A stretch of 64,000 nt of DNA from assembly GCA_947167715.1 (NCBI GenBank), contig CAMVJD010000012.1, forward strand, positions 1-64,000. The letters are read 5' to 3'. A model generated the notes under the pieces. It was not told the DNA's origin. It did not search any database and saw nothing but the letters and a program-made list of their open reading frames with translations. The stretch comes from an uncultured Eubacteriaceae bacterium (lineage in GTDB: Bacteria > Bacillota > Clostridia > Lachnospirales > CAG-274). The translations under genes were made by a program, and so were the position numbers. Shown here one piece after another: positions 1-64,000 of this stretch. Numbering within the stretch: the first letter of the stretch is position 1; each line of letters begins with the position of its first letter.

Positions 1-1
1 A

Positions 2-121
2 GATTCTTACAAAAAAGTTTTAAGGCTTTTAAAGGGTCTTGTTGACAAGGGTTATGTTACCCAACACGGCAATATCTTCTCTGCCGTACCCGAAAAGGCA
101 AACGAATACATAATGGAATAA
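2..121 (+). CDS. C-terminal fragment of a possible winged-helix protein (clipped by window start)
   Basis: An open frame runs in from the left edge and ends at TAA 119-121, giving 39 residues. The fragment contains LKGLVDKGYVTQHGN followed by a short strand, which looks like the recognition helix and wing of a winged-helix DNA-binding fold (for example BlaI/MarR-like). That reading is weak because most of the protein lies outside the window. It is followed after 52 bases by the DUF6017 gene. A small inverted repeat (TTCGCT/AGCGAA, about 137-151) lies in the gap and may be a weak terminator. Confidence 0.4.
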   Translation, partial: DSYKKVLRLLKGLVDKGYVTQHGNIFSAVPEKANEYIME

Positions 122-173
122 ACAAGGAAATTTAATTCGCTTTCAGCGAAAAAAAATAAGGAGGACAAGCTAT

Positions 174-1358
174 ATGTCAATTTTCAGAATAAAGAAGGAT
201 AAAAATTATACCTGTATGTCAAATCATCACTTACGCAATGCAAACATCAGCTTAAAGGCTATCGGCTTATTATCGGTCATTTTATCAATGCCCGACAATT
301 ACAAGGTCACTATTCAGGGGCTTGCGTATTCAGTGAAAGACGGTGTTTCTTCGGTAAGAAACGGCGTAAATGAACTCATATCGGCGGGCTATATAGTGCG
401 TAGACAGAATAGGTCAACGGACGGCACATTTTGCGAATACGAATATGATGTTTACGAAAACCCTTTAGCAGCTGCCGAGGACAGCACAACAACGATCAGT
501 ATGAGCGAATTTATCAATATAGTATCGGCTGCCGAGAAAACTTCGGGAACGCCCGATTATGCTTCTGCGGAGTATGACTTTGAAGAAAATTTTGACGAAG
601 ATGAAGATTATTCTTTTGACGAGGAATTCCCTGCGGAGTCCCTTGACGAAAAAACAGAAGAAAAAATCGACGAACTTAATGGCAAGGTAGATGCACTTTC
701 GGATGTGCTGGCACAGTTTATGGAAAAGCAGACAGAAATGAACGGTATTCTTGTGAATACACAGGAGCAGCTTATGAACGGCTTTTTGCCGTCATTTCAA
801 AAACTGATTTCGGATGAAATGTCATCGGAAAACTGCACGCATATAAATACTGATAATATAAATACTATGATTTCTTTAAATAAAAATCATATCAATCAAT
901 CTAATACTACTGTAAGAACCAACAGTAACAGCGAGATAGATAGGATCGATAGATATACAGCACCTACGGCAGATATGTCGGTATATAAAAAATACGAGCA
1001 GATCATCAAAGACAACATCGGCTATGACGATTTTGTTATATCCAAGAAGCCATATGAACTTCAGGAAATTGATGAAATTGTTGAGATTATGGTTCAGACG
1101 GTAGCCTTTAATACCGCACCTGTCAGCATAAACGGCAGTCTTATCCCTGCGGAGGTGGTTAAAAGCAGATTTTTAAAGGTCACATACGGCGAAATTGATT
1201 ATGTTCTGGAGTGCTTATCGCGAACTACAACAAAAATTTACAATATCCGTAAATACCTTATTGCCGCTATCTATAACGCAAGAACACAGAACCTCTACTA
1301 TGGTGCGGAAGTCCGCCACGATATGTACGGCGATTTTTCACACAGAAATGAGGGCTGA
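174..1358 (+). CDS. Replication-initiator-like protein with N-terminal HTH and C-terminal DUF6017
   Basis: 394 aa, start ATG preceded by AAGGAGGAC. Residues 1-100 form a helix-turn-helix region (LRNANISLKAIGLLSVILSM, then KDGVSSVRNGVNELISAGY) of the kind found in replisome-organiser/RepA-like proteins of Firmicute mobile elements. Residues 100-270 are acidic, then rich in Asn/Ser/Thr and probably a flexible linker. The last about 120 residues (YKKYEQIIKDNIGYDD to IYNARTQNLYYGAEV) match the DUF6017 domain that usually ends these proteins. By family it probably acts in replication of the excised circular element, but the sequence itself shows only the DNA-binding and DUF domains. It stands first in the element's left operon. 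Confidence 0.75.
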   Translation: MSIFRIKKDKNYTCMSNHHLRNANISLKAIGLLSVILSMPDNYKVTIQGLAYSVKDGVSSVRNGVNELISAGYIVRRQNRSTDGTFCEYEYDVYENPLAAAEDSTTTISMSEFINIVSAAEKTSGTPDYASAEYDFEENFDEDEDYSFDEEFPAESLDEKTEEKIDELNGKVDALSDVLAQFMEKQTEMNGILVNTQEQLMNGFLPSFQKLISDEMSSENCTHINTDNINTMISLNKNHINQSNTTVRTNSNSEIDRIDRYTAPTADMSVYKKYEQIIKDNIGYDDFVISKKPYELQEIDEIVEIMVQTVAFNTAPVSINGSLIPAEVVKSRFLKVTYGEIDYVLECLSRTTTKIYNIRKYLIAAIYNARTQNLYYGAEVRHDMYGDFSHRNEG

Positions 1359-1383
1359 TTATAATATGAGGGAGGAAAAAAAT

Positions 1384-2145
1384 ATGAACGAATTACAGAT
1401 ATTTGAAAATAATGAGTTTGGCAAGATAAGAACAACAAGTATAGATGATAAAGTTTATTTCTGCGGCAGTGATGTTGCAAAGGCACTTGGATACAAGAGA
1501 CCAAGTGATGCAATTTCCGCACATTGCAGGTATACGGTAAATCACAGTATACCTCATCCACAATCACCCAATAAGCAGATTTCAATGCTTTTCATTCCTG
1601 AAGGAGATGTATATCGTCTTATAGTAAACAGCAAGTTACCTTCTGCACTAAAATTCGAAAAGTGGGTATTCGATGAGGTAATACCTTCTATACGCAAGAC
1701 AGGAATGTATGCTGCCATTGATTATTTGCAGTCACCGCAGTTTCTTATTGATGTTGCACATAGGTTGCAGGAAAATCAGGAACAGATAGCAATGCTTGAG
1801 GGAACGGTCGAGGAACTTGCCCCAAAAGCAAGCTATTGTGACATTATTCTCGGCACCGATGACCTTGTACCCATAACTTTAATTGCAAAGGATTACGGGA
1901 AGACTGCACAGTGGTTGAACAGATACCTTGCCGACAAGGGTATTCAGCACAAGGTCTGCGATACCTATGTACTTAACAAAAAGTATGCCGACGAAGGCTA
2001 CACGGGTACAAAAACCTACGCTTATTTTGATTACTGCAACATATATCACAGTAGCATCAAGACCTATTGGACACAGAAAGGCAGAATGTTCATATATGAG
2101 CTGCTTAAAGCGGACGGAATACTTCCCACTATGGAGGCAGCATAA
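1384..2145 (+). CDS. BRO/Ant-type phage antirepressor-like protein
   Basis: 253 aa. Start 1384 is chosen because GGGAGG sits about 9 bases upstream; the frame is open further upstream (overlapping the previous gene) but without a ribosome site. Residues 1-110 are a BRO-N domain (FGKIRTTSIDDKVYFCGSDV, AKALGYKRPSDAI, GDVYRLIVNSKLPSA, FEKWVFDEVIPSIRKTG). The C-terminal half (residues 120-250) resembles the KilA-C/antirepressor domain (DYGKTAQWLNRYLADKGI, YWTQKGRMFIYELLK). Such proteins bind DNA or repressors and lift repression in phages and ICEs. Here it could act on the repressor at 57.1-57.8 kb, which is inference. It ends 2 bases before the next gene. Confidence 0.85.
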   Translation: MNELQIFENNEFGKIRTTSIDDKVYFCGSDVAKALGYKRPSDAISAHCRYTVNHSIPHPQSPNKQISMLFIPEGDVYRLIVNSKLPSALKFEKWVFDEVIPSIRKTGMYAAIDYLQSPQFLIDVAHRLQENQEQIAMLEGTVEELAPKASYCDIILGTDDLVPITLIAKDYGKTAQWLNRYLADKGIQHKVCDTYVLNKKYADEGYTGTKTYAYFDYCNIYHSSIKTYWTQKGRMFIYELLKADGILPTMEAA

Positions 2146-2147
2146 GT

Positions 2148-2645
2148 ATGTTTGACATAAACGATTTAATGAGCCCGAAAGTAAGAGAACAGTTTGATAA
2201 CCTAAGTCACATTAGGAGTCAGGCTGTTTTTTTAGTGCATCTTTTGGACTATACGCAATTCTTTCCCGATGAAGCAGAAGAAATAACAAGATATTGCAAA
2301 GAAACCGCAAATACCGTTTATGATACATCAAAATTCTTGAAAATTAAGCCATATACCGAGTTTATCAAAGATTATGCTGTAAGAACTTGCGACATAAACA
2401 AAGTCAAAGACCTGATAAATGAGTTATGTTCGGGTATTTTACACGAAATGGACAACTTTGATGAAATTATTGATAAGGCTAAAAGTGCCTTTGAAATTGT
2501 CGAGTCCATTGATGACTTTGAATTTACAGACACAATGTATGAACCTAAATCAGAGGACACAAACAAAAAATCGCTTGCGGACATTTTAAAATACAAGGAA
2601 CTTATTGTACCGCCAAAACCTAAAAAGGAGAAAAAGAAAAAATGA
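2148..2645 (+). CDS. Hypothetical protein, helical with Lys-rich tail
   Basis: 165 aa, starting 3 bases after the antirepressor stop, so translationally coupled to it. No recognised family. The sequence looks all-helical (SPKVREQFDNLSHIRSQAVF, EEITRYCKETANTVYDTSKF) and ends in a very basic stretch (PPKPKKEKKKK). The basic tail suggests contact with nucleic acid or membrane lipid, but no function can be assigned. It is the last full-size gene before the 240-base structured gap in front of the transfer operon. Confidence 0.7.
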   Translation: MFDINDLMSPKVREQFDNLSHIRSQAVFLVHLLDYTQFFPDEAEEITRYCKETANTVYDTSKFLKIKPYTEFIKDYAVRTCDINKVKDLINELCSGILHEMDNFDEIIDKAKSAFEIVESIDDFEFTDTMYEPKSEDTNKKSLADILKYKELIVPPKPKKEKKKK

Positions 2646-2782
2646 CAATTAAAGAAATTCGGGTGAGATCGCCCACAAATAGACTTGACGGAAAACATTT
2701 TCGGAAAATACTGACTAATAGGATGACAAAAATAATTTTACACATTTGCTTAACGGCTCTGATTGCTATTTTCCGCCTTTAG
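2642..2782 (+). CDS. Possible 46-aa small ORF coupled to the preceding gene
   Basis: An ATGA overlap places an ATG (2642) on the stop of the previous gene. The frame encodes 46 residues, basic at first and then hydrophobic (TKIILHICLTALIAIFRL), stopping at 2782. It could be a small membrane peptide. The second half lies in the long inverted repeat that fills this gap, so the frame may be a by-product of that structure. No homology recognised. Confidence 0.25.
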   Translation: MTIKEIRVRSPTNRLDGKHFRKILTNRMTKIILHICLTALIAIFRL

Positions 2783-2866
2783 GCGGAAGAATACGCATGG
2801 TCGCCTACAAATGTGCCGCCTTCCGGCTAAAATTATTTTTGCCTTTAGAATTTAATCAGTATTTTC
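2703..2866. repeat. Long imperfect inverted repeat with central hairpin, upstream of the transfer operon
   Basis: The left arm (GAAAATACTGA from about 2704, then ACAAAAATAATTTTA about 2727-2740) is mirrored by the right arm (TAAAATTATTTTTGC from 2828, then TCAGTATTTTC to 2866). A perfect 7-bp hairpin TTCCGCC/GGCGGAA with loop TTTA lies inside at 2771-2788, and ACATTTG/CAAATGT pairs between the arms. It sits just before the PcfB ribosome site. It could be an oriT, a leader RNA controlling the transfer operon, or a MITE-like relic; the sequence does not decide between these. Confidence 0.55.
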
Positions 2867-2886
2867 ACAATTAGGGAGGGACTTAA

Positions 2887-3345
2887 ATGCTTGAAGAACA
2901 AGGGCGCGGAGTGTTAAAACACGGTGCGGCAAAGTTTTTCGGCTGGATGTTTTCTGTTCTGAAAAAATCGTATACACATTTAAGGGACAAGTCAAATCAT
3001 AACAAAGACGAATCGGGCAAGAAAAGCGTTAAAGAACTTGTACGCAAGGGGCGCGATCTGGAACTGACAGAGTATATCCAAGAAAAGGACAGACTCAAAG
3101 ATATATGCAGACAGCTTAAAAAGCAAGGTATAGCATTCGCTGTCAAAAAGGAGAATGACGGGGCATACAAGATTTTATATCAGCGTAAGGATGCAACATT
3201 AGTAACATGGGCTATCGAAAACGCCTATATGAAAGAGTTGAAGCCGAAAACTCCGCTAAAAGAGATTTTAAAGCGTAACAAGCAGCTTGTAGAGGATAAC
3301 AAGATAGATGCACCCTTAAAACACAAGGAGATAGGCGCACGATGA
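2887..3345 (+). CDS. pcfB: PcfB-family (DUF3801) conjugation protein
   Basis: 152 aa with strong ribosome site GGGAGGG 8 bases before ATG. It matches the PcfB/DUF3801 family of Gram-positive transfer modules: N-terminal basic segment (LKHGAAKFFGWMFSVLKKSY), middle region LTEYIQEKDRLKDICRQLKK, then GIAFAVKKENDGAYKILYQR and a basic C-terminus. In pCF10-type systems PcfB works next to the PcfC coupling protein in preparing DNA for transfer; that role is family knowledge. It overlaps the VirD4 gene by 4 bases (ATGA), as expected for that pairing. Confidence 0.8.
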   Translation: MLEEQGRGVLKHGAAKFFGWMFSVLKKSYTHLRDKSNHNKDESGKKSVKELVRKGRDLELTEYIQEKDRLKDICRQLKKQGIAFAVKKENDGAYKILYQRKDATLVTWAIENAYMKELKPKTPLKEILKRNKQLVEDNKIDAPLKHKEIGAR

Positions 3346-5198
3346 AATCTAAAATAGCTTTTATGATCATCTGCGGTGCGCTTGTCTTTGGTGTCGGCAA
3401 TAACTGTGCTTATAACTATATGCACTCACAAGCCACCGATATAGGCGGTAAGTTGGAAGATGTTTCAACAGGGCTTGAACGCATAGACAAAGAATTCTAT
3501 ATATTCGATTTAAAATCACTCGGAGCAGGCTGTTTATGCCTGTTTTTTTATTCCCTCGGCTGTATATATGCTATCTTTTGCAAAAGAAATACAATGCCCG
3601 GCAGGGAACACGGTTCCGCCGAATGGGGAACAGCAAAGGATATAGCAAAATTTAAGGACAGCAAATTTGATAACAATATGCTGCTTACCGCTACCGAGTG
3701 GATGAGCCTGAACACAAGGCAGACGATGCGTAATAACAATATTCTTGTTATAGGCGGTTCGGGTTCGGGTAAAACAAGATTTTTCTTAAAGCCTAATTTA
3801 TTGCAAATGCACTGTTCTTATGTAATAACAGACCCGAAGGGTACTGTACTTAACGAGGTCGGGAAGGTTTTAGCAGACGCAGGCTATAAAATCAAGGTAT
3901 TCAATACCGTGGACTTTTCAAAGAGTATGCACTATAACCCATTCACTTTTATAAAGACGGAAGCCGATATAAAGGTGTTTGTCGATATATTGATAACTTC
4001 AACAAAGGAAAAGGGCGAAAAATCATCAGATCCCTTTTGGGAAAATGCAGAAAGGCTGCTATATATGGCATTGATAGGCTACATAATCTATGTACTGCCA
4101 AAAGAAGAACATAACTTCGCATCTTTATTGAGTCTTATAAACTCAATGGAAGTAAGAGAAGATGACGAGACATTTATGAATGCCGTTGATTACGCCTTTG
4201 AGGAATTGGAGATAGGCACAAAAGCGTTTAGTGAAAAACGAAACAGACCTATTGGTGATGAGAGTAAAATTTTAGAGCCACAGCCCGAACATTTTGCCTT
4301 ATTGCAATATAAGAAATACAAATTGGCAGCGGGCAAGACAGCTAAAAGTATTCTTATTTCCTGCGGTGTACGCTTATCGGCATTTGACATCAAGGAAGTC
4401 AGGGATATGACAATGTATGACGAAATGAATTTAAGCACTCTCGGAGATGAGAAGCAGATCTTATTTATCGTTATTGATGATAAGGTCACTACATTTAACT
4501 TCTTGGCAAATATGATGTACAGCCAATTATTCAAGGAATTGTGCGATAAAGCCGATAACCACTACGGCGGTAGGCTGCCCGTACACGTCAGATGTATGCT
4601 TGACGAGTTTGCCAACATTGGTCAAATACCGAACTTTGAAAAAATCATTTCAATAATAAGGTCGCGCGAAATATCCGTTGATGTTATTGTCCAAAATATG
4701 GCACAGATCGAAGCATTGTACGACAAACAGGCAGGCACATTGGTCGGCAACTGTGACACTACTCTTTTCCTCGGTTCGGGAGAAAACTCCACTATGAAAA
4801 ATATATCCGAGAGAGTCGGTAAAGCTACCATTGACCACCGTTCAAGCAGTACCACAAAAGGACAGCAGGGTTCGTTCAGCCTGCAAAATCAGATACTTGG
4901 GCGTGAACTTATCACTCCCGATGAAGTGGGAAGGCTTAACAATAATGAGTGCATTTTATTCATCCGAGGTTTAAAGCCTTTTAAGTCCAAAAAATATGAT
5001 TTGACTAAACATCCAAACTATCGAAAAACAGGAGACTACAGAAAAGAATTTTTGTTTGACATAGGAAAATACAATGCCAAGCAAGAAGCAAGAAGGTCTG
5101 AACAGGAAAAATCAAGCAATGATATAAACATCGAAGATTATCTGCTTGACGATAAAGACCTTGAAATTTTGGAAAACAAATTACAAACTACGGGATAA
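3342..5198 (+). CDS. VirD4/TraG-type coupling ATPase (CD1115 family)
   Basis: 618 aa. Two N-terminal membrane segments (about residues 3-20 and 60-80), then the ATPase body: Walker A GGSGSGKT at 138-145 and Walker B around D421-E422 (MLDEFANIG), followed by the expected VIVQNMAQIEALY segment. This is the inner-membrane coupling protein that docks the relaxase-DNA complex on the secretion channel. It starts in an ATGA overlap with PcfB and is followed by a G-C hairpin with a T run at its stop codon, then the pilin gene. Length and motif order are normal for the family. Confidence 0.93.
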   Translation: MKSKIAFMIICGALVFGVGNNCAYNYMHSQATDIGGKLEDVSTGLERIDKEFYIFDLKSLGAGCLCLFFYSLGCIYAIFCKRNTMPGREHGSAEWGTAKDIAKFKDSKFDNNMLLTATEWMSLNTRQTMRNNNILVIGGSGSGKTRFFLKPNLLQMHCSYVITDPKGTVLNEVGKVLADAGYKIKVFNTVDFSKSMHYNPFTFIKTEADIKVFVDILITSTKEKGEKSSDPFWENAERLLYMALIGYIIYVLPKEEHNFASLLSLINSMEVREDDETFMNAVDYAFEELEIGTKAFSEKRNRPIGDESKILEPQPEHFALLQYKKYKLAAGKTAKSILISCGVRLSAFDIKEVRDMTMYDEMNLSTLGDEKQILFIVIDDKVTTFNFLANMMYSQLFKELCDKADNHYGGRLPVHVRCMLDEFANIGQIPNFEKIISIIRSREISVDVIVQNMAQIEALYDKQAGTLVGNCDTTLFLGSGENSTMKNISERVGKATIDHRSSSTTKGQQGSFSLQNQILGRELITPDEVGRLNNNECILFIRGLKPFKSKKYDLTKHPNYRKTGDYRKEFLFDIGKYNAKQEARRSEQEKSSNDINIEDYLLDDKDLEILENKLQTTG

Positions 5199-5233
5199 GC
5201 TGTCGGGAAATGGGGATTTTTCGGCAGTTTTTT
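5197..5233 (+). terminator. Weak intrinsic terminator or attenuator after VirD4
   Basis: AAGCTGTCG (5197-5205) can pair with CGGCAGTTT (5222-5230), with two G-U pairs, followed by TTTTTT. The stem begins on the VirD4 stop codon. As it lies within the transfer operon it is more likely to tune than to stop transcription. Confidence 0.5.
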
Positions 5234-5269
5234 CATACAAAAATTAAAAAATTCAGGAGGACAAAATTT

Positions 5270-5623
5270 ATGAGAGAAAATATGTTAAGTGTAAGAAAGA
5301 ATAAAGAAGCCGCAAGAAAGGCGGCAACAGAAAAGGTTGCAAGAATTATGGTGAGTACAGCGGTGCTTATGGTTACGGCATTTGCGGTAAATGTATTCGC
5401 AGGCGACGGCGGCGATGCCATTACTACGGCAAAGAACCTTTTAAGCAAGGCAGCGACTGCAGGCGGTGGCTTATGGGCTGTATGGGGACTTGTAACACTC
5501 GGTATGAGCATCAAGGACAGTAACGGCCCCGGTATCGGTAATGCGATATGGCAGATATTAGGTGGCGCAATTATTATTGCAGCGGGTGTAGCTATCGGCG
5601 CACTTGACCTTACAATGGCTTAA
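5270..5623 (+). CDS. VirB2/TrbC-like (Maff2-type) pilin subunit
   Basis: 117 aa. Start 5270 is chosen for the CAGGAGGACA site just upstream; an in-frame upstream start at 5210 lies in the terminator hairpin and lacks one. The protein has a basic N-terminus, a signal-like hydrophobic segment ending in NVFAGDGGD, then two hydrophobic segments around a glycine-rich turn (GGGLWAVWGLVTLGMSI and GGAIIIAAGVAIGA). This is the layout of small VirB2/TrbC pilins and of the Maff2 family in clostridial ICEs. It would form the extracellular or membrane conduit subunit. Paired hairpins directly downstream suggest it is made in excess over the rest of the channel. Confidence 0.75.
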   Translation: MRENMLSVRKNKEAARKAATEKVARIMVSTAVLMVTAFAVNVFAGDGGDAITTAKNLLSKAATAGGGLWAVWGLVTLGMSIKDSNGPGIGNAIWQILGGAIIIAAGVAIGALDLTMA

Positions 5624-5670
5624 TAAGCTGATTTGAGGATGTTTATATCCCAAAAACAGAACATAAAATT

Positions 5671-5726
5671 TGTTTGGCAGATAATAAAAATATGGCAGAT
5701 TATTGACACCTATCATCTGCCAAACA
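5671..5726 (+). promoter_or_regulatory. Perfect 12-bp inverted repeat between pilin and VirB6 genes
   Basis: TGTTTGGCAGAT (5671-5682) and ATCTGCCAAACA (5715-5726) form a perfect 12-bp stem. A second TGGCAGAT copy (about 5693-5700) lies in the loop, so the right arm could pair with either, which allows two alternative folds. It directly precedes the terminator-like hairpin at 5733. Confidence 0.6.
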
Positions 5727-5732
5727 CACTCG

Positions 5733-5763
5733 GGCGGTCGGTAAAATTTCGGCCGCCTTTTTT
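5733..5763 (+). terminator. Intrinsic terminator between pilin and downstream channel genes
   Basis: GGCGGTCG (5733-5740) pairs with CGGCCGCC (5750-5757) in an 8-bp G-C-rich stem with one G-U pair, followed by TTTTTT. It ends only 14 bases before the VirB6 start. Partial read-through would give high pilin and lower channel-protein levels. Confidence 0.75.
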
Positions 5764-5777
5764 GAAAGGAGACGCAA

Positions 5778-6620
5778 ATGAGTTTTATAGAAGTTATGAT
5801 CTCGGACTTATGCAATCTCTCCCTTGAAAACGGCTTTGCAACGAGCCTTACAAAAACTTTAGCTGAATACAACAGCGGAACGAACAGTACCATTGTGGGT
5901 TTAATGAAAGGTACAGTCTATGCGGTGGGCGCATCACTTCTTACCCTGTTTATGCTGCTTGAATTGGTAGCTATGATAAACAGAACAAACGGCGGCGAAA
6001 GCGGTTTGGGCAGTATCAAGCTGCCTGCACACATACTTATAAAGTTTGGTGTATTCGCCATTGTTTTTACTCATATACCCGCACTGCTAAACGGTATAGA
6101 AGCAACAATGGTTTCAATCGGCAGCGGTATGATAGCCGATTATAACTTCGGTGTCGGTATTGATTCCGGTCAGGTATCAACATTAGCAGATGCTATAAAT
6201 AATCTCGGCTTTTTCGACCGTACCTTTACCTACATAGTTATTTTTGTGTGTTGGCTGTTCGTCCACTTTGTTGAGGGCATTTTAAGCATTACGGTAGTTT
6301 TCAGAGCCTTTGAATTATGGCTGATGATGCTTTTATCGCCTATACCGCTTGCGACACTTGCTTCACAGGATTTCAGACAGACCGCGATAAACTTCCTTAA
6401 AAGTTTTACGGCGGTATGTTTGCAGGGAACGGCTATTGTGGCGTGCTTTTTGATATATCAAGCACTTATGGGCAGTTTCGTTACAAGTTATACGGCGGGT
6501 ATGGATGCAAGCACGTTTGTAAACTCATTCCTGCTTCAAAATATCATATATACCGCAGTTTTGGCGGTATCGGTGTTTTCAAGCGGTAAAATAGTTAAGC
6601 AGATAATGGGGGCGATGTAA
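5778..6620 (+). CDS. VirB6/TrbL-like channel membrane protein (CD1112-type)
   Basis: 280 aa, start with AAAGGAG site. Several long hydrophobic segments (AVGASLLTLFMLLELVAMI, ILIKFGVFAIVFTHIPALL, YIVIFVCWLFVHFVEGIL, LWLMMLLSPIPLATLA, FLIYQALMGSFV, IIYTAVLAVSVFSSGKI) give a polytopic inner-membrane protein of the TrbL/VirB6 type, the translocation-channel base of Gram-positive T4SS. The conserved LSPIPLA turn is typical of the family. Its stop overlaps the PrgI start by one base (TAATG). Confidence 0.85.
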   Translation: MSFIEVMISDLCNLSLENGFATSLTKTLAEYNSGTNSTIVGLMKGTVYAVGASLLTLFMLLELVAMINRTNGGESGLGSIKLPAHILIKFGVFAIVFTHIPALLNGIEATMVSIGSGMIADYNFGVGIDSGQVSTLADAINNLGFFDRTFTYIVIFVCWLFVHFVEGILSITVVFRAFELWLMMLLSPIPLATLASQDFRQTAINFLKSFTAVCLQGTAIVACFLIYQALMGSFVTSYTAGMDASTFVNSFLLQNIIYTAVLAVSVFSSGKIVKQIMGAM

Positions 6621-7198
6621 TGAGTATAGAAGTCAGAGTACCGGAGGAAATAAAAGACTATAAAGAGTCTATCATAGCAGGATTGTCGATAAGGCAGTTA
6701 GCCTGCGGTGCGTTTGCATTTGGGTGCGGAATACCTACATTTTTGTTGCTTCGCAATATAGATATGGATCTCGCCACTTACGCAACAATGGCTGCGGTCG
6801 CACCCGCGTTTTGTGTGGGCTTTATCCGCAAAGGCGGTTATACCTTTGAAAAGTATATGAAGATCAAACTTAAAGCTGTGTTCGGCAGAAACAAAAGAAA
6901 ATATGAAACGGTAGGCATAGCTCCGCCGATAGAGGTCGAGGAATATCGTGCATATTATCAGCAGTTAGCAGCCGAACAAGCTAAATCGGAGGAACAGCAG
7001 AAAGGGGGAAATAAGGTTGTTCATACCAAAGGAGAACGAAATACAAAGAAAGTACAAAGAAAAAAACAGAGAGAGTATGAGATTGTTGAAATCTCAAAAA
7101 CGCGCCATAAAAGAGCGAGAAAAACAGCGTATAAAGCAATTAAGAAGTCAGCAGGCTTTGATAGAAAAGAAAAATTTAAAAAAGAAGAAGCGTGCTAA
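6620..7198 (+). CDS. PrgI-family T4SS membrane protein with unusual basic C-terminal tail
   Basis: 192 aa. The first about 120 residues are a typical PrgI domain: VRVPEEIKDYKESIIAGLS, two membrane segments (LACGAFAFGCGIPTFLLL; MAAVAPAFCVGFI), and the GGYTFEKYMKIKLKAVF motif. PrgI is the small membrane partner encoded before VirB4 in Gram-positive T4SS. From residue about 130 the sequence is a highly basic, low-complexity tail (KKVQRKKQREYE, KTRHKRARKTAYKAIKK), and the last about 180 bases are also read in another frame as the start of VirB4. The tail may be a consequence of that overlap. Confidence 0.85.
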   Translation: MSIEVRVPEEIKDYKESIIAGLSIRQLACGAFAFGCGIPTFLLLRNIDMDLATYATMAAVAPAFCVGFIRKGGYTFEKYMKIKLKAVFGRNKRKYETVGIAPPIEVEEYRAYYQQLAAEQAKSEEQQKGGNKVVHTKGERNTKKVQRKKQREYEIVEISKTRHKRARKTAYKAIKKSAGFDRKEKFKKEEAC

Positions 7199-9566
7199 AG
7201 CCGAAGCTGCACCGAAAACTTGTCAGGACACCCTGCATTATAAATATATGTTTGAAAACGGTATATGTCAGGTCGGGGACAACTTCTTTTCAAAGATGCT
7301 TAAATTCAGCGACATAAACTATCAGGTCGCACAGCGTGATGAGCAGATAGATATTTTTTCGCGTTACTGTGAGATATTAAACTACTTTTCGCCCGAAATA
7401 AATGTACAGATAACCGTACACAACAGGCGCATTGATATAGAGGATTTTAAACAGAAGATGCTGTTCCCTATGCGTAATGACGGTAAAGACGATTTAAGGG
7501 TCGAATATAACACGATGCTTGAAAATAAGGCTTTGCAGGGTCAAAACAGTATTGTTCGTGAGAAGTATATCACTTTTGGCATTACGGCTGAAAGCTATGA
7601 TGTGGCTTATCCCGCACTTTTAAGAATTGAAACTGACTTGACGGGACAGTTTAAGGGTCTTGGATGTGATGTTATGGCGGTTTCGGGTGCGGAAAGGCTT
7701 GAATATATCAACAGTATTCTTAACCCAAATGAGCCTATGAAGTTTGACTACAAAAATATGGTAGGTACGGGGCTTACAACAAAAGACTTTATTGCGCCGT
7801 ACTATTTCGATTTTAAGCCAAACAGCAAGCAGACATACTTTGAGTTTGGGGATTATTTTGGTCAGGTTTTAATGATACGCAAGTTTCCGACCGATTTATC
7901 GGATAAGCTGCTTAATGCCCTTGCAGAGATACCCTGTAATTCAACGATAAACATACATACAAACGCTATGGATAATTCATCGGCATTGGAAATGGTAAAG
8001 ACTAAACTTGCATTTATGGAACAGGACAAATGCAACAGGCAGCAAAAGCTGTTACAACAGGGAACAGACCCCGAAATGATACCGCAGCATTTAAAGCGAC
8101 ACCTTACGGAAACAAATATGCTTATCTCCGATATGCAGGAACGTAACCAAAGGCTTTTTCAGGGCGCGATAATCGTCTTTACATCGGCTAAAACGCTTAC
8201 GGAGCTTGAAGAAAATGTTGAAAAGCTGAAAGGCAAGGCCCGCAGTTTTGGGTGTGAATTATCGCCTATTGCTTGTGAGCAGGAGGCGGGTTTAAATGCC
8301 ACTTTACCTCTTGCTAAAAATGATATAGGCATACGGCGCACACTCACAACGGCGGCACAGGCGATTTTTATTCCGTTTACTACACAGGAGTTGGCAGACG
8401 ATGGCGGTATGTATTACGGCTTAAATGCTTTATCCCGTAACCTTATATTTTTTAATCGTAAGGCGTTAAAAAATCCTGCGGGATTTGTGTTGGGCAGTCC
8501 GGGCAGCGGCAAAAGTTTTGCAACAAAACGCTGTCTTGTCGATGTAATGCTTAATTCGGAAGATGATGAGATCCTCGTTATCGACCCCGAAGCCGAATAT
8601 CTGACCTTATTTGAAAATTTCGGCGGTGAGATAGTCAAAATATCAAATGATACCGATACATATTTCAATCCGTTGGATATTTCTGCGGAGTATTCGGGCG
8701 GCGATGATGACGAGGAAAAGAGCAAAAATCCGTTGTCTTTCAAAACGGAGTTTTTATTCAGCTTTTTAGATGTTATCGTTACAAAAGAAAGCGGCATAGG
8801 TCTTTCGGGTGCGGAACGTACCCTTGTTGACAGGGTTTTGACGACATTATACAAGAAGTATTTCAAAAAGTCTAATGCCCCAATGCCTACACTTACCGAT
8901 TTTTATAATGAGCTTGAAAAAATCAAGATACCGGAATTACAGCAGGAGAAAGAAAACTTGCTGAAAGTATTGGGATTGTATACTTCGGGCAGCTTCAATT
9001 TATTCGCACATCAGACCAATGTAAATATCAATAACCGCTTTGTTGTCTATGACATACGAGACTTGGGCGAACAGCTTAAAACGCTGGGTATGTTGGTCAT
9101 CTTGGATCAGATCTGGAACAGAGTTGTTTCCAACAGATTGATAGGCAGAACAACGTGGATCGTCATAGATGAAGCGCATTTATTGTTTGCAAATCAGTTT
9201 TCGGCTCAATTCCTTGTAAGCCTTTGGAAGCGTGCAAGAAAATACGGTGCTATCTGTTCCGGCATAAGTCAGAACATAGGCGACCTGCTTGACAGCCCGC
9301 TTGCGGGAAAGATTTTAGCCAACAGTGAGTATATCTTAATGCTTAACCAATCCCCACAGGACAGGGTTAGGCTTTCGGAATTGCTGAACATATCGCCGAC
9401 ACAGATGTCATTTGTTACCAATGCCACAGCCGGACAAGGGCTTTTGCTTGCAGGCAATGCTATTGTACCGTTTGTGGATAGTTTTCCGAAAGATACAAAA
9501 CTCTATTCTATGATGACATCAAAGCTTGATGAGGTGGTAGCTTATGAGCAGCATAATCAAGAATAA
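7017..9566 (+). CDS. VirB4-type T4SS ATPase (CD1110/TraE-like)
   Basis: 849 aa if TTG 7017 is the start (AGGGGGA site upstream); an in-frame ATG at 7077 is the alternative. Either way the gene overlaps PrgI by 120-180 bases. Domains: basic N-terminus, VirB4 N-terminal domain (NGICQVGDNFFSKMLKFSD to about residue 400), then the ATPase with Walker A GSPGSGKS (493-500) and Walker B VIDEAH (716-721), and the SGISQNIGDLL segment. It powers assembly and substrate transport of the conjugation channel at the inner membrane. The next gene starts 23 bases before its stop. Confidence 0.93.
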   Translation: MFIPKENEIQRKYKEKNRESMRLLKSQKRAIKEREKQRIKQLRSQQALIEKKNLKKKKRAKAEAAPKTCQDTLHYKYMFENGICQVGDNFFSKMLKFSDINYQVAQRDEQIDIFSRYCEILNYFSPEINVQITVHNRRIDIEDFKQKMLFPMRNDGKDDLRVEYNTMLENKALQGQNSIVREKYITFGITAESYDVAYPALLRIETDLTGQFKGLGCDVMAVSGAERLEYINSILNPNEPMKFDYKNMVGTGLTTKDFIAPYYFDFKPNSKQTYFEFGDYFGQVLMIRKFPTDLSDKLLNALAEIPCNSTINIHTNAMDNSSALEMVKTKLAFMEQDKCNRQQKLLQQGTDPEMIPQHLKRHLTETNMLISDMQERNQRLFQGAIIVFTSAKTLTELEENVEKLKGKARSFGCELSPIACEQEAGLNATLPLAKNDIGIRRTLTTAAQAIFIPFTTQELADDGGMYYGLNALSRNLIFFNRKALKNPAGFVLGSPGSGKSFATKRCLVDVMLNSEDDEILVIDPEAEYLTLFENFGGEIVKISNDTDTYFNPLDISAEYSGGDDDEEKSKNPLSFKTEFLFSFLDVIVTKESGIGLSGAERTLVDRVLTTLYKKYFKKSNAPMPTLTDFYNELEKIKIPELQQEKENLLKVLGLYTSGSFNLFAHQTNVNINNRFVVYDIRDLGEQLKTLGMLVILDQIWNRVVSNRLIGRTTWIVIDEAHLLFANQFSAQFLVSLWKRARKYGAICSGISQNIGDLLDSPLAGKILANSEYILMLNQSPQDRVRLSELLNISPTQMSFVTNATAGQGLLLAGNAIVPFVDSFPKDTKLYSMMTSKLDEVVAYEQHNQE

Positions 9567-12500
9567 CGATAACTCAAAGGCGGTAAACAAGCGGCGCGAG
9601 GAAGTAAACGGCGAGCAAGTGGAAAACAGCCAAAGCAAGGCGGTCAAGAAGAAAAATATTATCAAGCAAGCCGAAGAAAAAGCTACCTACCGCGATTATT
9701 CGGGTAAGATACGTTTTGGGGACAGTGAAAAGCCCGTCCCTGATGATACAAAAGCCGAAAAAGGCAATAAGGCGCTTGATAAGGTCAAAAAGGCTAAACA
9801 AGCCGAAAGGCGCAAGGGACTTATCAGACCCGAAACAAAGGAGGATATTGTAATTCCCGAAAAGTCTGCCGAGATTGTTAAGCCCGCAGACAGCGTGGAT
9901 ATTGTTAAACCGCAATACTCCGCGCCGACATATATTCCCGATAAGCCTGTCGATATTGACAGTCCCGCATATAAAAAGGCGTTAAAAAAACAGCTTAAAC
10001 AGTATGCGGCGCAGAAAAAAACAGGCGACAACATATCAATCGGTTATCAAGCTGCCAACAGCCAGCCTTTATCGTCTACAGATATAATGAAGCCTGAAAA
10101 CAGGCTTTCTGTACCGAATATTCCGCAGGGCATTATAAAAACGGAAACATCAGCCGCCGTTATGGAGCATAAATCGGCTGTTGATGATGTAATATCGACC
10201 TCACAGGCTTATGCCCTATCCGCAACGGCAAGAGTTATGGTTGACGGAACTGTTGCCTACACTGACGGTACACAGCGGTCAAAGCTGTCTAAAATGGCAC
10301 ATCAGCGGCAGTTGGAAACTTTGCGGAGTCTTTATAAAGATGAAAGCAAAGTTGATACCGACAATGCCGCCTTTGAATACCGTGAGGACGAACAGCAGGC
10401 GCAAAGACAGCAGTATTCCGAAATGGTTGTCGAACACGCCTTGCCTATAAGGGAACATAAAGAAGTACCCGTTAAGTCTTCTAAACAGCAAATAAAGCGG
10501 CAAACAAAAGCAGAAAAGAGCAAGACAAAGCGAACGACTGTTGCCACAATAGGCACAGGAGTTGTAAAGAGCAATGTTCATTCGGCTATGAAAAACTCCG
10601 ATGATGAGACTTTGCAAATCGCAGAAAGTACAATAACCGCTGCGGAGACGGCAAAAGGTATTTTAAAGCCCGAAACCGTATCCGCCAAAAAGCGTAACCG
10701 AAAAATAAACCGTGAAAAGGCAGCGGAAGCTGCGGCGGCACTCGGCATAAAGCACGAGCTGAAACAGGATGTGAAAAACATTATCCTTGAAAAAGGAGAC
10801 CAATCGGGCGAATTGCTGAAAGTCGGCGGAAAATCCGTTATCAAGGCTATACGGGAGGATATATCCGAAAAAGGCAACGAGGATTTAGCTTTTAAAGCTG
10901 TTGATGATGTTATCCAAACAGGCGAAACTGCTGTTGCAGCAAAAGATGTTATCGTTGCAGGCACTAACGGAGTTATAGATATTGCAAAAACGGGCAAATC
11001 GGCTGTTAAAGCTGTTAAAAACGCCCCGCAAACAGCAAAATCCGCCTTACAAAAGGTGCAGGACACAAAGCGGAAATATGATGCTTATAAAAACTTACAG
11101 AAAAAGCAGAAAATGGCGGTTATCAAAAGCAAGGCGGCAAGCAAGGCGAAGAAAGTTGCTGATGAAGCCTTAAAGTCGGCAAAATCGGCGGCAATAAAGG
11201 TGTTGGCGGTATTGCTTGTCAATGTTGTGCTTATTGTTGCTATCTGCGGAGTGGTCATTGCATCCATAGGCTCTTTTATATGGCAGACCCCGTCAGCCCT
11301 CGATACTACGGCGATAATAAAACTTATCTCCGAAAAGGATTGTAAACAACAGGAAAATTGGATGAACAAGGGATATAAAAATATCGAGCTTGAAGCGAAA
11401 AACGATAACAACAGCGACAAAAGCTATAAATGTGTTTATGCGCTGTCTGTCGATAGGCCGCTTGACGATGCGTATATAAAAACAGCAGAAAACTCCGACG
11501 GAGAGGAATTAACGCCCACATACGGCGGATTTAACAAGGTGTTTTCATCTTCCGATGAAATGTTTGAAGAATACCGATGGACTACCGATGATTACCGTGC
11601 GGCACTTGCGTATATACAAACAAAAAAAGATAATCTTGGGTGGTTTTCCACATTTTTCGGGTTTGTGGGCGAACAGCAGCTTAAAAATGCCGCAGGCGAA
11701 CTCCATAAATCAACCTATAATTACGGCATAAAGCTGATAGACGTTGATGCCGACAATAATGTTACGGAATCGTATGTAAGCCCGATTTACTCAAAAACCT
11801 TTTCAAAGGGTAAGAAAACCATTTACTACTATTTTGGCAGAAAGTATTCGGTCAAATATCTGATAGACAATGATATAGTGCGTTTTGACAATGATGATGG
11901 CAAAAACAAAAGTATGAAAGAAAAATTTGAATACACCTATAAATACGGCAATTTCGCCGTTGCAAACCTTTCTTTCCCGCTTGATATTGACGATGACGAA
12001 ACGATTGAAAGCCGCATTTCAAAGCACTTCGGAAAACAAGTGGTATTGACATATACCCCACCCGAAAGAAACCCCGATAAAACAATGTACGGCAGTATAT
12101 CAAAAAAATCAAAATATCACTTGGCAACAGACTTGTCGGCTGATGCAGGCGATATGATATACGCTCCCATTTCGGGGCTTTGTAAAGTGACCCAGCGCGA
12201 GGGACGAGGTTTTGAGTATGTTATATCTACGGCATACAGCGGCAACAGCTTTGACTTCACAAAAGACGGTTATTTGATAAAAATATCTTGTTCATCGGCA
12301 TCATTTATATCGACAAGTACACCGACCATTGTGCATCAGGGGGATGCACTCGGAAAGGTGGCGCACAATATTGCGGTAAACACAAGCGTACCCGATAAAG
12401 ATAACGATACCGAAAACGAGGATATTATGGCGGACAAGCTGTTCCCCTGCTGTACAAGCACAGTATATCACGAAATAGGAGGCGATATATTCGATATTCC

Positions 12501-12630
12501 CGAAGCTGAACAGGACCATATCCATATTGAAATGTACAAGCTGCCCTGCGATTTTACAAATGAAGCGGATATGGTAAAAAATGTGCTTGCACCCGAATTG
12601 TTTTTTGACTATTCAAGGGAAGAAGAATGA
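9544..12630 (+). CDS. Membrane-anchored M23-family peptidoglycan hydrolase of the conjugation apparatus
   Basis: 1028 aa. Residues 1-550 are long, charged and low in complexity (many Lys/Glu/Ala, predicted cytoplasmic). One membrane segment lies at about 553-580 (VLAVLLVNVVLIVAICGVV). The extracellular part has an unassigned region (about 600-820) and an M23/LytM domain with zinc-site pattern HLATD (H859, D863) and HIH (H992, H994). Enzymes of this kind open the cell wall at the secretion site, like the VirB1/CD1108-type hydrolases. The NlpC/P60 or lysozyme domain often seen in such proteins was not recognised. It overlaps VirB4 by 23 bases and is followed by DUF4315. Confidence 0.85.
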   Translation: MSSIIKNNDNSKAVNKRREEVNGEQVENSQSKAVKKKNIIKQAEEKATYRDYSGKIRFGDSEKPVPDDTKAEKGNKALDKVKKAKQAERRKGLIRPETKEDIVIPEKSAEIVKPADSVDIVKPQYSAPTYIPDKPVDIDSPAYKKALKKQLKQYAAQKKTGDNISIGYQAANSQPLSSTDIMKPENRLSVPNIPQGIIKTETSAAVMEHKSAVDDVISTSQAYALSATARVMVDGTVAYTDGTQRSKLSKMAHQRQLETLRSLYKDESKVDTDNAAFEYREDEQQAQRQQYSEMVVEHALPIREHKEVPVKSSKQQIKRQTKAEKSKTKRTTVATIGTGVVKSNVHSAMKNSDDETLQIAESTITAAETAKGILKPETVSAKKRNRKINREKAAEAAAALGIKHELKQDVKNIILEKGDQSGELLKVGGKSVIKAIREDISEKGNEDLAFKAVDDVIQTGETAVAAKDVIVAGTNGVIDIAKTGKSAVKAVKNAPQTAKSALQKVQDTKRKYDAYKNLQKKQKMAVIKSKAASKAKKVADEALKSAKSAAIKVLAVLLVNVVLIVAICGVVIASIGSFIWQTPSALDTTAIIKLISEKDCKQQENWMNKGYKNIELEAKNDNNSDKSYKCVYALSVDRPLDDAYIKTAENSDGEELTPTYGGFNKVFSSSDEMFEEYRWTTDDYRAALAYIQTKKDNLGWFSTFFGFVGEQQLKNAAGELHKSTYNYGIKLIDVDADNNVTESYVSPIYSKTFSKGKKTIYYYFGRKYSVKYLIDNDIVRFDNDDGKNKSMKEKFEYTYKYGNFAVANLSFPLDIDDDETIESRISKHFGKQVVLTYTPPERNPDKTMYGSISKKSKYHLATDLSADAGDMIYAPISGLCKVTQREGRGFEYVISTAYSGNSFDFTKDGYLIKISCSSASFISTSTPTIVHQGDALGKVAHNIAVNTSVPDKDNDTENEDIMADKLFPCCTSTVYHEIGGDIFDIPEAEQDHIHIEMYKLPCDFTNEADMVKNVLAPELFFDYSREEE

Positions 12631-12649
12631 AAGGAGATATTATTAAAAA

Positions 12650-12916
12650 ATGAAGGAAAACAAGAAGAAAAAAGCTGTCAGAAAGGTCTTGGACTTTGAG
12701 AAGAAGATAACCGAAGCCAAAGACAAACTTGACAGCCTTGAAGAAAGGAAAAATGCTGTTGTGGCGGCAAGCGTTGTTGACGAGTTGTCGGCTAACGGTA
12801 TGACCCTTTCGGACTTTTTCGATATGGTTGACAGCCGCAAGGGCGGCAAAAGCAAACCTATCGAAAAAACAGACGAAAAAACGATAAATAACTTTAACGG
12901 AGGTACAAACCAGTGA
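12650..12916 (+). CDS. DUF4315-family small conjugation protein
   Basis: 88 aa with AAAGGAG site. Charged coiled-coil-like N-terminus (VLDFEKKITEAKDKLDSLEE) followed by ASVVDELSANGMTLSDFFDM, the DUF4315 signature found right after the M23 hydrolase in clostridial ICEs. Function unknown; the conserved position implies a structural or regulatory role in the transfer apparatus. Its stop overlaps the GTG start of the next gene. Confidence 0.85.
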   Translation: MKENKKKKAVRKVLDFEKKITEAKDKLDSLEERKNAVVAASVVDELSANGMTLSDFFDMVDSRKGGKSKPIEKTDEKTINNFNGGTNQ

Positions 12917-13593
12917 GAAAAATAATTATAACTTGTTTAATGGTAACAGCGATTTTTGTAAACAGCGTTTATGCTGCCGATACACCGCTGATAGAACGTG
13001 TCGATACGGCGGTCAATAACTATGATGAGAATATCGACATAAGCGATAATCAGCTTAACGATGATGAATTTGTTGCAGCTATGACAGAATACTTTGCAAA
13101 GTATTCAAGTGCAGGACTTATAAACTGCACCTTGCAGGCGTATGACAATGACGAAAACGGACTTTACGATGTGATAGCACCCGAATACAGGTACTCGGAA
13201 CAAATGAGCCGTATCATAAACAGGCAGAATGACCGTGCCGAGGATAAGATAATATCAAAGGCGGCAAATCTTGCATCCGAAGAACAGGTCAAATATGTAT
13301 ATGCCTACTTTTGTACCAACTATGTGTATGATAATGAACTGAATTACGATCTGAACCACTTATACACGGAAAACAGCGGCACTTGTGCTTCTTTTTCAAT
13401 CTCATTCAAAAACATAATGGATAAACTCGATATTCCCTGCAAAATAGTCATATCAGATGATATGACACACGAATGGAATCAAGTTTTTATAAATAACGAA
13501 TGGCGCAATATTGACATAACCGAAGGCATAAGGCTTTACGGGACAGGCTATGCAGGTGCGGTTTGGCGTGCATATCTTACAACGAACAATTAA
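12913..13593 (+). CDS. Exported transglutaminase-like protein
   Basis: 226 aa, GTG start overlapping the DUF4315 stop, with GGAGG upstream. Residues 1-21 are a signal peptide ending in VYAADTP. The C-terminal half carries a transglutaminase-like Cys-His-Asp set: SGTCASFSISFKNIMDKL (Cys), THEWNQVFINNEWRNIDIT (His then Asp). Such domains act as cysteine proteases or protein cross-linkers; which applies here cannot be told. As last gene of the transfer operon, followed by a terminator, it may act on cell-wall or surface proteins during mating (inference). Confidence 0.8.
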   Translation: MRKIIITCLMVTAIFVNSVYAADTPLIERVDTAVNNYDENIDISDNQLNDDEFVAAMTEYFAKYSSAGLINCTLQAYDNDENGLYDVIAPEYRYSEQMSRIINRQNDRAEDKIISKAANLASEEQVKYVYAYFCTNYVYDNELNYDLNHLYTENSGTCASFSISFKNIMDKLDIPCKIVISDDMTHEWNQVFINNEWRNIDITEGIRLYGTGYAGAVWRAYLTTNN

Positions 13594-13608
13594 ATACAAC
13601 ACGTTACG

Positions 13609-13640
13609 GAGCCGAGTTTTAACAATTCGACTCTTTTTTT
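13609..13640 (+). terminator. Intrinsic terminator closing the transfer operon
   Basis: GAGCCGA (13609-13615) pairs with TCGACTC (13627-13633) with one mismatch, followed by seven T. It sits 16 bases after the transglutaminase-like stop and directly before the ribosome site of the next gene. Confidence 0.65.
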
Positions 13641-13655
13641 ATGGGAAGGAGAACT

Positions 13656-14471
13656 ATGGATAAAGAAAAAATTGCTATCGAAAGATTAAAAACAGCGGCG
13701 GAAATGAGTCTTGCAACATACCAAAAGCCCTTAATCATCACATATTCAGGAGGGAAAGATTCGGAAGTGCTTTTAGAATTAGCAAAGCGAAGCGGCATAG
13801 AGTTTGAAGTAAATCACTCTCACACTACCGCAGATGCACCGCCCACTGTCTATCACATAAGAAAGGTTTTTAAAGACCTTGAAGAACAGGGAATAAAATG
13901 TACGATAGAATATCCCCGAATGTCAATGTGGGAACTTATCGTACATAAGTGCATTTGCCCCACAAGAATAATCAGATTTTGCTGTCGGGAGTTGAAAGAA
14001 AACAAATGCAAGCACCGTATGATAGCAACGGGTGTACGCTGGGATGAAAGCGTTAAGCGAAAGAAAACCCGCGGCATTTATGAAGATATGCACAGCAATA
14101 CGGAAAAGAAAATCATCCTTATGAATGACAATGATGATAAACGCAGGCTTTTTGAACGCTGCCAAATGCAGGCTAAAACTATCGTAAACCCCATTGTCGA
14201 TTTCACAACAGATGAAATATGGAAGTTTTACGATAATGAATGTAAGTACCGAAACCCCTTATATGATATGGGCTTCAAGCGTGTTGGCTGTATCGGCTGC
14301 CCGATGGCTTCAAAATCACGCCTTATGGAGTTTGAAGCCTTTCCGAAGTACAAAGAGTTATACATAAGAACCTTTGACAAAATGCTTGAACATCGCAAGG
14401 AAAAAGGTCTTGAAACAAGACTCGAATGGAATTCGGGACAGGATGTATTTGATTGGTGGATAAACGGATAA
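13656..14471 (+). CDS. PAPS-reductase/DndC-like ATP-pyrophosphatase family protein
   Basis: 271 aa; start 13656 chosen for GGAAGGAG just upstream (an in-frame ATG at 13641 overlaps that site). PP-loop SGGKDS at residues 31-36 for ATP binding. Four cysteines in FCCREL and GCIGCP form a likely iron-sulfur site, as in DndC and related PAPS-reductase-like proteins. DndC takes part in DNA phosphorothioation, but no DndA/B/D/E partners are present here. Orphan copies are common in clostridial ICEs with unknown substrate. It is followed by a small inverted repeat and topoisomerase III. Confidence 0.8.
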   Translation: MDKEKIAIERLKTAAEMSLATYQKPLIITYSGGKDSEVLLELAKRSGIEFEVNHSHTTADAPPTVYHIRKVFKDLEEQGIKCTIEYPRMSMWELIVHKCICPTRIIRFCCRELKENKCKHRMIATGVRWDESVKRKKTRGIYEDMHSNTEKKIILMNDNDDKRRLFERCQMQAKTIVNPIVDFTTDEIWKFYDNECKYRNPLYDMGFKRVGCIGCPMASKSRLMEFEAFPKYKELYIRTFDKMLEHRKEKGLETRLEWNSGQDVFDWWING

Positions 14472-14474
14472 AAA

Positions 14475-14493
14475 CTACAACAGCTTGTTGTAG
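14475..14493. promoter_or_regulatory. 8-bp inverted repeat upstream of topoisomerase III
   Basis: CTACAACA and TGTTGTAG are separated by GCT, 20 bases before the topoisomerase start. No T run follows, so it is more like an operator or mRNA stabilising hairpin than a terminator. Confidence 0.4.
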
Positions 14494-14512
14494 AAATGGA
14501 GGTAATAAATAT

Positions 14513-16252
14513 ATGACAAAACATAAACTTGTAATTGCGGAAAAACCGTCTGTTGCACAGACCATAGCTAAAGTTATAGGTGCAAAGAACAGGAATGACG
14601 GTTATATAGAGGGCAACGGTTATATCGTATCTTGGTGTGTGGGACACCTTGTATCGACTGCCCCGCCCGAAAGTTATGACGAAAAGTATAAAAAGTGGGA
14701 TAATCTGCCCATCATTCCTACTGTATGGAAATATGAGGTACTGCCCGGTACGAAAAAACAGTTTGGTATTCTTAAAAAGCTGATGAACAGCAGTAAGGTA
14801 GACAGCGTTATTTGTGCAACGGACGCAGGGCGTGAGGGCGAGCTGATTTTCAGACTTGTATACAACGAAGCAGGCTGTAAAAAGCCGATAGAACGCCTTT
14901 GGGTATCGTCACTTGAAGATGAGGCCATTAAAAAGGGCTTTGGCAATTTAAAGTCGGGGATGGAATACAATAACCTTTATCAGTCCGCACTCTGCCGTGA
15001 ACGTGCCGACTGGCTTGTGGGCATTAACGCAACAAGGTATTTTACAGTTAAGAACGGCAATAACGGTGTTATCAGCATAGGTCGTGTTCAGACTCCGACA
15101 CTTGCCCTTATTGTTGAGCGTGACAGCGAGATAAAAAACTTCAAAAAAGGTTATTATTATACGGTTGAGATAAACTGCGGGCTTTTTAAGGCTGTCAGTC
15201 TAAAGTTCGATGTCAAGGACTTAGCGGAAGCCGTAAAGAATAACTGCCAAACGGCAAAAGTCAAAGAGATAACAAAGGAAACCAAAACCGCTGCCCCGCC
15301 GAAACTCTACGACCTTACATCATTACAACGTGATGCAAACAGGATGTTCGGCTTTACGGCACAACAGACACTTGATATTTTACAGAAATTATACGAGAGC
15401 AAACTTGTAACCTATCCCCGAACGGACAGCCGATACTTGACGGAAGATATGGGCGATACGGCACTTGACATCATAAACGCCATAACAACGGCATTGGACT
15501 TTGAAATAAACGACGAACCCGATGTGAAGCGTGTTATGAATAACGCAGGTGTTACAGATCATCACGCCATCATCCCGACAGCAAATATAAAAACAGCAGA
15601 TTTATCGGGACTTGACGATAATTCGACCAAACTCTTATATATCATCTGTGCAAGGCTTTTAACGGCAACAGCCCCAAAGCACGAATATGAGGTAACAACG
15701 GTAACATTATCGTCAACAGGCTGTGATTTTACCGCAACGGGCAGGGTTATCAAAAACGGCGGTTTTAAAGATGTTGAAAAGCAGTTTTTATCTATGACAA
15801 AGGGAAAAAGCAATAATAACGAAGACACGGAGAATATCTTGCCAAACATCTCGGAAGATATGGAATATCCCGTAGTCCCCACCGTTGTTGAACACGAAAC
15901 CACACCACCCAAACACTACTCCGAAGATACCTTGCTTTCGGCTATGGAAAATGCGGGCAATAATGATTTTATAGAAGATTGTTATGAGCGTAAGGGGCTT
16001 GGAACACCCGCAACAAGAGCAAATATCATAGAAACACTTATCAAGCGCGGATATGTTGAACGTAAAGGAAAACAGCTTATCTCAACAGATAAGGGCGCAA
16101 AAGTTGTATTTTCCGTACCCGAAATCCTGCGCTCCGCAAAAATGACAGCAGAATGGGAAAATGAGCTTTCGCAGATTGCTAAAGACAAGGCTGACAGCAA
16201 GGCTTTTATGCACCATATCGAAAACTTTGTGAAGATTATTCTATCTGCATAA
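14513..16252 (+). CDS. topB: DNA topoisomerase III
   Basis: 579 aa. Start 14513 follows ATGGAGGTAATAA; an in-frame upstream start at 14453 lies inside the previous gene. TOPRIM domain at the N-terminus (LVIAEKPSVAQTIAK with Glu10; ATDAGREGE at 102-110), IGRVQTPTLALIVERD, and active-site Tyr301 in TYPRTDSRY. GLGTPATRANIIETLI and KGYVERKGK-type segments close the core. Type IA topoisomerases of ICEs relax or decatenate DNA during transfer and replication. The C-terminus is short, with no zinc fingers, as is common for mobile-element copies. Confidence 0.93.
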   Translation: MTKHKLVIAEKPSVAQTIAKVIGAKNRNDGYIEGNGYIVSWCVGHLVSTAPPESYDEKYKKWDNLPIIPTVWKYEVLPGTKKQFGILKKLMNSSKVDSVICATDAGREGELIFRLVYNEAGCKKPIERLWVSSLEDEAIKKGFGNLKSGMEYNNLYQSALCRERADWLVGINATRYFTVKNGNNGVISIGRVQTPTLALIVERDSEIKNFKKGYYYTVEINCGLFKAVSLKFDVKDLAEAVKNNCQTAKVKEITKETKTAAPPKLYDLTSLQRDANRMFGFTAQQTLDILQKLYESKLVTYPRTDSRYLTEDMGDTALDIINAITTALDFEINDEPDVKRVMNNAGVTDHHAIIPTANIKTADLSGLDDNSTKLLYIICARLLTATAPKHEYEVTTVTLSSTGCDFTATGRVIKNGGFKDVEKQFLSMTKGKSNNNEDTENILPNISEDMEYPVVPTVVEHETTPPKHYSEDTLLSAMENAGNNDFIEDCYERKGLGTPATRANIIETLIKRGYVERKGKQLISTDKGAKVVFSVPEILRSAKMTAEWENELSQIAKDKADSKAFMHHIENFVKIILSA

Positions 16253-16263
16253 GGAGGCATTTA

Positions 16264-16842
16264 ATGGGATTAAATATCAAATATTTAACAAGTGACAGAA
16301 CAGCGCAGGGCGATGAAGTTTACACACCGTTTTATGCTGTTGCGCCGATTTTAAAATATGTTGATAAAAGCAAAAAAATATGGTGTCCTTTTGACGAAAA
16401 TTGGAGTGCATTTTACCAGACTTTTAAAGAAAACGGCTACAAAGTTATACGCAGCAGTTTAGAGGATGGACAGGACTTTTTTAGTTACGAGCCTGCCGCT
16501 TATGATATTATCATAAGCAACCCACCTTTTAGCAAAAAAGATCTTGTACTTAAAAGGCTTGATGAACTTGGCAAGCCGTTTATGCTTTTATTGCCCATAA
16601 ACTCCATACAAGGCAACAAGCGTTATGATTGGTGCTATAAAAACGGTATAGAGATGTTGGCATTTGACAAAAGGATTGATTATCATACTTGGGGTAATTT
16701 TCAAACATACACAAAAGGAAATCATTTTGGAAGTGCCTACTTCTGCCGTAACGTACTGCCAAAAGCCCTTATTGTTGAAAAACTTGAAAAGTTTGAAAGA
16801 CCACTAAAGGAAAAAACAAGACAAGAAAGGACGGAAACATAA
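16264..16842 (+). CDS. Small N6-adenine DNA methyltransferase-like protein
   Basis: 192 aa, ribosome site AAGGAGG. It has the catalytic NPPF motif at 86-89 (IIISNPPFSKKD) preceded by WCPFDENWSAFY in place of the usual SAM-binding glycine loop, a layout seen in small phage and ICE Dam-like methylases. It likely modifies adenine to protect incoming DNA or to mark element DNA, but no restriction partner is adjacent. Its stop overlaps the Sel1 gene start by one base (TAATG). Confidence 0.75.
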   Translation: MGLNIKYLTSDRTAQGDEVYTPFYAVAPILKYVDKSKKIWCPFDENWSAFYQTFKENGYKVIRSSLEDGQDFFSYEPAAYDIIISNPPFSKKDLVLKRLDELGKPFMLLLPINSIQGNKRYDWCYKNGIEMLAFDKRIDYHTWGNFQTYTKGNHFGSAYFCRNVLPKALIVEKLEKFERPLKEKTRQERTET

Positions 16843-17963
16843 TGACCACACAAAAGAAAATAGATGAAATGTACACGCAACAGGCGCAGCTTGAAGCCGC
16901 ATATCAAGCTGAAATGGAACGCCTTATCGAAACTGACATTATACCGACGGTAGAAGAAGATATAGCGTTTGATAAGGTCATTGACTTGACCGAAGAAAGC
17001 CGCAGGCGCGAAGCGGAAGAACTTGAAAACACTCGTAAAAAGGCACAGGAAGTAAGCGAAGAACTTATTGCCGCACAGAAATACACAAACCTTACGGAAG
17101 TAAACAACGATATTGTTGATATGGTTGAAAACTCCGATTTGACCGATATGTTCCCCAATGAAGTTATGGACTACTCCAAAGGGTCGGATACAATGCTTAT
17201 GCTTTTTGACCTTGCAGACAACGCAAAAAACGCAGAAGCACAAAATATCTTGGGAGTCTGCTATTTTTCGGGTACAAATGTAATGCCGGATCTGCAGAAA
17301 TCTATGGAATATTTCCGTGATGCCGCCGAACAGGGACATTCGGGTGCAATGCGTAACCTTGCTATAGTTATGGAAACAACACCTACGCCCGATAAAAATG
17401 AGATAATTTCTCTTTATGAAAAAGCATCGGAACAAAACGATGCTTATGCCATAAACAATCTTGCTGTAGCATACTTAACGGGCGACGGCGTTAAGAAAGA
17501 CACCAAACAGGCGGCAAAACTTTTTGAAAAAGCAGCAGGTTTGGGCGATGATTACGCTATGGTAAACCTTGCATATTGCTATTCTATAGGCAACGGGGTC
17601 AAGTACAGCGAGAAAGAAGCCTTTAAGATGTTTGAAAAAGCGGCAGAAAAAGGCAATATCGAGGGTCTGCGAAATGCAGCGGAATGTTTGCTTGCAGGCA
17701 AAGGAACAAAACAGGATTTGGAAGCGGCATTAAACTATTTTTCAAAAGCGGCAAAACTTGGTGATATTAAATCACAGGAACGTGTTGAAGAACTTTCGGG
17801 CAAGCTGTCGGGTATGAAGCACGAAGATGTGGAAGTAAATAAAACAAATGGACAGCAAAAGAAATCATTGTCGGAAGTTTTGGAAATGGCAAAAGAAGCC
17901 GCAGAATACGATAAAAACAACAGCCCCGAAAAAACGGCACACAAAGAAAAGGGAGGAAGATAA
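16842..17963 (+). CDS. Sel1/TPR-repeat protein
   Basis: 373 aa. The N-terminal about 120 residues are charged and helical. Residues about 125-320 hold five or so Sel1-type repeats (AQNILGVCYFSG, AINNLAVAYLTGDGV, AMVNLAYCYSIGNGV, GLRNAAECLLAGKGT), each about 36 residues. The repeats form a scaffold for protein contacts. The tail is Lys/Asn-rich. In this operon it probably serves as an adaptor, but its partner is unknown. It lies between the methylase and a small unknown gene with almost no spacing. Confidence 0.8.
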   Translation: MTTQKKIDEMYTQQAQLEAAYQAEMERLIETDIIPTVEEDIAFDKVIDLTEESRRREAEELENTRKKAQEVSEELIAAQKYTNLTEVNNDIVDMVENSDLTDMFPNEVMDYSKGSDTMLMLFDLADNAKNAEAQNILGVCYFSGTNVMPDLQKSMEYFRDAAEQGHSGAMRNLAIVMETTPTPDKNEIISLYEKASEQNDAYAINNLAVAYLTGDGVKKDTKQAAKLFEKAAGLGDDYAMVNLAYCYSIGNGVKYSEKEAFKMFEKAAEKGNIEGLRNAAECLLAGKGTKQDLEAALNYFSKAAKLGDIKSQERVEELSGKLSGMKHEDVEVNKTNGQQKKSLSEVLEMAKEAAEYDKNNSPEKTAHKEKGGR

Positions 17964-17965
17964 TT

Positions 17966-18340
17966 ATGCCAAAACCCAAAGATGGCTTATTCAGCAAATT
18001 TAAAAGGAAAACAGATGCCGTCAAAAAAGCAGACGGACAAGAATTCCCAGCTATCAGGCAAAAGGTTTATGATGCCATAAAAAACAACGATCAGACCGAA
18101 AATGCAATTATCAACTATGTTTTAACGCAGGCGGCAAGCGATAAGGTCTCGTTTGCAACCAAAGGCGGCAAAACCTATGTTTGTTTCAACAATGATGTAA
18201 TATCCGATTTTTTTAACGATTGGTTTGTTGTTGTAAGCGCACATCATAACAACAAAATGAGCGATAATACATATCGACCGCTTTTAAAAGCTATGATCTC
18301 GATGTATTCTCTGTCGGAAGATGATGAAAACAGTAAATGA
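17966..18340 (+). CDS. Hypothetical protein
   Basis: 124 aa, starting 3 bases after the Sel1 gene stop, with GGGAGG upstream. Basic start (MPKPKDGLFSKFKRK), then a compact alpha/beta region (NAIINYVLTQAASDKVSFAT, KTYVCFNNDVISDFFNDWFV). No family recognised. Its place as the last gene of the topoisomerase operon is all that can be said. Confidence 0.65.
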   Translation: MPKPKDGLFSKFKRKTDAVKKADGQEFPAIRQKVYDAIKNNDQTENAIINYVLTQAASDKVSFATKGGKTYVCFNNDVISDFFNDWFVVVSAHHNNKMSDNTYRPLLKAMISMYSLSEDDENSK

Positions 18341-18393
18341 CCCAGTCACTATTTCACAAAAAAATATAACCCGCCCAGTCAGGTTTTCACAAA
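18341..18393. repeat. Two direct repeats with 33-bp period in front of the giant gene
   Basis: CCCAGTCA-N3-TTTCACAAA occurs at 18341-18360 and again at 18374-18393. Both halves recur at exactly 33 bp, about three helix turns, so a protein could bind both copies on one DNA face. The pair ends 25 bases before the -35 box of the next gene. Confidence 0.6.
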
Positions 18394-18418
18394 CTTTATT
18401 CCGAAAGAAAAGTATGTA

Positions 18419-18447
18419 TTGAAATCGGGTCGGTTATATAGTAAAAT
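18419..18447 (+). promoter_or_regulatory. Probable sigma-A promoter of the giant helicase gene
   Basis: TTGAAA (18419-18424), 17-bp spacer, TAAAAT (18442-18447). The start of transcription would be near 18454, leaving a very short leader to the AAGGAAGG ribosome site and the ATG at 18466. Confidence 0.6.
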
Positions 18448-18465
18448 GAAGAAAGGAAGGAATAT

Positions 18466-21400
18466 ATGGAAAATCAGAAAGAAAAAATCGCAAGAATAAG
18501 CGAACTTTTAGAGAATGAGACTTTAAAACTTACCCGTTCGCAGGATACTTGGCTGAAATATTTGGAGATTGCCGCAAGGTTATACAAGTACGATTTCAAG
18601 GACAGTATCATTATTGCGGCACACAAGCCAAACGCAAGTATGTGTGCGGACTTCAACCTTTGGAGTGACAAGCTGCACTACAAGATAAAGCAGGGAACAA
18701 AGGGCATACCGCTTTTAAGAGAGGTCAACGGCTATGTGAAGCCCTACTATGTATATGATATTTCCGATACGGAAAGGCAGAAAAACTCAAAAAAGGTAGG
18801 ACTTTGGCATATCAAGCCCGAAAACAAGAGAGCCGTGGAACAGCGTTTCAGCACCGCTTTCGGTGCGGTTGACGATAACTCAAACCTTGAAGCACTTATA
18901 AACAAGCGTGTTGATATGCTGCTTGATGCGAATATCGGTGCATATATTGATGAGGTCGAATATACTGCCAAAGGTTCTTTGGTAGAAGAACTTGACCGCC
19001 AAAATCTTGCAATTCGCTTCCGCAGCATCGTAGAGGAAAGCGTTAAAATAATGGTTTGCGAACGTGCAGGAATTGCCCGTGATGTAGATGAAGAAGCACT
19101 CCGATACATAGGCGATTTCAATACCGTTGATGTTATCACACAGCTTGGAACAGCAGTAAACGACACAGCAAGCACCGTTTTAAGAGAAATAGAAAAAGAG
19201 GTACGCTACTGTGAGAAATATTTAAACAATGAAAGGACTGATTTTAATGAGAGAGACAGTAAAGAACGGAATGAGGATGTTTTACAGTATGGAGAGACAG
19301 GAATGGCTGCCGCAGTACACGGAGGAGAACGATCTGATGTACAAACTCGACCTGAAAACAATGACATATCTGCCGTTGGTGGAAACAGACCCACAGGAGC
19401 CGTACACGCTGACGATGTGGGGACAGCGCAGGCTGACATACCTCAAAGAGAACAAAAAGGGAACGTATCAAAGGCTGATGATAAAAGGGCTTTGGGAACA
19501 TCTCGTAGCAGCGGACAAGGAAGCGAACAGGCTGGAAGATACGCTGATGAAAGAAATGGCGGCACGCGAGGGGATAACGGAAGAACTGAAACAGCAGGAT
19601 CAGATGAAATGGGTAGGACTGAGGAACGATCTGAAACAGAGAGTCCGCGAGATAGTATTGGAACAGGTAATATACGCATAAATACCGAGACGGCAGAGGA
19701 TAAAACCCCTGCCGTTTCTTCGGTTATACAGACCATTGAACTTGAAAAATACTCCGCACCCGATGAAAACGGCAGAGTTGAACGTGTCGGAATGGCTACC
19801 GCAGGAGAGGTTTTTGATAAACTTGAAAAGTATCTTAAAGACAATGGTATGTTACCCGATGACTATTTTTTAATGAGCCATCAGGTGTCCGAAGATATGG
19901 AAGTACCCCAATATGTGCAGTTTATTTGTCAGCCTTCTTGGGGCGAAAGTGAAGGAATATACCTTGACATCGCTATGGAAACAGCAAACGGCATTATAGA
20001 CTTTGCGACCGGCAAGACCCTTGAGGATAACTATGCCGCATTTAAGCGTATGGGCGAAATTGCTACGGAATGTAATATAATGCTGAACAGTAACGGCAGA
20101 AAAATCGAACGTGACGGAATTTCCACTCCCGAATATATTAAAAAGGTTACGGCTGAAAAAACGGAGCAAGAAAAACCCGCAAATGTTACGGAATACAAGA
20201 TATATCAGCTTAAAGACGACCCCGAATTACACGACTTGCGTTTTGAAGCGTACAAAAATCTTGATGATACATCCGACCCCGATATAAACAATTACGACCT
20301 TGTTTATGAGGGAAAACTTGAAAATATAAGCGGTTTTGATACAAGTGATATCCTTGAAACTTTGTATAAGAAATTCAATATCGACCACCCCGCCGATTTT
20401 ACGGGTCATTCGCTTTCAATGAGTGATGTTGTCGTTCTTGATGATAAAACGGCACACTATGTTGACGATATAGGCTTTGTGGAAGTACCCGATTTTCTTG
20501 TAGAGCGTGAAAAAGATTTGTCTTTGGAAACCGTTGATATTTATATCAATGCAGGCGCACAGCAGGTTGAAGAACTGAAAGAGCATTTCTCCAACAACGG
20601 TTACGATATACAGTGGGCAGATGATACACACTTTACGGTGGATAAAGACAATATTGCTTATATTGAAACTATACTTGCAGACAGGAATATTGCGTATTCT
20701 GTGAATGCCGAACTCCCCAAGCCCGAACAGGCACAGGAGAAGAATAAAAAAATAATCGGCAACACACCTTATCGTGCCATTTCCGATAAGACATACAGAA
20801 CAATGCCAAAAGACCGTGCGGAACTCGTTGCCAAGCGTTTTGATAACGAATTTATAGATTATAGCGGCAAGATAAATGATAACGGTTCTGTAACGCTTAC
20901 ATTCAGCAAGAATGACCTTGACGAATGTAACAAGATAATAAACGATGTTGCCGCACAGCAGGCAGTTGAGGAACACAGGCAGAAAACAAGGGAGTTGTAC
21001 AAGCCTATCAACGGCACCGACCTTGATAATCTTGAAGCCATTATGTTTGATGTGGTTCAGGGCTACATTGATGATGCCGACCTTGATATTAAAATCAAGG
21101 ACTTGACCCTTTACGGTTCTCGCAGCAGGGGCATTGAAAACGAAAACTCGGATATTGATATAGTTATCGAATATGACGGCTATATGAAAGAAGATGCGGT
21201 TTTCAATATCTTCAATGAGGAAGATTATCACTTTGCAGGCATTAAAGTAGATTTCAATCCTATTCACGAAGAAGAAACGGGAACGCTTGAGGAATATCTG
21301 CCCCGTGTGAATGAATATCTTGAAAATCAGCTAAAAGAAGCCGCAAAGGGAGAAAAATTCGCTGAAAAAACTGATAGAGATGATATTATCGGCAATACTG

Positions 21401-24400
21401 TTTTCAAGTATATCCCTAAAAAACACTATGAAAAGTTTGACAAAGACTTGGGGCTTGCTATTTCTGCGGCATTTACGGAACAGAACATAAAGCACAGCGG
21501 CAAAATAAACGGCGATACTGTAACTCTGACTATGAGTAAAAATGACCTTGAAAAGTGCAATGAAATAATTGCAGAGGTCAAGGCTAAATTTGAAGCCCCC
21601 ACAGTTACAAAACAAACTCCCGAACAGTCCTATATCATTTCCGAAACAGTAAAAGCCAATATGCCCGATCCCGATATGTCAGTAGAGGACAGGAATAACT
21701 TTGGTTACACCTATGAAGCAATGCTGCCTCTCACAGAAGAAACCGCTATTGATATATGGGAGAACAAAAATCTGCCTATATATCTTCTTTATGATAATAA
21801 CACGGAAAGTTTGGCAGAATCTATAAAAGATATTGAAAATCACGGCGGCATTTTCGGCATTGAAGCCCCCGATTGGGAGAAATATATATCTTCTCCCGAA
21901 TATAAAAATATGGAGACCGCCAAAGAGGTAGCAGCTGCACCCGTAACCAACGAGGAACATATACGAGGAATACCGAAAAGCATTGTTATAAAAGCCCTTG
22001 TACACGGAAGCGGCTTTGAAAACGGGAAATTCAGAATTGAAGAAATGTACAAGACCCAAAAAGATACAAAACAGCGTATATCAGCACTCAAAAACGAGTA
22101 CGGCATAGGCGGCTACGGTACACCTACGGATACCGTTGGAGATATTAAGGGACTTAATCACGATGGAAAAGGCTTGAAAATTGAATGGATAAGCGAAAGC
22201 GGCAAACTCAAAGGTATGCTTAAATGGAATGATGTTGACAAGGTTTTAAAAGAACTTGTCGAAAATGATATTTACATTACAAGTGCCGAGCGTGAAAAAT
22301 ATGAGCGTGAAATGTACGTCAAGGCACAAATAGACCTTATGAGTGAGGGCGATGTTATAAGCGTGAACGGCGAAAACTTCACTTTTGTCAGAAAGGATGA
22401 TGGCTACAGGATAGAAGTTATACCCGAAGATCCCGACTCCAATTTTTGCTATAACACCACTTTAGATAAAAATACCTATTATATCGACAACTTCCGTCTT
22501 GAAAGAAACGATTTTCAGATAAATGCCGCAGGTAAAGAAGAAAAAACAATTACCGAGCCTGCACCGCAGGCAAAAACGGATGATAAGATATATCGTTTCT
22601 ATCACGGGCGAGAGGTCGGCGAACTTAAAATGATGTTTCAGCCTGACCCGCACGATTTTACAACGGTATATTTCAATGCTGATACAGTAAGGCTTGCGGC
22701 ACGTATTGCCACTGAAAGTGGAGAAACAGATAAAAACCTGTTCTTTAAAATGATTGAAAGTTACGGCAACCGTGACAGGGTAAGTGATGATACACTTTTC
22801 TATATGAACGCAAAGAACGAGTTTGACAATAACATAGCACTTATGGAAGGACTGTCCGAAGAAAATATGCGGGCAGTCTTAAATTTTGCCCGGACAGGGA
22901 AACTTGAAATTCCGCAGGTGCAGGAAGAAACAGTTAAGCCTATCGTTCAGGAAACAGCAGAAGAAACGATTGAAAGCCCCATAGCAGAAGAAGTTGTTGA
23001 ACAGGACGTAAATTTCCCCAATACTATTGCCCACAGAAATTTTGTACATCTTCAGAAACTCTGCCCCGAAGTTTTCAGCGGCGAACACTCTGCCGAAAAA
23101 TACAAGGGCATAGACGGTATGGAGGACTTTTCCATAGAAATAAACGGCAATGAGCTGACCCTTATGCACACTTTCGTGCAAAACGGAGATCTGATGTATG
23201 ACCCTCGAATTGATTACAGAATAGATTTTGTGCTTCAAACGATACAGGCACTTAATTATGAAATGTCCTCAATGGGTCTTTATCAGGAATACCCCGAAAA
23301 CAGCAAGGGACAGCGTGATACAAACAATTTTACTGCCACTTGGATAAAAAATCTTGAAGATCAGAAAGACAGCAGATACTTAGCTTGGGCGGTTGAAAAT
23401 TTTGAGCATAACGGCGAGGAATACGGCTTATCGGTATACTACGATGAAAACGGCAATATAACCGAAATGCGAGGCGATGACGAAACTATTGAAGCCTACA
23501 AAACAGAAAAAGGTATTGTTGAAAACAATGGAAATACCAAACAGGAATTTTCCCCTCCCGAAGATGAAAAGGCGATACATTTTTACCGATACGGCGATTT
23601 TTACGAAGTATTTGGAGATGAAGCGATAGATGCTTCTATTGAGTTAAATTTGCAGGTCGTGAGCAGGAACGGCGAAACGATGATAGGTGTCCCCAAATTT
23701 TCATTGGACAGCTATATCGCCAAACTTGAAAACGCAGGTTATTCGGTTTCTGTATCGGAAAACACAAGAGAAGAACAGCTTGCAGTCCCCGATTTTAAAG
23801 TTGATTACAGCGAATGGAAAGTGTCCTCGAACCCTGTCGGAGATGAAATGATGTATTGTGTGTATCGTGATATAGACAAAAATCATACCGATTATTCAGG
23901 CAACAGACAAAATGCTATGACCTTTGTTTATGACAAAGAACTTTGCAGGCATATAGCCGAAATACTAAACAGCGAGAGAGTATCAGACCTTGAAACCGCA
24001 ACAAAAAGAGCTGCGGAGTTAGCCGATAAAGTAAGTACGATCGGCGGCAAACCCTTTGGCGAGGTATTTGATGCACTTGTAGCCCACAAAACAATCTATA
24101 TAAAAGATGTCCCTGAAACACCATCTTATATAAAAGACGCACGCGATCTGGAAATAAAAAATCAGCGTATCGTATGGGATAATGATACGTTCCAACTCCG
24201 TGGAGACACAAACAAAGGCAAGGATATGTATCTTAATAATCTTGGCAGTTCAGTAAAAAATGCTATGTTCTACATCAGTACAGAAAAGCTGGAAATAGAA
24301 AATATCAAATCCGAGAGAATTAAATCACACGATTTAAAAATCGGAGATATTGTAAAACTGCCGCCCGTTACTATGGTTTCCACAAGGGGCGATACAAAGA

Positions 24401-27400
24401 CTTTCCCGTCGGAATACGGGCTTGTTGAAAGCATTGACGATAGGATGATACATTTTCAAACCTATAAAGATGTCGAACTTACAAGCACTGTAGGTAAACA
24501 CGCCGTATCATTCGACAGCCTTGACCGTGATGGTTTTGAATATATCGGTACAAAAAGCGAAAAGTCGGTTACACCGCTTGAAACCGCAAAACAGCTTATA
24601 AGCGAATATATTGAAGCCGAATTTTCAACCGAAGAGGAAACCGCTACTCCCGATTTTACCGACCTTATCAGTATACCTTTGGGATATACAACGGCAGATA
24701 GTCCTCGTGACGAAGAAATAAGCGTTGAACCGTTTGCGGATTTGATAAACAGAAAAGTCTACACTTTTGTCGGTGATGTTCTTGCAAAGGAGACCTATTT
24801 TGAAACATCTAACGAATTAGAATTCTATCTTGCAAATATGACTTTCGGAGAACTGACCTATGTTGATGACGAAATGTGGGACAAGTATTATGAAGTCACC
24901 GAAAGAGAAGCCGCCGAAAGGCAGGTACAGGCTAAAGAACAGCCCAAAACCGCCGAAAACTTTGTGCTGACCGAAGAAAAAATGAATATCGGCAGCCGCA
25001 AGGAGCAATTTCAAGCCAACATTGAAGCTATAAAGCTGCTTAAACAGCTCGAAGCAGACAAGGCACAGGCTACTCCCGAACAGCAGGATATTTTAGGCAA
25101 ATATATGGGTTGGGGCGGTCTGGCGGATGCTTTTGACGAGAAAAAGGACAGTTGGGCGGCTGAATATGCGGAACTTAAAGAACTGCTGACACCTGAAGAA
25201 TACAAGTCGGCAAAGGCTACGGTGCTTAATTCGCATTACACCTCTCCCACAATTATAAATGCAATGTATAAAACGCTTGAAAGAATGGGTTTTAACGGTG
25301 GTACGGTTTTAGAGCCGTCTATGGGTGTAGGCAACTTTTTCGGTGCAATGCCCGACAGCCTTAAAAAATCAAAACTCTATGGTGTGGAACTTGACGATCT
25401 GACGGGTCGCTTTGCAAAACAGCTTTATCCCGAAGCAAACGTACAGATAAAGGGCTTTCAGAAAACAGCTTTTAATTCAAATTCGTTTGATTTGGCGGTC
25501 GGTAACGTACCTTTCGGCAATTATCGTATTTATGATAATGAATTACAATGTCACGATCTGATACACGATTACTTTTTCAAAAAGGCACTTGATAAAGTCC
25601 ACCCCGGCGGTGTGGTTGCATTCATTACCTCTATGGGTACTATGGACAAAACGAATGATGCCGTTAGAAAATATCTTGCGGAACGTGCAGAACTGCTTGG
25701 TGCTGTCCGTCTGCCCGATACGGCGATGAAAAACGCCAACACGGAAGTTACGGCGGATATTATCTTTTTAAAAAAGCGTGATGAAGTCCTCGACTTTGAG
25801 AAAAGCCCCGAACTTATACCCGATTGGGTAAACACAAAGCCCAATGCAGAGGGGTATGTTATAAACAGCTACTTTGCAGACAATCCCGAAGCTGTTGTCG
25901 GAGAACTTGACAGAGTATCGGGGCCTTTCGGTCCGAAGATAATCTGTAAACTCGGTGATGGACAGGACTTTACGGAAACGCTTGAAAGTGCTTTATCTAC
26001 GATAAAAGGTAACTTTGAGTATGACGAACTTGCAAACTCCGTTGAAGAAGAGATCGACCCCGATTATCTGGAAGTACCTTACGAGGGACACCGAAATTTC
26101 TGCTATTGTTTGGTCGATGATAAAATTTATTATCGTGAAAATCAAATGATGATACCGCAGAATTTTGAGGGCAAAAAAGCCGAAAGAGTCAAGGGAATGA
26201 TTGAGATCAGCGAGGTTTTGCAGGAACTTATCAAACTTCAAAGAGAAGATTATCCCGACGAGGATATAGCGGCACAGCAGGCTAAACTTGAAGATGTATA
26301 CACGAAATTTACAAAGAAATTCGATTTACTCTCCAAAGATGTAAACAAAAATCTTTTCAAAGAGGATGATACCTGCGAGCTTGTAACATCACTTGAAAAC
26401 CTTGACGAAAACGGCGAATTGATAAGCAAAGCCGACATTTTCACTAAACGAACAATCGTGCCTTATGTACCGCCGACTCACGCCGATACAGTATCGGATG
26501 CCTTAACTATCAGTATTTCCGAAAAGGCAAAGGTCGATTTGGAATATATGTCACAGTTATGCGGCAAAACTAAAGAAGAAATACTTGACGAAATGCAGGG
26601 TGTTATATTTGAAAACCCCACAACAGGCAAGTATGAAACAGCCGATGAATATTTATCGGGCGATGTCCGTGAAAAGCTGCGAGTAGCTTCACTTATGGCA
26701 GAAAGTAACCCGAAATATAACATCAATGTTGAATCTTTGCAGGCGGTACAGCCCGAAGAACTTACCCCGAAAGAAATATCCGTGCAGCTGTGTTCAACGT
26801 GGATACCTGTTAAATTTTATGAACAATTTATGTATGAAACTTTTGATACCCCACGCCGCTGCCGTTCAGAAAACAATTATTACGGCGGCAACCCTTTCGC
26901 AGCGGGAAAGAACCCTATGACCATTTCTTTGCAGTATGATGAGCGTTCCGCAACCTATGGCATATCTAATAAGGGTTCATCAAAAGCTGACAGCTATAAC
27001 ATAAAAGTAAATCAGACCTACGGCACATCAAGAGTAAATGCCTATAAGATTTTAGAGGATACCTTGAATAATAAAACAGTAGTCGTTAAGGACTATATCG
27101 AAGAACCCGACGGTAAGAAAAGAGCTGTTGTAAATCAAAAGGAAACCATACTTGCACAGGAAAAACAGGAGGAATTAAAGCAGTTATTCAAAGAGTGGAT
27201 ATGGCAAGACCCCGACCGTGCGGACGAATTGTGCGAGATATATAACCGCGAATTTAATTCCCTGCGCCCCCGTGAATATGACGGCAGCCATATAACTTTT
27301 GTAGGGATGAACCCGAATATCGAATTAAGGGAACATCAGAAAAATGCCATTGCACACACCTTATATGGCAGAAACACCTTGCTTGCTCACACAATGGGTG

Positions 27401-29874
27401 CGGGAAAGACTTTTGAGATGGTAGCCTCCGCAATGGAAGCAAAAAGGCTTGGCTTGTGCCACAAAAGCCTGATTTGCGTGCCTAAACACATCGTAGCCCA
27501 ATTCGGCAAAGAGTTTATGCAGTTGTATCCCAATGCAAACATACTTGTAGCGATGGAAAAAGATTTTTCAAAGAAAAACAGAAGAAGATTTTTTAGCCGT
27601 ATTGCCACAGGAAATTATGATGCGGTTATTATCTCTCACTCACAACTTGAAAAGCTGCCCCTTTCTCCCGAAAGGCGAATTGAATTTGTGCAGGGACAGA
27701 TAGACGAAATCACAGCGGCACTCGATGAACTGCGGATTATGGAAGGCAAAAAAGGCTTTACGGTCAAACAAATGGAAAATGAAAAAGCCAACCTTGAAAC
27801 AAAACTCGACAGCCTTATCAAAGAAGAAAAATATGATACCAACGTATTTTTCGAGGATATGGGCTTTGACAGAATGTTTATAGACGAGGCACACTATTTT
27901 AAAAATAAGCAATTTGTTACTAAAATGGGCAGAAGCGTTGCGGGTATAAATGCTTCAAGCGTATCTCAAAGAGCCACAGACCTTGAAATGAAGATAAGGT
28001 ATATGGACGAGATAACAGGCAGCCGCGGTACTATCCTTTCAACGGGTACGCCCATCTCTAATAGTATGTCGGAACTGTATATAATGCAGTCCTATTTACA
28101 AATGGACCTGTTATGCAAGCGTGGATTGCATATGTTTGATGCTTGGGCGGCAAATTTCGGAGAAACACAGCGTACATTTGAATTAGCACCCGAAGGCAAG
28201 GGTTATCAGGTAAAGACAAGATTTGCGAAATTCTTTAACTTACCCGAATTGATGAACCTTTTCCGCCTTTGTGCCGATATAAAAATGCCCGAAGATCTGA
28301 ACTTACCCGTACCTACAGCGGTAAGGGATGCAATAAAGACCGAAGCCAGCGTTTACCAAAAAGAAATGGTTGACGGGCTTGCCGACAGAGCAAAAGCAAT
28401 ACGAAACGGCAATGTTGACCCACAAACCGACAATATGCTTAAAGTCACCAACGAGGGGCGTAAACTTGCACTTGACCAACGACTGATGAACCCAATGCTG
28501 CCCGATGACCCGCAAAGCAAGGTCAATCTTTGTGTAGATAATGTTCTTAAAGTGTGGAATGACAGCAAGGATGCCCTCGGTACGCAGATGATATTCTGCG
28601 ATATGTCCACACCCAAAAATGATGGCGAATTTAATGTCTATGATGACATCAAAGGAAAGCTAATAAGTAAGGGTGTACCCGAAAATGAGATAGCTTTCAT
28701 CCACGACTGCAAAACGGACGAACAAAAGGCGGCATTATTTACAAAGGTAAATAACGGCGAGGTGCGTATACTGCTTGGCTCTACGCAGAGAATGGGTGCG
28801 GGCACGAACTGTCAGAAATTGCTTAAAGCAATACACCACCTTGATTGCCCTTGGCGGCCTGCGGATCTACAGCAGCGCGACGGAAGAATTATTCGTCAGG
28901 GCAATACAAATGCGGAAGTAAACATATATAACTATGTTACAAGCGGTACATTTGATGCCTACCTCTTTCAGCTTGTAGAAAACAAGCAAAAATTCATCTC
29001 GCAGATAATGACAAGCAAGTCACCGCAAAGAATAGCCGAGGATGTTGACGAAGCCGTACTGAACTATGCACAGATAAAAGCTCTCGCGGCGGGCGATGAA
29101 CGCATAAAAGAGCGTATGGACTTGGAAATGTCACTTACAAGTATAAGAATGGCATACGCTAATTTCCTTGATAATAAGCGTGATCTACAGCGTGATATTG
29201 TCAAGAAATATCCCGAAGAGATACATCGTATCAAGGAACGTATTGCAGGACTTGAAAAGGATGTCGCACTTGCGTCAAGTACAAAATCGGAAGAATTTAC
29301 GGGTATGACGATACACGGCAAGGTATATACCGACAAAAAAGAAGCAGGCGAAGCCCTTATTGAAGCCATTAAGAAAACAGGCATTGAGCAGACAGGTATA
29401 ACCATCGGTGAATACCGCGGCTTTGAAATGAAACTTGATTTTATCAAAAGCAAGGGTGCGTTTGCGGTCGTACTGCAAGGCAGTTTGGGTCACTTGGTAG
29501 AGATAAGCAACAGTGCAACGGGAAATCTCACAAGGCTTGATAATGAACTTAACAGTTTCGCCGAATACCTTGAAAACAACAAGGTAAAACTCGAAGAAGC
29601 GAAAAATCAGCTTGAAACAGCTAAATTGGAAGTTGAAAAGCCTTTCCCTCGCCTTGATGATATGCGCAGTATGGAACGCAGGCTTAACGAACTCAACAGG
29701 GAATTATCCATTGATAATAACAACGAGGCGGAACATACCGCCGAAAAAGACGAACCCGATATTGAAGAAAACGATATTGACGAAGATGAACTCGACAATG
29801 AAGAATACGATATTGACGAGGACGAACTCGACGAAGATGAGTACGAATATCGCAGTTCGGGCGATGCAAGATAA
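18466..29874 (+). CDS. Giant multidomain DNA methylase/SNF2-type helicase (LtrC/YodL class)
   Basis: 3802 aa, among the largest ICE proteins. Recognisable parts in order: LtrC/ArdC-like N-terminal region (1-250); low-complexity linker (about 255-410) that coincides with a nested TnpV gene; YodL-type domain (about 576-680, IYQLKDDPELHDLRF and HSLSMSDVVVLD); a nucleotidyltransferase-like domain (about 845-960, YGSRSRG then SDIDIVIEY); a MutS-domain-I-like segment (about 1700-1775, FYRYGDFYEVFGDEA); an adenine methylase (about 2163-2450, NVPFG at 2347-2351 as motif IV); and an SNF2/DEAH helicase (about 2945-3600) with HTMGAGKT, DEAH and QQRDGRIIRQGN. The tail is a run of Asp/Glu repeats. Probably processes or protects element DNA during transfer; exact role unknown. 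Confidence 0.88.
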   Translation: MENQKEKIARISELLENETLKLTRSQDTWLKYLEIAARLYKYDFKDSIIIAAHKPNASMCADFNLWSDKLHYKIKQGTKGIPLLREVNGYVKPYYVYDISDTERQKNSKKVGLWHIKPENKRAVEQRFSTAFGAVDDNSNLEALINKRVDMLLDANIGAYIDEVEYTAKGSLVEELDRQNLAIRFRSIVEESVKIMVCERAGIARDVDEEALRYIGDFNTVDVITQLGTAVNDTASTVLREIEKEVRYCEKYLNNERTDFNERDSKERNEDVLQYGETGMAAAVHGGERSDVQTRPENNDISAVGGNRPTGAVHADDVGTAQADIPQREQKGNVSKADDKRALGTSRSSGQGSEQAGRYADERNGGTRGDNGRTETAGSDEMGRTEERSETESPRDSIGTGNIRINTETAEDKTPAVSSVIQTIELEKYSAPDENGRVERVGMATAGEVFDKLEKYLKDNGMLPDDYFLMSHQVSEDMEVPQYVQFICQPSWGESEGIYLDIAMETANGIIDFATGKTLEDNYAAFKRMGEIATECNIMLNSNGRKIERDGISTPEYIKKVTAEKTEQEKPANVTEYKIYQLKDDPELHDLRFEAYKNLDDTSDPDINNYDLVYEGKLENISGFDTSDILETLYKKFNIDHPADFTGHSLSMSDVVVLDDKTAHYVDDIGFVEVPDFLVEREKDLSLETVDIYINAGAQQVEELKEHFSNNGYDIQWADDTHFTVDKDNIAYIETILADRNIAYSVNAELPKPEQAQEKNKKIIGNTPYRAISDKTYRTMPKDRAELVAKRFDNEFIDYSGKINDNGSVTLTFSKNDLDECNKIINDVAAQQAVEEHRQKTRELYKPINGTDLDNLEAIMFDVVQGYIDDADLDIKIKDLTLYGSRSRGIENENSDIDIVIEYDGYMKEDAVFNIFNEEDYHFAGIKVDFNPIHEEETGTLEEYLPRVNEYLENQLKEAAKGEKFAEKTDRDDIIGNTVFKYIPKKHYEKFDKDLGLAISAAFTEQNIKHSGKINGDTVTLTMSKNDLEKCNEIIAEVKAKFEAPTVTKQTPEQSYIISETVKANMPDPDMSVEDRNNFGYTYEAMLPLTEETAIDIWENKNLPIYLLYDNNTESLAESIKDIENHGGIFGIEAPDWEKYISSPEYKNMETAKEVAAAPVTNEEHIRGIPKSIVIKALVHGSGFENGKFRIEEMYKTQKDTKQRISALKNEYGIGGYGTPTDTVGDIKGLNHDGKGLKIEWISESGKLKGMLKWNDVDKVLKELVENDIYITSAEREKYEREMYVKAQIDLMSEGDVISVNGENFTFVRKDDGYRIEVIPEDPDSNFCYNTTLDKNTYYIDNFRLERNDFQINAAGKEEKTITEPAPQAKTDDKIYRFYHGREVGELKMMFQPDPHDFTTVYFNADTVRLAARIATESGETDKNLFFKMIESYGNRDRVSDDTLFYMNAKNEFDNNIALMEGLSEENMRAVLNFARTGKLEIPQVQEETVKPIVQETAEETIESPIAEEVVEQDVNFPNTIAHRNFVHLQKLCPEVFSGEHSAEKYKGIDGMEDFSIEINGNELTLMHTFVQNGDLMYDPRIDYRIDFVLQTIQALNYEMSSMGLYQEYPENSKGQRDTNNFTATWIKNLEDQKDSRYLAWAVENFEHNGEEYGLSVYYDENGNITEMRGDDETIEAYKTEKGIVENNGNTKQEFSPPEDEKAIHFYRYGDFYEVFGDEAIDASIELNLQVVSRNGETMIGVPKFSLDSYIAKLENAGYSVSVSENTREEQLAVPDFKVDYSEWKVSSNPVGDEMMYCVYRDIDKNHTDYSGNRQNAMTFVYDKELCRHIAEILNSERVSDLETATKRAAELADKVSTIGGKPFGEVFDALVAHKTIYIKDVPETPSYIKDARDLEIKNQRIVWDNDTFQLRGDTNKGKDMYLNNLGSSVKNAMFYISTEKLEIENIKSERIKSHDLKIGDIVKLPPVTMVSTRGDTKTFPSEYGLVESIDDRMIHFQTYKDVELTSTVGKHAVSFDSLDRDGFEYIGTKSEKSVTPLETAKQLISEYIEAEFSTEEETATPDFTDLISIPLGYTTADSPRDEEISVEPFADLINRKVYTFVGDVLAKETYFETSNELEFYLANMTFGELTYVDDEMWDKYYEVTEREAAERQVQAKEQPKTAENFVLTEEKMNIGSRKEQFQANIEAIKLLKQLEADKAQATPEQQDILGKYMGWGGLADAFDEKKDSWAAEYAELKELLTPEEYKSAKATVLNSHYTSPTIINAMYKTLERMGFNGGTVLEPSMGVGNFFGAMPDSLKKSKLYGVELDDLTGRFAKQLYPEANVQIKGFQKTAFNSNSFDLAVGNVPFGNYRIYDNELQCHDLIHDYFFKKALDKVHPGGVVAFITSMGTMDKTNDAVRKYLAERAELLGAVRLPDTAMKNANTEVTADIIFLKKRDEVLDFEKSPELIPDWVNTKPNAEGYVINSYFADNPEAVVGELDRVSGPFGPKIICKLGDGQDFTETLESALSTIKGNFEYDELANSVEEEIDPDYLEVPYEGHRNFCYCLVDDKIYYRENQMMIPQNFEGKKAERVKGMIEISEVLQELIKLQREDYPDEDIAAQQAKLEDVYTKFTKKFDLLSKDVNKNLFKEDDTCELVTSLENLDENGELISKADIFTKRTIVPYVPPTHADTVSDALTISISEKAKVDLEYMSQLCGKTKEEILDEMQGVIFENPTTGKYETADEYLSGDVREKLRVASLMAESNPKYNINVESLQAVQPEELTPKEISVQLCSTWIPVKFYEQFMYETFDTPRRCRSENNYYGGNPFAAGKNPMTISLQYDERSATYGISNKGSSKADSYNIKVNQTYGTSRVNAYKILEDTLNNKTVVVKDYIEEPDGKKRAVVNQKETILAQEKQEELKQLFKEWIWQDPDRADELCEIYNREFNSLRPREYDGSHITFVGMNPNIELREHQKNAIAHTLYGRNTLLAHTMGAGKTFEMVASAMEAKRLGLCHKSLICVPKHIVAQFGKEFMQLYPNANILVAMEKDFSKKNRRRFFSRIATGNYDAVIISHSQLEKLPLSPERRIEFVQGQIDEITAALDELRIMEGKKGFTVKQMENEKANLETKLDSLIKEEKYDTNVFFEDMGFDRMFIDEAHYFKNKQFVTKMGRSVAGINASSVSQRATDLEMKIRYMDEITGSRGTILSTGTPISNSMSELYIMQSYLQMDLLCKRGLHMFDAWAANFGETQRTFELAPEGKGYQVKTRFAKFFNLPELMNLFRLCADIKMPEDLNLPVPTAVRDAIKTEASVYQKEMVDGLADRAKAIRNGNVDPQTDNMLKVTNEGRKLALDQRLMNPMLPDDPQSKVNLCVDNVLKVWNDSKDALGTQMIFCDMSTPKNDGEFNVYDDIKGKLISKGVPENEIAFIHDCKTDEQKAALFTKVNNGEVRILLGSTQRMGAGTNCQKLLKAIHHLDCPWRPADLQQRDGRIIRQGNTNAEVNIYNYVTSGTFDAYLFQLVENKQKFISQIMTSKSPQRIAEDVDEAVLNYAQIKALAAGDERIKERMDLEMSLTSIRMAYANFLDNKRDLQRDIVKKYPEEIHRIKERIAGLEKDVALASSTKSEEFTGMTIHGKVYTDKKEAGEALIEAIKKTGIEQTGITIGEYRGFEMKLDFIKSKGAFAVVLQGSLGHLVEISNSATGNLTRLDNELNSFAEYLENNKVKLEEAKNQLETAKLEVEKPFPRLDDMRSMERRLNELNRELSIDNNNEAEHTAEKDEPDIEENDIDEDELDNEEYDIDEDELDEDEYEYRSSGDAR
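19247..19681 (+). CDS. tnpV: TnpV-family protein nested in another frame of the giant gene
   Basis: 144 aa, read in the +1 frame relative to the giant gene. Start 19247 is chosen because AAAGGA lies 9 bases upstream; an in-frame ATG at 19229 lacks a site. TnpV-family features are clear: TMWGQRRLTYLKENKKGTY, ITEELKQQDQMKWVGLRNDL and ending REIVLEQVIYA. Family function is unknown; the name comes from Tn4451-type elements. The matching stretch of the giant protein is Gly/Arg/Ser/Asp-rich and unlike its neighbours, which suggests the TnpV frame is the constrained one. Expression is not shown. Confidence 0.7.
   Translation: MRETVKNGMRMFYSMERQEWLPQYTEENDLMYKLDLKTMTYLPLVETDPQEPYTLTMWGQRRLTYLKENKKGTYQRLMIKGLWEHLVAADKEANRLEDTLMKEMAAREGITEELKQQDQMKWVGLRNDLKQRVREIVLEQVIYA
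29763..29850 (+). repeat. Short acidic coding repeats at the 3' end of the giant gene
   Basis: Imperfect tandem units encoding IDEDELD and related Asp/Glu strings (NDIDEDELDNEEYDIDEDELD) make a strongly acidic C-terminal tail. Repeat copy number is likely to vary between strains. Confidence 0.6.
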
Positions 29875-29881
29875 CATAAGT

Positions 29882-29924
29882 AAAGCCGCTTGAGGATACG
29901 CTGTAAGTAGCAAGCGGCTTTTAC
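29882..29924 (+). terminator. Intrinsic terminator after the giant gene (first of two)
   Basis: AAAGCCGCTTG (29882-29892) pairs perfectly with CAAGCGGCTTT (29911-29921), followed by a short T run. It begins 7 bases after the giant gene stop. Confidence 0.7.
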
Positions 29925-29960
29925 TATGTGCCGAATTTTTACGGCATAAATATTTTATCA

Positions 29961-30000
29961 AAGGCGGTTTGGGTAGTCAATACCTAAAGCCGCCTTTTTT
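29961..30000 (+). terminator. Intrinsic terminator before mobC (second of two)
   Basis: AAGGCGG (29961-29967) pairs with CCGCCTT (29990-29996), with further inner pairing (GGTA/TACC), then TTTTTT. It ends 40 bases before mobC, so mobC probably has its own promoter or depends on read-through. Confidence 0.75.
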
Positions 30001-30039
30001 ACACAAAAAATACAAAATTTAAGAAAGAAGGATGTTTAT

Positions 30040-30375
30040 ATGGCAAGATACAGAGATAAATCACTCTCAATCAGACTTACGGAAGATGAGATAAACGCAA
30101 TAAAGACAAAAATGAAGCTGGCAGGCAGTAAAAACACCGCCGATTTTATCCTGACTTGTTGCTGTACCAACGAGATAAATGTTATCGACACAAAGCCGCT
30201 TATGGCTGTAAAAACCGAATTAAGCAGGATAGGCAACAACGTAAATCAGGTCGCAAAGGTGGCTAATACAAGCAAGAGTATTTATTATAATGATGTATTG
30301 GCACTTAAAAGACAGGTTGATGATATTCGCAAGATCGTTGAGAATGCCTTTGACTTTTGTGTAAAGGAGCGATAA
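30040..30375 (+). CDS. mobC: MobC-family relaxosome accessory protein
   Basis: 111 aa with AAGAAGGA site. The N-terminus (KSLSIRLTEDEINAIKTKM, then SKNTADFIL) is a ribbon-helix-helix DNA-binding segment, followed by LSRIGNNVNQVAKVANTSKS, the conserved MobC signature. MobC binds near oriT and helps strand separation for the relaxase. It sits directly before the relaxase gene, so oriT may lie in the 165-base gap upstream, though the hairpins there look like terminators. Confidence 0.88.
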   Translation: MARYRDKSLSIRLTEDEINAIKTKMKLAGSKNTADFILTCCCTNEINVIDTKPLMAVKTELSRIGNNVNQVAKVANTSKSIYYNDVLALKRQVDDIRKIVENAFDFCVKER

Positions 30376-30376
30376 C

Positions 30377-31966
30377 TTGGCTTATGTACGAATAAAACCC
30401 ATAAAGACGGGAACCTATCTTCAAGCAAGTATAGATTATATCGAAAACCCCGATAAAACAGAGGAAATGCTTTATATAGCAAGTTATATGTGTGATACAA
30501 GAAGTGCCGCCAAAGATTTTGCGGAAATTTATAGGTGTTGTGCAATGCACAAGGGCAACAATTTGGCACATCACATAATCCAATCCTACTCCCCCGAAGA
30601 TAATGTCACCCCCGAAATGGCACTTGCAATAGCACAGGAACTAATGCGGCGGATGTATCCCAATTATCAATATGTTGTTGCAATACATACCGACAGGGAG
30701 CATCTGCACGCACATATAATTGTAAATGCTGTTGATTTTGAAAACTACAGGAAGCTGCACAGCAATGTAAACTCACTTCGGCAAATGCGGCAGATAAGTG
30801 ACGATTTATGCAGGGAAAACGGCTTGTCGGTCATACCCGAAGATACGATAGAAAAGAAGAAGATACTTGCACAAGCCATAGACCGCTGTATCGAACAGGC
30901 CGATACATTTGATGATTATATCGCACTTATGCAAAAAGCGGGATATGAAGTGAGAATAGGCAAATATATCAGTTATAGAGGGAACGGTTACGAGCGTTTT
31001 CGCAGGGGCGATACCATAGGAAATGCCTATTCCGAAATAAGTATAAGGCAGCGTATCAACGGAATCGAGGTCAGGCGTGGTAAAAAGCGTGTATATGACG
31101 ATAAAACAATACGAATATCCAATAAAAATCGTGTTAAGTATGCCATAGATGATGCTTTAAAAGCCTGCAAGACCTTTGACGAATTTGTTGCAATGCTTGT
31201 AAACAACGGAATGGAAATAAAACAAGGGAAACACCTTGCAATGAAAGTGCCTGCTGCTAAAAAGTTTGTACGAGTGGAGAAACTCGGTATAGAATATTCC
31301 GAAACAATGCTGCGATTGTTCTTTGATGACCGTGCAGAATACGAGCGGATAAAATCGGAAGAAAACCCGAAAAAAATTGAAAAACTTGTTAAAAACGCCA
31401 AATATAACAAATATGCCGCTGTTCAGAACATCAATATACAGATACGAATGATAAATATGCTTGGCGAATACGGTATCAAAACTTATGAGGAACTAACGGA
31501 TAAAATGTCAGATCTTGAAAGACAGGAAAAGGCTTTGGGCGAAAATATAAAGCTATTGAAAGCCAAAATCGACAGGAAAAAGAGTATTATATGTTCTGTT
31601 CGCGGCTATTGGCGGCTAAAGCCTGTCTATGAGAAATACAAAAGCATTAAAACCCCCTCCGAAAAGGAACTTTTCAGCGTAGAACACAGCCTTGAACTGC
31701 GAGAATATGAAAAAGTGACGGAAATAATGAATAATTCCAAACTCCCCGACGGGAATTTGCCAAAAGCCGACTCACTTAATGCCGAGATACTTGCCGATGA
31801 ACAGAAAATAGCCGAATTAAAAGGAGAAATCGGCAATATCAAGGCGGAACTCCGCAATTTCAGAGCTTTAAAGGACAACATAGACAGAATATCGGGGAAT
31901 GGACCCGAAGAAGAAAGAGAAGAACGAAAAACTCAACAAAAAGCAAGGTCGGACACAATGCGTTAA
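30377..31966 (+). CDS. mobA: MOBP-type relaxase
   Basis: 529 aa, TTG start with AAAGGAG 8 bases upstream; the nearby ATG is out of frame. Relaxase motifs: Tyr21 (SIDYIENPDKT) as the likely nicking tyrosine, LAHHIIQSYSP as motif II, and the metal-binding histidines H109, H111 and H113 in EHLHAHIIVN. The rest is charged and helical, with coiled-coil character near the C-terminus. The protein would nick oriT and pilot the transferred strand through the coupling ATPase. The 3' end overlaps a terminator stem. Confidence 0.92.
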   Translation: MAYVRIKPIKTGTYLQASIDYIENPDKTEEMLYIASYMCDTRSAAKDFAEIYRCCAMHKGNNLAHHIIQSYSPEDNVTPEMALAIAQELMRRMYPNYQYVVAIHTDREHLHAHIIVNAVDFENYRKLHSNVNSLRQMRQISDDLCRENGLSVIPEDTIEKKKILAQAIDRCIEQADTFDDYIALMQKAGYEVRIGKYISYRGNGYERFRRGDTIGNAYSEISIRQRINGIEVRRGKKRVYDDKTIRISNKNRVKYAIDDALKACKTFDEFVAMLVNNGMEIKQGKHLAMKVPAAKKFVRVEKLGIEYSETMLRLFFDDRAEYERIKSEENPKKIEKLVKNAKYNKYAAVQNINIQIRMINMLGEYGIKTYEELTDKMSDLERQEKALGENIKLLKAKIDRKKSIICSVRGYWRLKPVYEKYKSIKTPSEKELFSVEHSLELREYEKVTEIMNNSKLPDGNLPKADSLNAEILADEQKIAELKGEIGNIKAELRNFRALKDNIDRISGNGPEEEREERKTQQKARSDTMR

Positions 31967-31987
31967 GCGATAAAGTCCGACCTTTTT
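31945..31987 (+). terminator. Intrinsic terminator overlapping the relaxase 3' end
   Basis: AAGGTCGGAC (31945-31954) and GTCCGACCTT (31975-31984) form a perfect 10-bp stem followed by T residues. The left arm lies in the last codons of the relaxase gene. Confidence 0.85.
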
Positions 31988-32009
31988 TATGAACAGAAAG
32001 GAGATAAAA

Positions 32010-32603
32010 ATGATATATGGATATATAAGGGTCTCGACCCGCGATCAGAACACCGACAGGCAATTTATAGCCTTAAAAGAATATGGAATAAAGCCCGAAA
32101 ACATTTTAACGGATAAGATGTCGGGCAAAGACTTTAACCGCCCTGCATACCGCAGGCTTTTAAAGCGTATACATAAAGGCGATTGCCTTGTCATAAAAAG
32201 CATAGACAGGCTCGGCAGGAATTATAAGGATATTATCAAACAATGGCAGTATATAACAAAAGAGATCGGGGCTGATATAAAGGTTATAGAAATGCCCCTA
32301 CTTGATACAAGCCAACACAAAGACTTGCTTGGCACGTTTGTCGCTGATATGGTATTGCAGATTTTAAGTTATGTTTCAGAGAATGAGCGTATAAACATAA
32401 AACAGCGGCAGGCAGAGGGCATAGCGGCGGCAAAAGAACGGGGTGTACGCTTTGGCAGACCTACCACTTATGATGTCCGACAATATGCACCCATATTTGC
32501 AAGGGTAAAAGCAAAGGAACTTTCGCCAAAACAGGCTATGGCAGAGATTGGGTGCTGTCAAAGTACATACTATCGCATACAAAGGCAGCTTAAAACGGCA
32601 TAA
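32010..32603 (+). CDS. Small serine recombinase 1 (resolvase/invertase type)
   Basis: 197 aa; start 32010 follows AAAGGAG (an in-frame ATG at 31989 lies in the terminator). Resolvase catalytic domain: IYGYIRVSTRDQN with Ser9, KSIDRLGRNYKDI, and the E-helix region ENERINIKQRQAEGI; the C-terminal about 50 residues hold an HTH (AMAEIGCCQSTYYRIQR). It resembles the two other small recombinases at 38.6 and 50.9 kb. It sits at the joint between the transfer backbone and cargo, so it may have brought in cargo or may resolve co-integrates. Confidence 0.9.
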   Translation: MIYGYIRVSTRDQNTDRQFIALKEYGIKPENILTDKMSGKDFNRPAYRRLLKRIHKGDCLVIKSIDRLGRNYKDIIKQWQYITKEIGADIKVIEMPLLDTSQHKDLLGTFVADMVLQILSYVSENERINIKQRQAEGIAAAKERGVRFGRPTTYDVRQYAPIFARVKAKELSPKQAMAEIGCCQSTYYRIQRQLKTA

Positions 32604-32604
32604 A

Positions 32605-32649
32605 ATAACGGTGCTTGGGTATTATTGCCCTTGCACCGTTATTTTTTTG
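32605..32649 (+). terminator. Intrinsic terminator after recombinase 1
   Basis: ATAACGGTGC (32605-32614) and GCACCGTTAT (32633-32642) are perfect complements, followed by TTTTTTT. It begins 2 bases after the stop. Confidence 0.9.
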
Positions 32650-32739
32650 TGCAATTGATAAATGTACTACATAATTATTATATTAAATATTTAAAAACTG
32701 CATTTTTTGCCTATTTTCTCAATAAAATACAGAATTTCC

Positions 32740-32768
32740 TTGACAACACTATTTTAAAGTGATATTAT
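32740..32768 (+). promoter_or_regulatory. Sigma-A promoter of the HigA-ImmA fusion gene
   Basis: TTGACA (32740-32745), 17-bp spacer, TATTAT (32763-32768). The surrounding 100 bases are very AT-rich. Confidence 0.8.
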
Positions 32769-32784
32769 GAAAACATAAGGACAG

Positions 32785-32811
32785 GGGGTAATCTAAAAAA
32801 GTGCTTACCCC
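32785..32811. promoter_or_regulatory. Inverted repeat in the leader of the HigA-ImmA fusion gene
   Basis: GGGGTAA (32785-32791) and TTACCCC (32805-32811) flank a 13-base loop, just downstream of the expected transcription start. This is where an autorepressing antitoxin would bind; it could also fold in the mRNA. Confidence 0.5.
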
Positions 32812-32845
32812 GTTGGTTAATTTTGATAACGAAAGGGGCATAATT

Positions 32846-33955
32846 ATGGGTAAAAACAGTATAAACGAAAAGCATCCCGGTCAGTATCTCCTTGAAGAAA
32901 TCGAAAAAGCCGGTATGTCTCAAAAGGAACTTGCTATTCGTACAGGTTCAACAGAAAAACATATAAGCACAGTGGTCAATGGGGCAAAACCGATTTCTAC
33001 CGCATTTGCCAAAAAGTTAGGTTATGCTCTTGAACAGTCTCCTGATTATTGGCTTAAACTGCAAGCAAAATATGATATGGAAGTTCTAAAATTTAATGAA
33101 GAAAAAGGCATAACCCCACAAGAACAGGAAATTTTTAAAATCCTTAAAGATGTGTACGATTATATGCTTAAGAAAAATCTCTCAAAATATATAGAAACTG
33201 TAAAAGCAGTATCGCAGAAAGTTATACAGCTTCGCGAGGTGCTTAATATCAGCAATCTTGAAGATATACCGAAAATCGGTTATAATGCAGCATATCGCGC
33301 GCAAGTCAGGAAGAATTCCAAAGTTGATCCGTATGTTTTGTTTGCTTGGCAAAGAGTATGTGAATTGCAGGCAGAAAAAGCACGAGAAAAACTTGACATT
33401 GCCGAATTTGATAAAAATAAGCTGTTGGAGAATATACCAACAATAAAAACTCTTATAGCTACCGAAAGCGACAGAATAAATTATGTTTTAAAGGAATTGA
33501 CACTTTTATTTTCTAAATGCGGCATAATATTCTGCGTTGTCCATCATTTTAAGGGTGCACCGGTTCAAGGCTTTATTAAACAGACAGAGGATAACAAAGT
33601 TTTGTTATGTCTGACTATACGCGGTGGAGCTGCCGACAGATTTTGGTTTACTCTGTTTCACGAGATAGGTCATATAGTAAACGGGGACTTGAATGTTCGC
33701 TTTGTAGATTTTGACAGCGTATCCAACGAAATGGAAGAAAAGGCAGATAAATTTGCCGTTGATACACTTATTCCTGCTGAATTATTTGATAATTTTGTAA
33801 AGTCAAGATTATATGACCGCTGGGAATATATAGAAAAGTGTGCTGAAAAAGCAAATGTTCCGCCTATTATTGTACTTGGCAGGTTGAGGAAGGAGGAATA
33901 CCTCTTGTGGTCGGATTTTACCGAACACAATGTTATGTACAAGTGGGCTGAATGA
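32846..33955 (+). CDS. HigA-like XRE regulator fused to an ImmA/IrrE metallopeptidase domain
   Basis: 369 aa; start 32846 has GAAAGGGG upstream (the frame is open back to 32801 without a site). Residues 10-80 are a HigA/VapI-type HTH (HPGQYLLEEIEKAGMSQKEL, TGSTEKHISTVVNGAKPIS). Residues about 225-350 form a COG2856/ImmA-type zinc peptidase with HEIGH at 272-276 and a downstream Glu in NEMEEKADKFAVDTLIP. Such fusions act as antitoxins or as proteases that relieve repression. No toxin gene is next to it. It has its own strong promoter and operator-like repeat, and may act as a stand-alone regulator of cargo block A or of the element. Confidence 0.88.
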   Translation: MGKNSINEKHPGQYLLEEIEKAGMSQKELAIRTGSTEKHISTVVNGAKPISTAFAKKLGYALEQSPDYWLKLQAKYDMEVLKFNEEKGITPQEQEIFKILKDVYDYMLKKNLSKYIETVKAVSQKVIQLREVLNISNLEDIPKIGYNAAYRAQVRKNSKVDPYVLFAWQRVCELQAEKAREKLDIAEFDKNKLLENIPTIKTLIATESDRINYVLKELTLLFSKCGIIFCVVHHFKGAPVQGFIKQTEDNKVLLCLTIRGGAADRFWFTLFHEIGHIVNGDLNVRFVDFDSVSNEMEEKADKFAVDTLIPAELFDNFVKSRLYDRWEYIEKCAEKANVPPIIVLGRLRKEEYLLWSDFTEHNVMYKWAE

Positions 33956-34291
33956 TATAAATTTTTTTAAGGGAGGGTTGCCATTGGAAGCTTATAATAA
34001 CAGAAAAAGCTGCAAGCACTACGGCAAATAGTGCTTACAGCAATTCCCTTTTGAATATTGCTACTCAAAAATGTGACAGTTTTATTTTAGCAGTATTATA
34101 GGGAATTGTCAATAAATATACTCAAAAAACAAAATTTTTGTACAAAATGTTTACAAAAATTACTTGACAACAAACAAAAATATACAATATTATGTTATCG
34201 CAATTCCTGTAATAAATATCGTTATTTTATATATTCCTCCGAGAATTGCGTTTACATATATTGAAACGCTTAATAAGGAGGACTTTTAATT
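33956..34291. other. 336-base gap: hairpins, promoter, possible leader peptide
   Basis: Holds a possible 15-residue peptide (TTG 33984 to TAG 34031) with a good AAGGGAGGG site but no known homologue; a hairpin AAGCACTA/TAGTGCTT (34014-34036); an inverted pair CAATTCCC (34041) and GGGAATTG (34101); the promoter at 34164-34193; and a leader hairpin GCAATTC/GAATTGC (34200-34249). The repeated CAATTCC half-sites around the promoter look like operators. Confidence 0.5.
34164..34193 (+). promoter_or_regulatory. Promoter of the DUF4417 cassette
   Basis: TTGACA (34164-34169), 18-bp spacer, TATTAT (34188-34193). CAATTCC begins at 34201, near the expected transcription start. Confidence 0.7.
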
Positions 34292-34972
34292 ATGAGCGTC
34301 AAAATTGCTAAAATAAAAAATAATAAAAAACAATCAGCTAACACAAAAGATTTTAAATGGTATCTAACAAAGGGTTGTAACTCTTTAGTCGGGAACTACG
34401 ATATGCCGCAACTAAAACCCATAGTAGATGCTAACATTTCAAATCTTGTTCCTTTCCACGAAGCAAATGTATGTAAAAATCCAGCCGATTCTTGGTTTCA
34501 TTTTTATATATACGATTATTTATTTGAACGTATATGGAGAAATCCTAATAGATATTTACCCATATTACAAAGATTTAACGGCGGTATCAGTACAGATTTC
34601 AGTATGTATATTGATATGCCTAAATCTCAACAAATATGGAATTGTTGGCGCAACAGAGTAATGGCTTATTGGATGCAAAGCAACGGGTTAAATGTAATTC
34701 CAAACGCTTGTTGGGGCGATATGGAAAGCCTTGATTGGGCATTTGACGGATTACCTGAACACAGCATTCTGTCCATAACTACACAAGGTTGTTTAAAAAA
34801 GACTGATGAATGCAAGTTTACCCTTGTAAACGGTTTACATTCTTTGGTGCGAAAAAAGAAACCAACAAAAATTATAGTCTACGGCAAATTCCCAGAGGAA
34901 TGGAAAAAACATTTTCCTATGCCCATTGTTACTATGAAAGCATTTTCAGAAGAAAAATGGGGTGATAGATAA
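34292..34972 (+). CDS. DUF4417-family protein
   Basis: 226 aa with AAGGAGGA site. DUF4417 features: PLLKP-like LKPIVDANISNLVPFHEA, WFHFYIYDYLFERIWRNP, the core FNGGISTDFSMYIDMPKSQQ, and IPNACWGDMESLDWAFDGLP. The family is found in phages and mobile elements and has no assigned function. The Trp/Tyr-rich core with conserved Asp residues could be catalytic, but that is a guess. It overlaps the next gene by one base (TAATG), so the two are co-translated, and it heads a four-gene cassette. Confidence 0.8.
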   Translation: MSVKIAKIKNNKKQSANTKDFKWYLTKGCNSLVGNYDMPQLKPIVDANISNLVPFHEANVCKNPADSWFHFYIYDYLFERIWRNPNRYLPILQRFNGGISTDFSMYIDMPKSQQIWNCWRNRVMAYWMQSNGLNVIPNACWGDMESLDWAFDGLPEHSILSITTQGCLKKTDECKFTLVNGLHSLVRKKKPTKIIVYGKFPEEWKKHFPMPIVTMKAFSEEKWGDR

Positions 34973-35430
34973 TGGGTAGAGGCAGAGGCGGTTATACGGA
35001 GAAAAAAAGTAACTATATTGATTCAGGCGGAAGAAAGGTAACCGATTCGGGTTCAATATTTGTAGGTGAACGTTATATAGAAGCCGGTTATGAAACAGTT
35101 TTTAGACAACGTCACGATGAAATAGAACAGCAAACGTATGATTTGACTATCAAAAGTTCTGATGACAAGGATTTCATAAAAAATATCGAAGTTAAACGTA
35201 CAACAAGTCCTAATCCAAGTCAATTAGCCAAAAATATTAAAGAAGGTTTTGAACAGGTCGGAAATGATACTGTCGCAGTTTATTTGCCAAACCACAAAAA
35301 CAATACTTCTGGGATTGACTACGCTAAATCAGCTTTTGCAGAAGCAAAGCGAAAGGGTTGGATTCACGGAACAGTGGAAGTTTGGTTTTCCGATAGTAAA
35401 AAAATGTCTGATAGACTAATATTTAATTAA
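34972..35430 (+). CDS. Putative PD-(D/E)XK-like nuclease or toxin domain protein
   Basis: 152 aa, one-base overlap with the DUF4417 gene. The Gly/Arg-rich start (MGRGRGGYTEKK) is followed by VGERYIEAGYETVF, a D in YDLTI, and IEVKRTTSPNPSQLAKNIKE: an E...D...ExK order with following helices, as in restriction-like and CdiA-C-terminal-like nucleases. It ends with GTVEVWFSDSKKMSD. The whole protein is about the size of one toxin domain and has no secretion signal. No family could be named; nuclease activity is inferred from the ExK pattern only. Confidence 0.5.
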   Translation: MGRGRGGYTEKKSNYIDSGGRKVTDSGSIFVGERYIEAGYETVFRQRHDEIEQQTYDLTIKSSDDKDFIKNIEVKRTTSPNPSQLAKNIKEGFEQVGNDTVAVYLPNHKNNTSGIDYAKSAFAEAKRKGWIHGTVEVWFSDSKKMSDRLIFN

Positions 35431-35449
35431 GAATACGAGGAGGATTTAT

Positions 35450-35944
35450 ATGGCAGGAATAAAATGCAGGTGCGGCAATATATTGAGTAATGTCGATTGT
35501 CCATCACCTAATATAATACAAATCTTTTCAAGCAAAGAGGTTAATGATTTTATCAACAAAAATCCCGAAATGCTTTTGATAGATTTTGAAACTGCGTTTG
35601 ATCGTAAATATAAATATTGGTATTGCGATGTATGTGAAAGAGTCTATGAAGTGCAAAATATTCCTCTCGGCAGGGTTAGGCGTTCATATATCATAAATAA
35701 TGACCTTAATAAAATAAGTTTTGATATAGCGAGTAAATTGCAACAAATTTATGTCTTTTTTAGTACAGAGCTTTATGAATATGAGGAAAAAAATGTGTCA
35801 GGTACAGTAAAAGATTTTTTCCAAACGCACCCACAAAAACATTTATTTTATATTTCAGAAGACGAAAAATATATTTACGCCTTTAATAATCTAACAAAAG
35901 AGCAAGGCTTTATCTACACATTGGACTATATTTATACTGAATAA
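35450..35944 (+). CDS. Zinc-ribbon protein, paralogue 1 (possible immunity-type protein)
   Basis: 164 aa, GAGGAGG site. CRCGNILSNVDCPSPN near the start and WYCDVCERVYEV at about residues 62-73 supply two Cys pairs for a zinc ribbon; the C-terminal half (IYVFFSTELYEYEE to YISEDEKYIYAFN) is alpha/beta. It shares its layout with the next gene (CxCGNxLS, PSPN, W-[YF]-C-x-x-C-x-R), so the two arose by duplication. Duplicated small proteins after a nuclease-like gene resemble immunity genes of polymorphic toxins. Function not known. Confidence 0.6.
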   Translation: MAGIKCRCGNILSNVDCPSPNIIQIFSSKEVNDFINKNPEMLLIDFETAFDRKYKYWYCDVCERVYEVQNIPLGRVRRSYIINNDLNKISFDIASKLQQIYVFFSTELYEYEEKNVSGTVKDFFQTHPQKHLFYISEDEKYIYAFNNLTKEQGFIYTLDYIYTE

Positions 35945-35958
35945 CAGGAGGATAAAAT

Positions 35959-36435
35959 ATGGCTCATATGTTATGTAATTGCGGCAATAAATTGAGTGAT
36001 GTTGAATATCCATCACCTAACTGCATTGAATTCTTCTATGAAAAAGATATTCTACAAGCATTGTCAGCGGATCCCAATATCACTCTTTGGAATTTTACAT
36101 CAGATTATGATAAAGGCACCAATATTTGGTTTTGTAACCAATGCGGCAGAATTTATATCTTTGATAACGGAAGCAGAATGTGGAGCAAAAAGTATAGAAA
36201 GCTGGACATTTCCGATATATCAATAACTGATAATGCTCAAATGTCAAAATTTTATATACTATCAGATGTAGATATAGAAAAAGTGTGCACTGATAATGAA
36301 CAGATTACTTTGTCTAAATACTTTGCAAGCGTAATGAAACCTAATTTATATTTTTGTGATGACAACAAAGGTACAATCTACGCTGTAAATCCACAAAATA
36401 ATAATGTTGTATACAAATATAATATCGAAGATTGA
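35959..36435 (+). CDS. Zinc-ribbon protein, paralogue 2 (possible immunity-type protein)
   Basis: 158 aa, CAGGAGG site, 14 bases after paralogue 1. Shares CNCGNKLSDVEYPSPN and WFCNQCGRIYIF with it and has the same closing pattern (NLYFCDDNKGTIYAVN). Divergence between the two is large, so the duplication is old or the copies came separately. The cassette ends at the terminator at 36442. Function unknown; same inference as for paralogue 1. Confidence 0.6.
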   Translation: MAHMLCNCGNKLSDVEYPSPNCIEFFYEKDILQALSADPNITLWNFTSDYDKGTNIWFCNQCGRIYIFDNGSRMWSKKYRKLDISDISITDNAQMSKFYILSDVDIEKVCTDNEQITLSKYFASVMKPNLYFCDDNKGTIYAVNPQNNNVVYKYNIED

Positions 36436-36441
36436 TTATTT

Positions 36442-36471
36442 GATGGGGAGTTTTTGCACTCCCCATCATTT
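36442..36471. terminator. Strong terminator between convergent genes
   Basis: GATGGGGAGT (36442-36451) and ACTCCCCATC (36458-36467) form a perfect 10-bp stem with a 6-base loop. It lies between the zinc-ribbon gene (+) and the stop of the YolD gene (-). Confidence 0.85.
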
Positions 36472-36897
36472 CTTTAATACAATGTTGTAAATATCATCAA
36501 AGTTTATTATCTGCTCATTAACAATCAATTTCCCAAAGGTAACATCAATCTTATTCACCTTGCCACTTATGGTTACATACCTTCCCTCATTTGTTCGCTC
36601 GTTATCGGGTACAAAATAGGTAACGGCGGCTTTTACCGTTTGTTTCAAGTCGATTTTTTCTTCCATATCTTGAATAATAATATTTATCTCGTCTATATCG
36701 TCCTGTGATAAGTCTATTTTTTCAACCGTTATGCGCTCTTGGGCGTGGGTCTGTTCTGCGTGACCGCTCAATGCAGCAAAGGGTGCGAAAATTTTTGCCC
36801 TGTCCTGTCTCCGCATTTTCGGGTGTTTTGCGGCAAAAACATCGCCTTTGTGTTCGGGACGGTGTTTATTTACAATATCGTAAAATTCATATTCCAT
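36466..36897 (-). CDS. YolD-like protein paired with a Y-family polymerase
   Basis: 143 aa on the minus strand with AGGAG upstream of its ATG. RRQDRAKIFAPFAALSGH is the YolD-like signature, followed by an acidic helix (DLSQDDIDEINIIIQDMEE) and YFVPDNERTNEGRYVTISGK, an OB-like C-terminal part. YolD-like genes are nearly always next to UvrX/UmuC-type polymerases, as here (13-base gap), and probably help or regulate the polymerase. The role is family knowledge; no direct motif for catalysis. Confidence 0.85.
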   Translation of the reverse strand: MEYEFYDIVNKHRPEHKGDVFAAKHPKMRRQDRAKIFAPFAALSGHAEQTHAQERITVEKIDLSQDDIDEINIIIQDMEEKIDLKQTVKAAVTYFVPDNERTNEGRYVTISGKVNKIDVTFGKLIVNEQIINFDDIYNIVLKK

Positions 36898-36910
36898 AAA
36901 ATCACTTCTC

Positions 36911-38284
36911 CTATGCTTTATGACCGCCGACTTGTTCGTTTCTTTCTCTCGCGGTCGCTCCCTCTACAAAGTTTATTCCCTTTAAAATAGCATTTTTCCC
37001 ATATTTAGCCTTGATAGACAGTTCTGCAAGCTGCAAGCTCTTTTCCCTTGCCACCTGCCCAAAATCGGTAAACATATCAAGCTGTTGGATAACGCTTCTC
37101 TCGTCCACAATGTTATTTGCACATATCGTTATTCGCCTTACAGTCAACTCTTTGTTGATTATCATATCATATAAGTCTACCGCACCGACTACAATTTCCT
37201 TTGAAGAATTTGTCTGCCGCATAAAGCGATGTGTTCCGTGTGCGTGTTCGGGGACAGCCCGACCATAATGGTCTAAACGGATAACGCCCTTATATACGCC
37301 TTTATCGCAGTTCTCACGGTCATAACCAATATCAAGCGTTATACTGTCCGTAACAACTTTTTCGCGTACAAGTTTAAGTGCAAGACCGTCAGCCATCTCG
37401 AAAACGATTATCCTTGCTTTTTCAGCCGTATAAGGGCATTGCAGGACTTGTCCCGATGACAAAGAATTTACCTTTGGGCGGTAGCTTTTAATATCCTGCA
37501 TAAGTGTAGGCTCTATCCCCCAAGCGTGATCTATCAGTATCTCGGCATTTATGCCAAAAATTCTGTAAAGACTTTCTTCGTCACGCAGACTTTCCCTTGC
37601 AAGCTGCCCCATATTGAAAATATATCGTTTTTCAAGCCTTGCCGCTGTGCCGTGTCCTATCTGCCAAAAATCTGTAATGGGTGTATGCCCCCACATATAC
37701 AGTTTGTATGCTTTTTCGTCCAAAAACCCTATACGAACCCCGTCTTTATCGGGCTGTTTGTGCTTTGCAAATATGTCCATTGCGATCTTGGCAAGATACA
37801 AATTTGTGCCTATGCCTGCGGTCGCTGTGATGCCCGTCTTTTTCAGAACCTCTTGTATCAGCATAACCGCTATCTCGTGCGGACTTTTCTTGTACAGATT
37901 TATATACCCCGTCACATCAATAAATACCTCGTCAACCGAGTAAACGTGTATATCTTCGGCAGAAATATATTTCAAGTAAATGCTGTAAATATCGGTCGAT
38001 ACCTGAATGTATTTTTTCATCTGCGGCGGTGCAATTATAAAATCAACCGTTTCGCCCGTCAAAGCCTTTATCTCCCTTACCCTTTGGTAAACCTCAAATA
38101 AACGGGCTCTGCCCGATATACCGTAAGCCTTTAACGCAGGCGTAACGGCAAGGCAGATTGTCTTGTCCGTTCGTGATGCGTCCGCAACAACAAGGCGGGC
38201 AGTAAGTGGGTCTAACTTGCGCTCGACACACTCAACCGAAGCATAAAAAGATTTTAGATCTATTGCAATATAAACCCTGTCCAT
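36911..38284 (-). CDS. Y-family DNA polymerase (UmuC/UvrX-like)
   Basis: 457 aa on the minus strand. Catalytic carboxylates in DLKSFYASVE (residues 9-18) and YSVDEVFID (about 115-122), followed by GIGTNLYLAKIAMDI and the helix-hairpin-helix region (TDFWQIGHGTAARLEKRYIF). This is a translesion polymerase that copies damaged template. ICE-borne copies may help single-strand entry or mutagenesis under stress. It is first in a two-gene minus-strand operon with YolD; a consensus promoter and a 20-bp palindrome lie upstream. Confidence 0.92.
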   Translation of the reverse strand: MDRVYIAIDLKSFYASVECVERKLDPLTARLVVADASRTDKTICLAVTPALKAYGISGRARLFEVYQRVREIKALTGETVDFIIAPPQMKKYIQVSTDIYSIYLKYISAEDIHVYSVDEVFIDVTGYINLYKKSPHEIAVMLIQEVLKKTGITATAGIGTNLYLAKIAMDIFAKHKQPDKDGVRIGFLDEKAYKLYMWGHTPITDFWQIGHGTAARLEKRYIFNMGQLARESLRDEESLYRIFGINAEILIDHAWGIEPTLMQDIKSYRPKVNSLSSGQVLQCPYTAEKARIIVFEMADGLALKLVREKVVTDSITLDIGYDRENCDKGVYKGVIRLDHYGRAVPEHAHGTHRFMRQTNSSKEIVVGAVDLYDMIINKELTVRRITICANNIVDERSVIQQLDMFTDFGQVAREKSLQLAELSIKAKYGKNAILKGINFVEGATARERNEQVGGHKA

Positions 38285-38316
38285 AACTTCGCCGCCTTTC
38301 TTTTGTGGTATAGGAT

Positions 38317-38345
38317 ATTATAACACCACGGCAAGCCGTTTTCAA
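38317..38345 (-). promoter_or_regulatory. Promoter of the Y-family polymerase operon (minus strand)
   Basis: Read on the minus strand: TTGAAA (38345-38340), 17-bp spacer, TATAAT (38322-38317). The spacer carries the small palindrome ACGGC-AA-GCCGT. No canonical LexA box was seen. Confidence 0.75.
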
Positions 38346-38348
38346 TAT

Positions 38349-38405
38349 ATAAATCGAAATTAAATTCGATTTATTGACTTTTAACGAAATAAATATCGAA
38401 TATTT
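38349..38405. promoter_or_regulatory. Palindromic operators upstream of the polymerase operon
   Basis: ATAAATCGAA and TTCGATTTAT form 10-bp perfect arms around ATTAAA (38349-38374), ending 4 bases from the polymerase -35 box. A second site AAATAT-CGA-ATATTT lies at 38391-38405. Both share CGAA/TTCG. They may serve the polymerase promoter, the divergent recombinase 2 gene, or be part of a recombination site. Confidence 0.6.
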
Positions 38406-38556
38406 GTTTGATTTTTGTTGATGTTTATTTTTTCCAATCATTCTTTCCGAAAACTCGGCTAAAAAACAATAATCGTTTGCCCCCTTATTTTTGTATGATT
38501 AAAGGGTATAAATATAAAAATACCCCAACACTTCGGGGCGAAAGGAGTTAAAAATT

Positions 38557-39171
38557 ATGAATACACATTACATAGGGTATGCAAGAGTTTCAAGCCGCGA
38601 TCAAAACGAAGATAGGCAGATAATAGCCTTGACCGAGTTCGGTGTGCCACCATCGGCTGTATTTGTTGATAAGGTCAGCGGCAAGGACTTCGACAGAAAA
38701 AACTATAAGCGTATGCTTAAAAAGCTGAAAAAAAGCGATGTACTTGTCATAAAAAGCATAGATAGGCTTGGCAGGAACTACAAAGATGTTATAAAGCAAT
38801 GGCAGTATATTACGCAGGATAAGGGGGCGGACATTGTTGTGCTTGATATGAAACTTTTGGATACTCGCCAACATAAGGACTTGCTTGGTACATTCATCGC
38901 AGATATGGTCTTACAGCTTCTTTCGTATGTGGCTGAAAATGAACGATTGAACATAAAACAAAGACAAGCGGAAGGCATAGCGGCGGCAAAAGCAAGAGGC
39001 GTGGTCTTTGGCAGACCTAAAAAGTTTTACCCCGAAAACTATATTGATGTATTTATAAGATACCAACACAAAGAATTGACTAAAACTCAGGCTATTCAGC
39101 TTATCGGGTGCAAGGAACATACATTTTATAGAATGTTAAGCGAATTGAGAAAAAATGGAAATGCGATTTGA
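38557..39171 (+). CDS. Small serine recombinase 2
   Basis: 204 aa, CGAAAGGAG site. Catalytic Ser12 in YIGYARVSSRDQNEDRQ, then KSIDRLGRNYKDVIKQWQY and ENERLNIKQRQAEGI, with C-terminal HTH (AIQLIGCKEHTFYRMLSEL). It is close in sequence to recombinases 1 and 3, closest to 3. It opens cargo block B and is divergent from the polymerase operon. Resolvase-type activity on a nearby site is inferred. Confidence 0.9.
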   Translation: MNTHYIGYARVSSRDQNEDRQIIALTEFGVPPSAVFVDKVSGKDFDRKNYKRMLKKLKKSDVLVIKSIDRLGRNYKDVIKQWQYITQDKGADIVVLDMKLLDTRQHKDLLGTFIADMVLQLLSYVAENERLNIKQRQAEGIAAAKARGVVFGRPKKFYPENYIDVFIRYQHKELTKTQAIQLIGCKEHTFYRMLSELRKNGNAI

Positions 39172-39474
39172 TATTGGAAGAAATGTACATAAACTGCTGT
39201 AATGTATACATTTTCGGAGTGGATTATTTTCAAAAACATATATTAATTATATTGACATTTCTTTCAAAATTTCTTATAATATGTATATATTAGTTGTTCG
39301 GATTAAACAAAAAAATATTTCTGCCAAATGGTATAGTATATCACAGTGTTTCTTTATCATTAAGGAAGCAGAAAAATTTTAGCATAATTTTACAATGTTT
39401 AAAACAGGCTTTCCATAACTTACCTTGAAAAGCTGTTATTTTAATACACAAAATTTTACGGAGGTGCGATTTTT
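39172..39474. other. 303-base gap: consensus promoter and long structured leader of block B
   Basis: Contains related elements AATGTACAT and AATGTATACATT (39194-39214), the consensus promoter at 39252-39280, and about 190 bases of leader before the lipoprotein start. The leader has a hairpin AACAGgCTTT/AAAAGCTGTT (39403-39437) followed by ATTTTAAT, like a weak terminator or attenuator. No gene seen. Confidence 0.55.
39252..39280 (+). promoter_or_regulatory. Perfect consensus sigma-A promoter of the exported-protein block
   Basis: TTGACA (39252-39257), 17-bp spacer, TATAAT (39275-39280). All six bases of both boxes match consensus, so strong expression is expected. Confidence 0.88.
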
Positions 39475-40497
39475 ATGAAACTAAAAAAACTAAGTTTGTT
39501 AGGAATGATGATAGTTCCTCTGCTTGCAGCTTGTGGAAATGTTAGTGATTCTTCAAGCAATAGTTTAAATGAACAAAAAAGTGAAAACTCTATGCAAAAC
39601 GCAAATGAAAGTGTACAACAATCCAGTAATAATTCTAATCCTGACCTCTCAGATGATATGATGGTCAAGAATGATAAAAGTGAACCAATTAACACATTTG
39701 AAAATCTTGATTTAACTGATAATGAAATATATAACAAAAATGGAGTTGTACTTTCCTTTAATTCCATTGAATTTGGAGCATTCACAACAGCCAGTTTGAG
39801 AGAACAGTTTACAATTAACAACCAAAACCCCGATAATAAAAAGGTTTCTATAAGAGATATGAAAGTTTTAGTAAACGGAATAGCAATTCAATCAAACTAT
39901 GGTGGACATGATGAAATACTTGGGGTGACAACCGGAGAACCTATTGATTTTTACAGTAGTTGTAGTTATGATCGTCAATACGATACCATTCTTGGATTTT
40001 ATGGTGAATCGCGCAATACAGTTCCAATTAAAGAACTTAGGTTTATATACGATATTCAGGTTGGAAGTAATAGTGAGAGCGAAAAAGTCGATACTGTTTT
40101 AAAAACATCTTCCTATGATGGAATCGGTATTGAAGCTTTGTTTGGTGATTTAGTAACAACAATGACTTATGAAAATAAACATTCAGTAATGGAAACATCG
40201 AATGTATACTATCGTGAAGGAGATTTTGGCACAACAATAACGGTAGTAAACACAAATGAGGCATGGGGGAAGGTTTCTTCTTATGAGTGGTATTCTGAGC
40301 CTAATATCTATGTGAACGGAAATTTATACACAAAACTAAGTGATGATTATAGGTATTTATCTGATGGTAAGATGTACTTTATCAATTTTAAGCCGACCGC
40401 CGAAGAACTTCGCAAACATTTTGAAATTCCCAATTCCGAACCCCTATCAATTTCAATAGAAATTTGTGATTGTAATAGTGTTGTTATAGAAAAATAA
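39475..40497 (+). CDS. Lipoprotein of unknown function
   Basis: 340 aa with ACGGAGGTG site. The N-terminus is a type II signal peptide with lipobox (IVPLLAACGN, lipid-anchored Cys about residue 20), followed by a Ser/Asn-rich linker. The mature part contains a region like DUF4352-type immunoglobulin folds (GVVLSFNSIEFGAFTTASL, EQFTINNQNPDNKKVSIRDM) and a second beta-rich part. It would sit on the outer face of the membrane. First gene of block B. Confidence 0.7.
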   Translation: MKLKKLSLLGMMIVPLLAACGNVSDSSSNSLNEQKSENSMQNANESVQQSSNNSNPDLSDDMMVKNDKSEPINTFENLDLTDNEIYNKNGVVLSFNSIEFGAFTTASLREQFTINNQNPDNKKVSIRDMKVLVNGIAIQSNYGGHDEILGVTTGEPIDFYSSCSYDRQYDTILGFYGESRNTVPIKELRFIYDIQVGSNSESEKVDTVLKTSSYDGIGIEALFGDLVTTMTYENKHSVMETSNVYYREGDFGTTITVVNTNEAWGKVSSYEWYSEPNIYVNGNLYTKLSDDYRYLSDGKMYFINFKPTAEELRKHFEIPNSEPLSISIEICDCNSVVIEK

Positions 40498-40547
40498 ATT
40501 AAGTAGGATATTAGTAATATAACTTAACAGGGAAAGAAGGTATTGAA

Positions 40548-41126
40548 ATGAAAAGAATATTATCTTTGTGTATAGTGGGGAGTTTAATAACGATATTTGC
40601 GATACCGTCTTTTGCGGCAACAGAAATATATCACGAGTGGTACTCTTATGAAAAAGGAATAATCGGAAACAGTGACAATATGTCAATCGAAACGGCTACG
40701 AAACTTGGCAGATCAAATCTTTTTCCGTATTTGAGAACTACAGACTATATATATGTTGATAATGTACCAATGGTAAAATTAAGAGATGTTGTGAATACTT
40801 TAAATGGCAAAATCGATTACAATAGCGAAACGAAACTCACCAAAATATATTTAAATTATCGTTGGGAGACAGGATATTATTCAGCCGGTTGTAGTACAAG
40901 ATCTATAGCAATACAGCCTAATAAAAATCAAGTTTATTACAGTACATATTTAAATCAACAAGAAAGCTATTGTACAACTATAATACCTCAAATTATAAAT
41001 GGTTCACTATATATAGGTGCAGATGACTTAGGTCATATTTTAGGCGGTGCCAATATTAACAGTTCTGATTATTGTTACTTCAAGAACGGCAAATTATACA
41101 TAAGTTTTGGATATGATGTTGGTTGA
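40548..41126 (+). CDS. Exported stalk-domain-like protein (paralogue of the gene at 42274)
   Basis: 192 aa, ribosome site AAAGAAGG. Signal peptide to about residue 23 (IFAIPSFAATE). The mature part has the sequence VDNVPMVKLRDVVNTLNGKI and QIINGSLYIGADDLGHILGG, the alternating pattern of copper-amine-oxidase N-terminal-like stalk domains. It is a clear paralogue of the 42274 gene (IGNSD near the start, same C-terminal FKNGKLYISF pattern). Stalk domains support cell-surface or wall-linked proteins; function here unknown. Confidence 0.65.
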   Translation: MKRILSLCIVGSLITIFAIPSFAATEIYHEWYSYEKGIIGNSDNMSIETATKLGRSNLFPYLRTTDYIYVDNVPMVKLRDVVNTLNGKIDYNSETKLTKIYLNYRWETGYYSAGCSTRSIAIQPNKNQVYYSTYLNQQESYCTTIIPQIINGSLYIGADDLGHILGGANINSSDYCYFKNGKLYISFGYDVG

Positions 41127-41150
41127 TAATGAAACGAAAGGATATGCATT

Positions 41151-42239
41151 ATGAAAAGATTTTTGAAAAATTTGCATATATTAACATTAAGTTTAATATT
41201 TGCCAAAACTATTTATGCAGATAATTCCAATATCGTTTATGATACTTTAAATCGTATAAATATCAATTCTTCTGCACAGTTTTTTGTTAAAGATATGAAT
41301 GGAGACGGAAACTATGAAATTTATGTACTTGACAATTCTGTTCACGCAAGTGCAACTTCTACGCTTATAACCTTTGTTAATGGGCAGGCAGTTACAAAAA
41401 ATTCAGCGGAATATTCTTATCTTGGCTGTAACCCGAACACGGGTGTTTATGTGGAAAGTAATGGGTGGACGGGCTTTGTTACATATAACATAAACCAATT
41501 AAATAGCGACGGAACTGTTACGCTTTTACATACGATACACGAAGAAAGAGGTTATCCGTCAACTTACGAAGAAAAGGCTAATAAAGCATCTGACGGAATG
41601 TTTTACAGAAGCAGATTAGATAATGACGATAACTTTTATTATACGAGTGAAACAGAACTGACAAACGATATAGCAAGGGCTTTGGAATCTCTTAATTTGC
41701 AACAAAGTAATATGTATAGTTTTACATCTTCAAACTTTGAAAAGGCTATAATTGCCGCAGGCGGAAACTTATATTCCCAACAAACCACCTCAAACAGCTA
41801 TCATATTACTAAAAAAGCCGTTTCGGTAACCGTGGGTGATCGCAATATTGTTGTTACAAATCGAAATGGTTATAGTGATTATTATACTATGAGCGATTCT
41901 ATGCCCTATATTCAAACTCAAAGCAGTTCGTTTATGGTGCCGTTAAGAGCATTAGGAGAATTACTTACAGACGAATTCCCTAATGTAAATTCCGATGAAA
42001 TCGTAAAATGGAACGCAGAAACAAAAACGGCAACAGTGACCATAGGCAGTAAAACTGTTGTGGCAACCGTAGGAAGTAATTATATTTATGTTGATGGTCG
42101 TACAGTTGCAATATCAAACGGAGCGTCTCCCGAAATAGTTGACGGAAGAGTTTATTTACCTTTCAGAACGGTTGGAGAAGCCTTTGGCGTTAGTGTAAAT
42201 TGGGATGCGGGTACAAGAACGGCAACATTTATAGGATAA
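41151..42239 (+). CDS. Exported protein with C-terminal stalk (copper amine oxidase N-like) domain
   Basis: 362 aa, AAAGGA site. Signal peptide (LTLSLIFAKTIYADN). Residues about 45-65 carry a calcium-type motif DMNGDGNYEIYVLD as in FG-GAP/VCBS-like beta-propeller blades. The C-terminal about 130 residues are a stalk domain: FMVPLRALGELL, IVKWNAETKTATVTIGSK, IVDGRVYLPFRTVGEAFGVS, ending NWDAGTRTATFI. It probably anchors or presents the N-terminal part at the surface. Confidence 0.75.
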   Translation: MKRFLKNLHILTLSLIFAKTIYADNSNIVYDTLNRININSSAQFFVKDMNGDGNYEIYVLDNSVHASATSTLITFVNGQAVTKNSAEYSYLGCNPNTGVYVESNGWTGFVTYNINQLNSDGTVTLLHTIHEERGYPSTYEEKANKASDGMFYRSRLDNDDNFYYTSETELTNDIARALESLNLQQSNMYSFTSSNFEKAIIAAGGNLYSQQTTSNSYHITKKAVSVTVGDRNIVVTNRNGYSDYYTMSDSMPYIQTQSSSFMVPLRALGELLTDEFPNVNSDEIVKWNAETKTATVTIGSKTVVATVGSNYIYVDGRTVAISNGASPEIVDGRVYLPFRTVGEAFGVSVNWDAGTRTATFIG

Positions 42240-42273
42240 CTATTATAATAATAAAATGAAAGGATTGATTTAT

Positions 42274-42837
42274 ATGAAAAAATTTATTTATTGTTTTATA
42301 ATGTGTACGGCAATAGTTGCGAATACTTCATTAGCTTATGCAAATACAGATCTGTATATGGAATTTCACGATTATTATGGAAACACCATAGGAAATAGTG
42401 ATACTCTGCCTTCGGGCGAATTATATGGTCATGATGCATCTTGCTTTATTAGAACTACGGAATATATATACAAAGATGGCGTATGTATGGTAAAGTTGAG
42501 AGACGCTATAAATGCTGTAAACGGTAAGCTTGAATATATCCCTGAATCCAAATTAACAAAATGCTATCTTCCGCGTGAGGGTCAGTATTTTGTCGGTTGC
42601 TCAATAAACGCTGTTGCTGTTCAGGCTGGCAGAAACAGAATAGATTACAGTAATCCTTCCATAAATGGCAAGACAATGGATCAGTATAGTTTTTACACAA
42701 CAGTTACTCCTCAAATTATTAATAATTCTCTCTATGTTGGGGCAAATGATTTATCAAATGTATTGACTCATGAAAACGGAAGGAGTTTTATTAAAGACGG
42801 AAAGCTGTATATTGAGTTTTATATAAATGCTGCTTAA
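42274..42837 (+). CDS. Exported stalk-domain-like protein (paralogue of the gene at 40548)
   Basis: 187 aa; start 42274 chosen because AAAGGA lies 10 bases upstream (an in-frame ATG at 42256 overlaps that site). Signal peptide ending SLAYANTD. Shares GNTIGNSD, VCMVKLRDAINAVNGKLEY, PQIINNSLYVGANDLSNVL and FIKDGKLYIEF with the 40548 product. The duplication within one operon suggests a family of secreted modules that diverge for binding, which is inference. Confidence 0.65.
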   Translation: MKKFIYCFIMCTAIVANTSLAYANTDLYMEFHDYYGNTIGNSDTLPSGELYGHDASCFIRTTEYIYKDGVCMVKLRDAINAVNGKLEYIPESKLTKCYLPREGQYFVGCSINAVAVQAGRNRIDYSNPSINGKTMDQYSFYTTVTPQIINNSLYVGANDLSNVLTHENGRSFIKDGKLYIEFYINAA

Positions 42838-42878
42838 ACCTTTATTCAATTCTAAACCAAACAGAAAGGGAGATGTTT

Positions 42879-45800
42879 ATGAACAGATATTTAAAAAGAA
42901 ATATAACAAACAGATTTATAAGTTTCGCTTTGACACTTTCATTTGTTTTAACTAATGTTAGCTTTCCTTACGCACAAGAAACAAACGGAAACGATATATC
43001 TATTGTTGATGAAACCATTTCAGGAACTTCAATAGAGACATACGATGAAGAAGTAAATACTTATGCAACTACTGATGGTGGATATGTAGTATTTCCGGGT
43101 GGCAATGATAATAGAGAATGGTATTGGACTTCGGATGGAATAAAATATGTTGATAATCCGCAAGCTACAAATCTTAGTATAGGTGATTACTTATCTATTG
43201 GAAATTATCTTGGTGAAGATATTTTATGGCGTTATGTTGCAGATGATGAAAATGGCGCACTAATTTTAAGTGATGGAATTCTTTGCATAAAATATTTTGA
43301 TAATAAAGGAAATATTACAACAGGCAGTCATGGCAGAGGCTACGGAAATATTATTAAGGGATATAATGATAGAACAGGAGGGGGATCAAGCTATTGGGGT
43401 GATAGTAATATACGTGATTGGCTTAATAGCAATCTTCCTATGAATGAAATTATATGGAGTTGTGGAAATGACTCAAACTACTCTGATGATTATGGTTTTT
43501 TGAAAGGGTTTACAGATAGCGAACTTAATTTGATAAAAACCGTTAATCAAAAACAACTTTTGACAAAATATGAATACTCACAACAGGGAAATGATAATCC
43601 TATATTGTATAATGACGACTTACAAAATGTTATGCAGAATTATGAAAATGCATATTGTGAATATTCTTCTGATAGGATGTTTTTGTTAGATATTAAGCAA
43701 CTAAAGGAAGTTTATGATAATTTAGGAGACTATTACATAGGTTATCCTACGATAGCATTAGAAGAAGCAAACGATAACTACAGCAGTTTATCACATAGCA
43801 GTCCGTGGACCTATTATTTAAGAACACCATATAATAATGCATATGTAAGGGATGTTTCAAAAACGAAAATCCAGTCAAGCCCAACTATTCTTCCGCGCGG
43901 AATAAGACCTGCATTTTATTTAAACACAGAAAACTTAAATTTCGTATCTGGTGATGGTAGCATAGCAAATCCGTACAGAATAGACAATACTAATATCAAT
44001 GAGGATGAACCATATATGTGTATCATTAAAAATGGTGAGTTTAACTATGCATCCTCAATTAATGGAATACCAACAAATGTAACGAGTCAATATCATTATA
44101 ATGATTCATATTTTATGACCCCTTCAAATAAAGGTATGGAAAGTTATAATCCTAATCTTGCAACAATGTCGCTTTGCCTTGCAATGTCAGCTTTTGGATC
44201 TGGTGATATAGGAACAAATTATACAAACAAAAGTAAAAATGTTGAACAATTACTTATTTCTGAACTTGGATTTAAGAAATATAGTACAAATAAAGATCTT
44301 GAGGGTGGATTTGATAGTTATCATAGACCTACAGATAAATCTATTGGTGTCGCTATCGCAAGCAAAGTTATTGAAGATAACGAAAAAAAATACACACTTA
44401 TAGCTGTAGCTGTAAGAGGTGCTAATTATGAACGTGAATGGGCAAGTAATTTTCGTATTGGAGAAAATGGACAAGCAGATGGATTTTCAGAAGCGAAAGA
44501 TAATGTCTTAAATTTTCTGACAGAATATATTGTAAAAAACAATATTTCTGGTGATGTAAAAATATGGATTACAGGATATAGCCGAGCTGCAGCAACAGCA
44601 AATCTAACAGCAGGGGCACTTGATAATAACTATAATCTTGGCAATAATGTTAACTTATCATCTAAAGATCTGTATGCATATTGTTTTGAAACACCAATGG
44701 GCGAGATAAAGGCTAATAATCCACGAGAGGAGAAATATAATAACATTTTCAATATTGTAAATCCGAATGATCCTGTTCCAAAAGTTGCAATGGCAAAATT
44801 AGGATTTGATAGATACGGAATAGATATAATTCTCCCTTCAAACGAAAACACAGTATATTATTCAAAATATAAAGCATTAATGTTAAATCAACTTCGAGAT
44901 TTACCTGATTATTCAGGCTATTCTGTAGATGGATTCAATAACATTGATATTGATTTTGATAAACTAAAGATGCCGACATCACCGCTGAATAGAGCTTTAG
45001 TTTTTATTGATAGTTATACAAATAAGAAAAATCAATCCGTATATTTAGACGAATTGATTAATGACATGACTACATCTCAAATAAAAACAAGAAAAAACTT
45101 CAAAGATTCATACCAAGAACCAATATCATATATATTGGATTTATATTTCGGCGCTGATTATGATGATCAAGAGAGACTTAAAGCACACTATAAACTTAGA
45201 TGGTTAGAAGATGTAGTTGTACCGATTCTTTTTGCCGATTCCGATAATCGCATTACAACGATTGATGAAGTGATTGAGAATGGTTTTAAAAACTATACAA
45301 CAGTGACTTATGATAAAAATAAACTAAATTCGTCTGTAAACTTTATTGTGGATTTTTTGTATAAGTATGGAAAGCATGATCCCAATAAGACAGCTACATT
45401 ATTAATGAATCTCGATAGTATTGGTTCGGCACATAATCCTAACTTATGCTTTGCTTGGATGCGTGCAATGGATGATAATTACACAGATACACCTATTAAA
45501 TTAAAAGATGGCAAATACTCAGCAGACTATAAGTTTGATGAATGTGGTGGTTTATATGATGTATGCGGAAAGTATAGAGTTGCAAGGATAAAATGTCCTG
45601 TTGATTGTGAGGTAATAGATGAAGCGGGAAATGTTGTTGCAAAAATAGCTAATGATATTCCTCAGGAAATAAATGGCAGTTCTATTGTTTCATCTATAGA
45701 TGAAAATGGTGATAAGATATTTTATCTTCCTTCCGATACAGATTATAATATAAAAATAGAAGCTACAGATATCGGAAATGTAAATTATACTATTAATGAA

Positions 45801-47042
45801 TTTGATCCTAATATTGGTAATTACACTCGTATTGTAAACTACTATAATATACCAATAGAAGAAGGTGATGTTCTTGTTGCCGAAGTACCCGAATACGATA
45901 AATCAGCTCTTGATTCATATGACGGTACAGGAAGCACGGTTATATATTCTCTTAAAAAGGATAGCGAAACTTTTGTGGCGGATCTCGATATAAGTGGTAA
46001 AGAAGTGACTGAAAACAATGTTTGTGTTGATATTTCTTCAAATAATAAAATTATGGGTACAGTATTTGGCGGTGGTATAGTTAATGCAGGAGATTATATT
46101 GTTATTGAAGCGGTTTCAAATGATGGTTATATATTCAAAGGTTGGTATGAAGATGATCAGTTCGTTTCAACGGATTCAGAATATCGTTTTATGGTAATAG
46201 AAGATAAGAATATTGTTGGAGTATTTGAAGCCGATCCTAACAAGGTAACTGAGACAACAACAGAAACAACAACCAAATCAACATCTCGCAGTTCAAGCGG
46301 CGGAGGTGGAGGAGGCGGAGGTGGCGGTTCCGTCACAGCAACCTATACTGTAAAATTTGAATCTAACGGTGGAAGCAAGATTACAAGTCAATCTGTAAAG
46401 AAAAACGAAACTGTTTCTGAGCCAACTAAGCCTACAAAAATAGGATATGTATTTACAGGTTGGTATACCGATAGATACTGCTTGGATAAATATTCTTTCA
46501 GTACCAAGGTAACAAAATCATTTACATTATACGCAGGTTGGAAGAAGGACACCTCTGATGTAATCGAAGAAAAGCCCACAGAACCTGATACAACAACCCC
46601 AAATAACATAACCGAGCCTACACTCAATAATACTGTTAGAGTAACGATAGGCAGTAAAGCAGTTAGCGTTGGCTATGGTAGTTATGAAATGGATGTTGCA
46701 CCATATATTCAAGCTTCATCAAATTCTACACTTGTACCGTTGCGCTTTGTAACGATTGCTGTCAGCGGTGGCGATTTAACTAATGCCGATAGAAATAATA
46801 ATATTGCTTGGAACGCAGAAACAAAGACAGCTACTATTCTTGCTAATAACAGGACAATAAAATTTACAGCAGGCAGCAATATTGTTAATGTTGACGGTAA
46901 GGATTATTCTATGGATTACGGCGTAACCGCTGAAATAACTGATAATAGAATGTTTATCCCGTTCAGAGCTTTAGGCACTGTGCTTGGTGTAGATGTAGAT
47001 TGGGACACAGAAACGAAAACCGCAATATACAAAAACCATTAA
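42879..47042 (+). CDS. Large surface protein: DUF6273, lipase-like domain, InlB-type repeats, stalk domain
   Basis: 1387 aa; start 42879 has AAAGGGAG at the right distance. Signal peptide ends near PYAQET. Then DUF6273 (about 75-365; SYWGDSNIRDWLNSNLP, ILPRGIRPAFYLN), a lipase-3-like alpha/beta hydrolase (about 420-870) with a visible triad Ser568 in GYSRA, Asp631 in NPNDPVP and His852 in SAHNPN, an InlB/Flg_new-type repeat (about 1050-1115), a Thr/Ser/Gly linker with a run of Gly, a second such repeat (YTVKFESNGGSKI to YAGWK), and a C-terminal stalk domain. Probably a secreted esterase or lipase held at the surface. Substrate unknown. Confidence 0.8.
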   Translation: MNRYLKRNITNRFISFALTLSFVLTNVSFPYAQETNGNDISIVDETISGTSIETYDEEVNTYATTDGGYVVFPGGNDNREWYWTSDGIKYVDNPQATNLSIGDYLSIGNYLGEDILWRYVADDENGALILSDGILCIKYFDNKGNITTGSHGRGYGNIIKGYNDRTGGGSSYWGDSNIRDWLNSNLPMNEIIWSCGNDSNYSDDYGFLKGFTDSELNLIKTVNQKQLLTKYEYSQQGNDNPILYNDDLQNVMQNYENAYCEYSSDRMFLLDIKQLKEVYDNLGDYYIGYPTIALEEANDNYSSLSHSSPWTYYLRTPYNNAYVRDVSKTKIQSSPTILPRGIRPAFYLNTENLNFVSGDGSIANPYRIDNTNINEDEPYMCIIKNGEFNYASSINGIPTNVTSQYHYNDSYFMTPSNKGMESYNPNLATMSLCLAMSAFGSGDIGTNYTNKSKNVEQLLISELGFKKYSTNKDLEGGFDSYHRPTDKSIGVAIASKVIEDNEKKYTLIAVAVRGANYEREWASNFRIGENGQADGFSEAKDNVLNFLTEYIVKNNISGDVKIWITGYSRAAATANLTAGALDNNYNLGNNVNLSSKDLYAYCFETPMGEIKANNPREEKYNNIFNIVNPNDPVPKVAMAKLGFDRYGIDIILPSNENTVYYSKYKALMLNQLRDLPDYSGYSVDGFNNIDIDFDKLKMPTSPLNRALVFIDSYTNKKNQSVYLDELINDMTTSQIKTRKNFKDSYQEPISYILDLYFGADYDDQERLKAHYKLRWLEDVVVPILFADSDNRITTIDEVIENGFKNYTTVTYDKNKLNSSVNFIVDFLYKYGKHDPNKTATLLMNLDSIGSAHNPNLCFAWMRAMDDNYTDTPIKLKDGKYSADYKFDECGGLYDVCGKYRVARIKCPVDCEVIDEAGNVVAKIANDIPQEINGSSIVSSIDENGDKIFYLPSDTDYNIKIEATDIGNVNYTINEFDPNIGNYTRIVNYYNIPIEEGDVLVAEVPEYDKSALDSYDGTGSTVIYSLKKDSETFVADLDISGKEVTENNVCVDISSNNKIMGTVFGGGIVNAGDYIVIEAVSNDGYIFKGWYEDDQFVSTDSEYRFMVIEDKNIVGVFEADPNKVTETTTETTTKSTSRSSSGGGGGGGGGGSVTATYTVKFESNGGSKITSQSVKKNETVSEPTKPTKIGYVFTGWYTDRYCLDKYSFSTKVTKSFTLYAGWKKDTSDVIEEKPTEPDTTTPNNITEPTLNNTVRVTIGSKAVSVGYGSYEMDVAPYIQASSNSTLVPLRFVTIAVSGGDLTNADRNNNIAWNAETKTATILANNRTIKFTAGSNIVNVDGKDYSMDYGVTAEITDNRMFIPFRALGTVLGVDVDWDTETKTAIYKNH

Positions 47043-47052
47043 ATAATCCAAA

Positions 47053-47086
47053 TGTGGGGGCAGGTTTTATACACCTGTTCCCACAC
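47053..47086 (+). promoter_or_regulatory. Stem-loop between the lipase-like and small stalk-domain genes
   Basis: TGTGGG with GCAGGT pairs with ACCTGTTCCCACA around a TTATAC loop. No T run follows, so it may stabilise or partly terminate the mRNA. Confidence 0.5.
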
Positions 47087-47112
47087 TAATATTGAGATAG
47101 GAGTGAACGAAA

Positions 47113-47547
47113 ATGAAAAAATTTATTACACTTACAGTATCGATACTTACAGTTTTTTCAACGGCGACATCAGTTTATGCAGCAACCGGCAAAATCGTTG
47201 ATGGCAGAACTCTTGTACCCGTTAGAGGTGCATTTGAAGAACTTGGACTTAATGTAAGATGGGATTCATTAGCACAGGAGGCACTTGTTGCAGATGGTAA
47301 AGTTACCATTCATATACCTAAGGGGTACGACTGCATTGATGTTGTAAGTTCAGATTCATTCGGTTTGCCGGTAAGAACCACTATATATCTTGATGTGCCA
47401 CAAACAATAATAAATGACCAATTTTATATTCCTTTAAGGGCTGTTTCTGATGTGCTTGGAGCAGATATATCATGGAACAGTGAAACCAAGGTAGCACATA
47501 TTAGATACAACGGTTTGGATAGTTATGTGTACTGCGGCAATGAATAA
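47113..47547 (+). CDS. Small exported stalk-domain protein
   Basis: 144 aa, ATAGGAGTG site. Signal peptide (VFSTATSVYAATG), and then a single copper-amine-oxidase-N-like stalk domain: VDGRTLVPVRGAFEELGLNV, then INDQFYIPLRAVSDVLGADI and ISWNSETKVAHI. Being almost only a stalk domain, it may be an accessory of the larger surface proteins. Confidence 0.75.
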   Translation: MKKFITLTVSILTVFSTATSVYAATGKIVDGRTLVPVRGAFEELGLNVRWDSLAQEALVADGKVTIHIPKGYDCIDVVSSDSFGLPVRTTIYLDVPQTIINDQFYIPLRAVSDVLGADISWNSETKVAHIRYNGLDSYVYCGNE

Positions 47548-47660
47548 TATACCGATACCTATAGCGCAAGAAACGGTTTAGCAAAAGTGTATATGATTTT
47601 TATCGTCTAATTTGCTTAAACGTATAAATAATCCTAAATTGTACAGAAAGGATGATGAAT

Positions 47661-50600
47661 ATGGGTAAAAAAAGAATACAGAAATTTACAAGTATAATTT
47701 TGGCGGTTTCACTAATATTGACAAACTTTTTAGTGCCGTATGCTGAAGAAACAAGCGAAAGTAATGCACTTGAAATTTATAATGATTTTTCAAATGCAAT
47801 AGACACAACGACCTCTGAGTCGGGTATTGATGCGTCTGAATCGAATATTTCAGTTTTTGGTACAAGTGTATACTTTCCACTACCATCAAACGGAAGTTAC
47901 TTAGTTACGGTATTGGATAGATATTATAATTATACTAAACCATATCATGAATCATATCTTACAAGATGGGTTTTAAAAAAAGATACAAATGGTCATTCTG
48001 AACCATATTGTCTAATGGATATTGCCGCTTCTGCTAACACGCCAATATATGCCATCATGGACGGTACAATATATATTAATAAGTATTTAGACGGAAGCGG
48101 TAATCATGTAGTAATTAAGCATACCGATGGTTCATACAGTTATTATGGTCATATGCGTGATTTAGGTTTACAAGGTGTCGGTTCGTTTGTTTCAGCCGGA
48201 ACTCAAATAGGGTATGTCGGAAAAACAGGTGCAGCAACCGGATATCATCTTCACTTTGAATGGAGCGGACATGATCCTTATTGCGAATTTAGAGCCATGG
48301 GTTATAATCTTTCGATAGCTCCCAACTCTGCAGCAAGCCATTATCCTCACGATCATAGTATACCCATATCCAATGCAACTTGCTATACCACAGATGCAAC
48401 CAACATAACCGAAACAAATGCAACATTAAACGGTTATGTTACATTCAGTAGTGGGACAGCAACAGAAGCGGGTGTATATTTAGGGACATCACCCGATAAT
48501 ATGTCTGTTATAGCAAAAGATTCCATAAATAACAATAAAAGCCCGGTAAATATGTGGTTTGGTTGTAACAAATACGGAACAACACTATCTCCCGGTACAA
48601 CATATTACTATCAATGCTATGCTGTGGTAAGTGGCACTTTGTATAAAGGAGAAGTAAAATCCTTTACAACACCCGGAGACATTGAACCGCCGGTAATAAG
48701 TAATATTTCAGTTTCGGATGTTACAAAAGATGGCTATACAGTTAATTGTACAATAACAGATAATAGAGCTATAGGGTTAGTACAATTTCCCACATGGACA
48801 GACAATAATGGGCAAGACGATCTTACTTGGCATACATATAGTGAAAATATGAATGTATCTTCCGCAAATATTAGTTTTAGAGTAAACAGAAGTGAACATA
48901 ACAATGAATTAGGAAAATATATTACACATATATATGCTTGGGATCAAAATTCAAATCAAGGTTCATATCAGGGCGATGCTATTATAGTTTTTTTAGAGGA
49001 CGAAGCACCAATTATAAGCAATGTACACGTCATCAATATAACAAACGACGGATATACAGTATATTGTGACATTACAGATAATAACGGTATAGAAAGAGTA
49101 GAATTCCCTACTTGGACAGATAACAATGGTCAAGATGACTTGGTTTGGCACTTGTACAGCGAAAATGTAAACAGCAATTCCGTTACTGCATGGTATCGCG
49201 TAAAAATTAGCGATCATAATAATGAATACGGTCAATATATGACCCATATATACGCTTGGGATCAAAACCATAATGTAACAAGTGTGTCCATACCTGATTG
49301 GCAAAATATTCAGCCGTATTACAACTATGTCCCTAAAGACATTTTTGAATACAACGGAAGTGTTTATGCAGTGTATAATAATGCTATGAAATGGACTGAT
49401 GCAAACGAATTATGTAAACAAATGGGCGGACATTTGGTATCCATAACAAGTCAATCCGAAAATGATGAAATTATGAAACATTTAGATACCAATGAAAACT
49501 ATTGGGTTGGACTGAATGATTTTGAAAATGAGGGCGTTTTCACTTGGAGCAACGGAGAGCAATGTTCATTTACATATTGGGGAGATGGTCAGCCTGATAA
49601 TGCAGGAGATGAAGATTATGTTCATATTTGGTATGGAGATAAATGGAATGATGCCCCGAATGATATATGCAATCTTGGATTGCTACAACAATTTGGTTTT
49701 ATTTTAGAGATAGAAACATCATCAATACAAATTGAAAAAGTAGATTCTTTTGGCGATAACAAATATGAATTCTATAATAATCTTATGCCGTTTTCTGTTG
49801 CTGAATACTATGCAGGAAAACAAGGCGGTCATTTGGTTACGCTCTCGTCTGCCGAAGAAAATTCGTTTGTTGCAAGCAATATAAAAGGATGGTCTTGGCT
49901 TGCATTTACCGATACGGAATCAGAAGGCACCTTCAAATGGGCAACCAACGAAGAAGTTGTTTATACAAATTGGAATGAAGGCGAACCCAACAATGATTTT
50001 AATGAAGATTATGGAGCGATAAAACCGGAGGGAACTTGGAATGATTTCTTTAATCAACAAGGCTGTTATTTAGTAATCGAATACGATAATGCTTCACCTA
50101 AAATTTCAGTAAAGAGTGGAGAAGCAAAAAACATCAGCGATACTAATGTATTGTTGACTGGCAGTGTTGGTTACACAAAATCAAAACCTGATAATTACGG
50201 TTTCCAAATAAGTACAGAACGCCCCGATGATTCGACAACATTATTTATGGTATACGCAAAAGAAATGGAGGGAATTGGCGATATAACAATAGGTAAAGGA
50301 AATCCGATAGCTTATGAGACTTCATTTGATTATTATCCATTGAAACCAGACACAAAATACTATTGGCGTGCTGCTGCTATGATAGACGGTAAAAGGTACT
50401 ACGGCGAAACGAAAGAGTTTAAAACAAACAAATCGGTTTTAAATGAAGAATTTTTGTTCGGCGATGCCGATGCCGATAATGCGATAACAGCAAGCGATGC
50501 GGCTTTTGTATTACAAAAGGCTCTTATCAGTACATTTGAAGTCCCCGTCGAAAAAAAGACAAACACACCAATTAAGTATATTGATGTTGACTGTGATAAT

Positions 50601-50690
50601 AATATAACAGCAAGTGATGCGGCTTTTATTCTTCAAAAAGCTTTGATAAGTACATTTGAATTACCTGCCGAACAGAAAAACAAACAATAG
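47661..50690 (+). CDS. Secreted dockerin protein with M23-like, Bsp-like and two C-type lectin domains
   Basis: 1009 aa; start 47661 is 9 bases from AAAGG (two earlier in-frame ATGs are too close). Signal peptide ends near PYAEET. Domains: M23/LytM-like (about 95-215, HLH at 196-198, YYGH), fibronectin-like (about 235-335), two GBS-Bsp-like repeats (about 335-550; FPTWTDNNGQDDL in both), two C-type lectin domains (about 558-815; YWVGLNDFENEGVFTW, TNWNEGEPNN), another fibronectin-like domain, and a type I dockerin (about 930-1005; two calcium loops with ITASDAAF). The dockerin suggests cellulosome or scaffold attachment. The first M23 zinc His appears replaced by Tyr116 (YCLMD), so this domain may be binding only. 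Confidence 0.82.
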   Translation: MGKKRIQKFTSIILAVSLILTNFLVPYAEETSESNALEIYNDFSNAIDTTTSESGIDASESNISVFGTSVYFPLPSNGSYLVTVLDRYYNYTKPYHESYLTRWVLKKDTNGHSEPYCLMDIAASANTPIYAIMDGTIYINKYLDGSGNHVVIKHTDGSYSYYGHMRDLGLQGVGSFVSAGTQIGYVGKTGAATGYHLHFEWSGHDPYCEFRAMGYNLSIAPNSAASHYPHDHSIPISNATCYTTDATNITETNATLNGYVTFSSGTATEAGVYLGTSPDNMSVIAKDSINNNKSPVNMWFGCNKYGTTLSPGTTYYYQCYAVVSGTLYKGEVKSFTTPGDIEPPVISNISVSDVTKDGYTVNCTITDNRAIGLVQFPTWTDNNGQDDLTWHTYSENMNVSSANISFRVNRSEHNNELGKYITHIYAWDQNSNQGSYQGDAIIVFLEDEAPIISNVHVINITNDGYTVYCDITDNNGIERVEFPTWTDNNGQDDLVWHLYSENVNSNSVTAWYRVKISDHNNEYGQYMTHIYAWDQNHNVTSVSIPDWQNIQPYYNYVPKDIFEYNGSVYAVYNNAMKWTDANELCKQMGGHLVSITSQSENDEIMKHLDTNENYWVGLNDFENEGVFTWSNGEQCSFTYWGDGQPDNAGDEDYVHIWYGDKWNDAPNDICNLGLLQQFGFILEIETSSIQIEKVDSFGDNKYEFYNNLMPFSVAEYYAGKQGGHLVTLSSAEENSFVASNIKGWSWLAFTDTESEGTFKWATNEEVVYTNWNEGEPNNDFNEDYGAIKPEGTWNDFFNQQGCYLVIEYDNASPKISVKSGEAKNISDTNVLLTGSVGYTKSKPDNYGFQISTERPDDSTTLFMVYAKEMEGIGDITIGKGNPIAYETSFDYYPLKPDTKYYWRAAAMIDGKRYYGETKEFKTNKSVLNEEFLFGDADADNAITASDAAFVLQKALISTFEVPVEKKTNTPIKYIDVDCDNNITASDAAFILQKALISTFELPAEQKNKQ

Positions 50691-50934
50691 ATAATATTTA
50701 ATCAATAGCCCGATAAATAATTATCTCTTTATATAAAAAGTTATATTAAAGGCAAAACAATAAATAAAAAGCTATCGAATACAACAGCTATATCAAATGT
50801 TTCGGCATTATGATATAGCTGTTTTTTATTTGTCTAAATTTAAAATATCATTTTATCCCGATATGTATTTTCTATATCATTATATGTGAAAATAATTATA
50901 TCGCCTATGATTACGGCGAGGAAAGAGGTATAAA
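50691..50934. other. 244-base gap: terminator and possible recombination half-sites
   Basis: After the dockerin gene: AT-rich spacer, the strong terminator at 50783-50828, then ATATC/GATAT half-sites at about 50845-50905, just before recombinase 3. These could be a res-like site. Confidence 0.45.
50783..50828 (+). terminator. Strong terminator ending block B
   Basis: AACAGCTATATCA (50783-50795) and TGATATAGCTGTT (50811-50823) form a perfect 13-bp stem followed by TTTTT. Confidence 0.92.
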
Positions 50935-51549
50935 ATGAAAAACAAATATTTCGGATATGCACGGGTCAGCACAATACAGCAAAACGAAGATAGACAAATC
51001 ATCGCCCTTACTGAGTATGGTGTACCACCAATGCACATCTACACCGATAAGCAAAGCGGCAGGGACTTTGAACGCAAAAATTACAAGCGTATGATCAAAA
51101 AGCTGAAAAAAGGCGATATTCTTGTTATAAAAAGCATTGACAGGCTGGGCAGAAACTACGAGGAGATAATCGAACAATGGCGGCATATAACAAAGGATAT
51201 TGGCGCGGATATTGTTGTGCTTGACATTCCCCTCCTTGACACAACATCTCACAAGGACTTAATAGGCACGCTTATCTCGGATATTGTGCTTCAGCTTCTC
51301 TCCTTTGTAGCACAGAACGAACGTGAAAACATCCGCCAAAGGCAAGCGGAAGGCATAGCTGCGGCAAAGGCGAGAGGTGTTAAATTCGGCAGACCGACAA
51401 AATATAACCCTGAAAATTACCTTGATGTAATTATGAGATATAGAAATAATGAAATAAGCCGTGACGAAACCGCCGGGATAATAGGCTGTTCAAGAAGCAC
51501 CTTTCATCGTATGCTGAACAAACTGAAAAAAGACGGAAAACTGCCCTAA
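50935..51549 (+). CDS. Small serine recombinase 3
   Basis: 204 aa, GAAAGAGG site. Catalytic Ser12 in YFGYARVSTIQQNEDRQ, KSIDRLGRNYEEIIEQW, NERENIRQRQAEGI, and C-terminal HTH (AGIIGCSRSTFHRMLNKL). Clearly the same family as recombinases 1 and 2. It opens cargo block C. The AT-rich flank with repeated ATATC half-sites is a likely target. Confidence 0.9.
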   Translation: MKNKYFGYARVSTIQQNEDRQIIALTEYGVPPMHIYTDKQSGRDFERKNYKRMIKKLKKGDILVIKSIDRLGRNYEEIIEQWRHITKDIGADIVVLDIPLLDTTSHKDLIGTLISDIVLQLLSFVAQNERENIRQRQAEGIAAAKARGVKFGRPTKYNPENYLDVIMRYRNNEISRDETAGIIGCSRSTFHRMLNKLKKDGKLP

Positions 51550-51637
51550 AAGTATCATAAAGTATGATTTTTAGGACTGAATTTCATTTATACATATCGA
51601 ACAACTTTATATATAACATTATAAGAAAAATTTAGTA

Positions 51638-51668
51638 AAAGGTCAATATGAAAGACCTTTATTTTTTT
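51638..51668 (+). terminator. Intrinsic terminator after recombinase 3
   Basis: AAAGGTC (51638-51644) pairs with GACCTTT (51654-51660), followed by ATTTTTTT. Confidence 0.8.
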
Positions 51669-51723
51669 GTCCAAAACGCACTCCGATAAATCATACAAAA
51701 TGAAAGCCGAGGGGGGTGGTTTT

Positions 51724-52209
51724 ATGTTCTACATCTATACGATCTCTTTTTTCGGGCATCGGGAGATAGACTATTTCTTCCGCTACGAAAGCAAGGTCGA
51801 GGAAATTATCTATAAGGCGGTAAAGGATAACCCTTATGTTGACATTTTGGTGGGTCGTGATGGAGATTTTGATACCCTTGTATCATCTGTAACGCAGCGA
51901 ATAAGGCGGGATATAGGCAAGGCAAGGATAGGCTTGACTTGGGTTATGCCCTACGAAAAAGCCGAATACACCAAAAATGCGAAAGAATTTGACAAATATT
52001 ATGATAATATCGAGGTCTGCCCCGACAGCGTAAAAGTCCACCCTAAATCGGCTATACAAGTACGCAACAGATATATGGTAGACAGGTCGGATTTGGTGGT
52101 TTTCTTTGTGGAACGCAACAAGGGCGGTGCATATCAAACAATGAAATACGCAGAAAAACAAGGAAAAGAGATAATAAATCTTGCGGAGGGTGCAGAAGAT
52201 GACAGATAA
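51724..52209 (+). CDS. SLOG/DUF1273-like nucleotide-binding-fold protein
   Basis: 161 aa; start 51724 follows GAGGGGGGTGG (the frame is open upstream without a start of equal quality). FFGHREIDYFF and DILVGRDGDFDTLVSSV give the Rossmann-like SLOG pattern (YspA/DUF1273/YpsA type), with MVDRSDLVVFFVERNKGGAYQTMKYAE cut short at the conserved GGA-T-KYA helix. Such domains bind nucleotides or related ligands. It overlaps the restriction-modification-like gene by 11 bases, so the two are translated together; it may sense a ligand for that enzyme, but this is inference. Confidence 0.75.
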   Translation: MFYIYTISFFGHREIDYFFRYESKVEEIIYKAVKDNPYVDILVGRDGDFDTLVSSVTQRIRRDIGKARIGLTWVMPYEKAEYTKNAKEFDKYYDNIEVCPDSVKVHPKSAIQVRNRYMVDRSDLVVFFVERNKGGAYQTMKYAEKQGKEIINLAEGAEDDR

Positions 52210-54958
52210 AGAACAACAAAAGGCTGCGAAAGCGTTTGCGGCATATTGGAAAGGCAAAGGCGATGAAAAAGGCGAAAGTCAGAAATTTTGGCTGTCGCTT
52301 TTGCGTGATGTTTACGGCATAGAACATCCCGAAGATTACATCAGCTTTGAGGACAGAGTTTTTCTCGGTCATACAAGTTTTATTGACGGGTATATTGCCG
52401 ATACAAAGGTTTTGATCGAGCAAAAGGCGCTTGGCAAAGACTTGAAAAAACCGATAAGACAATCAGACGGTACAATGCTTAATCCATTTCAACAGGCAAA
52501 ACGATATATAACGGAACTGCCCGTTTCAAAACATCCTCGTTGGGTAATTACTTGTAATTTTTCAAACTTCCTTGTCTATGATATGGATAACCCGAAAGGC
52601 GAACCCGAAGAAATTTTACTTGAAAATCTTGAAAAAGATTATTACCGCCTTTCATTCCTTGTGGATAACAAAAATGTACACTTACAGCGAGAAATGGAAT
52701 TGTCCATACAAGCAGGCGAAATTGTCGGCTTGCTTTATGATGCGTTTTTAAAGCAATATAAGGACCCCACAAATGAATATAGCCTGCGCAGTTTGAATAT
52801 GCTTTGCGTAAGGCTTGTATTTTGCCTTTATGCCGAAAATGCGGGGATATTCGGCAAGCACACAATGTTCCACGATTATATGTCGGAATTTAAAGTAAAA
52901 GATATGCGGCGTGCATTGATAGATCTATTCCAAGTGCTTGATACAAAAGAAGATGACCGTGACCCATATTTAGACGAAGATCTGGCACAATTCCCTTATG
53001 TCAACGGCAATTTATTCAGCGACGAAAATATAGAAATTCCGCACTTTACAGACGAGATAAGAGACTTGCTGCTGAATAAAGCAAGCAACGGCTTTAATTG
53101 GTCTGAAATAAGCCCCACTATTTTCGGTGCGGTATTTGAAAGTACATTGAACCCCGAAACAAGACGGTCGGGCGGTATGCACTACACAAGCATAGAAAAT
53201 ATACATAAGGTCATAGACCCGCTTTTCTACAATGATTTGAAAAAGGAACTTGAAGAAATAAAGGAAATAAAAACCGTAAAAAATCTCGAAAAGCGATTGC
53301 GGGACTTCCAAGATAAGCTGTCGGGATTGAAATTTTTAGACCCTGCCTGTGGGTCGGGAAATTTCTTGACCGAAACTTATATATCATTGCGGCGTTTGGA
53401 AAACGATGTTATATCTACGCTTCACCGAGGACAAATAGTTATGGGACTGTTAAACCCTATCAAGGTTTCGATAGGTCAGTTCTATGGCATAGAAATAAAT
53501 GATTTTGCCGTTTCTGTTGCAAAGACAGCTTTATGGATCGCCGAAAGCCAAATGATGAAAGAAACGGAAGATATTGTACATATGAGCCTTAATTTTCTGC
53601 CGTTGAAATCTTATGCAAATATCGTTGAGGGCAATGCCCTGCGTGTTGATTGGGAAGGCGTTGTGCCTAAAACGGAATTGAATTATATTATGGGTAATCC
53701 ACCGTTTGTGGGTGCAAGACTAATGTCAGATGCTCAAAAGAGCGAAGTATTGAAAATCTTTGATGATACAAAAAACAACGGGAATTTAGACTATGTTTGC
53801 TGTTGGTATAAAAAAGCTGCTGAATTGATTACAGGAACAAATATCCGAACAGCACTTGTTTCAACTAATTCAATTACTCAAGGTGAACAGGTTGCTATTC
53901 TTTGGAAAAAATTATTTGAAAATGGTGTACACATTGACTTTGCCTATAGAACATTCAGATGGGATAGTGAAGCAAGTTTAAAGGCTCACGTTCATTGTGT
54001 GATAGTCGGATTTAGCAAGTCAATGAAGGCTATTGAAAAAAGACTTTTTGATACCGGTACAGAAAAAATAGTAAAGAATATCAATGGATATCTTGTAGAA
54101 GCAGATAATGTTTTTATATCAAAAAGAAAACAACCTATTTGTAACGTATCAAAAATGGATTTTGGAAGTATGCCTAATGATAATGGATTTTTATCTGATT
54201 TCTCTACCGATGAAAAAAATACAATAATAAAAAAATATCCGAGTGCCGAACCATTATTTAAAAAATTTGTAGGGGCAACAGAATTTTTGCATAATAAAGA
54301 ACGATGGTGCCTTTGGCTTAAAGATATTTCACCAAAAATTATAAATTCTATACCGCCGGTAGTAAATGCAATTCAAAATGTTAAAAAAATACGTTCAGAA
54401 AGCACGAGAGCTTCAACTAAAAAATTGGCAGATATTCCATTCCTTTTCGGAGAAATCCGGCAACCGGATGATGATTATTTAATCGTCCCAAGACATTCGT
54501 CAGAAAATCGAAAATATATACCACTTGGTTATATGCATTCAGATGTAATTTGTGGAGATGCTAATATGATTATTCCTAATGCTACTATATATCATTTTGG
54601 TATATTGATTTCAAATGTGCATATGGCATGGGTACGCACCGTTTGTGGGAGACTTGAAATGAGGTATCGTTATTCAAAAGATATAGTTTACAATAATTTC
54701 CCGTGGTGCAACCCAACACCCGAACAAAAAACAAAAATTGAGCAAACCGCACAAGCAATTCTTGATGCCCGTGCCTTATATCCCGATTGTTCACTCGCCG
54801 ATTTATACGATGAACTTGCAATGCCGCCTGAATTACGCAAAGCACATCAAAATAACGACCGTGCTGTTATGGTTGCTTATGGGTTCAGCACAAAAATGAC
54901 CGAAAGCGAATGTGTTGCGGAACTAATGAAACTGTATCAAGAATTGACTGAAAAATGA
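52199..54958 (+). CDS. Type IIG/MmeI-like restriction-modification enzyme (methylase with N-terminal nuclease-like domain)
   Basis: 919 aa; start 52199 with GGAGGG upstream, overlapping the SLOG gene. N-terminal part has a PD-ExK-like pattern (IDGYIADTKVLIEQKALG, E74-Q-K76). The middle has the DNA methylase: motif I DPACGSGN (381-388), and motif IV NPPF (500-503) for N6-adenine. The C-terminal about 300 residues are a likely target-recognition domain and contain RHSSENRKYIPLGYMHSD and NNFPWCNPTPEQK. This single-chain layout fits MmeI-like type IIG/L enzymes such as YeeA. The target site cannot be read from sequence. As ICE cargo it would defend the host or fix the element. Confidence 0.85.
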   Translation: MTDKEQQKAAKAFAAYWKGKGDEKGESQKFWLSLLRDVYGIEHPEDYISFEDRVFLGHTSFIDGYIADTKVLIEQKALGKDLKKPIRQSDGTMLNPFQQAKRYITELPVSKHPRWVITCNFSNFLVYDMDNPKGEPEEILLENLEKDYYRLSFLVDNKNVHLQREMELSIQAGEIVGLLYDAFLKQYKDPTNEYSLRSLNMLCVRLVFCLYAENAGIFGKHTMFHDYMSEFKVKDMRRALIDLFQVLDTKEDDRDPYLDEDLAQFPYVNGNLFSDENIEIPHFTDEIRDLLLNKASNGFNWSEISPTIFGAVFESTLNPETRRSGGMHYTSIENIHKVIDPLFYNDLKKELEEIKEIKTVKNLEKRLRDFQDKLSGLKFLDPACGSGNFLTETYISLRRLENDVISTLHRGQIVMGLLNPIKVSIGQFYGIEINDFAVSVAKTALWIAESQMMKETEDIVHMSLNFLPLKSYANIVEGNALRVDWEGVVPKTELNYIMGNPPFVGARLMSDAQKSEVLKIFDDTKNNGNLDYVCCWYKKAAELITGTNIRTALVSTNSITQGEQVAILWKKLFENGVHIDFAYRTFRWDSEASLKAHVHCVIVGFSKSMKAIEKRLFDTGTEKIVKNINGYLVEADNVFISKRKQPICNVSKMDFGSMPNDNGFLSDFSTDEKNTIIKKYPSAEPLFKKFVGATEFLHNKERWCLWLKDISPKIINSIPPVVNAIQNVKKIRSESTRASTKKLADIPFLFGEIRQPDDDYLIVPRHSSENRKYIPLGYMHSDVICGDANMIIPNATIYHFGILISNVHMAWVRTVCGRLEMRYRYSKDIVYNNFPWCNPTPEQKTKIEQTAQAILDARALYPDCSLADLYDELAMPPELRKAHQNNDRAVMVAYGFSTKMTESECVAELMKLYQELTEK

Positions 54959-55045
54959 GTATTCTAACAGATATAAACAATAGTTTTTGCAGGATACGAC
55001 AAAAAATATGTAGTTTACGACATTTAACGGCACAGGATATTTTTT

Positions 55046-55056
55046 TGTGATATAAT
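55046..55056 (+). promoter_or_regulatory. Extended -10 promoter of the 55098 gene
   Basis: TGA-TATAAT (55048-55056) matches the extended -10 form; no good -35 is present. A direct repeat TACGACA (twice, about 23 bases apart) lies upstream around 54996-55023. Confidence 0.5.
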
Positions 55057-55097
55057 CCGATTGCGAAATAATACATAAAAAACGGAGGTAAAGACTT

Positions 55098-55628
55098 ATG
55101 TTTTATAAACGTTCGGAGGAAATATGGTTTAAATATCCAAAAAAATTTCAAACAATTAACGATTTGAGGTTCATTGCAAAATTGGAAGCTGTTTCCATTG
55201 TGGCGGCGATAAAATTAAGCAATCCTTATCTGTTTTGGTCCTGTTTGATTATGTGGTTAATAATAGGTAATATAGCTGACGATATGGATGACAGTTTCAA
55301 TTATTTCTTGCCCCGATTTTTGGATGATACCCCGAAATCAGACAATGATTTTGTAGATTACAAGCCCATTCCTAACTTTCGGCCCGGTGAATGCAAAACA
55401 GAATTCGACACCTATATCAATTCAAAAGCCAAAGAAATCGAGTATTATAAAACCAAAGCCGACGCGATAGAGGCCAAAGGGTTTTTATACAAATTTAAAA
55501 ATAGAGCAGAATATAACTTCTATCAAAATTATATTTCCTCGCTCACTACCTTTTTGGAATTAGAAAAATATTTGTATGAAGCAGAAAGAGATATACTTGA
55601 CAGAACAAATAATATAGGTGTAAAATAA
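55098..55628 (+). CDS. Hypothetical protein with one hydrophobic segment
   Basis: 176 aa, ACGGAGG site. One membrane-like segment (LFWSCLIMWLIIGNI, about residues 45-60) between a basic N-terminus and a helical charged C-terminal part (KEIEYYKTKADAIEAKGF, FLELEKYLYEAERDILDR). No family recognised. It has its own promoter and follows the restriction-modification-like gene, so it may be unrelated cargo. Confidence 0.65.
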   Translation: MFYKRSEEIWFKYPKKFQTINDLRFIAKLEAVSIVAAIKLSNPYLFWSCLIMWLIIGNIADDMDDSFNYFLPRFLDDTPKSDNDFVDYKPIPNFRPGECKTEFDTYINSKAKEIEYYKTKADAIEAKGFLYKFKNRAEYNFYQNYISSLTTFLELEKYLYEAERDILDRTNNIGVK

Positions 55629-55668
55629 AGAAAAAAGTTCGGATAAAAAATCAGAAAGGAATTATGCT

Positions 55669-56058
55669 ATGACCTACGAAGAAATTTTTGAAAAGTCAAA
55701 AGAACGCTTGCTTAAAGCAAAGACAAAGGATGTCAAGGAATTTATTGCCGTACAGTTTAACATTTTCGGCGAAGGACAAGGTTCTTTTTATGCCGTAATT
55801 TTTGACGGCAAAATGGATGTTCAGCCCTACGATTACAAGGACAATGATATTTCCCTGAACATATCGGGTGATGACCTTGTTTATGCACTTGAAAACAAAA
55901 TGACCGACAAACTCGGTTTCTATGGAAACAACAAGAAGATCGCAATATTAAAGACCGCACTTGCCACCATTCCAAAGGCAAGAAAAACATCGGAAAAATC
56001 GGCGGTAAAATCATCAAGCAAGCCGTCAACGGTAAAGAAATCACCAAGAAAGAAATAA
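55669..56058 (+). CDS. SCP2-like small protein with basic tail
   Basis: 129 aa with AGAAAGGA site. The first about 95 residues (EFIAVQFNIFGEGQGSFYAV, DGKMDVQPYDYKDNDISLNI, SGDDLVYALENKMTDKLGF) look like an SCP2-type sterol-carrier fold, which binds lipids or acts as a small structural domain in bacteria. The tail is a disordered Lys/Ser/Pro-rich string (KARKTSEKSAVKSSSKPSTV). Assignment is by pattern and only moderate. Confidence 0.55.
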   Translation: MTYEEIFEKSKERLLKAKTKDVKEFIAVQFNIFGEGQGSFYAVIFDGKMDVQPYDYKDNDISLNISGDDLVYALENKMTDKLGFYGNNKKIAILKTALATIPKARKTSEKSAVKSSSKPSTVKKSPRKK

Positions 56059-56071
56059 TCACATTCCTTTC

Positions 56072-56114
56072 AAAAAATGCACAGTAAGTATCATTGATAC
56101 GCTGTGCATTTTTT
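56072..56114. terminator. Bidirectional terminator between convergent genes
   Basis: AAAAAATGCACAG (56072-56084) and CTGTGCATTTTTT (56102-56114) are perfect complements, with A and T runs at both sides so it can serve both the 55669 gene (+) and the metalloprotease gene (-). Confidence 0.9.
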
Positions 56115-56814
56115 ACATTGTCGGGTATTCTCTTAATATCTTTCTTTTCACTTTATAATCGGGTACAAATTGCGATACAACACCCCAAAAATACTTTGAA
56201 TGGTTTGGGTGCAGGAAATGTGAAAACTCGTGTACCACAACGTAGTAAATACATTCGGGCGGTGCTTCAAGCAAGAACAGATTAAGCGTTATTTTTCCTG
56301 TTGCGGGCTGACAGTTTCCCCATTGACTTTTTAAAGGCTTGATCGCTATCTGCGGATATGGAACGCTGTATTTTTCAAAGTTTTTATAGACCATATTCAC
56401 ATTCTTAAAAAGTATTTCTGTTGCCTGCGACGATACCCATTTTCTAAAGGCTATTTCAAGTGTTTTCTCGGCTGTTTTTGAAAGATAAAGCGTATCTCCG
56501 TCCAAAGCTGAGTCGGGCTTTCCCGTTAAGGATATACGCCTTTTCTTGCCTAAAAAATAGAATTCAGAACCGTCCGAAATGACGGGCGGAAACAAACATC
56601 TCTCGGATTGAACAGCCATTTTATCAATGTATTTTTTTATCTTGTCGGCATTACTGCTGACGAATTTATCTATCTCCTGCAAGGAATAATATTTATTGGC
56701 TGATACCGATATATTTCCGTCCTTATCAACACGAAGATGCAATTCCATAACATCTTTGATCGTCAGCTTATATTTTATTCCGTCAACTTCTCTGATTTGT
56801 GCCTTCGGTGGCAT
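56113..56814 (-). CDS. YgjP/WLM-type zinc metallopeptidase
   Basis: 233 aa on the minus strand. Start 56814 is chosen because AAAGGAAG lies just upstream; a longer frame from TTG 56859 lacks a site. The protein has the YgjP-like (DUF45) layout: DGIKYKLTIKDVMELHLRV near the start, KSQWGNCQPATGKITLNLFL, then the zinc motif VVHEFSHFLHPNHSKYFW (HExxH plus a third His). Family members are SprT/M48-like metal hydrolases. Role on the element unknown. Confidence 0.88.
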   Translation of the reverse strand: MPPKAQIREVDGIKYKLTIKDVMELHLRVDKDGNISVSANKYYSLQEIDKFVSSNADKIKKYIDKMAVQSERCLFPPVISDGSEFYFLGKKRRISLTGKPDSALDGDTLYLSKTAEKTLEIAFRKWVSSQATEILFKNVNMVYKNFEKYSVPYPQIAIKPLKSQWGNCQPATGKITLNLFLLEAPPECIYYVVVHEFSHFLHPNHSKYFWGVVSQFVPDYKVKRKILREYPTM

Positions 56815-57135
56815 ATTATCACTTCCTTTATCGATAAAATCACTCAAATATTTTTGCAAAGCAAAACATCGGGGTTTGGGGTCGCTACCAATCGGGTCTT
56901 AGGTCGAAAACCTAATAAACGGTGAGAGGCTTGCCTGTATGGGGGTGTATTGGGAATTTGTGATTTTCACAATATCAAAATACCCAAACGGCAAGCCACT
57001 CGCTATGTTTACAAAAAAGAAAGTTAGACCTCTGAAAGCCCGCTTTTTAAGCGGGTTTTTTCAAATTAGTCTGTCTTATAAAAAAAGACAGTATCATTTC
57101 AAATAATTATGGACTTTTAAATAAAAAAAACGAAA
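56815..57135. other. 321-base gap with strong RNA-like structure
   Basis: No gene seen. It contains a 6-bp hairpin TTAGGT/ACCTAA (56899-56915), a long nested hairpin (56921-57004) and a terminator (57039-57062), listed separately. Downstream of the terminator an AAAAGACAG-type inverted repeat (AGTCTGTCTTAT / AAAAAGACAG) is present around 57067-57092. Confidence 0.6.
56899..57062 (+). ncRNA. Candidate structured RNA ending in a terminator
   Basis: Stem 1 TTAGGT/ACCTAA (56899-56904/56910-56915). Stem 2 GGTGAG + GGCTTGCC (56921-56935) pairs with GGCAAGCC + CTCGCT (56990-57004) with one internal mismatch; inside it are TTGGG/CCCAA and TTGTGA/TCACAA stems. Stem 3 CCCGCTT/AAGCGGG (57039-57055) with seven T residues is an intrinsic terminator on the + strand. 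No protein-coding frame covers it. No clear promoter was found, and as palindromic DNA it might instead be a site for a protein. Confidence 0.45.
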
Positions 57136-57801
57136 TTAAATAATGTTTGCTTGAAAAGCTATCGCCTTGCCAAGAATTCTGATACTGTCAAGGTCTCGTT
57201 TCTGATAAATCATATCGTTATATTTAGAATTTTCAGCCCTTAATATCAAGAGGTCCTGCTCGGAATAGTAGTAAACTCTTTTCAATGTTGCTTCGTTTTC
57301 TATGATTATAGCTGCTATTTCGCCGTTATCAACAGAATCTTGCTGCTTGATAAAAACAATATCCCCGTCATATATGCGTGCATTTATCATACTATCTCCT
57401 TTACAGCGGAGACAAAAATCTGCCTGAATTACATTTGTTTCACAGTATATACCGTGTTCCTCATCAGCAAATATAGGTTCGCCGCAGGCGATCTCTCCAA
57501 GCATTGGGACTTTTTTTGTAACCAACGGAAGTATATTATTGTAATAAAAATCAGTTTTTTTCTTTGGAACATCTTCTCCCATCAACCAAGCGGGATTTAC
57601 ATCCAAAGCCTCTGCAATTTTGTTCAGTTTATCTTGTTTCGGTTCAAATCTACCCGAAATATATCTGCTGATAGATGAAGCCCCAATACCTGTTTTAATT
57701 GAAAGTTCGGTAACAGTTGTCCCCGTATCTTCCATTATTTCTTGAAGTCTCGACACAAAATCTGCCACATCTTTCACGCCCTTTCCGTAATGTGAATTCA
57801 T
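57136..57801 (-). CDS. XRE-S24 (cI/LexA-like) repressor
   Basis: 221 aa if the ATG at 57801 is used; the -10 box of its own promoter overlaps that codon, so a GTG near 57777 is also possible. Residues 13-75 are an HTH (MEDTGTTVTELSIKTGIGAS, KTGIGASSISRYISGRF). Residues 95-221 are an S24 self-cleaving domain: likely cleavage at A105-C106-G107 (GEIACGEPI) and catalytic Ser137 (CKGDSMIN) and Lys174 (ATLKRVYY). It would repress the ICE's excision and transfer genes and be lifted by DNA damage (RecA) or an antirepressor. It is divergent from the 57944 gene with operators in between. Confidence 0.9.
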   Translation of the reverse strand: MNSHYGKGVKDVADFVSRLQEIMEDTGTTVTELSIKTGIGASSISRYISGRFEPKQDKLNKIAEALDVNPAWLMGEDVPKKKTDFYYNNILPLVTKKVPMLGEIACGEPIFADEEHGIYCETNVIQADFCLRCKGDSMINARIYDGDIVFIKQQDSVDNGEIAAIIIENEATLKRVYYYSEQDLLILRAENSKYNDMIYQKRDLDSIRILGKAIAFQANII

Positions 57802-57828
57802 TATAACACACTTCTTGCCTTAACGCAA
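57800..57828 (-). promoter_or_regulatory. Repressor promoter (minus strand)
   Basis: Minus strand TTGCGT (57828-57823), 17-bp spacer, TATAAT (57805-57800). The operator TTCTTGC/GCAAGAA lies on top of it, which fits autorepression. Confidence 0.6.
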
Positions 57829-57831
57829 GAA
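57812..57831. promoter_or_regulatory. Repressor operator 1
   Basis: TTCTTGC (57812-57818) and GCAAGAA (57825-57831) form 7-bp perfect arms around a 6-base spacer. A further half-site CGCAAAGAA follows at 57845-57853. Confidence 0.6.
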
Positions 57832-57858
57832 AAAATTTCACAAACGCAAAGAAAAATA

Positions 57859-57887
57859 TTGACAAACATTATTTCGAGTAGTATAAT
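57859..57887 (+). promoter_or_regulatory. Consensus sigma-A promoter of the 57944 operon
   Basis: TTGACA (57859-57864), 17-bp spacer, TATAAT (57882-57887). The palindrome TTTGTTC/GAACAAA (57891-57911) covers the expected start of transcription. Confidence 0.85.
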
Positions 57888-57890
57888 AAA

Positions 57891-57911
57891 TTTGTTCGCG
57901 AATAGAACAAA
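57891..57911. promoter_or_regulatory. Operator 2 at the start of the divergent operon
   Basis: TTTGTTC (57891-57897) and GAACAAA (57905-57911) with 7-base spacer GCGAATA. Different in sequence from operator 1, so a second protein may bind here. Confidence 0.55.
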
Positions 57912-57943
57912 ATTTCGGATATTATTGATTTAGGAGGTACACA

Positions 57944-58234
57944 ATGGATAATTCAATTTTGGAAAAACATTCCCCCTGCATTGGCAGCAATGTTTTAGGC
58001 ATTGACGGATTTGAATGCAAGGACTCAATTTTCTGTATTATGACTAATGGCGACAGTAACTTTTTTTACTTTGGTATCGTGGAAGATTCGATTTTATTTG
58101 TAGATTCTGACCTCGATTTTGATGAGGGTATGATAAACGTATACTTGAAAGATGACGGAACGTATAAACTCTCTCGTACTGCGTTGGACAAAGAATACAA
58201 AGGTCGCGTTATAATGTCGGTAAATATTTATTAA
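57944..58234 (+). CDS. Hypothetical protein divergent from the repressor
   Basis: 96 aa, TAGGAGG site. Beta-rich (SNVLGIDGFECKDSIFCIM, SNFFYFGIVEDSILFVDSDL), acidic, no family recognised. As the first gene on the repressor's other side it would be switched on when the repressor is lost, so it might be an early excision or regulatory gene. That is inference from position. Confidence 0.65.
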   Translation: MDNSILEKHSPCIGSNVLGIDGFECKDSIFCIMTNGDSNFFYFGIVEDSILFVDSDLDFDEGMINVYLKDDGTYKLSRTALDKEYKGRVIMSVNIY

Positions 58235-58248
58235 AGGAGTAATGGCTT

Positions 58249-58413
58249 ATGAGAAATATAAAATGCCCTGAGTGCAAAAGAAGATTATTTGATATTACAG
58301 GAAAATGGTTGGGAGAAATGTTGATCACTATTAAATGCCAATCCTGCAAAAAAATAGTTGAAATAGACCTAACCCCAAATCAATGTAAGGACATCCCTAT
58401 GAGAAAAATATAG
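58249..58413 (+). CDS. Com-like small zinc-finger protein
   Basis: 54 aa, AAAGGAG site 9 bases upstream. CPEC at residues 6-9 and CQSC at about 29-32 form a two-CxxC zinc finger in a pattern (NIKCPECKRRLFDITGKW) like Com, a small phage Mu-type translation regulator. Downstream in the same transcript lie the triple RNA repeats, which could be a binding target (inference). Too short to be caught in many annotations. Confidence 0.65.
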   Translation: MRNIKCPECKRRLFDITGKWLGEMLITIKCQSCKKIVEIDLTPNQCKDIPMRKI

Positions 58414-58426
58414 ATCAATATATAAA

Positions 58427-58491
58427 GGGGAATCCGGCTACCGAGCAAGTGAGCCGAATGTGAGTTACCAAATAGCCGGAGGGGGTTCTCC
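58427..58491 (+). ncRNA. Structured RNA repeat, copy 1
   Basis: Closing stem GGGGAATCC/GGGTTCTCC with the conserved inner GCTA (58437-58440) and TAGC (58473-58476); conserved 32-base core CCGAGCAAGTGAGCC to TACCAAA (58441-58472); conserved bulge CGGAG after TAGC. The stem is 9 bp with two G-U pairs. Confidence 0.7.
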
Positions 58492-58519
58492 TAAAGTGAA
58501 ACGTTGATATGATATTTGT

Positions 58520-58574
58520 GTTCAGCTACCGAGCAACGGAGCCGAGAGTGAGTTACCAAATAGCCGGAGTGAAC
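58520..58574 (+). ncRNA. Structured RNA repeat, copy 2
   Basis: GTTCA-GCTA (58520-58528) pairs with TAGC and, after the CGGAG bulge, TGAAC (58561-58574). The core of 32 bases (58529-58560) differs from copy 1 at four positions only. Confidence 0.7.
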
Positions 58575-58674
58575 GCCGCTTTGTTATCGTGTCGATAAAT
58601 CATTCGTCTATCAATAAAACCATACCGAATGACACTTTGAACAATTCTGTTTTTTAAAACTTAATATATAAAAA

Positions 58675-58727
58675 TTCTGCTACCGAGCAACGGAGTCGAA
58701 AGTGAACTACCAAATAGCCGGAGAGAA
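58675..58727 (+). ncRNA. Structured RNA repeat, copy 3
   Basis: TTCT-GCTA (58675-58682) pairs with TAGC and, after CGGAG, AGAA (58715-58727). In its core AGT/ACT replaces AGC/GTT of the other copies, a compensating change. Its 3' half can instead pair with a downstream hairpin. Confidence 0.7.
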
Positions 58728-58768
58728 CAGCATTTAAGTCAATATCGTTTGATATTGGCTGTTCTCTC
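58721..58768 (+). promoter_or_regulatory. Long hairpin overlapping the third RNA repeat
   Basis: GAGAGAACAG (58721-58730) pairs perfectly with CTGTTCTCTC (58759-58768), with an inner CAATATC/GATATTG stem. It uses the same bases as the closing stem of copy 3, so only one fold can form at a time, as in a switch. Confidence 0.6.
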
Positions 58769-58950
58769 TATGCGTGTATGTTCTTTTCGGCTCTTTTTTT
58801 ATCCTATTTTGTGATGGCGGTCTTTCCTGCGTTGTTTAATTCAACCGCAAAGATAGATGCGGACAATTGCACAGCAATTGGCTTTTGGCTATGCCAAAAG
58901 TTGTGACAGCGCATAAGGAGAACACAAAATGAGGAGTGCAAGATCGCCGC

Positions 58951-58999
58951 CCTCCGAGATTTGAACTTGGAACAAATCAATCAATTCAAATTTCGGAGG
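58951..58999 (+). promoter_or_regulatory. 15-bp hairpin sequestering the sigma-like gene's ribosome site
   Basis: CCTCCGAGATTTGAA (58951-58965) pairs with TTCAAATTTCGGAGG (58985-58999) with one G-U pair. GGAGG is the ribosome site 8 bases before ATG 59008. The left arm read on the minus strand (GTTCAAATC...) resembles a tRNA T-arm. Confidence 0.7.
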
Positions 59000-59007
59000 A
59001 AAATAAA

Positions 59008-59508
59008 ATGGCTAAAAATTACAGAAAATCAAATTATGGAATGAATAAGTACAGCAAAGGCATAGTATACAAATATGCAGATGAAAGTATAACGGAAATC
59101 AGATTTGAAGATATATCGGCAACAGACCCGACCTTTACGGAAGAAGCATTTAAGGAATTAAAAGCAATATCAAACGAGCTTTACCACGAAGAAGATGTGT
59201 CGGATATGCACTACTACAAATATATTAAGGCTACTCTCGACGGAGAGGATGCGGGTAATTGGGTCTCAACAAAAACATTAGAGGAAGAGTTTTTTGAACA
59301 GATCGAAAATATACAGATAAAAAAAGAACTTCACACGATTTTGCTGACAAAATTGACTGAAAATCAAAGACGCAGATTGCTGCTTCACGTTCTTAAAGGT
59401 TTGTCTGAACGTCAAATAGCGGACTTGGAACTTGTTGACCGCCGTGCCGTTCACGACAGTATAGAAGCTGCACGAAAAAAAATAAAAAAATTTTTCAGAA
59501 TTTTTTAA
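59008..59508 (+). CDS. Sigma-factor-like protein (sigma-70 region 4-type HTH)
   Basis: 166 aa; start 59008 chosen because of CGGAGG. The N-terminal half is acidic and unassigned. The C-terminal about 50 residues are an HTH of sigma region-4 type (LTENQRRRLLLHVLKGLSER, QIADLELVDRRAVHDSIEAA). Such proteins in ICEs (compare Orf7 of Tn916) control excision or transfer. The extended upstream frame starts with a tRNA-derived peptide (PPRFELGTN), a common mis-annotation, and is rejected. Translation is probably kept low by the hairpin over its ribosome site. Confidence 0.8.
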   Translation: MAKNYRKSNYGMNKYSKGIVYKYADESITEIRFEDISATDPTFTEEAFKELKAISNELYHEEDVSDMHYYKYIKATLDGEDAGNWVSTKTLEEEFFEQIENIQIKKELHTILLTKLTENQRRRLLLHVLKGLSERQIADLELVDRRAVHDSIEAARKKIKKFFRIF

Positions 59509-60024
59509 AAAACTACTCCGCAAAATGCCCTTTTTTGGACGTATAGTGTAAGGGTTAAATTGGAGCAGATTTTTTAAAACTGTTTTTGATCTTAAAAACT
59601 CTTATGAATAAATAAATGAACTTTGAAAAAGAAAACTCGCAAGATAACGGCGATGTAGCATAACAACAAAACGGGTACATTCCTTTATAAGTGAGCCGTG
59701 CGGCAAATACGCCAAGACTTCCGTTATTTATTATGGAACGAGCGATAAACATTCTGCCGTAATACAAATGCTATTTGTGGGCAATGACCTTATAAGGGGA
59801 CAATGATACTTCCGCACAGTCACAGTCCGAGCGTTAAGAGCGTCACAGGCAATGAGTGTGGTTTCGATATAGTCGGAAAGGTGTAGATCCTATGGAGCAG
59901 TTTCGCAAGCTGCCGCCCGTAATGTTTTTTATTCTAATATCAGAAACCAGAAAATCAATTTAATGTATATGATTTTTTGATTTGTGCTATTAAGCATATA
60001 TTCCAAAGAAAGGGGGTAACTGTT
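59509..60024. other. 516-base gap before the DUF6870 gene
   Basis: No supported gene. A possible 15-residue peptide (59616-59663) has no ribosome site. The region 59700-59930 has low coding potential but several short pairings (e.g. GCAG/CTGC near 59899-59914; repeated GAGCGT around 59829-59843), so a leader RNA or recombination site is possible. A Tn-like upstream region of the recombinases is often conserved here. Confidence 0.5.
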
Positions 60025-60270
60025 ATGAATACGGTTATATCTATAAAATACACGAACTTTTTAAATGTTCCGAAAGACAGCTTGACCGACATCAATGACG
60101 TCAACGTAAACAAGGAGTTAAGCAAGAAAGACCGCATAAAAGAGTTTATCAAGCAGATGAAAAACCCATACATATATAAGTGCGGCAAATTTATCGTTAA
60201 TTCAAAGTACACAAACAACGGTTTTTATATGGAAGATCAGCTGAGAAGCGTTTGCGAAAGCAAATCGTAA
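60025..60270 (+). CDS. DUF6870-family small protein
   Basis: 81 aa; start 60025 has AAAGGGGGT upstream (an in-frame ATG at 59977 lacks a site). VPKDSLTDINDVNVNKELSK, KDRIKEFIKQMKNPYIYKCG and FIVNSKYTNNGF match the DUF6870 pattern seen just before serine recombinases in clostridial elements. Function unknown; the constant place suggests help in excision. Confidence 0.75.
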   Translation: MNTVISIKYTNFLNVPKDSLTDINDVNVNKELSKKDRIKEFIKQMKNPYIYKCGKFIVNSKYTNNGFYMEDQLRSVCESKS

Positions 60271-60278
60271 AATAATAC

Positions 60279-60307
60279 TTGCATATTCCGCAAAGCTATG
60301 GTACAAT
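60279..60307 (+). promoter_or_regulatory. Promoter of the large serine recombinase operon
   Basis: TTGCAT (60279-60284), 17-bp spacer, TACAAT (60302-60307); an 85-base leader precedes the ATG at 60399. Confidence 0.65.
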
Positions 60308-60398
60308 AAATCTTGGAAAAAGAACTGAATATAATAATTCAAACTCAAATCTCCTTGATTTTGCGGGACTATGCCGTAAAATTATAGGAGGTTTTTTT

Positions 60399-62012
60399 AT
60401 GCCAAAATACTATGCAATAAACTATGTCAGACTTTCTTATACAGACGATAGGACCTGCGAAAGCGACAGTATTACAAACCAAAAGAAATATATTGAAGAA
60501 TTTGTCAAGAAAAATCCAGATATTGAGGTCGTAGATGTTAAAGTCGATGACGGATATTCGGGCATCGTATTTGACCGCCCTGCGTTCAAGGAAATGATAG
60601 AAGATATTAAAAGCGGTAAAATAAACTGCGTTATAGTAAAAGACCTTTCAAGGCTGGGCAGAGAATACAACGAAACATTTACATACCTGCGGAAAGTTTT
60701 TCCTGCATTGGGTGTACGCTTCATTGCCATAAACGATAACATTGATACGGCGAAAGAGGCAATAACAAACGATTTGTCAATATCTTTCAAAGGTGTTATG
60801 AATGACGAATACTGCCGCGATATATCCATAAAAACAAGAACGGCATTGAACATCAAAAGAAAAAACGGCGATTATGTGGGTGCAACACCCGTTTATGGCT
60901 ACAAAAAGTCAGAAGAAAATAATAACCGGCTCGTTATTGATGATTATGCCGCAAGCATCGTAAAGGATATATTCAAGATGCGTATCGACGGCATAAGTGC
61001 CGATAAAATTGCGGCACAACTCAATGATAAGGGCGTACTTTCTCCGAGAGAATATAAGAAAGACAACAATATACCTCTTCCGAGAAACGGCTACTGCGAC
61101 AAAGCCAATTCCAAATGGTCGGCTACTACAATAATCCGTATACTCAAAGATGAGATCTACACCGGTAAACTCATTCAGGGCAAGCAAGGCACACCGAATT
61201 ACAAAATCAAAGAACTTGTCAAGCGTTCCGAGGACGAACTTTTCATTACCGAAAACGCCCACGAGGCTATAATCAGCAAACACGATTTTGACCTTGTTCA
61301 AAAGCTGATGCAGCTGGACACAAGAATATCTCCCAAAACAGACAGATTACATCTGTTTTCGGGAATGCTTATTTGCGGCTGCTGCGGCAATCGTATGACC
61401 CGAAAAACCGTCGCTTACAAGGGGAATAAATATTTTTACTACTACTGCCCCACAGGAAAAAAGAACGGATGCAAGGGCGAAAATATGGTCAAGGAAGATG
61501 ATCTGACCGAATGTGTGACCGAAAGCATACAAGCATATATCAAAAATGTGACCTCATTGCAGGATGTGTTGTCGGGCATTGACAGCTCGGCGATAAATGC
61601 CGAAAGATGCGGCAGAATAAAAACGCAGATAGCCGAGATCCAGAAACAGCTGAAAAAGACAGCCGATTTTAAGTCTACTCTTTACGAAAACTTTATTTCG
61701 GGCATTCTCGATAAAGACGATTACAAAGCCTTAAAAGCCACATATTCAAAAGACGAACAGAAATTAAACGATACTATAAAAACATTGGAGTCGGAACTTG
61801 ATGAATGTGTGAATAACACTTCAAAAAAGGCTTTGTGGACAGAACACTTCAAACAGTTTGAAAACATATCGGAATTAGACCGAAACATAGTTGTTCAGCT
61901 TATTGTAAGCATAAAGATATTTGACAAAACTCATTTACAGATAACCTATAACTTTGAAGATGAATACGAACAGGCTTTGTCTGTATTGGAAAATATGACG
62001 GAGGCGGTATAA
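60399..62012 (+). CDS. Large serine recombinase 1 (site-specific integrase)
   Basis: 537 aa; start 60399 follows TAGGAGG, and upstream in-frame start 60279 is within the promoter. Catalytic domain: NYVRLSYTDD with Ser13, KDLSRLGREYNE; recombinase domain (GATPVYGYKKSEENN, WSATTIIRILKDEIYTGK); zinc ribbon (ICGCCGNRMTRK, CPTGKKNGCKGE); coiled-coil and C-terminal part. This class integrates and excises ICEs without host sites of great length. It ends exactly at the ATG of recombinase 2 and shares a transcript with it. Confidence 0.95.
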   Translation: MPKYYAINYVRLSYTDDRTCESDSITNQKKYIEEFVKKNPDIEVVDVKVDDGYSGIVFDRPAFKEMIEDIKSGKINCVIVKDLSRLGREYNETFTYLRKVFPALGVRFIAINDNIDTAKEAITNDLSISFKGVMNDEYCRDISIKTRTALNIKRKNGDYVGATPVYGYKKSEENNNRLVIDDYAASIVKDIFKMRIDGISADKIAAQLNDKGVLSPREYKKDNNIPLPRNGYCDKANSKWSATTIIRILKDEIYTGKLIQGKQGTPNYKIKELVKRSEDELFITENAHEAIISKHDFDLVQKLMQLDTRISPKTDRLHLFSGMLICGCCGNRMTRKTVAYKGNKYFYYYCPTGKKNGCKGENMVKEDDLTECVTESIQAYIKNVTSLQDVLSGIDSSAINAERCGRIKTQIAEIQKQLKKTADFKSTLYENFISGILDKDDYKALKATYSKDEQKLNDTIKTLESELDECVNNTSKKALWTEHFKQFENISELDRNIVVQLIVSIKIFDKTHLQITYNFEDEYEQALSVLENMTEAV

Positions 62013-63641
62013 ATGGCAAGGAAAAGCAGAAAAAATATAGCTGTATCGGAAACAACCGAAATAAATACACCTGTTTGTATAAGAACAGTGCAATATATCA
62101 GGTTATCCGTTGAGGACAGCAGCAACAAAGGTAATTCCATTGAAAACCAAAAGTTGATACTCGATGATTTTATTGCACAGCATCCCGATATGCAATGCGT
62201 AGGTGTGTATATCGACAACGGAACTACGGGTACAAACTTTAATAGACCCGAATTTCAAAAGCTTACGGCTGATATTGAAGCGGGCAAAATAGATTGTGTC
62301 GTCGTAAAAGACCTTTCAAGGCTTGGCAGAAACAGCATTGATACGGGCTTTTATATCGAAAGATACTTCCCAGAACACAACATAAGATTTATTGCGGTAA
62401 ACGATAACTATGACACCGCCGATCCAAAAGCAAATAATGGCTTAATGTTGTATCTTAAAAACATTATCAACGAAGCGTATGCCCTTGATATTGGCAAAAA
62501 AATAAAAACACAGCGAAAACAAGCTATGCGTGAGGGTCAATATGTTGCCGCAAGAGCAATATACGGATATATCAAAGACCCGAATGACAAGCATAAACTT
62601 ATTGTAAATCCCGATACCGCACCTATCGTCAAAATGATATTTGAAAGTTATGCAGGTGGGAATACCAAAAGAAGTATATGCAACAAACTTATAAATAGCG
62701 GCATACCCGCACCGGGAAGTTATGATTACAAAGGTGTGTTAAAAAATACTGTTTCTAAGGCTTGGACTTCAAGATCACTGGAACATATATTAACCAGAGA
62801 AATATATACGGGTAAACTTGTACAGGGCAGAACCGCAAAATGCAACCACAAGCGGGTAAATCAAACCTCGGATAAGTGGATAACGGTCGATGGCACCCAT
62901 GAGGCTATTATATCCCAAGAATTGTTTGATAAGGCACAGCAGAGAATTGTAAAGGCAAAAGAAGATCATAGAACAAAACTGACAGATGCCTATACTGAAA
63001 ATATTTTTAAGGGTAAGATAGTATGCGGCTGCTGTGGTCGCAGTATGATACGAATCAGACAACGCCGCATAACAACAAAAGACAGGTACATTTTCCTTTG
63101 TGTCTCAAATCAGGTAAAGAGCAATACCTGTGATGCCGGCAAAATTTACGAGGATGAGATATTCGATGTTATTTTGACAGTTCTCAGCACTCAAATAGAC
63201 ATACTTGTCGATAATAAAAATAAGCTGTACGACCTGCTTTACGATAAATCGAGGATAGCCGAGCAAAACAAAGAACTTCAAAGGCTGAAAGCATATATTT
63301 CTCAAAATCGTAATTATTTAAGCACTTTATATGAAAATCTTGTAAATAATATTATTACTGCCGAAGAATATAAAGATTTGCGGGAAGTATATGCACAAAA
63401 AATATCGGATGCCGTTCACTCGGCAAACGATATTGAAAACAAGCAAAACAGACTTAAGCGTGAATATGATAAGTTTTGTGAGACCGAAAATATGGTATCG
63501 GCTCTTTTAAAGGACGAAAACTTCACAAAGAAACTTATAGACGCGCTTATTGATAAGATAACGGTTTACAGCGATAACCGTATAGAAATAAAATATACAT
63601 TCGACAATGAATTTAATACGGAGGTGTGGAACAATGAATGA
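62013..63641 (+). CDS. Large serine recombinase 2
   Basis: 542 aa, GGAGGCGG site, starting right after the first recombinase stop. Catalytic Ser32 in QYIRLSVEDSSNKGNSIENQ, KDLSRLGRNSIDTGF; recombinase domain (ARAIYGYIKDPND, WTSRSLEHILTREIYTGK); zinc ribbon (VCGCCGRSMIR, C-term CDAGK); long coiled coil. It has an N-terminal extension of about 25 residues compared with recombinases 1 and 3. Probably acts with its neighbours, since the genes overlap or abut. Confidence 0.95.
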   Translation: MARKSRKNIAVSETTEINTPVCIRTVQYIRLSVEDSSNKGNSIENQKLILDDFIAQHPDMQCVGVYIDNGTTGTNFNRPEFQKLTADIEAGKIDCVVVKDLSRLGRNSIDTGFYIERYFPEHNIRFIAVNDNYDTADPKANNGLMLYLKNIINEAYALDIGKKIKTQRKQAMREGQYVAARAIYGYIKDPNDKHKLIVNPDTAPIVKMIFESYAGGNTKRSICNKLINSGIPAPGSYDYKGVLKNTVSKAWTSRSLEHILTREIYTGKLVQGRTAKCNHKRVNQTSDKWITVDGTHEAIISQELFDKAQQRIVKAKEDHRTKLTDAYTENIFKGKIVCGCCGRSMIRIRQRRITTKDRYIFLCVSNQVKSNTCDAGKIYEDEIFDVILTVLSTQIDILVDNKNKLYDLLYDKSRIAEQNKELQRLKAYISQNRNYLSTLYENLVNNIITAEEYKDLREVYAQKISDAVHSANDIENKQNRLKREYDKFCETENMVSALLKDENFTKKLIDALIDKITVYSDNRIEIKYTFDNEFNTEVWNNE

Positions 63642-64000
63642 TTATACAGTAGCAATATACCTTCGATTATCCATTGATGATGTAAGAAGCGAGAGTATCA
63701 GCATAGAATCTCAAAGGCTATTGCTTACAGAGTATGCAGAAAAAATGCCTGTGCAAAATGTGAAGATCGTTGAATATACGGACAACGGCTATACAGGCAC
63801 AAACTTTGAAAGACCCGCAGTACAACGACTTTTGTCGGATATACAACTTAATAAGATAAACTGTATTCTTGTTAAGGACTTTTCAAGGTTCGGCAGAAAC
63901 AGCATTGAGGTCGGTTACTTTACCCAGCAGGTTTTCCCGCTGTTTAATGTTCGGTTCATTTCCGTGAGTGATTGTTTTGACAGCGATGAACACAAGGGCG
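63634..64000 (+). CDS. Large serine recombinase 3 (partial, runs off the window)
   Basis: First about 122 residues only. ATG 63634 lies 8 bases before the previous stop, with ACGGAGG upstream. YLRLSIDDVRSESISIESQ with Ser13, DNGYTGTNFERPAVQRLL and KDFSRFGRNSIEVGYF show a complete catalytic start. Note Phe in place of Leu in KDFSRFGR. The rest, including zinc ribbon and the element end, lies beyond 64000. Confidence 0.93.
   Translation, partial: MNDYTVAIYLRLSIDDVRSESISIESQRLLLTEYAEKMPVQNVKIVEYTDNGYTGTNFERPAVQRLLSDIQLNKINCILVKDFSRFGRNSIEVGYFTQQVFPLFNVRFISVSDCFDSDEHKG

Follow-up and report, generated by a model that had tools for sequence, protein, structure and literature searches.

An integrative conjugative element (ICE) of an uncultured Eubacteriaceae bacterium has three tandem copies of a structured RNA in its control region, and the reading that we favour, with a little better than even confidence, is that they belong to an RNA family serving as a mobile-element attenuator, in which a Com-like protein would trap the fold and let RNA polymerase pass. 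The switch would probably decide whether the next regulatory genes of the element turn on.

The RNA copies and their element context

In the window, that is the whole 64,000-nt stretch of DNA analysed, three copies of a fold of about 54 nt are found on the forward strand within 58427-58728. They occupy 58433-58486, 58521-58574 and 58675-58728, and are 81-89% identical, gap-free, over 54 nt. With up to three mismatches allowed, TACCAAATAGCCGGAG occurred three times in the window as compared with 0.23 expected, and a two-part pattern was found three times in the whole 3.2-Mb genome, always at this locus, whereas its backward reading had no occurrence in that genome. The three repeated RNA folds proposed in an initial annotation are thus borne out. 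Its statement that the outer stem differs in every copy and still pairs also held (about 10, 7 and 4 bp), as did the covariation that it saw in an inner stem (AGC/GTT in copies 1 and 2, AGT/ACT in copy 3). Single copies fold little better than shuffled sequence (z of -0.6 to -1.5 for the three window copies), and the evidence for the fold is therefore comparative.

To the left of the copies are genes for a T4SS coupling protein (PF02534), a TraG/VirB4 P-loop ATPase, a topoisomerase and a TrbL-like protein, and to the right are two large serine recombinases. Within the control region of this ICE, as had been annotated, the copies are flanked by a Com-like zinc-finger gene (com) on one side and a sigma-like gene on the other (Table 1). 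From its sequence, the promoter is expected to start a transcript running through com, the RNA copies and the sigma-like gene. The ICE also holds an unusually long single ORF of 3802 aa (18466-29874, forward strand). A pemK RNA (RF02913; 59800-59895, forward strand; 39.4 bits, above the gathering score) sits between the sigma-like gene and the two serine recombinases, and no pemK toxin gene was recognised alongside it.

Table 1. Features around the RNA copies, in window coordinates
Feature	Position	Strand	Remarks
Divergent CI/LexA-type repressor gene	57136..57801	-	Peptidase_S24 E=3.8e-23, HTH_3 E=3.9e-10 (Pfam)
Consensus sigma-70 promoter TTGACA-17-TATAAT	57859..57887	+	12/12 match; predicted from consensus only
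96-aa ORF, first gene of the rightward transcript	57944..58234	+	No family
Com-like four-cysteine zinc-ribbon gene, 54 aa	58249..58413	+	Matches PHROG 6417 'translational regulator' at E=1.6e-4; putative switch trigger
RNA copy 1	58427..58492	+	P1 about 10 bp, P2, P3; R1 59.4 bits; without its own terminator
RNA copy 2	58518..58576	+	P1 7 bp GUGUUCA/UGAACGC, P2, P3; R1 64.0 bits; without its own terminator
RNA copy 3	58675..58728	+	P1 UUCU/AGAA (4 bp), P2, P3; antiterminator form; R1 73.2 bits
Intrinsic terminator	58716..58800	+	MFE -33.1 kcal/mol, z=-5.29
Sigma-70 region-4-like regulator gene, 166 aa	59008..59508	+	PF08281 E=1.9e-6; proposed controlled gene

A fold supported by covariation

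Read from the 5' outside inward, the supported fold has a variable P1, followed by CU/AG or CAU/AUG, a bulged A, CCG/CGG, an unpaired A and GC/GC, which form P2. Inside P2 are the loop CAA and P3, which is made of GGAGC/GCU-A-CC with a bulged A and then CG/CG, and ends in the loop AAAUA. Over 25 sequences 96.6% of cells were paired, with double changes at 7 of the 14 pairs (0/500 shuffles), and RNAalifold, unaided, predicts the same fold. A second set from outside the model, whose alignment was fitted to the model and in which a few rows are identical or closely related to the training set, gave 96.1% of cells paired and double changes at 9 of the 14 pairs (24 distinct sequences); the changes now include inner P2 pairs, where CCG/CGG is replaced by CAG/CUG and CCU/AGG. 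Across subfamilies, a direct count of pairing found P2 as CCG/CGG in 40 copies, CAG/CUG in eight, CCU/AGG in two and CUG/CUG, with a mismatch, in two. The pairing of P1 is real: contiguous pairs averaged 4.32 in 53 distinct copies against 2.34 (sd 0.21) when the 3' flanks were swapped among loci, and 0 of 2000 swaps gave as high a value.

The comparative evidence indicates that this is a structured RNA under selection. The initial annotation had said that it looks like a real structured RNA and had counted a lack of homologues with compensating changes as a refutation; covariation and the many homologues sustain the call, and dozens of such homologues were found. Its pairing scheme fared differently. 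The letters of the GCTA/TAGC stem are present, but only 69% of cells pair and there are no double changes, and the CGGAG that was taken for a constant bulge instead pairs with CU-A-CCG, so that both elements were rejected.

A terminator that shares a strand with the fold

In 56 of the 60 distinct copies, the P2 strand GCCGG(A)G is also the 5' arm of an adjacent downstream intrinsic terminator, whereas an overlapping terminator arose in 98 of 1120 controls (8.8%) with loop and 3' arm shuffled. The four copies without a terminator are all tandem members, namely the first two in the window and the second one at each of the loci L210 and L233, and copy 3 is the only window copy that overlaps one. 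There, the 5' arm of the terminator (58716-58729, AGCCGGAGAGAACA) is common to copy 3, and is followed by the 3' arm at 58779-58792 and a U-tract at 58794-58800 (UUUUUUU). The copy 3 fold alone reaches -10.8 kcal/mol versus -33.1 for the terminator, which is therefore the stable state, and the fold must be trapped in time if the terminator is to be prevented. The 3' arm of the terminator varies by subfamily along with P2 (CUCCGGC, CAUCCGGC or CAGGCG), and one strand is thus kept complementary to two partners.

An attenuator is defined by two exclusive stems that share a strand, the later one with a U-tract, and this is the arrangement found. As judged from sequence, a terminator/antiterminator switch is well supported, and switching in response to a signal is predicted. 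Of the function first suggested, the structured RNA stands, while the choice among a ligand sensor, a protein-binding array and a processing signal is narrowed by the strand-sharing terminator to such a switch.

A further U-tract arm that complements either the 5' strand of P3 or the P2 strand was seen downstream in L092, L152, L182, L264, L267 and other loci; L092 exemplifies complementarity to the P3 strand (GAGUCGAAUGUGAAC / GUUUACAUUCGACUC followed by UUUUUUU), and the same was noted for window 58779-58800. It is possible that this arm is a second terminator, which would need the whole fold to be undone.

Com-like genes and other neighbours of the RNA

Of the 46 loci found through the RNA alone, 39 have a small CxxC..CxxC ORF whose end falls from -420 to +60 relative to the RNA, as compared with 2 of 606 random positions. 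The seven exceptions include two contigs that end early, one of them still showing the end of com, and one degraded com; in L006 and L014 Com is located elsewhere. Three exceptions (L014, L199 and L210) have a small ORF that lacks the cysteines, at most a putative relative of Com, for which profile comparison gave E values of 0.15 and 0.003. A conserved cysteine-free protein of 59 aa (MKR..IRDNRS..IKPRI.DY.R.DDG) replaces com upstream of the RNA in L014 (minus strand, about 3452-3647) and L199 (1322-1499). In all seven new loci of the phylum search a Com-like gene is directly upstream, one of them with the first CxxC lost, a cysteine being replaced. After the RNA, a sigma-region-4-like gene is found in 37 of the 46 loci, and before it in none; elsewhere the following gene encodes an HTH regulator, or is replication-like in a multi-copy family.

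We class as Com-like phage regulators those proteins that match PHROG 6417 or 13819 and have four zinc cysteines, and both features were found. PHROG 6417 was matched by 19 of the 28 homologues (best 4.1e-19) and the gpCom family PHROG 13819 by four, while Pfam Zn_ribbon_Com (PF10122) was matched by only three of the 28 even at E 0.01, and the window protein scored 12.1 bits against its cut-off of 22.9. A PDB search with the Com-like profile returned generic zinc fingers only, with no specific relative. Mu Com is a zinc-finger RNA-binding regulator whose binding site, placed in a hairpin loop, is GAG(N)2CC or CC(N)2-3GAG (PMC6483171). Of these SELEX motifs, GAGNNCC occurred in 0 of 56 cores and CCN2-3GAG in five of 56, both at or below the shuffled expectation.

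Since the RNA is downstream of com, it cannot control the transcription of com; yet com is the neighbour that stays constant, whereas the gene on the far side changes. Most simply read, this would mean that Com acts on the RNA. However, the Com proteins are divergent (22-41% identical to that of the window) and the RNA core is near-invariant, with no correlation between Com and RNA distances (rho 0.03), so that a more conserved reader, such as RNA polymerase, a host factor or a metabolite, could apply. We also counted against Com as the trigger the absent SELEX motif, the window protein falling below the Pfam Com cut-off, and the loci in which a small protein lacking the zinc cysteines takes the place of com.

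Homologues and distribution

In IMG/VR, pattern matching returned 52 loci, some 40 of which are genuine, and a scan of GTDB species gave at least six further loci, all Bacillota among the matches listed; most GTDB matches were due to chance, and only those continuing CCGGAG were retained. The covariance model R1, built from 25 sequences, had matches in 10 of 392 genomes at the level of the order, 9 of 391 at that of the class and 8 of 299 at that of the phylum; the window's own genome is counted among these, as are a few matches that are weak or due to chance. This sparse distribution is as expected for mobile elements, and the homologues in the loci examined are in Firmicute phages and other mobile elements. 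Tandem copies also occur at L155/L156, L210, L233/L234 and L269. Two R1 matches, L201 and L212, were rejected as chance. In Blast searches, annotated phages gave a single related record, Syntrophomonadaceae phage PV036453, and plasmids gave none.

At the gathering threshold, Rfam 15 had no match at the window copies, in keeping with the first impression that no known family could be recognised, and none to the RNA in 19 homologous loci (129 kb). Matches below threshold (mir-6, AniS, snoRNAs; E up to 10) were at chance level, and the mir-6 match did point to the terminator.

Searching with the Com-like profile finds more RNAs of the same design that are too divergent for strong R1 scores, including versions with RNA and terminator at 8-10 copies per genome in one family. 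In one bacterial family, L243-L246, L253-L255 and L260 (genomes G500, G605, G658 and G724) combine a 47-aa Com-like gene with a divergent RNA and terminator at 3 to 10 copies per genome, and in some a primase-polymerase-like ORF comes next; they probably make up a family of phage satellites or small mobile elements. At L225, L227, L247, L250, L251, L221 and L222, Com-like genes are followed by terminators and the sequence upstream of these resembles the RNA only loosely; such loci may represent additional families with this design.

A proposed Com-dependent switch and its alternatives

The fold, the strand-sharing terminator and the gene order come from sequence comparison; binding by Com, the direction of its effect and cooperativity of the three copies we infer. 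GCCGG(A)G can pair backwards with CU-A-CCG-A-GC, giving the antiterminator that closes both the P3 hairpin and the conserved loops; alternatively, it can pair forwards, its partner then being the terminator 3' arm ahead of the regulatory gene. Upon relief of repression, the repressor-controlled promoter at 57859 would make a transcript in which com precedes the RNA. With little Com the terminator would win, and transcription would end near 58800; as Com accumulates, it would bind the emerging fold, trap it and block the terminator, and RNA polymerase would then reach the sigma-like gene and the genes beyond. Such a delayed-early switch would follow the logic of lambda N or of the LicT/SacY antiterminators. 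In the window, three binding folds ahead of one terminator may sharpen the response, and we counted against this model that copies 1 and 2 have no terminator of their own.

In the LicT/SacY/BglG systems, a small leader fold, the RAT, overlaps the 5' arm of a terminator and protein binding lets RNA polymerase through. The RNA reported here is likewise a small fold overlapping the 5' arm of an intrinsic terminator, with protein binding as a proposal, but the fold is another one, and a four-cysteine zinc ribbon and mobile-element genes take the place of the CAT domain and sugar operons. With lambda N/nut it would share a small protein from the early transcript that acts on RNA further along and opens downstream genes; lambda N, however, is processive and distant from terminators, whereas fold and terminator share a strand here. 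The resemblance to Mu Com and the mom leader lies in a small four-cysteine zinc-finger protein encoded beside the regulated gene, which in Mu binds an RNA hairpin (PMC6483171), but Mu Com controls the translation of mom, as opposed to a transcription terminator here, and its SELEX motif is lacking. Tn916 canT is a cis-acting antiterminator that controls element genes in an ICE (PMC11658703), though it is about 450 nt long and processive, needs no other gene of the element and has no known strand-sharing terminator. The conAn system of pLS20, compared by its description in PMC11658703, combines a protein and an RNA of a Gram-positive conjugative element in bipartite antitermination. Finally, riboswitches that terminate transcription have an aptamer-like fold with an overlapping terminator, but here there is no Rfam match, no metabolic gene was seen, and a small protein gene is constant upstream.

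The same switch could nonetheless be a riboswitch, its fold binding a small molecule or ion with Com as a mere neighbour, which we consider unlikely. Near-invariant unpaired nucleotides (CAA, ACCAAAUA) around two stems with an overlapping terminator are typical of the class, and the RNA is conserved far more than Com. However, where a riboswitch is a conserved aptamer in the 5' UTR of ligand-related genes, the neighbours examined are mobile-element regulators: in the loci examined, which are in phages or other mobile elements, the RNA is never ahead of a metabolic or transport gene, its constant neighbour com is beyond its control, and its core sequence shifts between subfamilies.

Less probable again is direct contact of the fold with RNA polymerase or Nus factors that would render the polymerase resistant to terminators, in the manner of HK022 put, EAR or Tn916 canT. 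The high conservation across hosts and the mobile-element setting would fit, and canT is a precedent for a cis-acting antiterminator RNA in another ICE (PMC11658703). Yet put, EAR and canT act on terminators elsewhere, and a processive antiterminator would not need a terminator built on the fold's own strand, as in 56/60 copies; com would also be left unexplained. We give a low probability to translation-coupled attenuation, by which ribosomes finishing com would cover the 5' strand of the fold, with the terminator being chosen as a result. The com stop is within about 10 nt of the fold, or inside it, in many loci (e.g. L146, L178, L166, L149 and L183), but it is 65-260 nt earlier for window copy 3, L148, L169, L152 and L056, and this mechanism would not require a conserved zinc-ribbon product. 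That no switching takes place, and that these are a recombination site acting at the DNA level or else plain terminators after com with conserved repeats in them by chance, is highly improbable even though every copy is in a mobile element and often in tandem, because the compensatory changes in P1, P2 and P3 and the matching change in the terminator arm point to selection on an RNA pairing that competes with the terminator.

Significance for mobile elements of Firmicutes

Motif lists given only in supplements, such as those of PMC8040213, aside, the papers searched describe neither the motif nor zinc-protein antitermination in phages. The RNA family is apparently undescribed, and its pairing with Com-like zinc ribbons in mobile elements apparently new, within the already known kind of terminator/antiterminator leaders. 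More broadly, and with confidence somewhat short of even, we propose that Firmicute phages, phage-satellite-like elements and ICEs use Com-family zinc ribbons as transcription antiterminators on a dedicated RNA family, so that a protein of 45-60 aa and an RNA of 54 nt would make up a lambda-N-like early/late switch in which tandem copies act as a multi-site gate. If the Com-dependent switch is true, a compact, conserved RNA with a tiny zinc protein before sigma-like regulators would be a common decision point for the timing of genes in Firmicute phages and ICEs that lack N- or Q-type proteins, and Com-type proteins would be extended from the control of translation to that of transcription. Annotators would gain a model for an RNA absent from Rfam and for small proteins commonly annotated as hypothetical.

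What the first reader, a model, noticed from the sequence alone, without database searches (positions are those of the whole stretch)
58715..58768. Third RNA copy overlaps a competing long hairpin
The bases AGAGAACAG that close copy 3 can also pair, with 10 bp, to CTGTTCTCTC downstream, enclosing a second 7-bp stem. The two folds exclude each other, the hallmark of a switch. The hairpin is not directly followed by a T run, so it could affect RNA stability, processing or access by a protein rather than termination.
Basis: partly seen in the sequence, partly recalled or inferred. Interest (0 to 1): 0.6.

Follow-up and report, generated by a model that had tools for sequence, protein, structure and literature searches.

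The report
RNA on-off switch in mobile elements
A short RNA, seen here in three copies, can fold either into a conserved hairpin or into a stop signal for transcription; nearly a hundred relatives in phages and mobile elements do the same, almost always right after a gene for a tiny zinc-binding protein that probably works the switch.

Summary
In detail: the 3' strand of RNA copy 3 pairs either in the copy's own stem P1 or in an 11-bp hairpin (58721-58731/58758-58768), not both. The remark that this is probably not about termination is not supported: the hairpin sits inside a longer stem (58692-58710/58776-58794) followed at once by seven T (58794-58800). Relatives settle the meaning. A covariance model finds 103 matches in 96 loci (91 distinct); stem P2 covaries, and in 83 of 88 distinct elements a T-run terminator uses the motif's own strand. 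The element is not in Rfam 15 (15 sources searched). In 63 of 75 elements a small Cys4 zinc-ribbon gene, distantly like phage Mu Com, lies within 500 nt upstream on the same strand (13 of 989 random stretches); a sigma-like gene usually follows. Best reading: a transcription attenuator of phages and mobile elements of Clostridia and relatives. The P1/P2 fold is the antiterminator, probably held by the Com-like protein, and lets RNA polymerase reach the sigma-like early gene. In the window only copy 3 overlaps a terminator; copies 1 and 2 look like extra binding sites. Protein binding is inferred, not shown.

The parts
58431..58488 (+). RNA motif copy 1 (P1/P2 hairpin with a strong outer clamp GGGGAATCC/GGGTTCTCC); no terminator of its own found
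   Evidence: 65.2 bits; terminator test 8 of 60 shuffles as good
58519..58576 (+). RNA motif copy 2 (P1/P2 hairpin with outer clamp GTTCA/TGAAC); no terminator of its own found
   Evidence: 69.5 bits; terminator test 20 of 60 shuffles as good
58673..58730 (+). RNA motif copy 3, the presumed antiterminator: P1 58680-58688/58717-58723, P2 58692-58697/58704-58711, apical loop C...GA
   Evidence: (75.5 bits, E 1.4e-18)
   Evidence: -47.5 and -39.8 kcal/mol; -25.4 with P1/P2 enforced; 0 of 60 shuffles as good
58249..58413 (+). 54-aa Cys4 zinc-ribbon protein, distantly Com-like; presumed RNA-binding regulator of the switch
   Evidence: PHROG 6417 'translational regulator' E 1.6e-4; alignment against Mu Com, 94.7%, E 6.4e-8
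59008..59508 (+). sigma-70 region-4-like gene, first larger gene after the switch
   Evidence: (PF08281 E 2.4e-6, 27.6 bits against a cut-off of 25.7)
57859..57887 (+). consensus promoter TTGACA-17-TATAAT reading towards the zinc-ribbon gene and the switch
   Evidence: 12 of 12 positions
57136..57801 (-). divergent HTH plus S24-peptidase repressor gene (cI/LexA-like)
   Evidence: PF00717 E 3.8e-23, PF01381 E 3.9e-10
58951..58999 (+). hairpin CCTCCGAGATTTGAA/TTCAAATTTCGGAGG that covers the ribosome-binding site of the sigma-like gene; its 5' arm overlaps an 11-codon frame 58929-58964
   Evidence: 1 of 200 shuffles folds as well; frame read

Best explanation
The motif is the antiterminator half of a transcription attenuator of mobile elements. 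SHOWN by sequence and computation: a conserved P1/P2 hairpin that folds first; a terminator, completed 20-100 nt later, that takes strands out of that hairpin; a zinc-ribbon gene just upstream; a sigma-like gene just downstream. INFERRED: the Com-like zinc-ribbon protein, made from the same transcript, binds the apical C...GA loop of P2 (the kind of loop that Mu Com binds), holds the P1/P2 fold and so prevents the terminator, so that polymerase goes on into the sigma-like gene and the early operon. Without the protein the much more stable terminator wins.
For: Family and structure: gapped pattern in 101 viral stretches; 103 CM matches; 98.4% of cells paired, 8 of 13 pairs with changes on both sides, covariation score 0.299 against 0.090 shuffled; without the CM, P2 triplets complementary in 78 of 84, and 11 of 16 distinct triplet combinations against a shuffled mean of 3.6, maximum 9. 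Attenuation: 83 of 88; isolated motif forms P1 in 85 of 87, 84 of 87 lose it when the terminator is complete; own terminator arms better than 95% of swapped arms in 35 of 45. Protein: zinc ribbon upstream in 63 of 75, against 0 of 75 opposite strand, 0 of 75 downstream, 1 of 75 downstream opposite strand, 13 of 989 random; profile against Mu Com 94.7%, E 6.4e-8; PHROG 6417 matches 19 of 27 members; loop C in 76 of 84 and GA in 72 of 84, against the Com target 5'-CC(N)2-3GAG-3' in a hairpin loop with its GA protected (PMC6483171, passages). Local rather than processive: no excess of same-strand terminators in the 4 kb downstream, 16 against 23 on the other strand in 49 loci.
Against: No binding or expression data. 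The RNA core (P1, GAGCAA/CAAAU loop) is better conserved than the zinc ribbons (25-44% identical to the window's), which would also fit a host factor or a small ligand. 10 of the 73 elements left after dropping two false ones have no clean CxxC..CxxC frame upstream; 5 of these (L183, L144, L159, L128, L145) show not even a degenerate one. Window copies 1 and 2 have no terminator of their own and copy 1 does not show P1 in its best fold with R1 borders. The Com spacer is 2-3 nt, here mostly longer. The model does not match the Mu com-mom region. Elements are related, so the counts are not independent.
Confidence: 0.62

Rival explanations
1. Same attenuator, but the trigger is not the Com-like protein: the conserved core binds a small molecule or a host protein (riboswitch or leader-peptide style), and the zinc-ribbon gene is merely the neighbouring early gene or acts on the SD hairpin further down.
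For: The core is nearly invariant across lineages (32 invariant columns of 58 in 14 sequences) while the zinc ribbons are only 25-44% identical to the window's; 10 of 73 elements lack a clean zinc-ribbon frame.
Against: The tie to the zinc-ribbon gene is strong (63 of 75 against 13 of 989), and of 31 loci fetched mostly by the protein profile the four with the strongest matches (E below 1e-15) all hold the RNA. The genes downstream are phage regulators, not metabolism.
Confidence: 0.2
2. A processive antitermination site (lambda nut, HK022 put or conAn style): the RNA, with or without the protein, modifies RNA polymerase and the overlapping terminator is only the first of many that are passed.
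For: Place in the operon just like lambda pR-cro-nutR-tR1 (that layout is recalled); three copies before one terminator in the window; P1 core and apical loop would give one host site and one phage site.
Against: No excess of terminators downstream on the same strand: 16 against 23 on the other strand in 49 loci. Nearly every element overlaps its own terminator (83 of 88), and in the tandem loci L135, L147, L076 and L109 each copy has its own, which fits local control.
Confidence: 0.1
3. A translational switch like Mu Com-mom: the protein and the RNA mainly open a hairpin that hides the ribosome-binding site of the sigma-like gene.
For: Strong SD hairpins in the window and in many relatives (for example L089, L101, L177); Mu Com works that way (PMC6483171, abstract and passages).
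Against: By the MFE count SD pairing is no more frequent than in shuffles (35 of 60 against 30.8 expected), and the design with a plain terminator and an open SD is common (L070, L093, L097, L076).
Confidence: 0.06
4. The hairpin is only an RNase site, a stability element or a by-product of a duplicated sequence, without switching.
For: The hairpin in copy 3 itself has no T run next to it.
Against: Competition with a terminator is kept in relatives with quite different arms.
Confidence: 0.02

Closest known systems
BglG/LicT-type antitermination at RAT hairpins (recalled)
   Same: A short antiterminator hairpin overlaps the 5' arm of an intrinsic terminator, and a protein is presumed to hold it.
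   Different: The neighbouring protein is a Com-like zinc ribbon of about 45-60 aa, not a CAT-domain sugar-operon regulator; P1/P2 with bulged A and a C...GA loop; setting is early genes of mobile elements.
Mu Com-mom translational activation (PMC6483171)
   Same: Small zinc-finger protein encoded just upstream of its target RNA; target loop with C and GA.
   Different: Mu Com acts on translation of mom and no terminator is described in the passages read; spacer in the loop 2-3 nt there, mostly longer here; the model does not match the Mu region; only 2 of 27 zinc ribbons reach PF10122 at E 0.01.
lambda N-nut, HK022 put and pLS20 conAn antitermination (PMC8955417 passages; PMC9378689 listing only; lambda recalled)
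   Same: Leader RNA element at the start of an early or conjugation operon; conAn is protein plus RNA.
   Different: Those are processive; here the element overlaps its own terminator and the downstream 4 kb are not enriched in terminators. conAn sequences were not compared.

Membership tests
Protein-controlled transcription attenuators (antiterminator/terminator type) | Two mutually exclusive helices, one an intrinsic terminator with a U tract | tested here: met
   83 of 88; 84 of 87
Protein-controlled transcription attenuators (antiterminator/terminator type) | Antiterminator structure kept by compensatory changes | tested here: met
   support comes from P2 and the outer pair of P1, the rest of P1 hardly varies
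Protein-controlled transcription attenuators (antiterminator/terminator type) | A regulator binds the antiterminator and changes read-through | not testable with these tools
   only genomic association and loop resemblance
BglG/LicT RAT systems | CAT RNA-binding domain protein in the operon | tested here: not met
   Pfam scan of the window proteins beside the switch (57136-57801, 57944-58231, 58249-58410, 58936-59505) shows S24/HTH, none, zinc ribbon, sigma region 4
Mu Com family (PF10122) | Score over the curated Pfam cut-off | tested here: not met
   window protein no PF10122 match up to E 0.1; 2 of 27 members at E up to 0.01
Mu Com family (PF10122) | Homology to Mu Com | tested here: met
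   hhalign 94.7%, E 6.4e-8 over 31 columns (pairwise); PHROG 6417 in 19 of 27, PHROG 13819 gpCom in 6 of 27; weak, Cys4 spacing contributes much
Mu Com target RNA | Hairpin loop 5'-CC(N)2-3GAG-3' | tested here: inconclusive
   C and GA kept in 76 and 72 of 84, spacer usually longer and closing pair C-G or U-A
Processive antitermination systems (nut, put, conAn) | Read-through of further terminators far downstream | tested here: inconclusive
   no excess of such terminators in 49 loci; read-through itself cannot be tested here
Any Rfam 15 family | Match over the gathering score at the element | tested here: not met
   window (only pemK at 59800-59895) and 14 homologous loci (none); up to E 10 at 58380-58960 only weak chance-like matches

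The most novel reading that the evidence does not exclude
A new class of phage antitermination: a Com-type zinc-ribbon protein and a bipartite RNA site, with an invariant core read by a host factor or by RNA polymerase and an apical C...GA loop read by the phage protein, form a complex on the nascent transcript, as N and nut do; tandem copies such as the window's locked copies 1 and 2 load it. It would be a widespread early-gene switch of Clostridia phages and integrative elements.
Probability: 0.2. Interest if true: 0.88.

Novelty: new variant of a known kind. Interest (0 to 1): 0.7.

Why it matters
How the many phages and integrative elements of anaerobic gut and rumen Clostridia time their early genes is largely unknown. 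This gives a concrete, testable cis-element plus trans-protein pair, found in nearly a hundred distinct elements and absent from Rfam 15. It would extend the Com family from one translational activator of Mu to a broad group of antitermination proteins, and offers a small RNA-protein pair with a known kind of target loop. It also shows that a hairpin dismissed for lack of a T run can be the inner tier of a terminator.

Tried and rejected
Rejected: (1) hairpin without termination. (2) A known Rfam RNA. (3) Formal membership in PF10122; a genome search with PF10122 itself found 1 of 146 genomes and not this one. (4) Conserved SD sequestration as the main mechanism: 35 of 60 against 30.8 expected, not significant. 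(5) Processive antitermination with many downstream terminators: 16 same-strand against 23 opposite-strand in 49 loci. (6) A match of the model in the Mu com-mom region: none better than 5.2 bits.

Led nowhere: the first viral pattern (59 stretches, none with the full motif at up to 9 mismatches); the search for related loci with a sigma-like protein (no relatives); plasmids (no match); blastn in phages with four elements and tblastn with one zinc ribbon gave one named phage, PV036453. Of 15 genome contigs stretches ten carry the element and five are chance. Early on I took the terminator of the P2-strand type for the only second design; both arms of the motif can serve, and for several relatives the first T run already follows the AAAUNGCCGGA arm.

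Rows dropped before counts: L121, L148 and L166 (with its duplicate L168) were judged by eye to be chance matches and left out (with them 83 of 91); these and L184 were left out. One search failed to parse 2 of 87 and its count runs over 84 rows after collapsing. still contains L121 and L148. One search was given 96 sources; L072, L073, L086, L092 and L095, near-copies of others, were not passed. In one search only part of the 101 stretches became loci (74 new ones, all passed). The chance expectation of about 2 for that pattern is my own rough estimate, not a tool result.

Literature: searches (structured RNA motif terms; antitermination, zinc ribbon, Com; DUF2800, RNA motif; processive antitermination, put; Heliusvirales; Com, mom; Com family, leader RNA; antiterminator, zinc finger, Clostridia) named no paper on such an element in titles or abstract starts. 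PMC8040213 (thousands of candidate RNAs of microbiomes) was read only in passages; its tables could not be searched, so this RNA may be an unnamed row there. PMC6483171 and PMC8955417 were read in passages only.

Full report
1. What is in the window. Three copies of a roughly 54-nt motif lie at 58433-58486, 58521-58574 and 58675-58728, and nowhere else in the host genome. The motif's 3' strand is used both in its own stem P1 and in this hairpin.

2. The hairpin is not the end of the story. Energies on 58673-58800: -47.5 kcal/mol for this, -39.8 for an alternative stem 58716-58729/58779-58792 before the same T tract, -25.4 with P1/P2 enforced. So the hairpin is the inner tier of an intrinsic terminator, and the motif fold is the antiterminator. 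The strength of the terminator means that something must hold the motif if transcription is to go on.

3. A family of RNAs. Exact-type patterns found relatives in 4 of 48 genomes of the family and 6 of 392 of the order, the window's genome among them in both, in 8 viral contigs and in 10 of 15 genome contigs stretches, all Bacillota, mostly Clostridia. A covariance model R1 found 10 of 391 genomes of the class, again with the window's own, among them forms with changed and longer P2. A gapped pattern then hit 101 viral stretches, and R1 found 103 matches in the 96 sources given to it, 91 distinct. Consensus: UaCCGaGC(A/C)A-(C)GG-NNN-C-loop-GA-N'N'N'-a-CC-AAAUNGCCGGA. On the model-fitted alignment 98.4% of cells pair, 8 of 13 pairs show changes on both sides, score 0.299 against 0.090 shuffled. 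Independent of the model, the P2 triplets (AGC/GCU, AGU/ACU, CAC/GUG, AUC/GAU, GUC/GAC, AAC/GUU and others) are complementary in 78 of 84 elements; 11 of 16 distinct combinations, shuffled mean 3.6, maximum 9. P1 hardly varies except its outer pair, so most support for P1 is conservation and folding, not covariation. Rfam 15 does not hold it.

4. The terminator is part of the family. In 83 of 88 distinct elements a segment ending at a T run pairs with the motif's own strand better than in all 60 shuffles; exceptions are window copies 1 and 2, L167 and L158 (1 of 60 each) and L184. Isolated motifs form the P1 core in 85 of 87; with the terminator complete 84 of 87 have lost it and pair the arm into the motif. 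Own arms bind better than 95% of swapped arms in 35 of 45 representatives, mean -14.9 against -7.2 kcal/mol. Two designs occur: a plain terminator with the arm AAAUNGCCGGA... (for example L070, L114, L134) and, in some, a first hairpin with a poor T tract followed by a further arm with a good one (L071, L096, window copy 3). Some loci carry two copies, each with its own terminator (L135, L147, L076, L109).

5. The neighbours. A frame with CxxC..CxxC lies within 500 nt upstream on the same strand in 63 of 75 elements with enough sequence, against 0, 0 and 1 of 75 in three control positions and 13 of 989 random stretches; of the ten real elements without it, L074, L160, L116 and L109 (two copies) show degenerate forms by eye. 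In the window it is the 54-aa protein 58249-58413. These zinc ribbons resemble Mu Com: profile against Mu Com 94.7%, E 6.4e-8, PHROG 6417 'translational regulator' in 19 of 27 and gpCom in 6 of 27, but they fail PF10122. In a search of 245 genomes with the zinc-ribbon profile, the four strongest matches (E below 1e-15, the window's among them) lie beside the RNA; none of the other fetched loci do, 4 of 31 in all. Downstream, about 50-180 nt after the motif in most, comes a gene that in 7 of 10 sampled relatives matches sigma-70 region 4 (5 over the cut-off), as in the window, followed by phage early genes such as SNF2-like helicases in several loci (names from my reading of the sequences). A perfect consensus promoter at 57859-57887 and a divergent S24-type repressor complete a layout like lambda pR-cro-nut-tR1 (recalled). 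The setting is phage in most cases and an integrative element with recombinases in the window (assignment by eye).

6. Mechanism. Published work shows that Mu Com binds a hairpin loop with 5'-CC(N)2-3GAG-3' and protects the GA (PMC6483171, passages). The P2 loop here keeps C in 76 and GA in 72 of 84 elements, with a longer spacer. This and the gene neighbourhood make the Com-like protein the likely trigger: it would hold P1/P2 and allow read-through into the sigma-like gene. Binding and direction of control are inferred. The invariant core may in addition be read by a host factor. Local attenuation is favoured over processive antitermination because same-strand terminators are not enriched downstream (16 against 23 on the other strand in 49 loci) and because tandem copies have their own terminators. 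In the window, copies 1 and 2 have outer clamps but no terminator; I suggest extra protein sites.

7. Known or new. Attenuation with an antiterminator hairpin is a known kind; this RNA family and a Com-like zinc ribbon as its partner were not found in Rfam or in eight literature searches, which cover open-licence papers only. Verdict: real, conserved, a new variant of a known kind.

Noticed in passing
window 58929-58999: An 11-codon frame (58929-58964) overlaps the 5' arm of a 15-bp hairpin that covers the ribosome-binding site of the sigma-like gene; it looks like a second, translational control by a leader peptide.
   Followed up: partly
window 59800-59895: Match to the Rfam family pemK RNA (RF02913), 39.4 bits, E 0.0013, just downstream of the sigma-like gene.
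   Followed up: no
window 60279-63641: Two large serine recombinase-like genes in a row (60279-62012 and 62013-63641, by eye), probably the integration genes of the element that carries the switch.
   Followed up: no
L096 5560-5660, L087, L089, L101: Besides the terminator arm, a second TCGGCTC(C)-like segment just before the downstream gene can pair with its ribosome-binding site or with the motif's GGAGYC strand; SD pairing in general was not above shuffles.
   Followed up: partly
L108 1501-1601: A copy of the RNA with an apical insertion of about 43 nt inside P2, the core unchanged.
   Followed up: no
L074 upstream of 3108 (minus strand): The zinc-ribbon gene is cut short by a stop after its first CxxC while the RNA element beside it is intact.
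   Followed up: no
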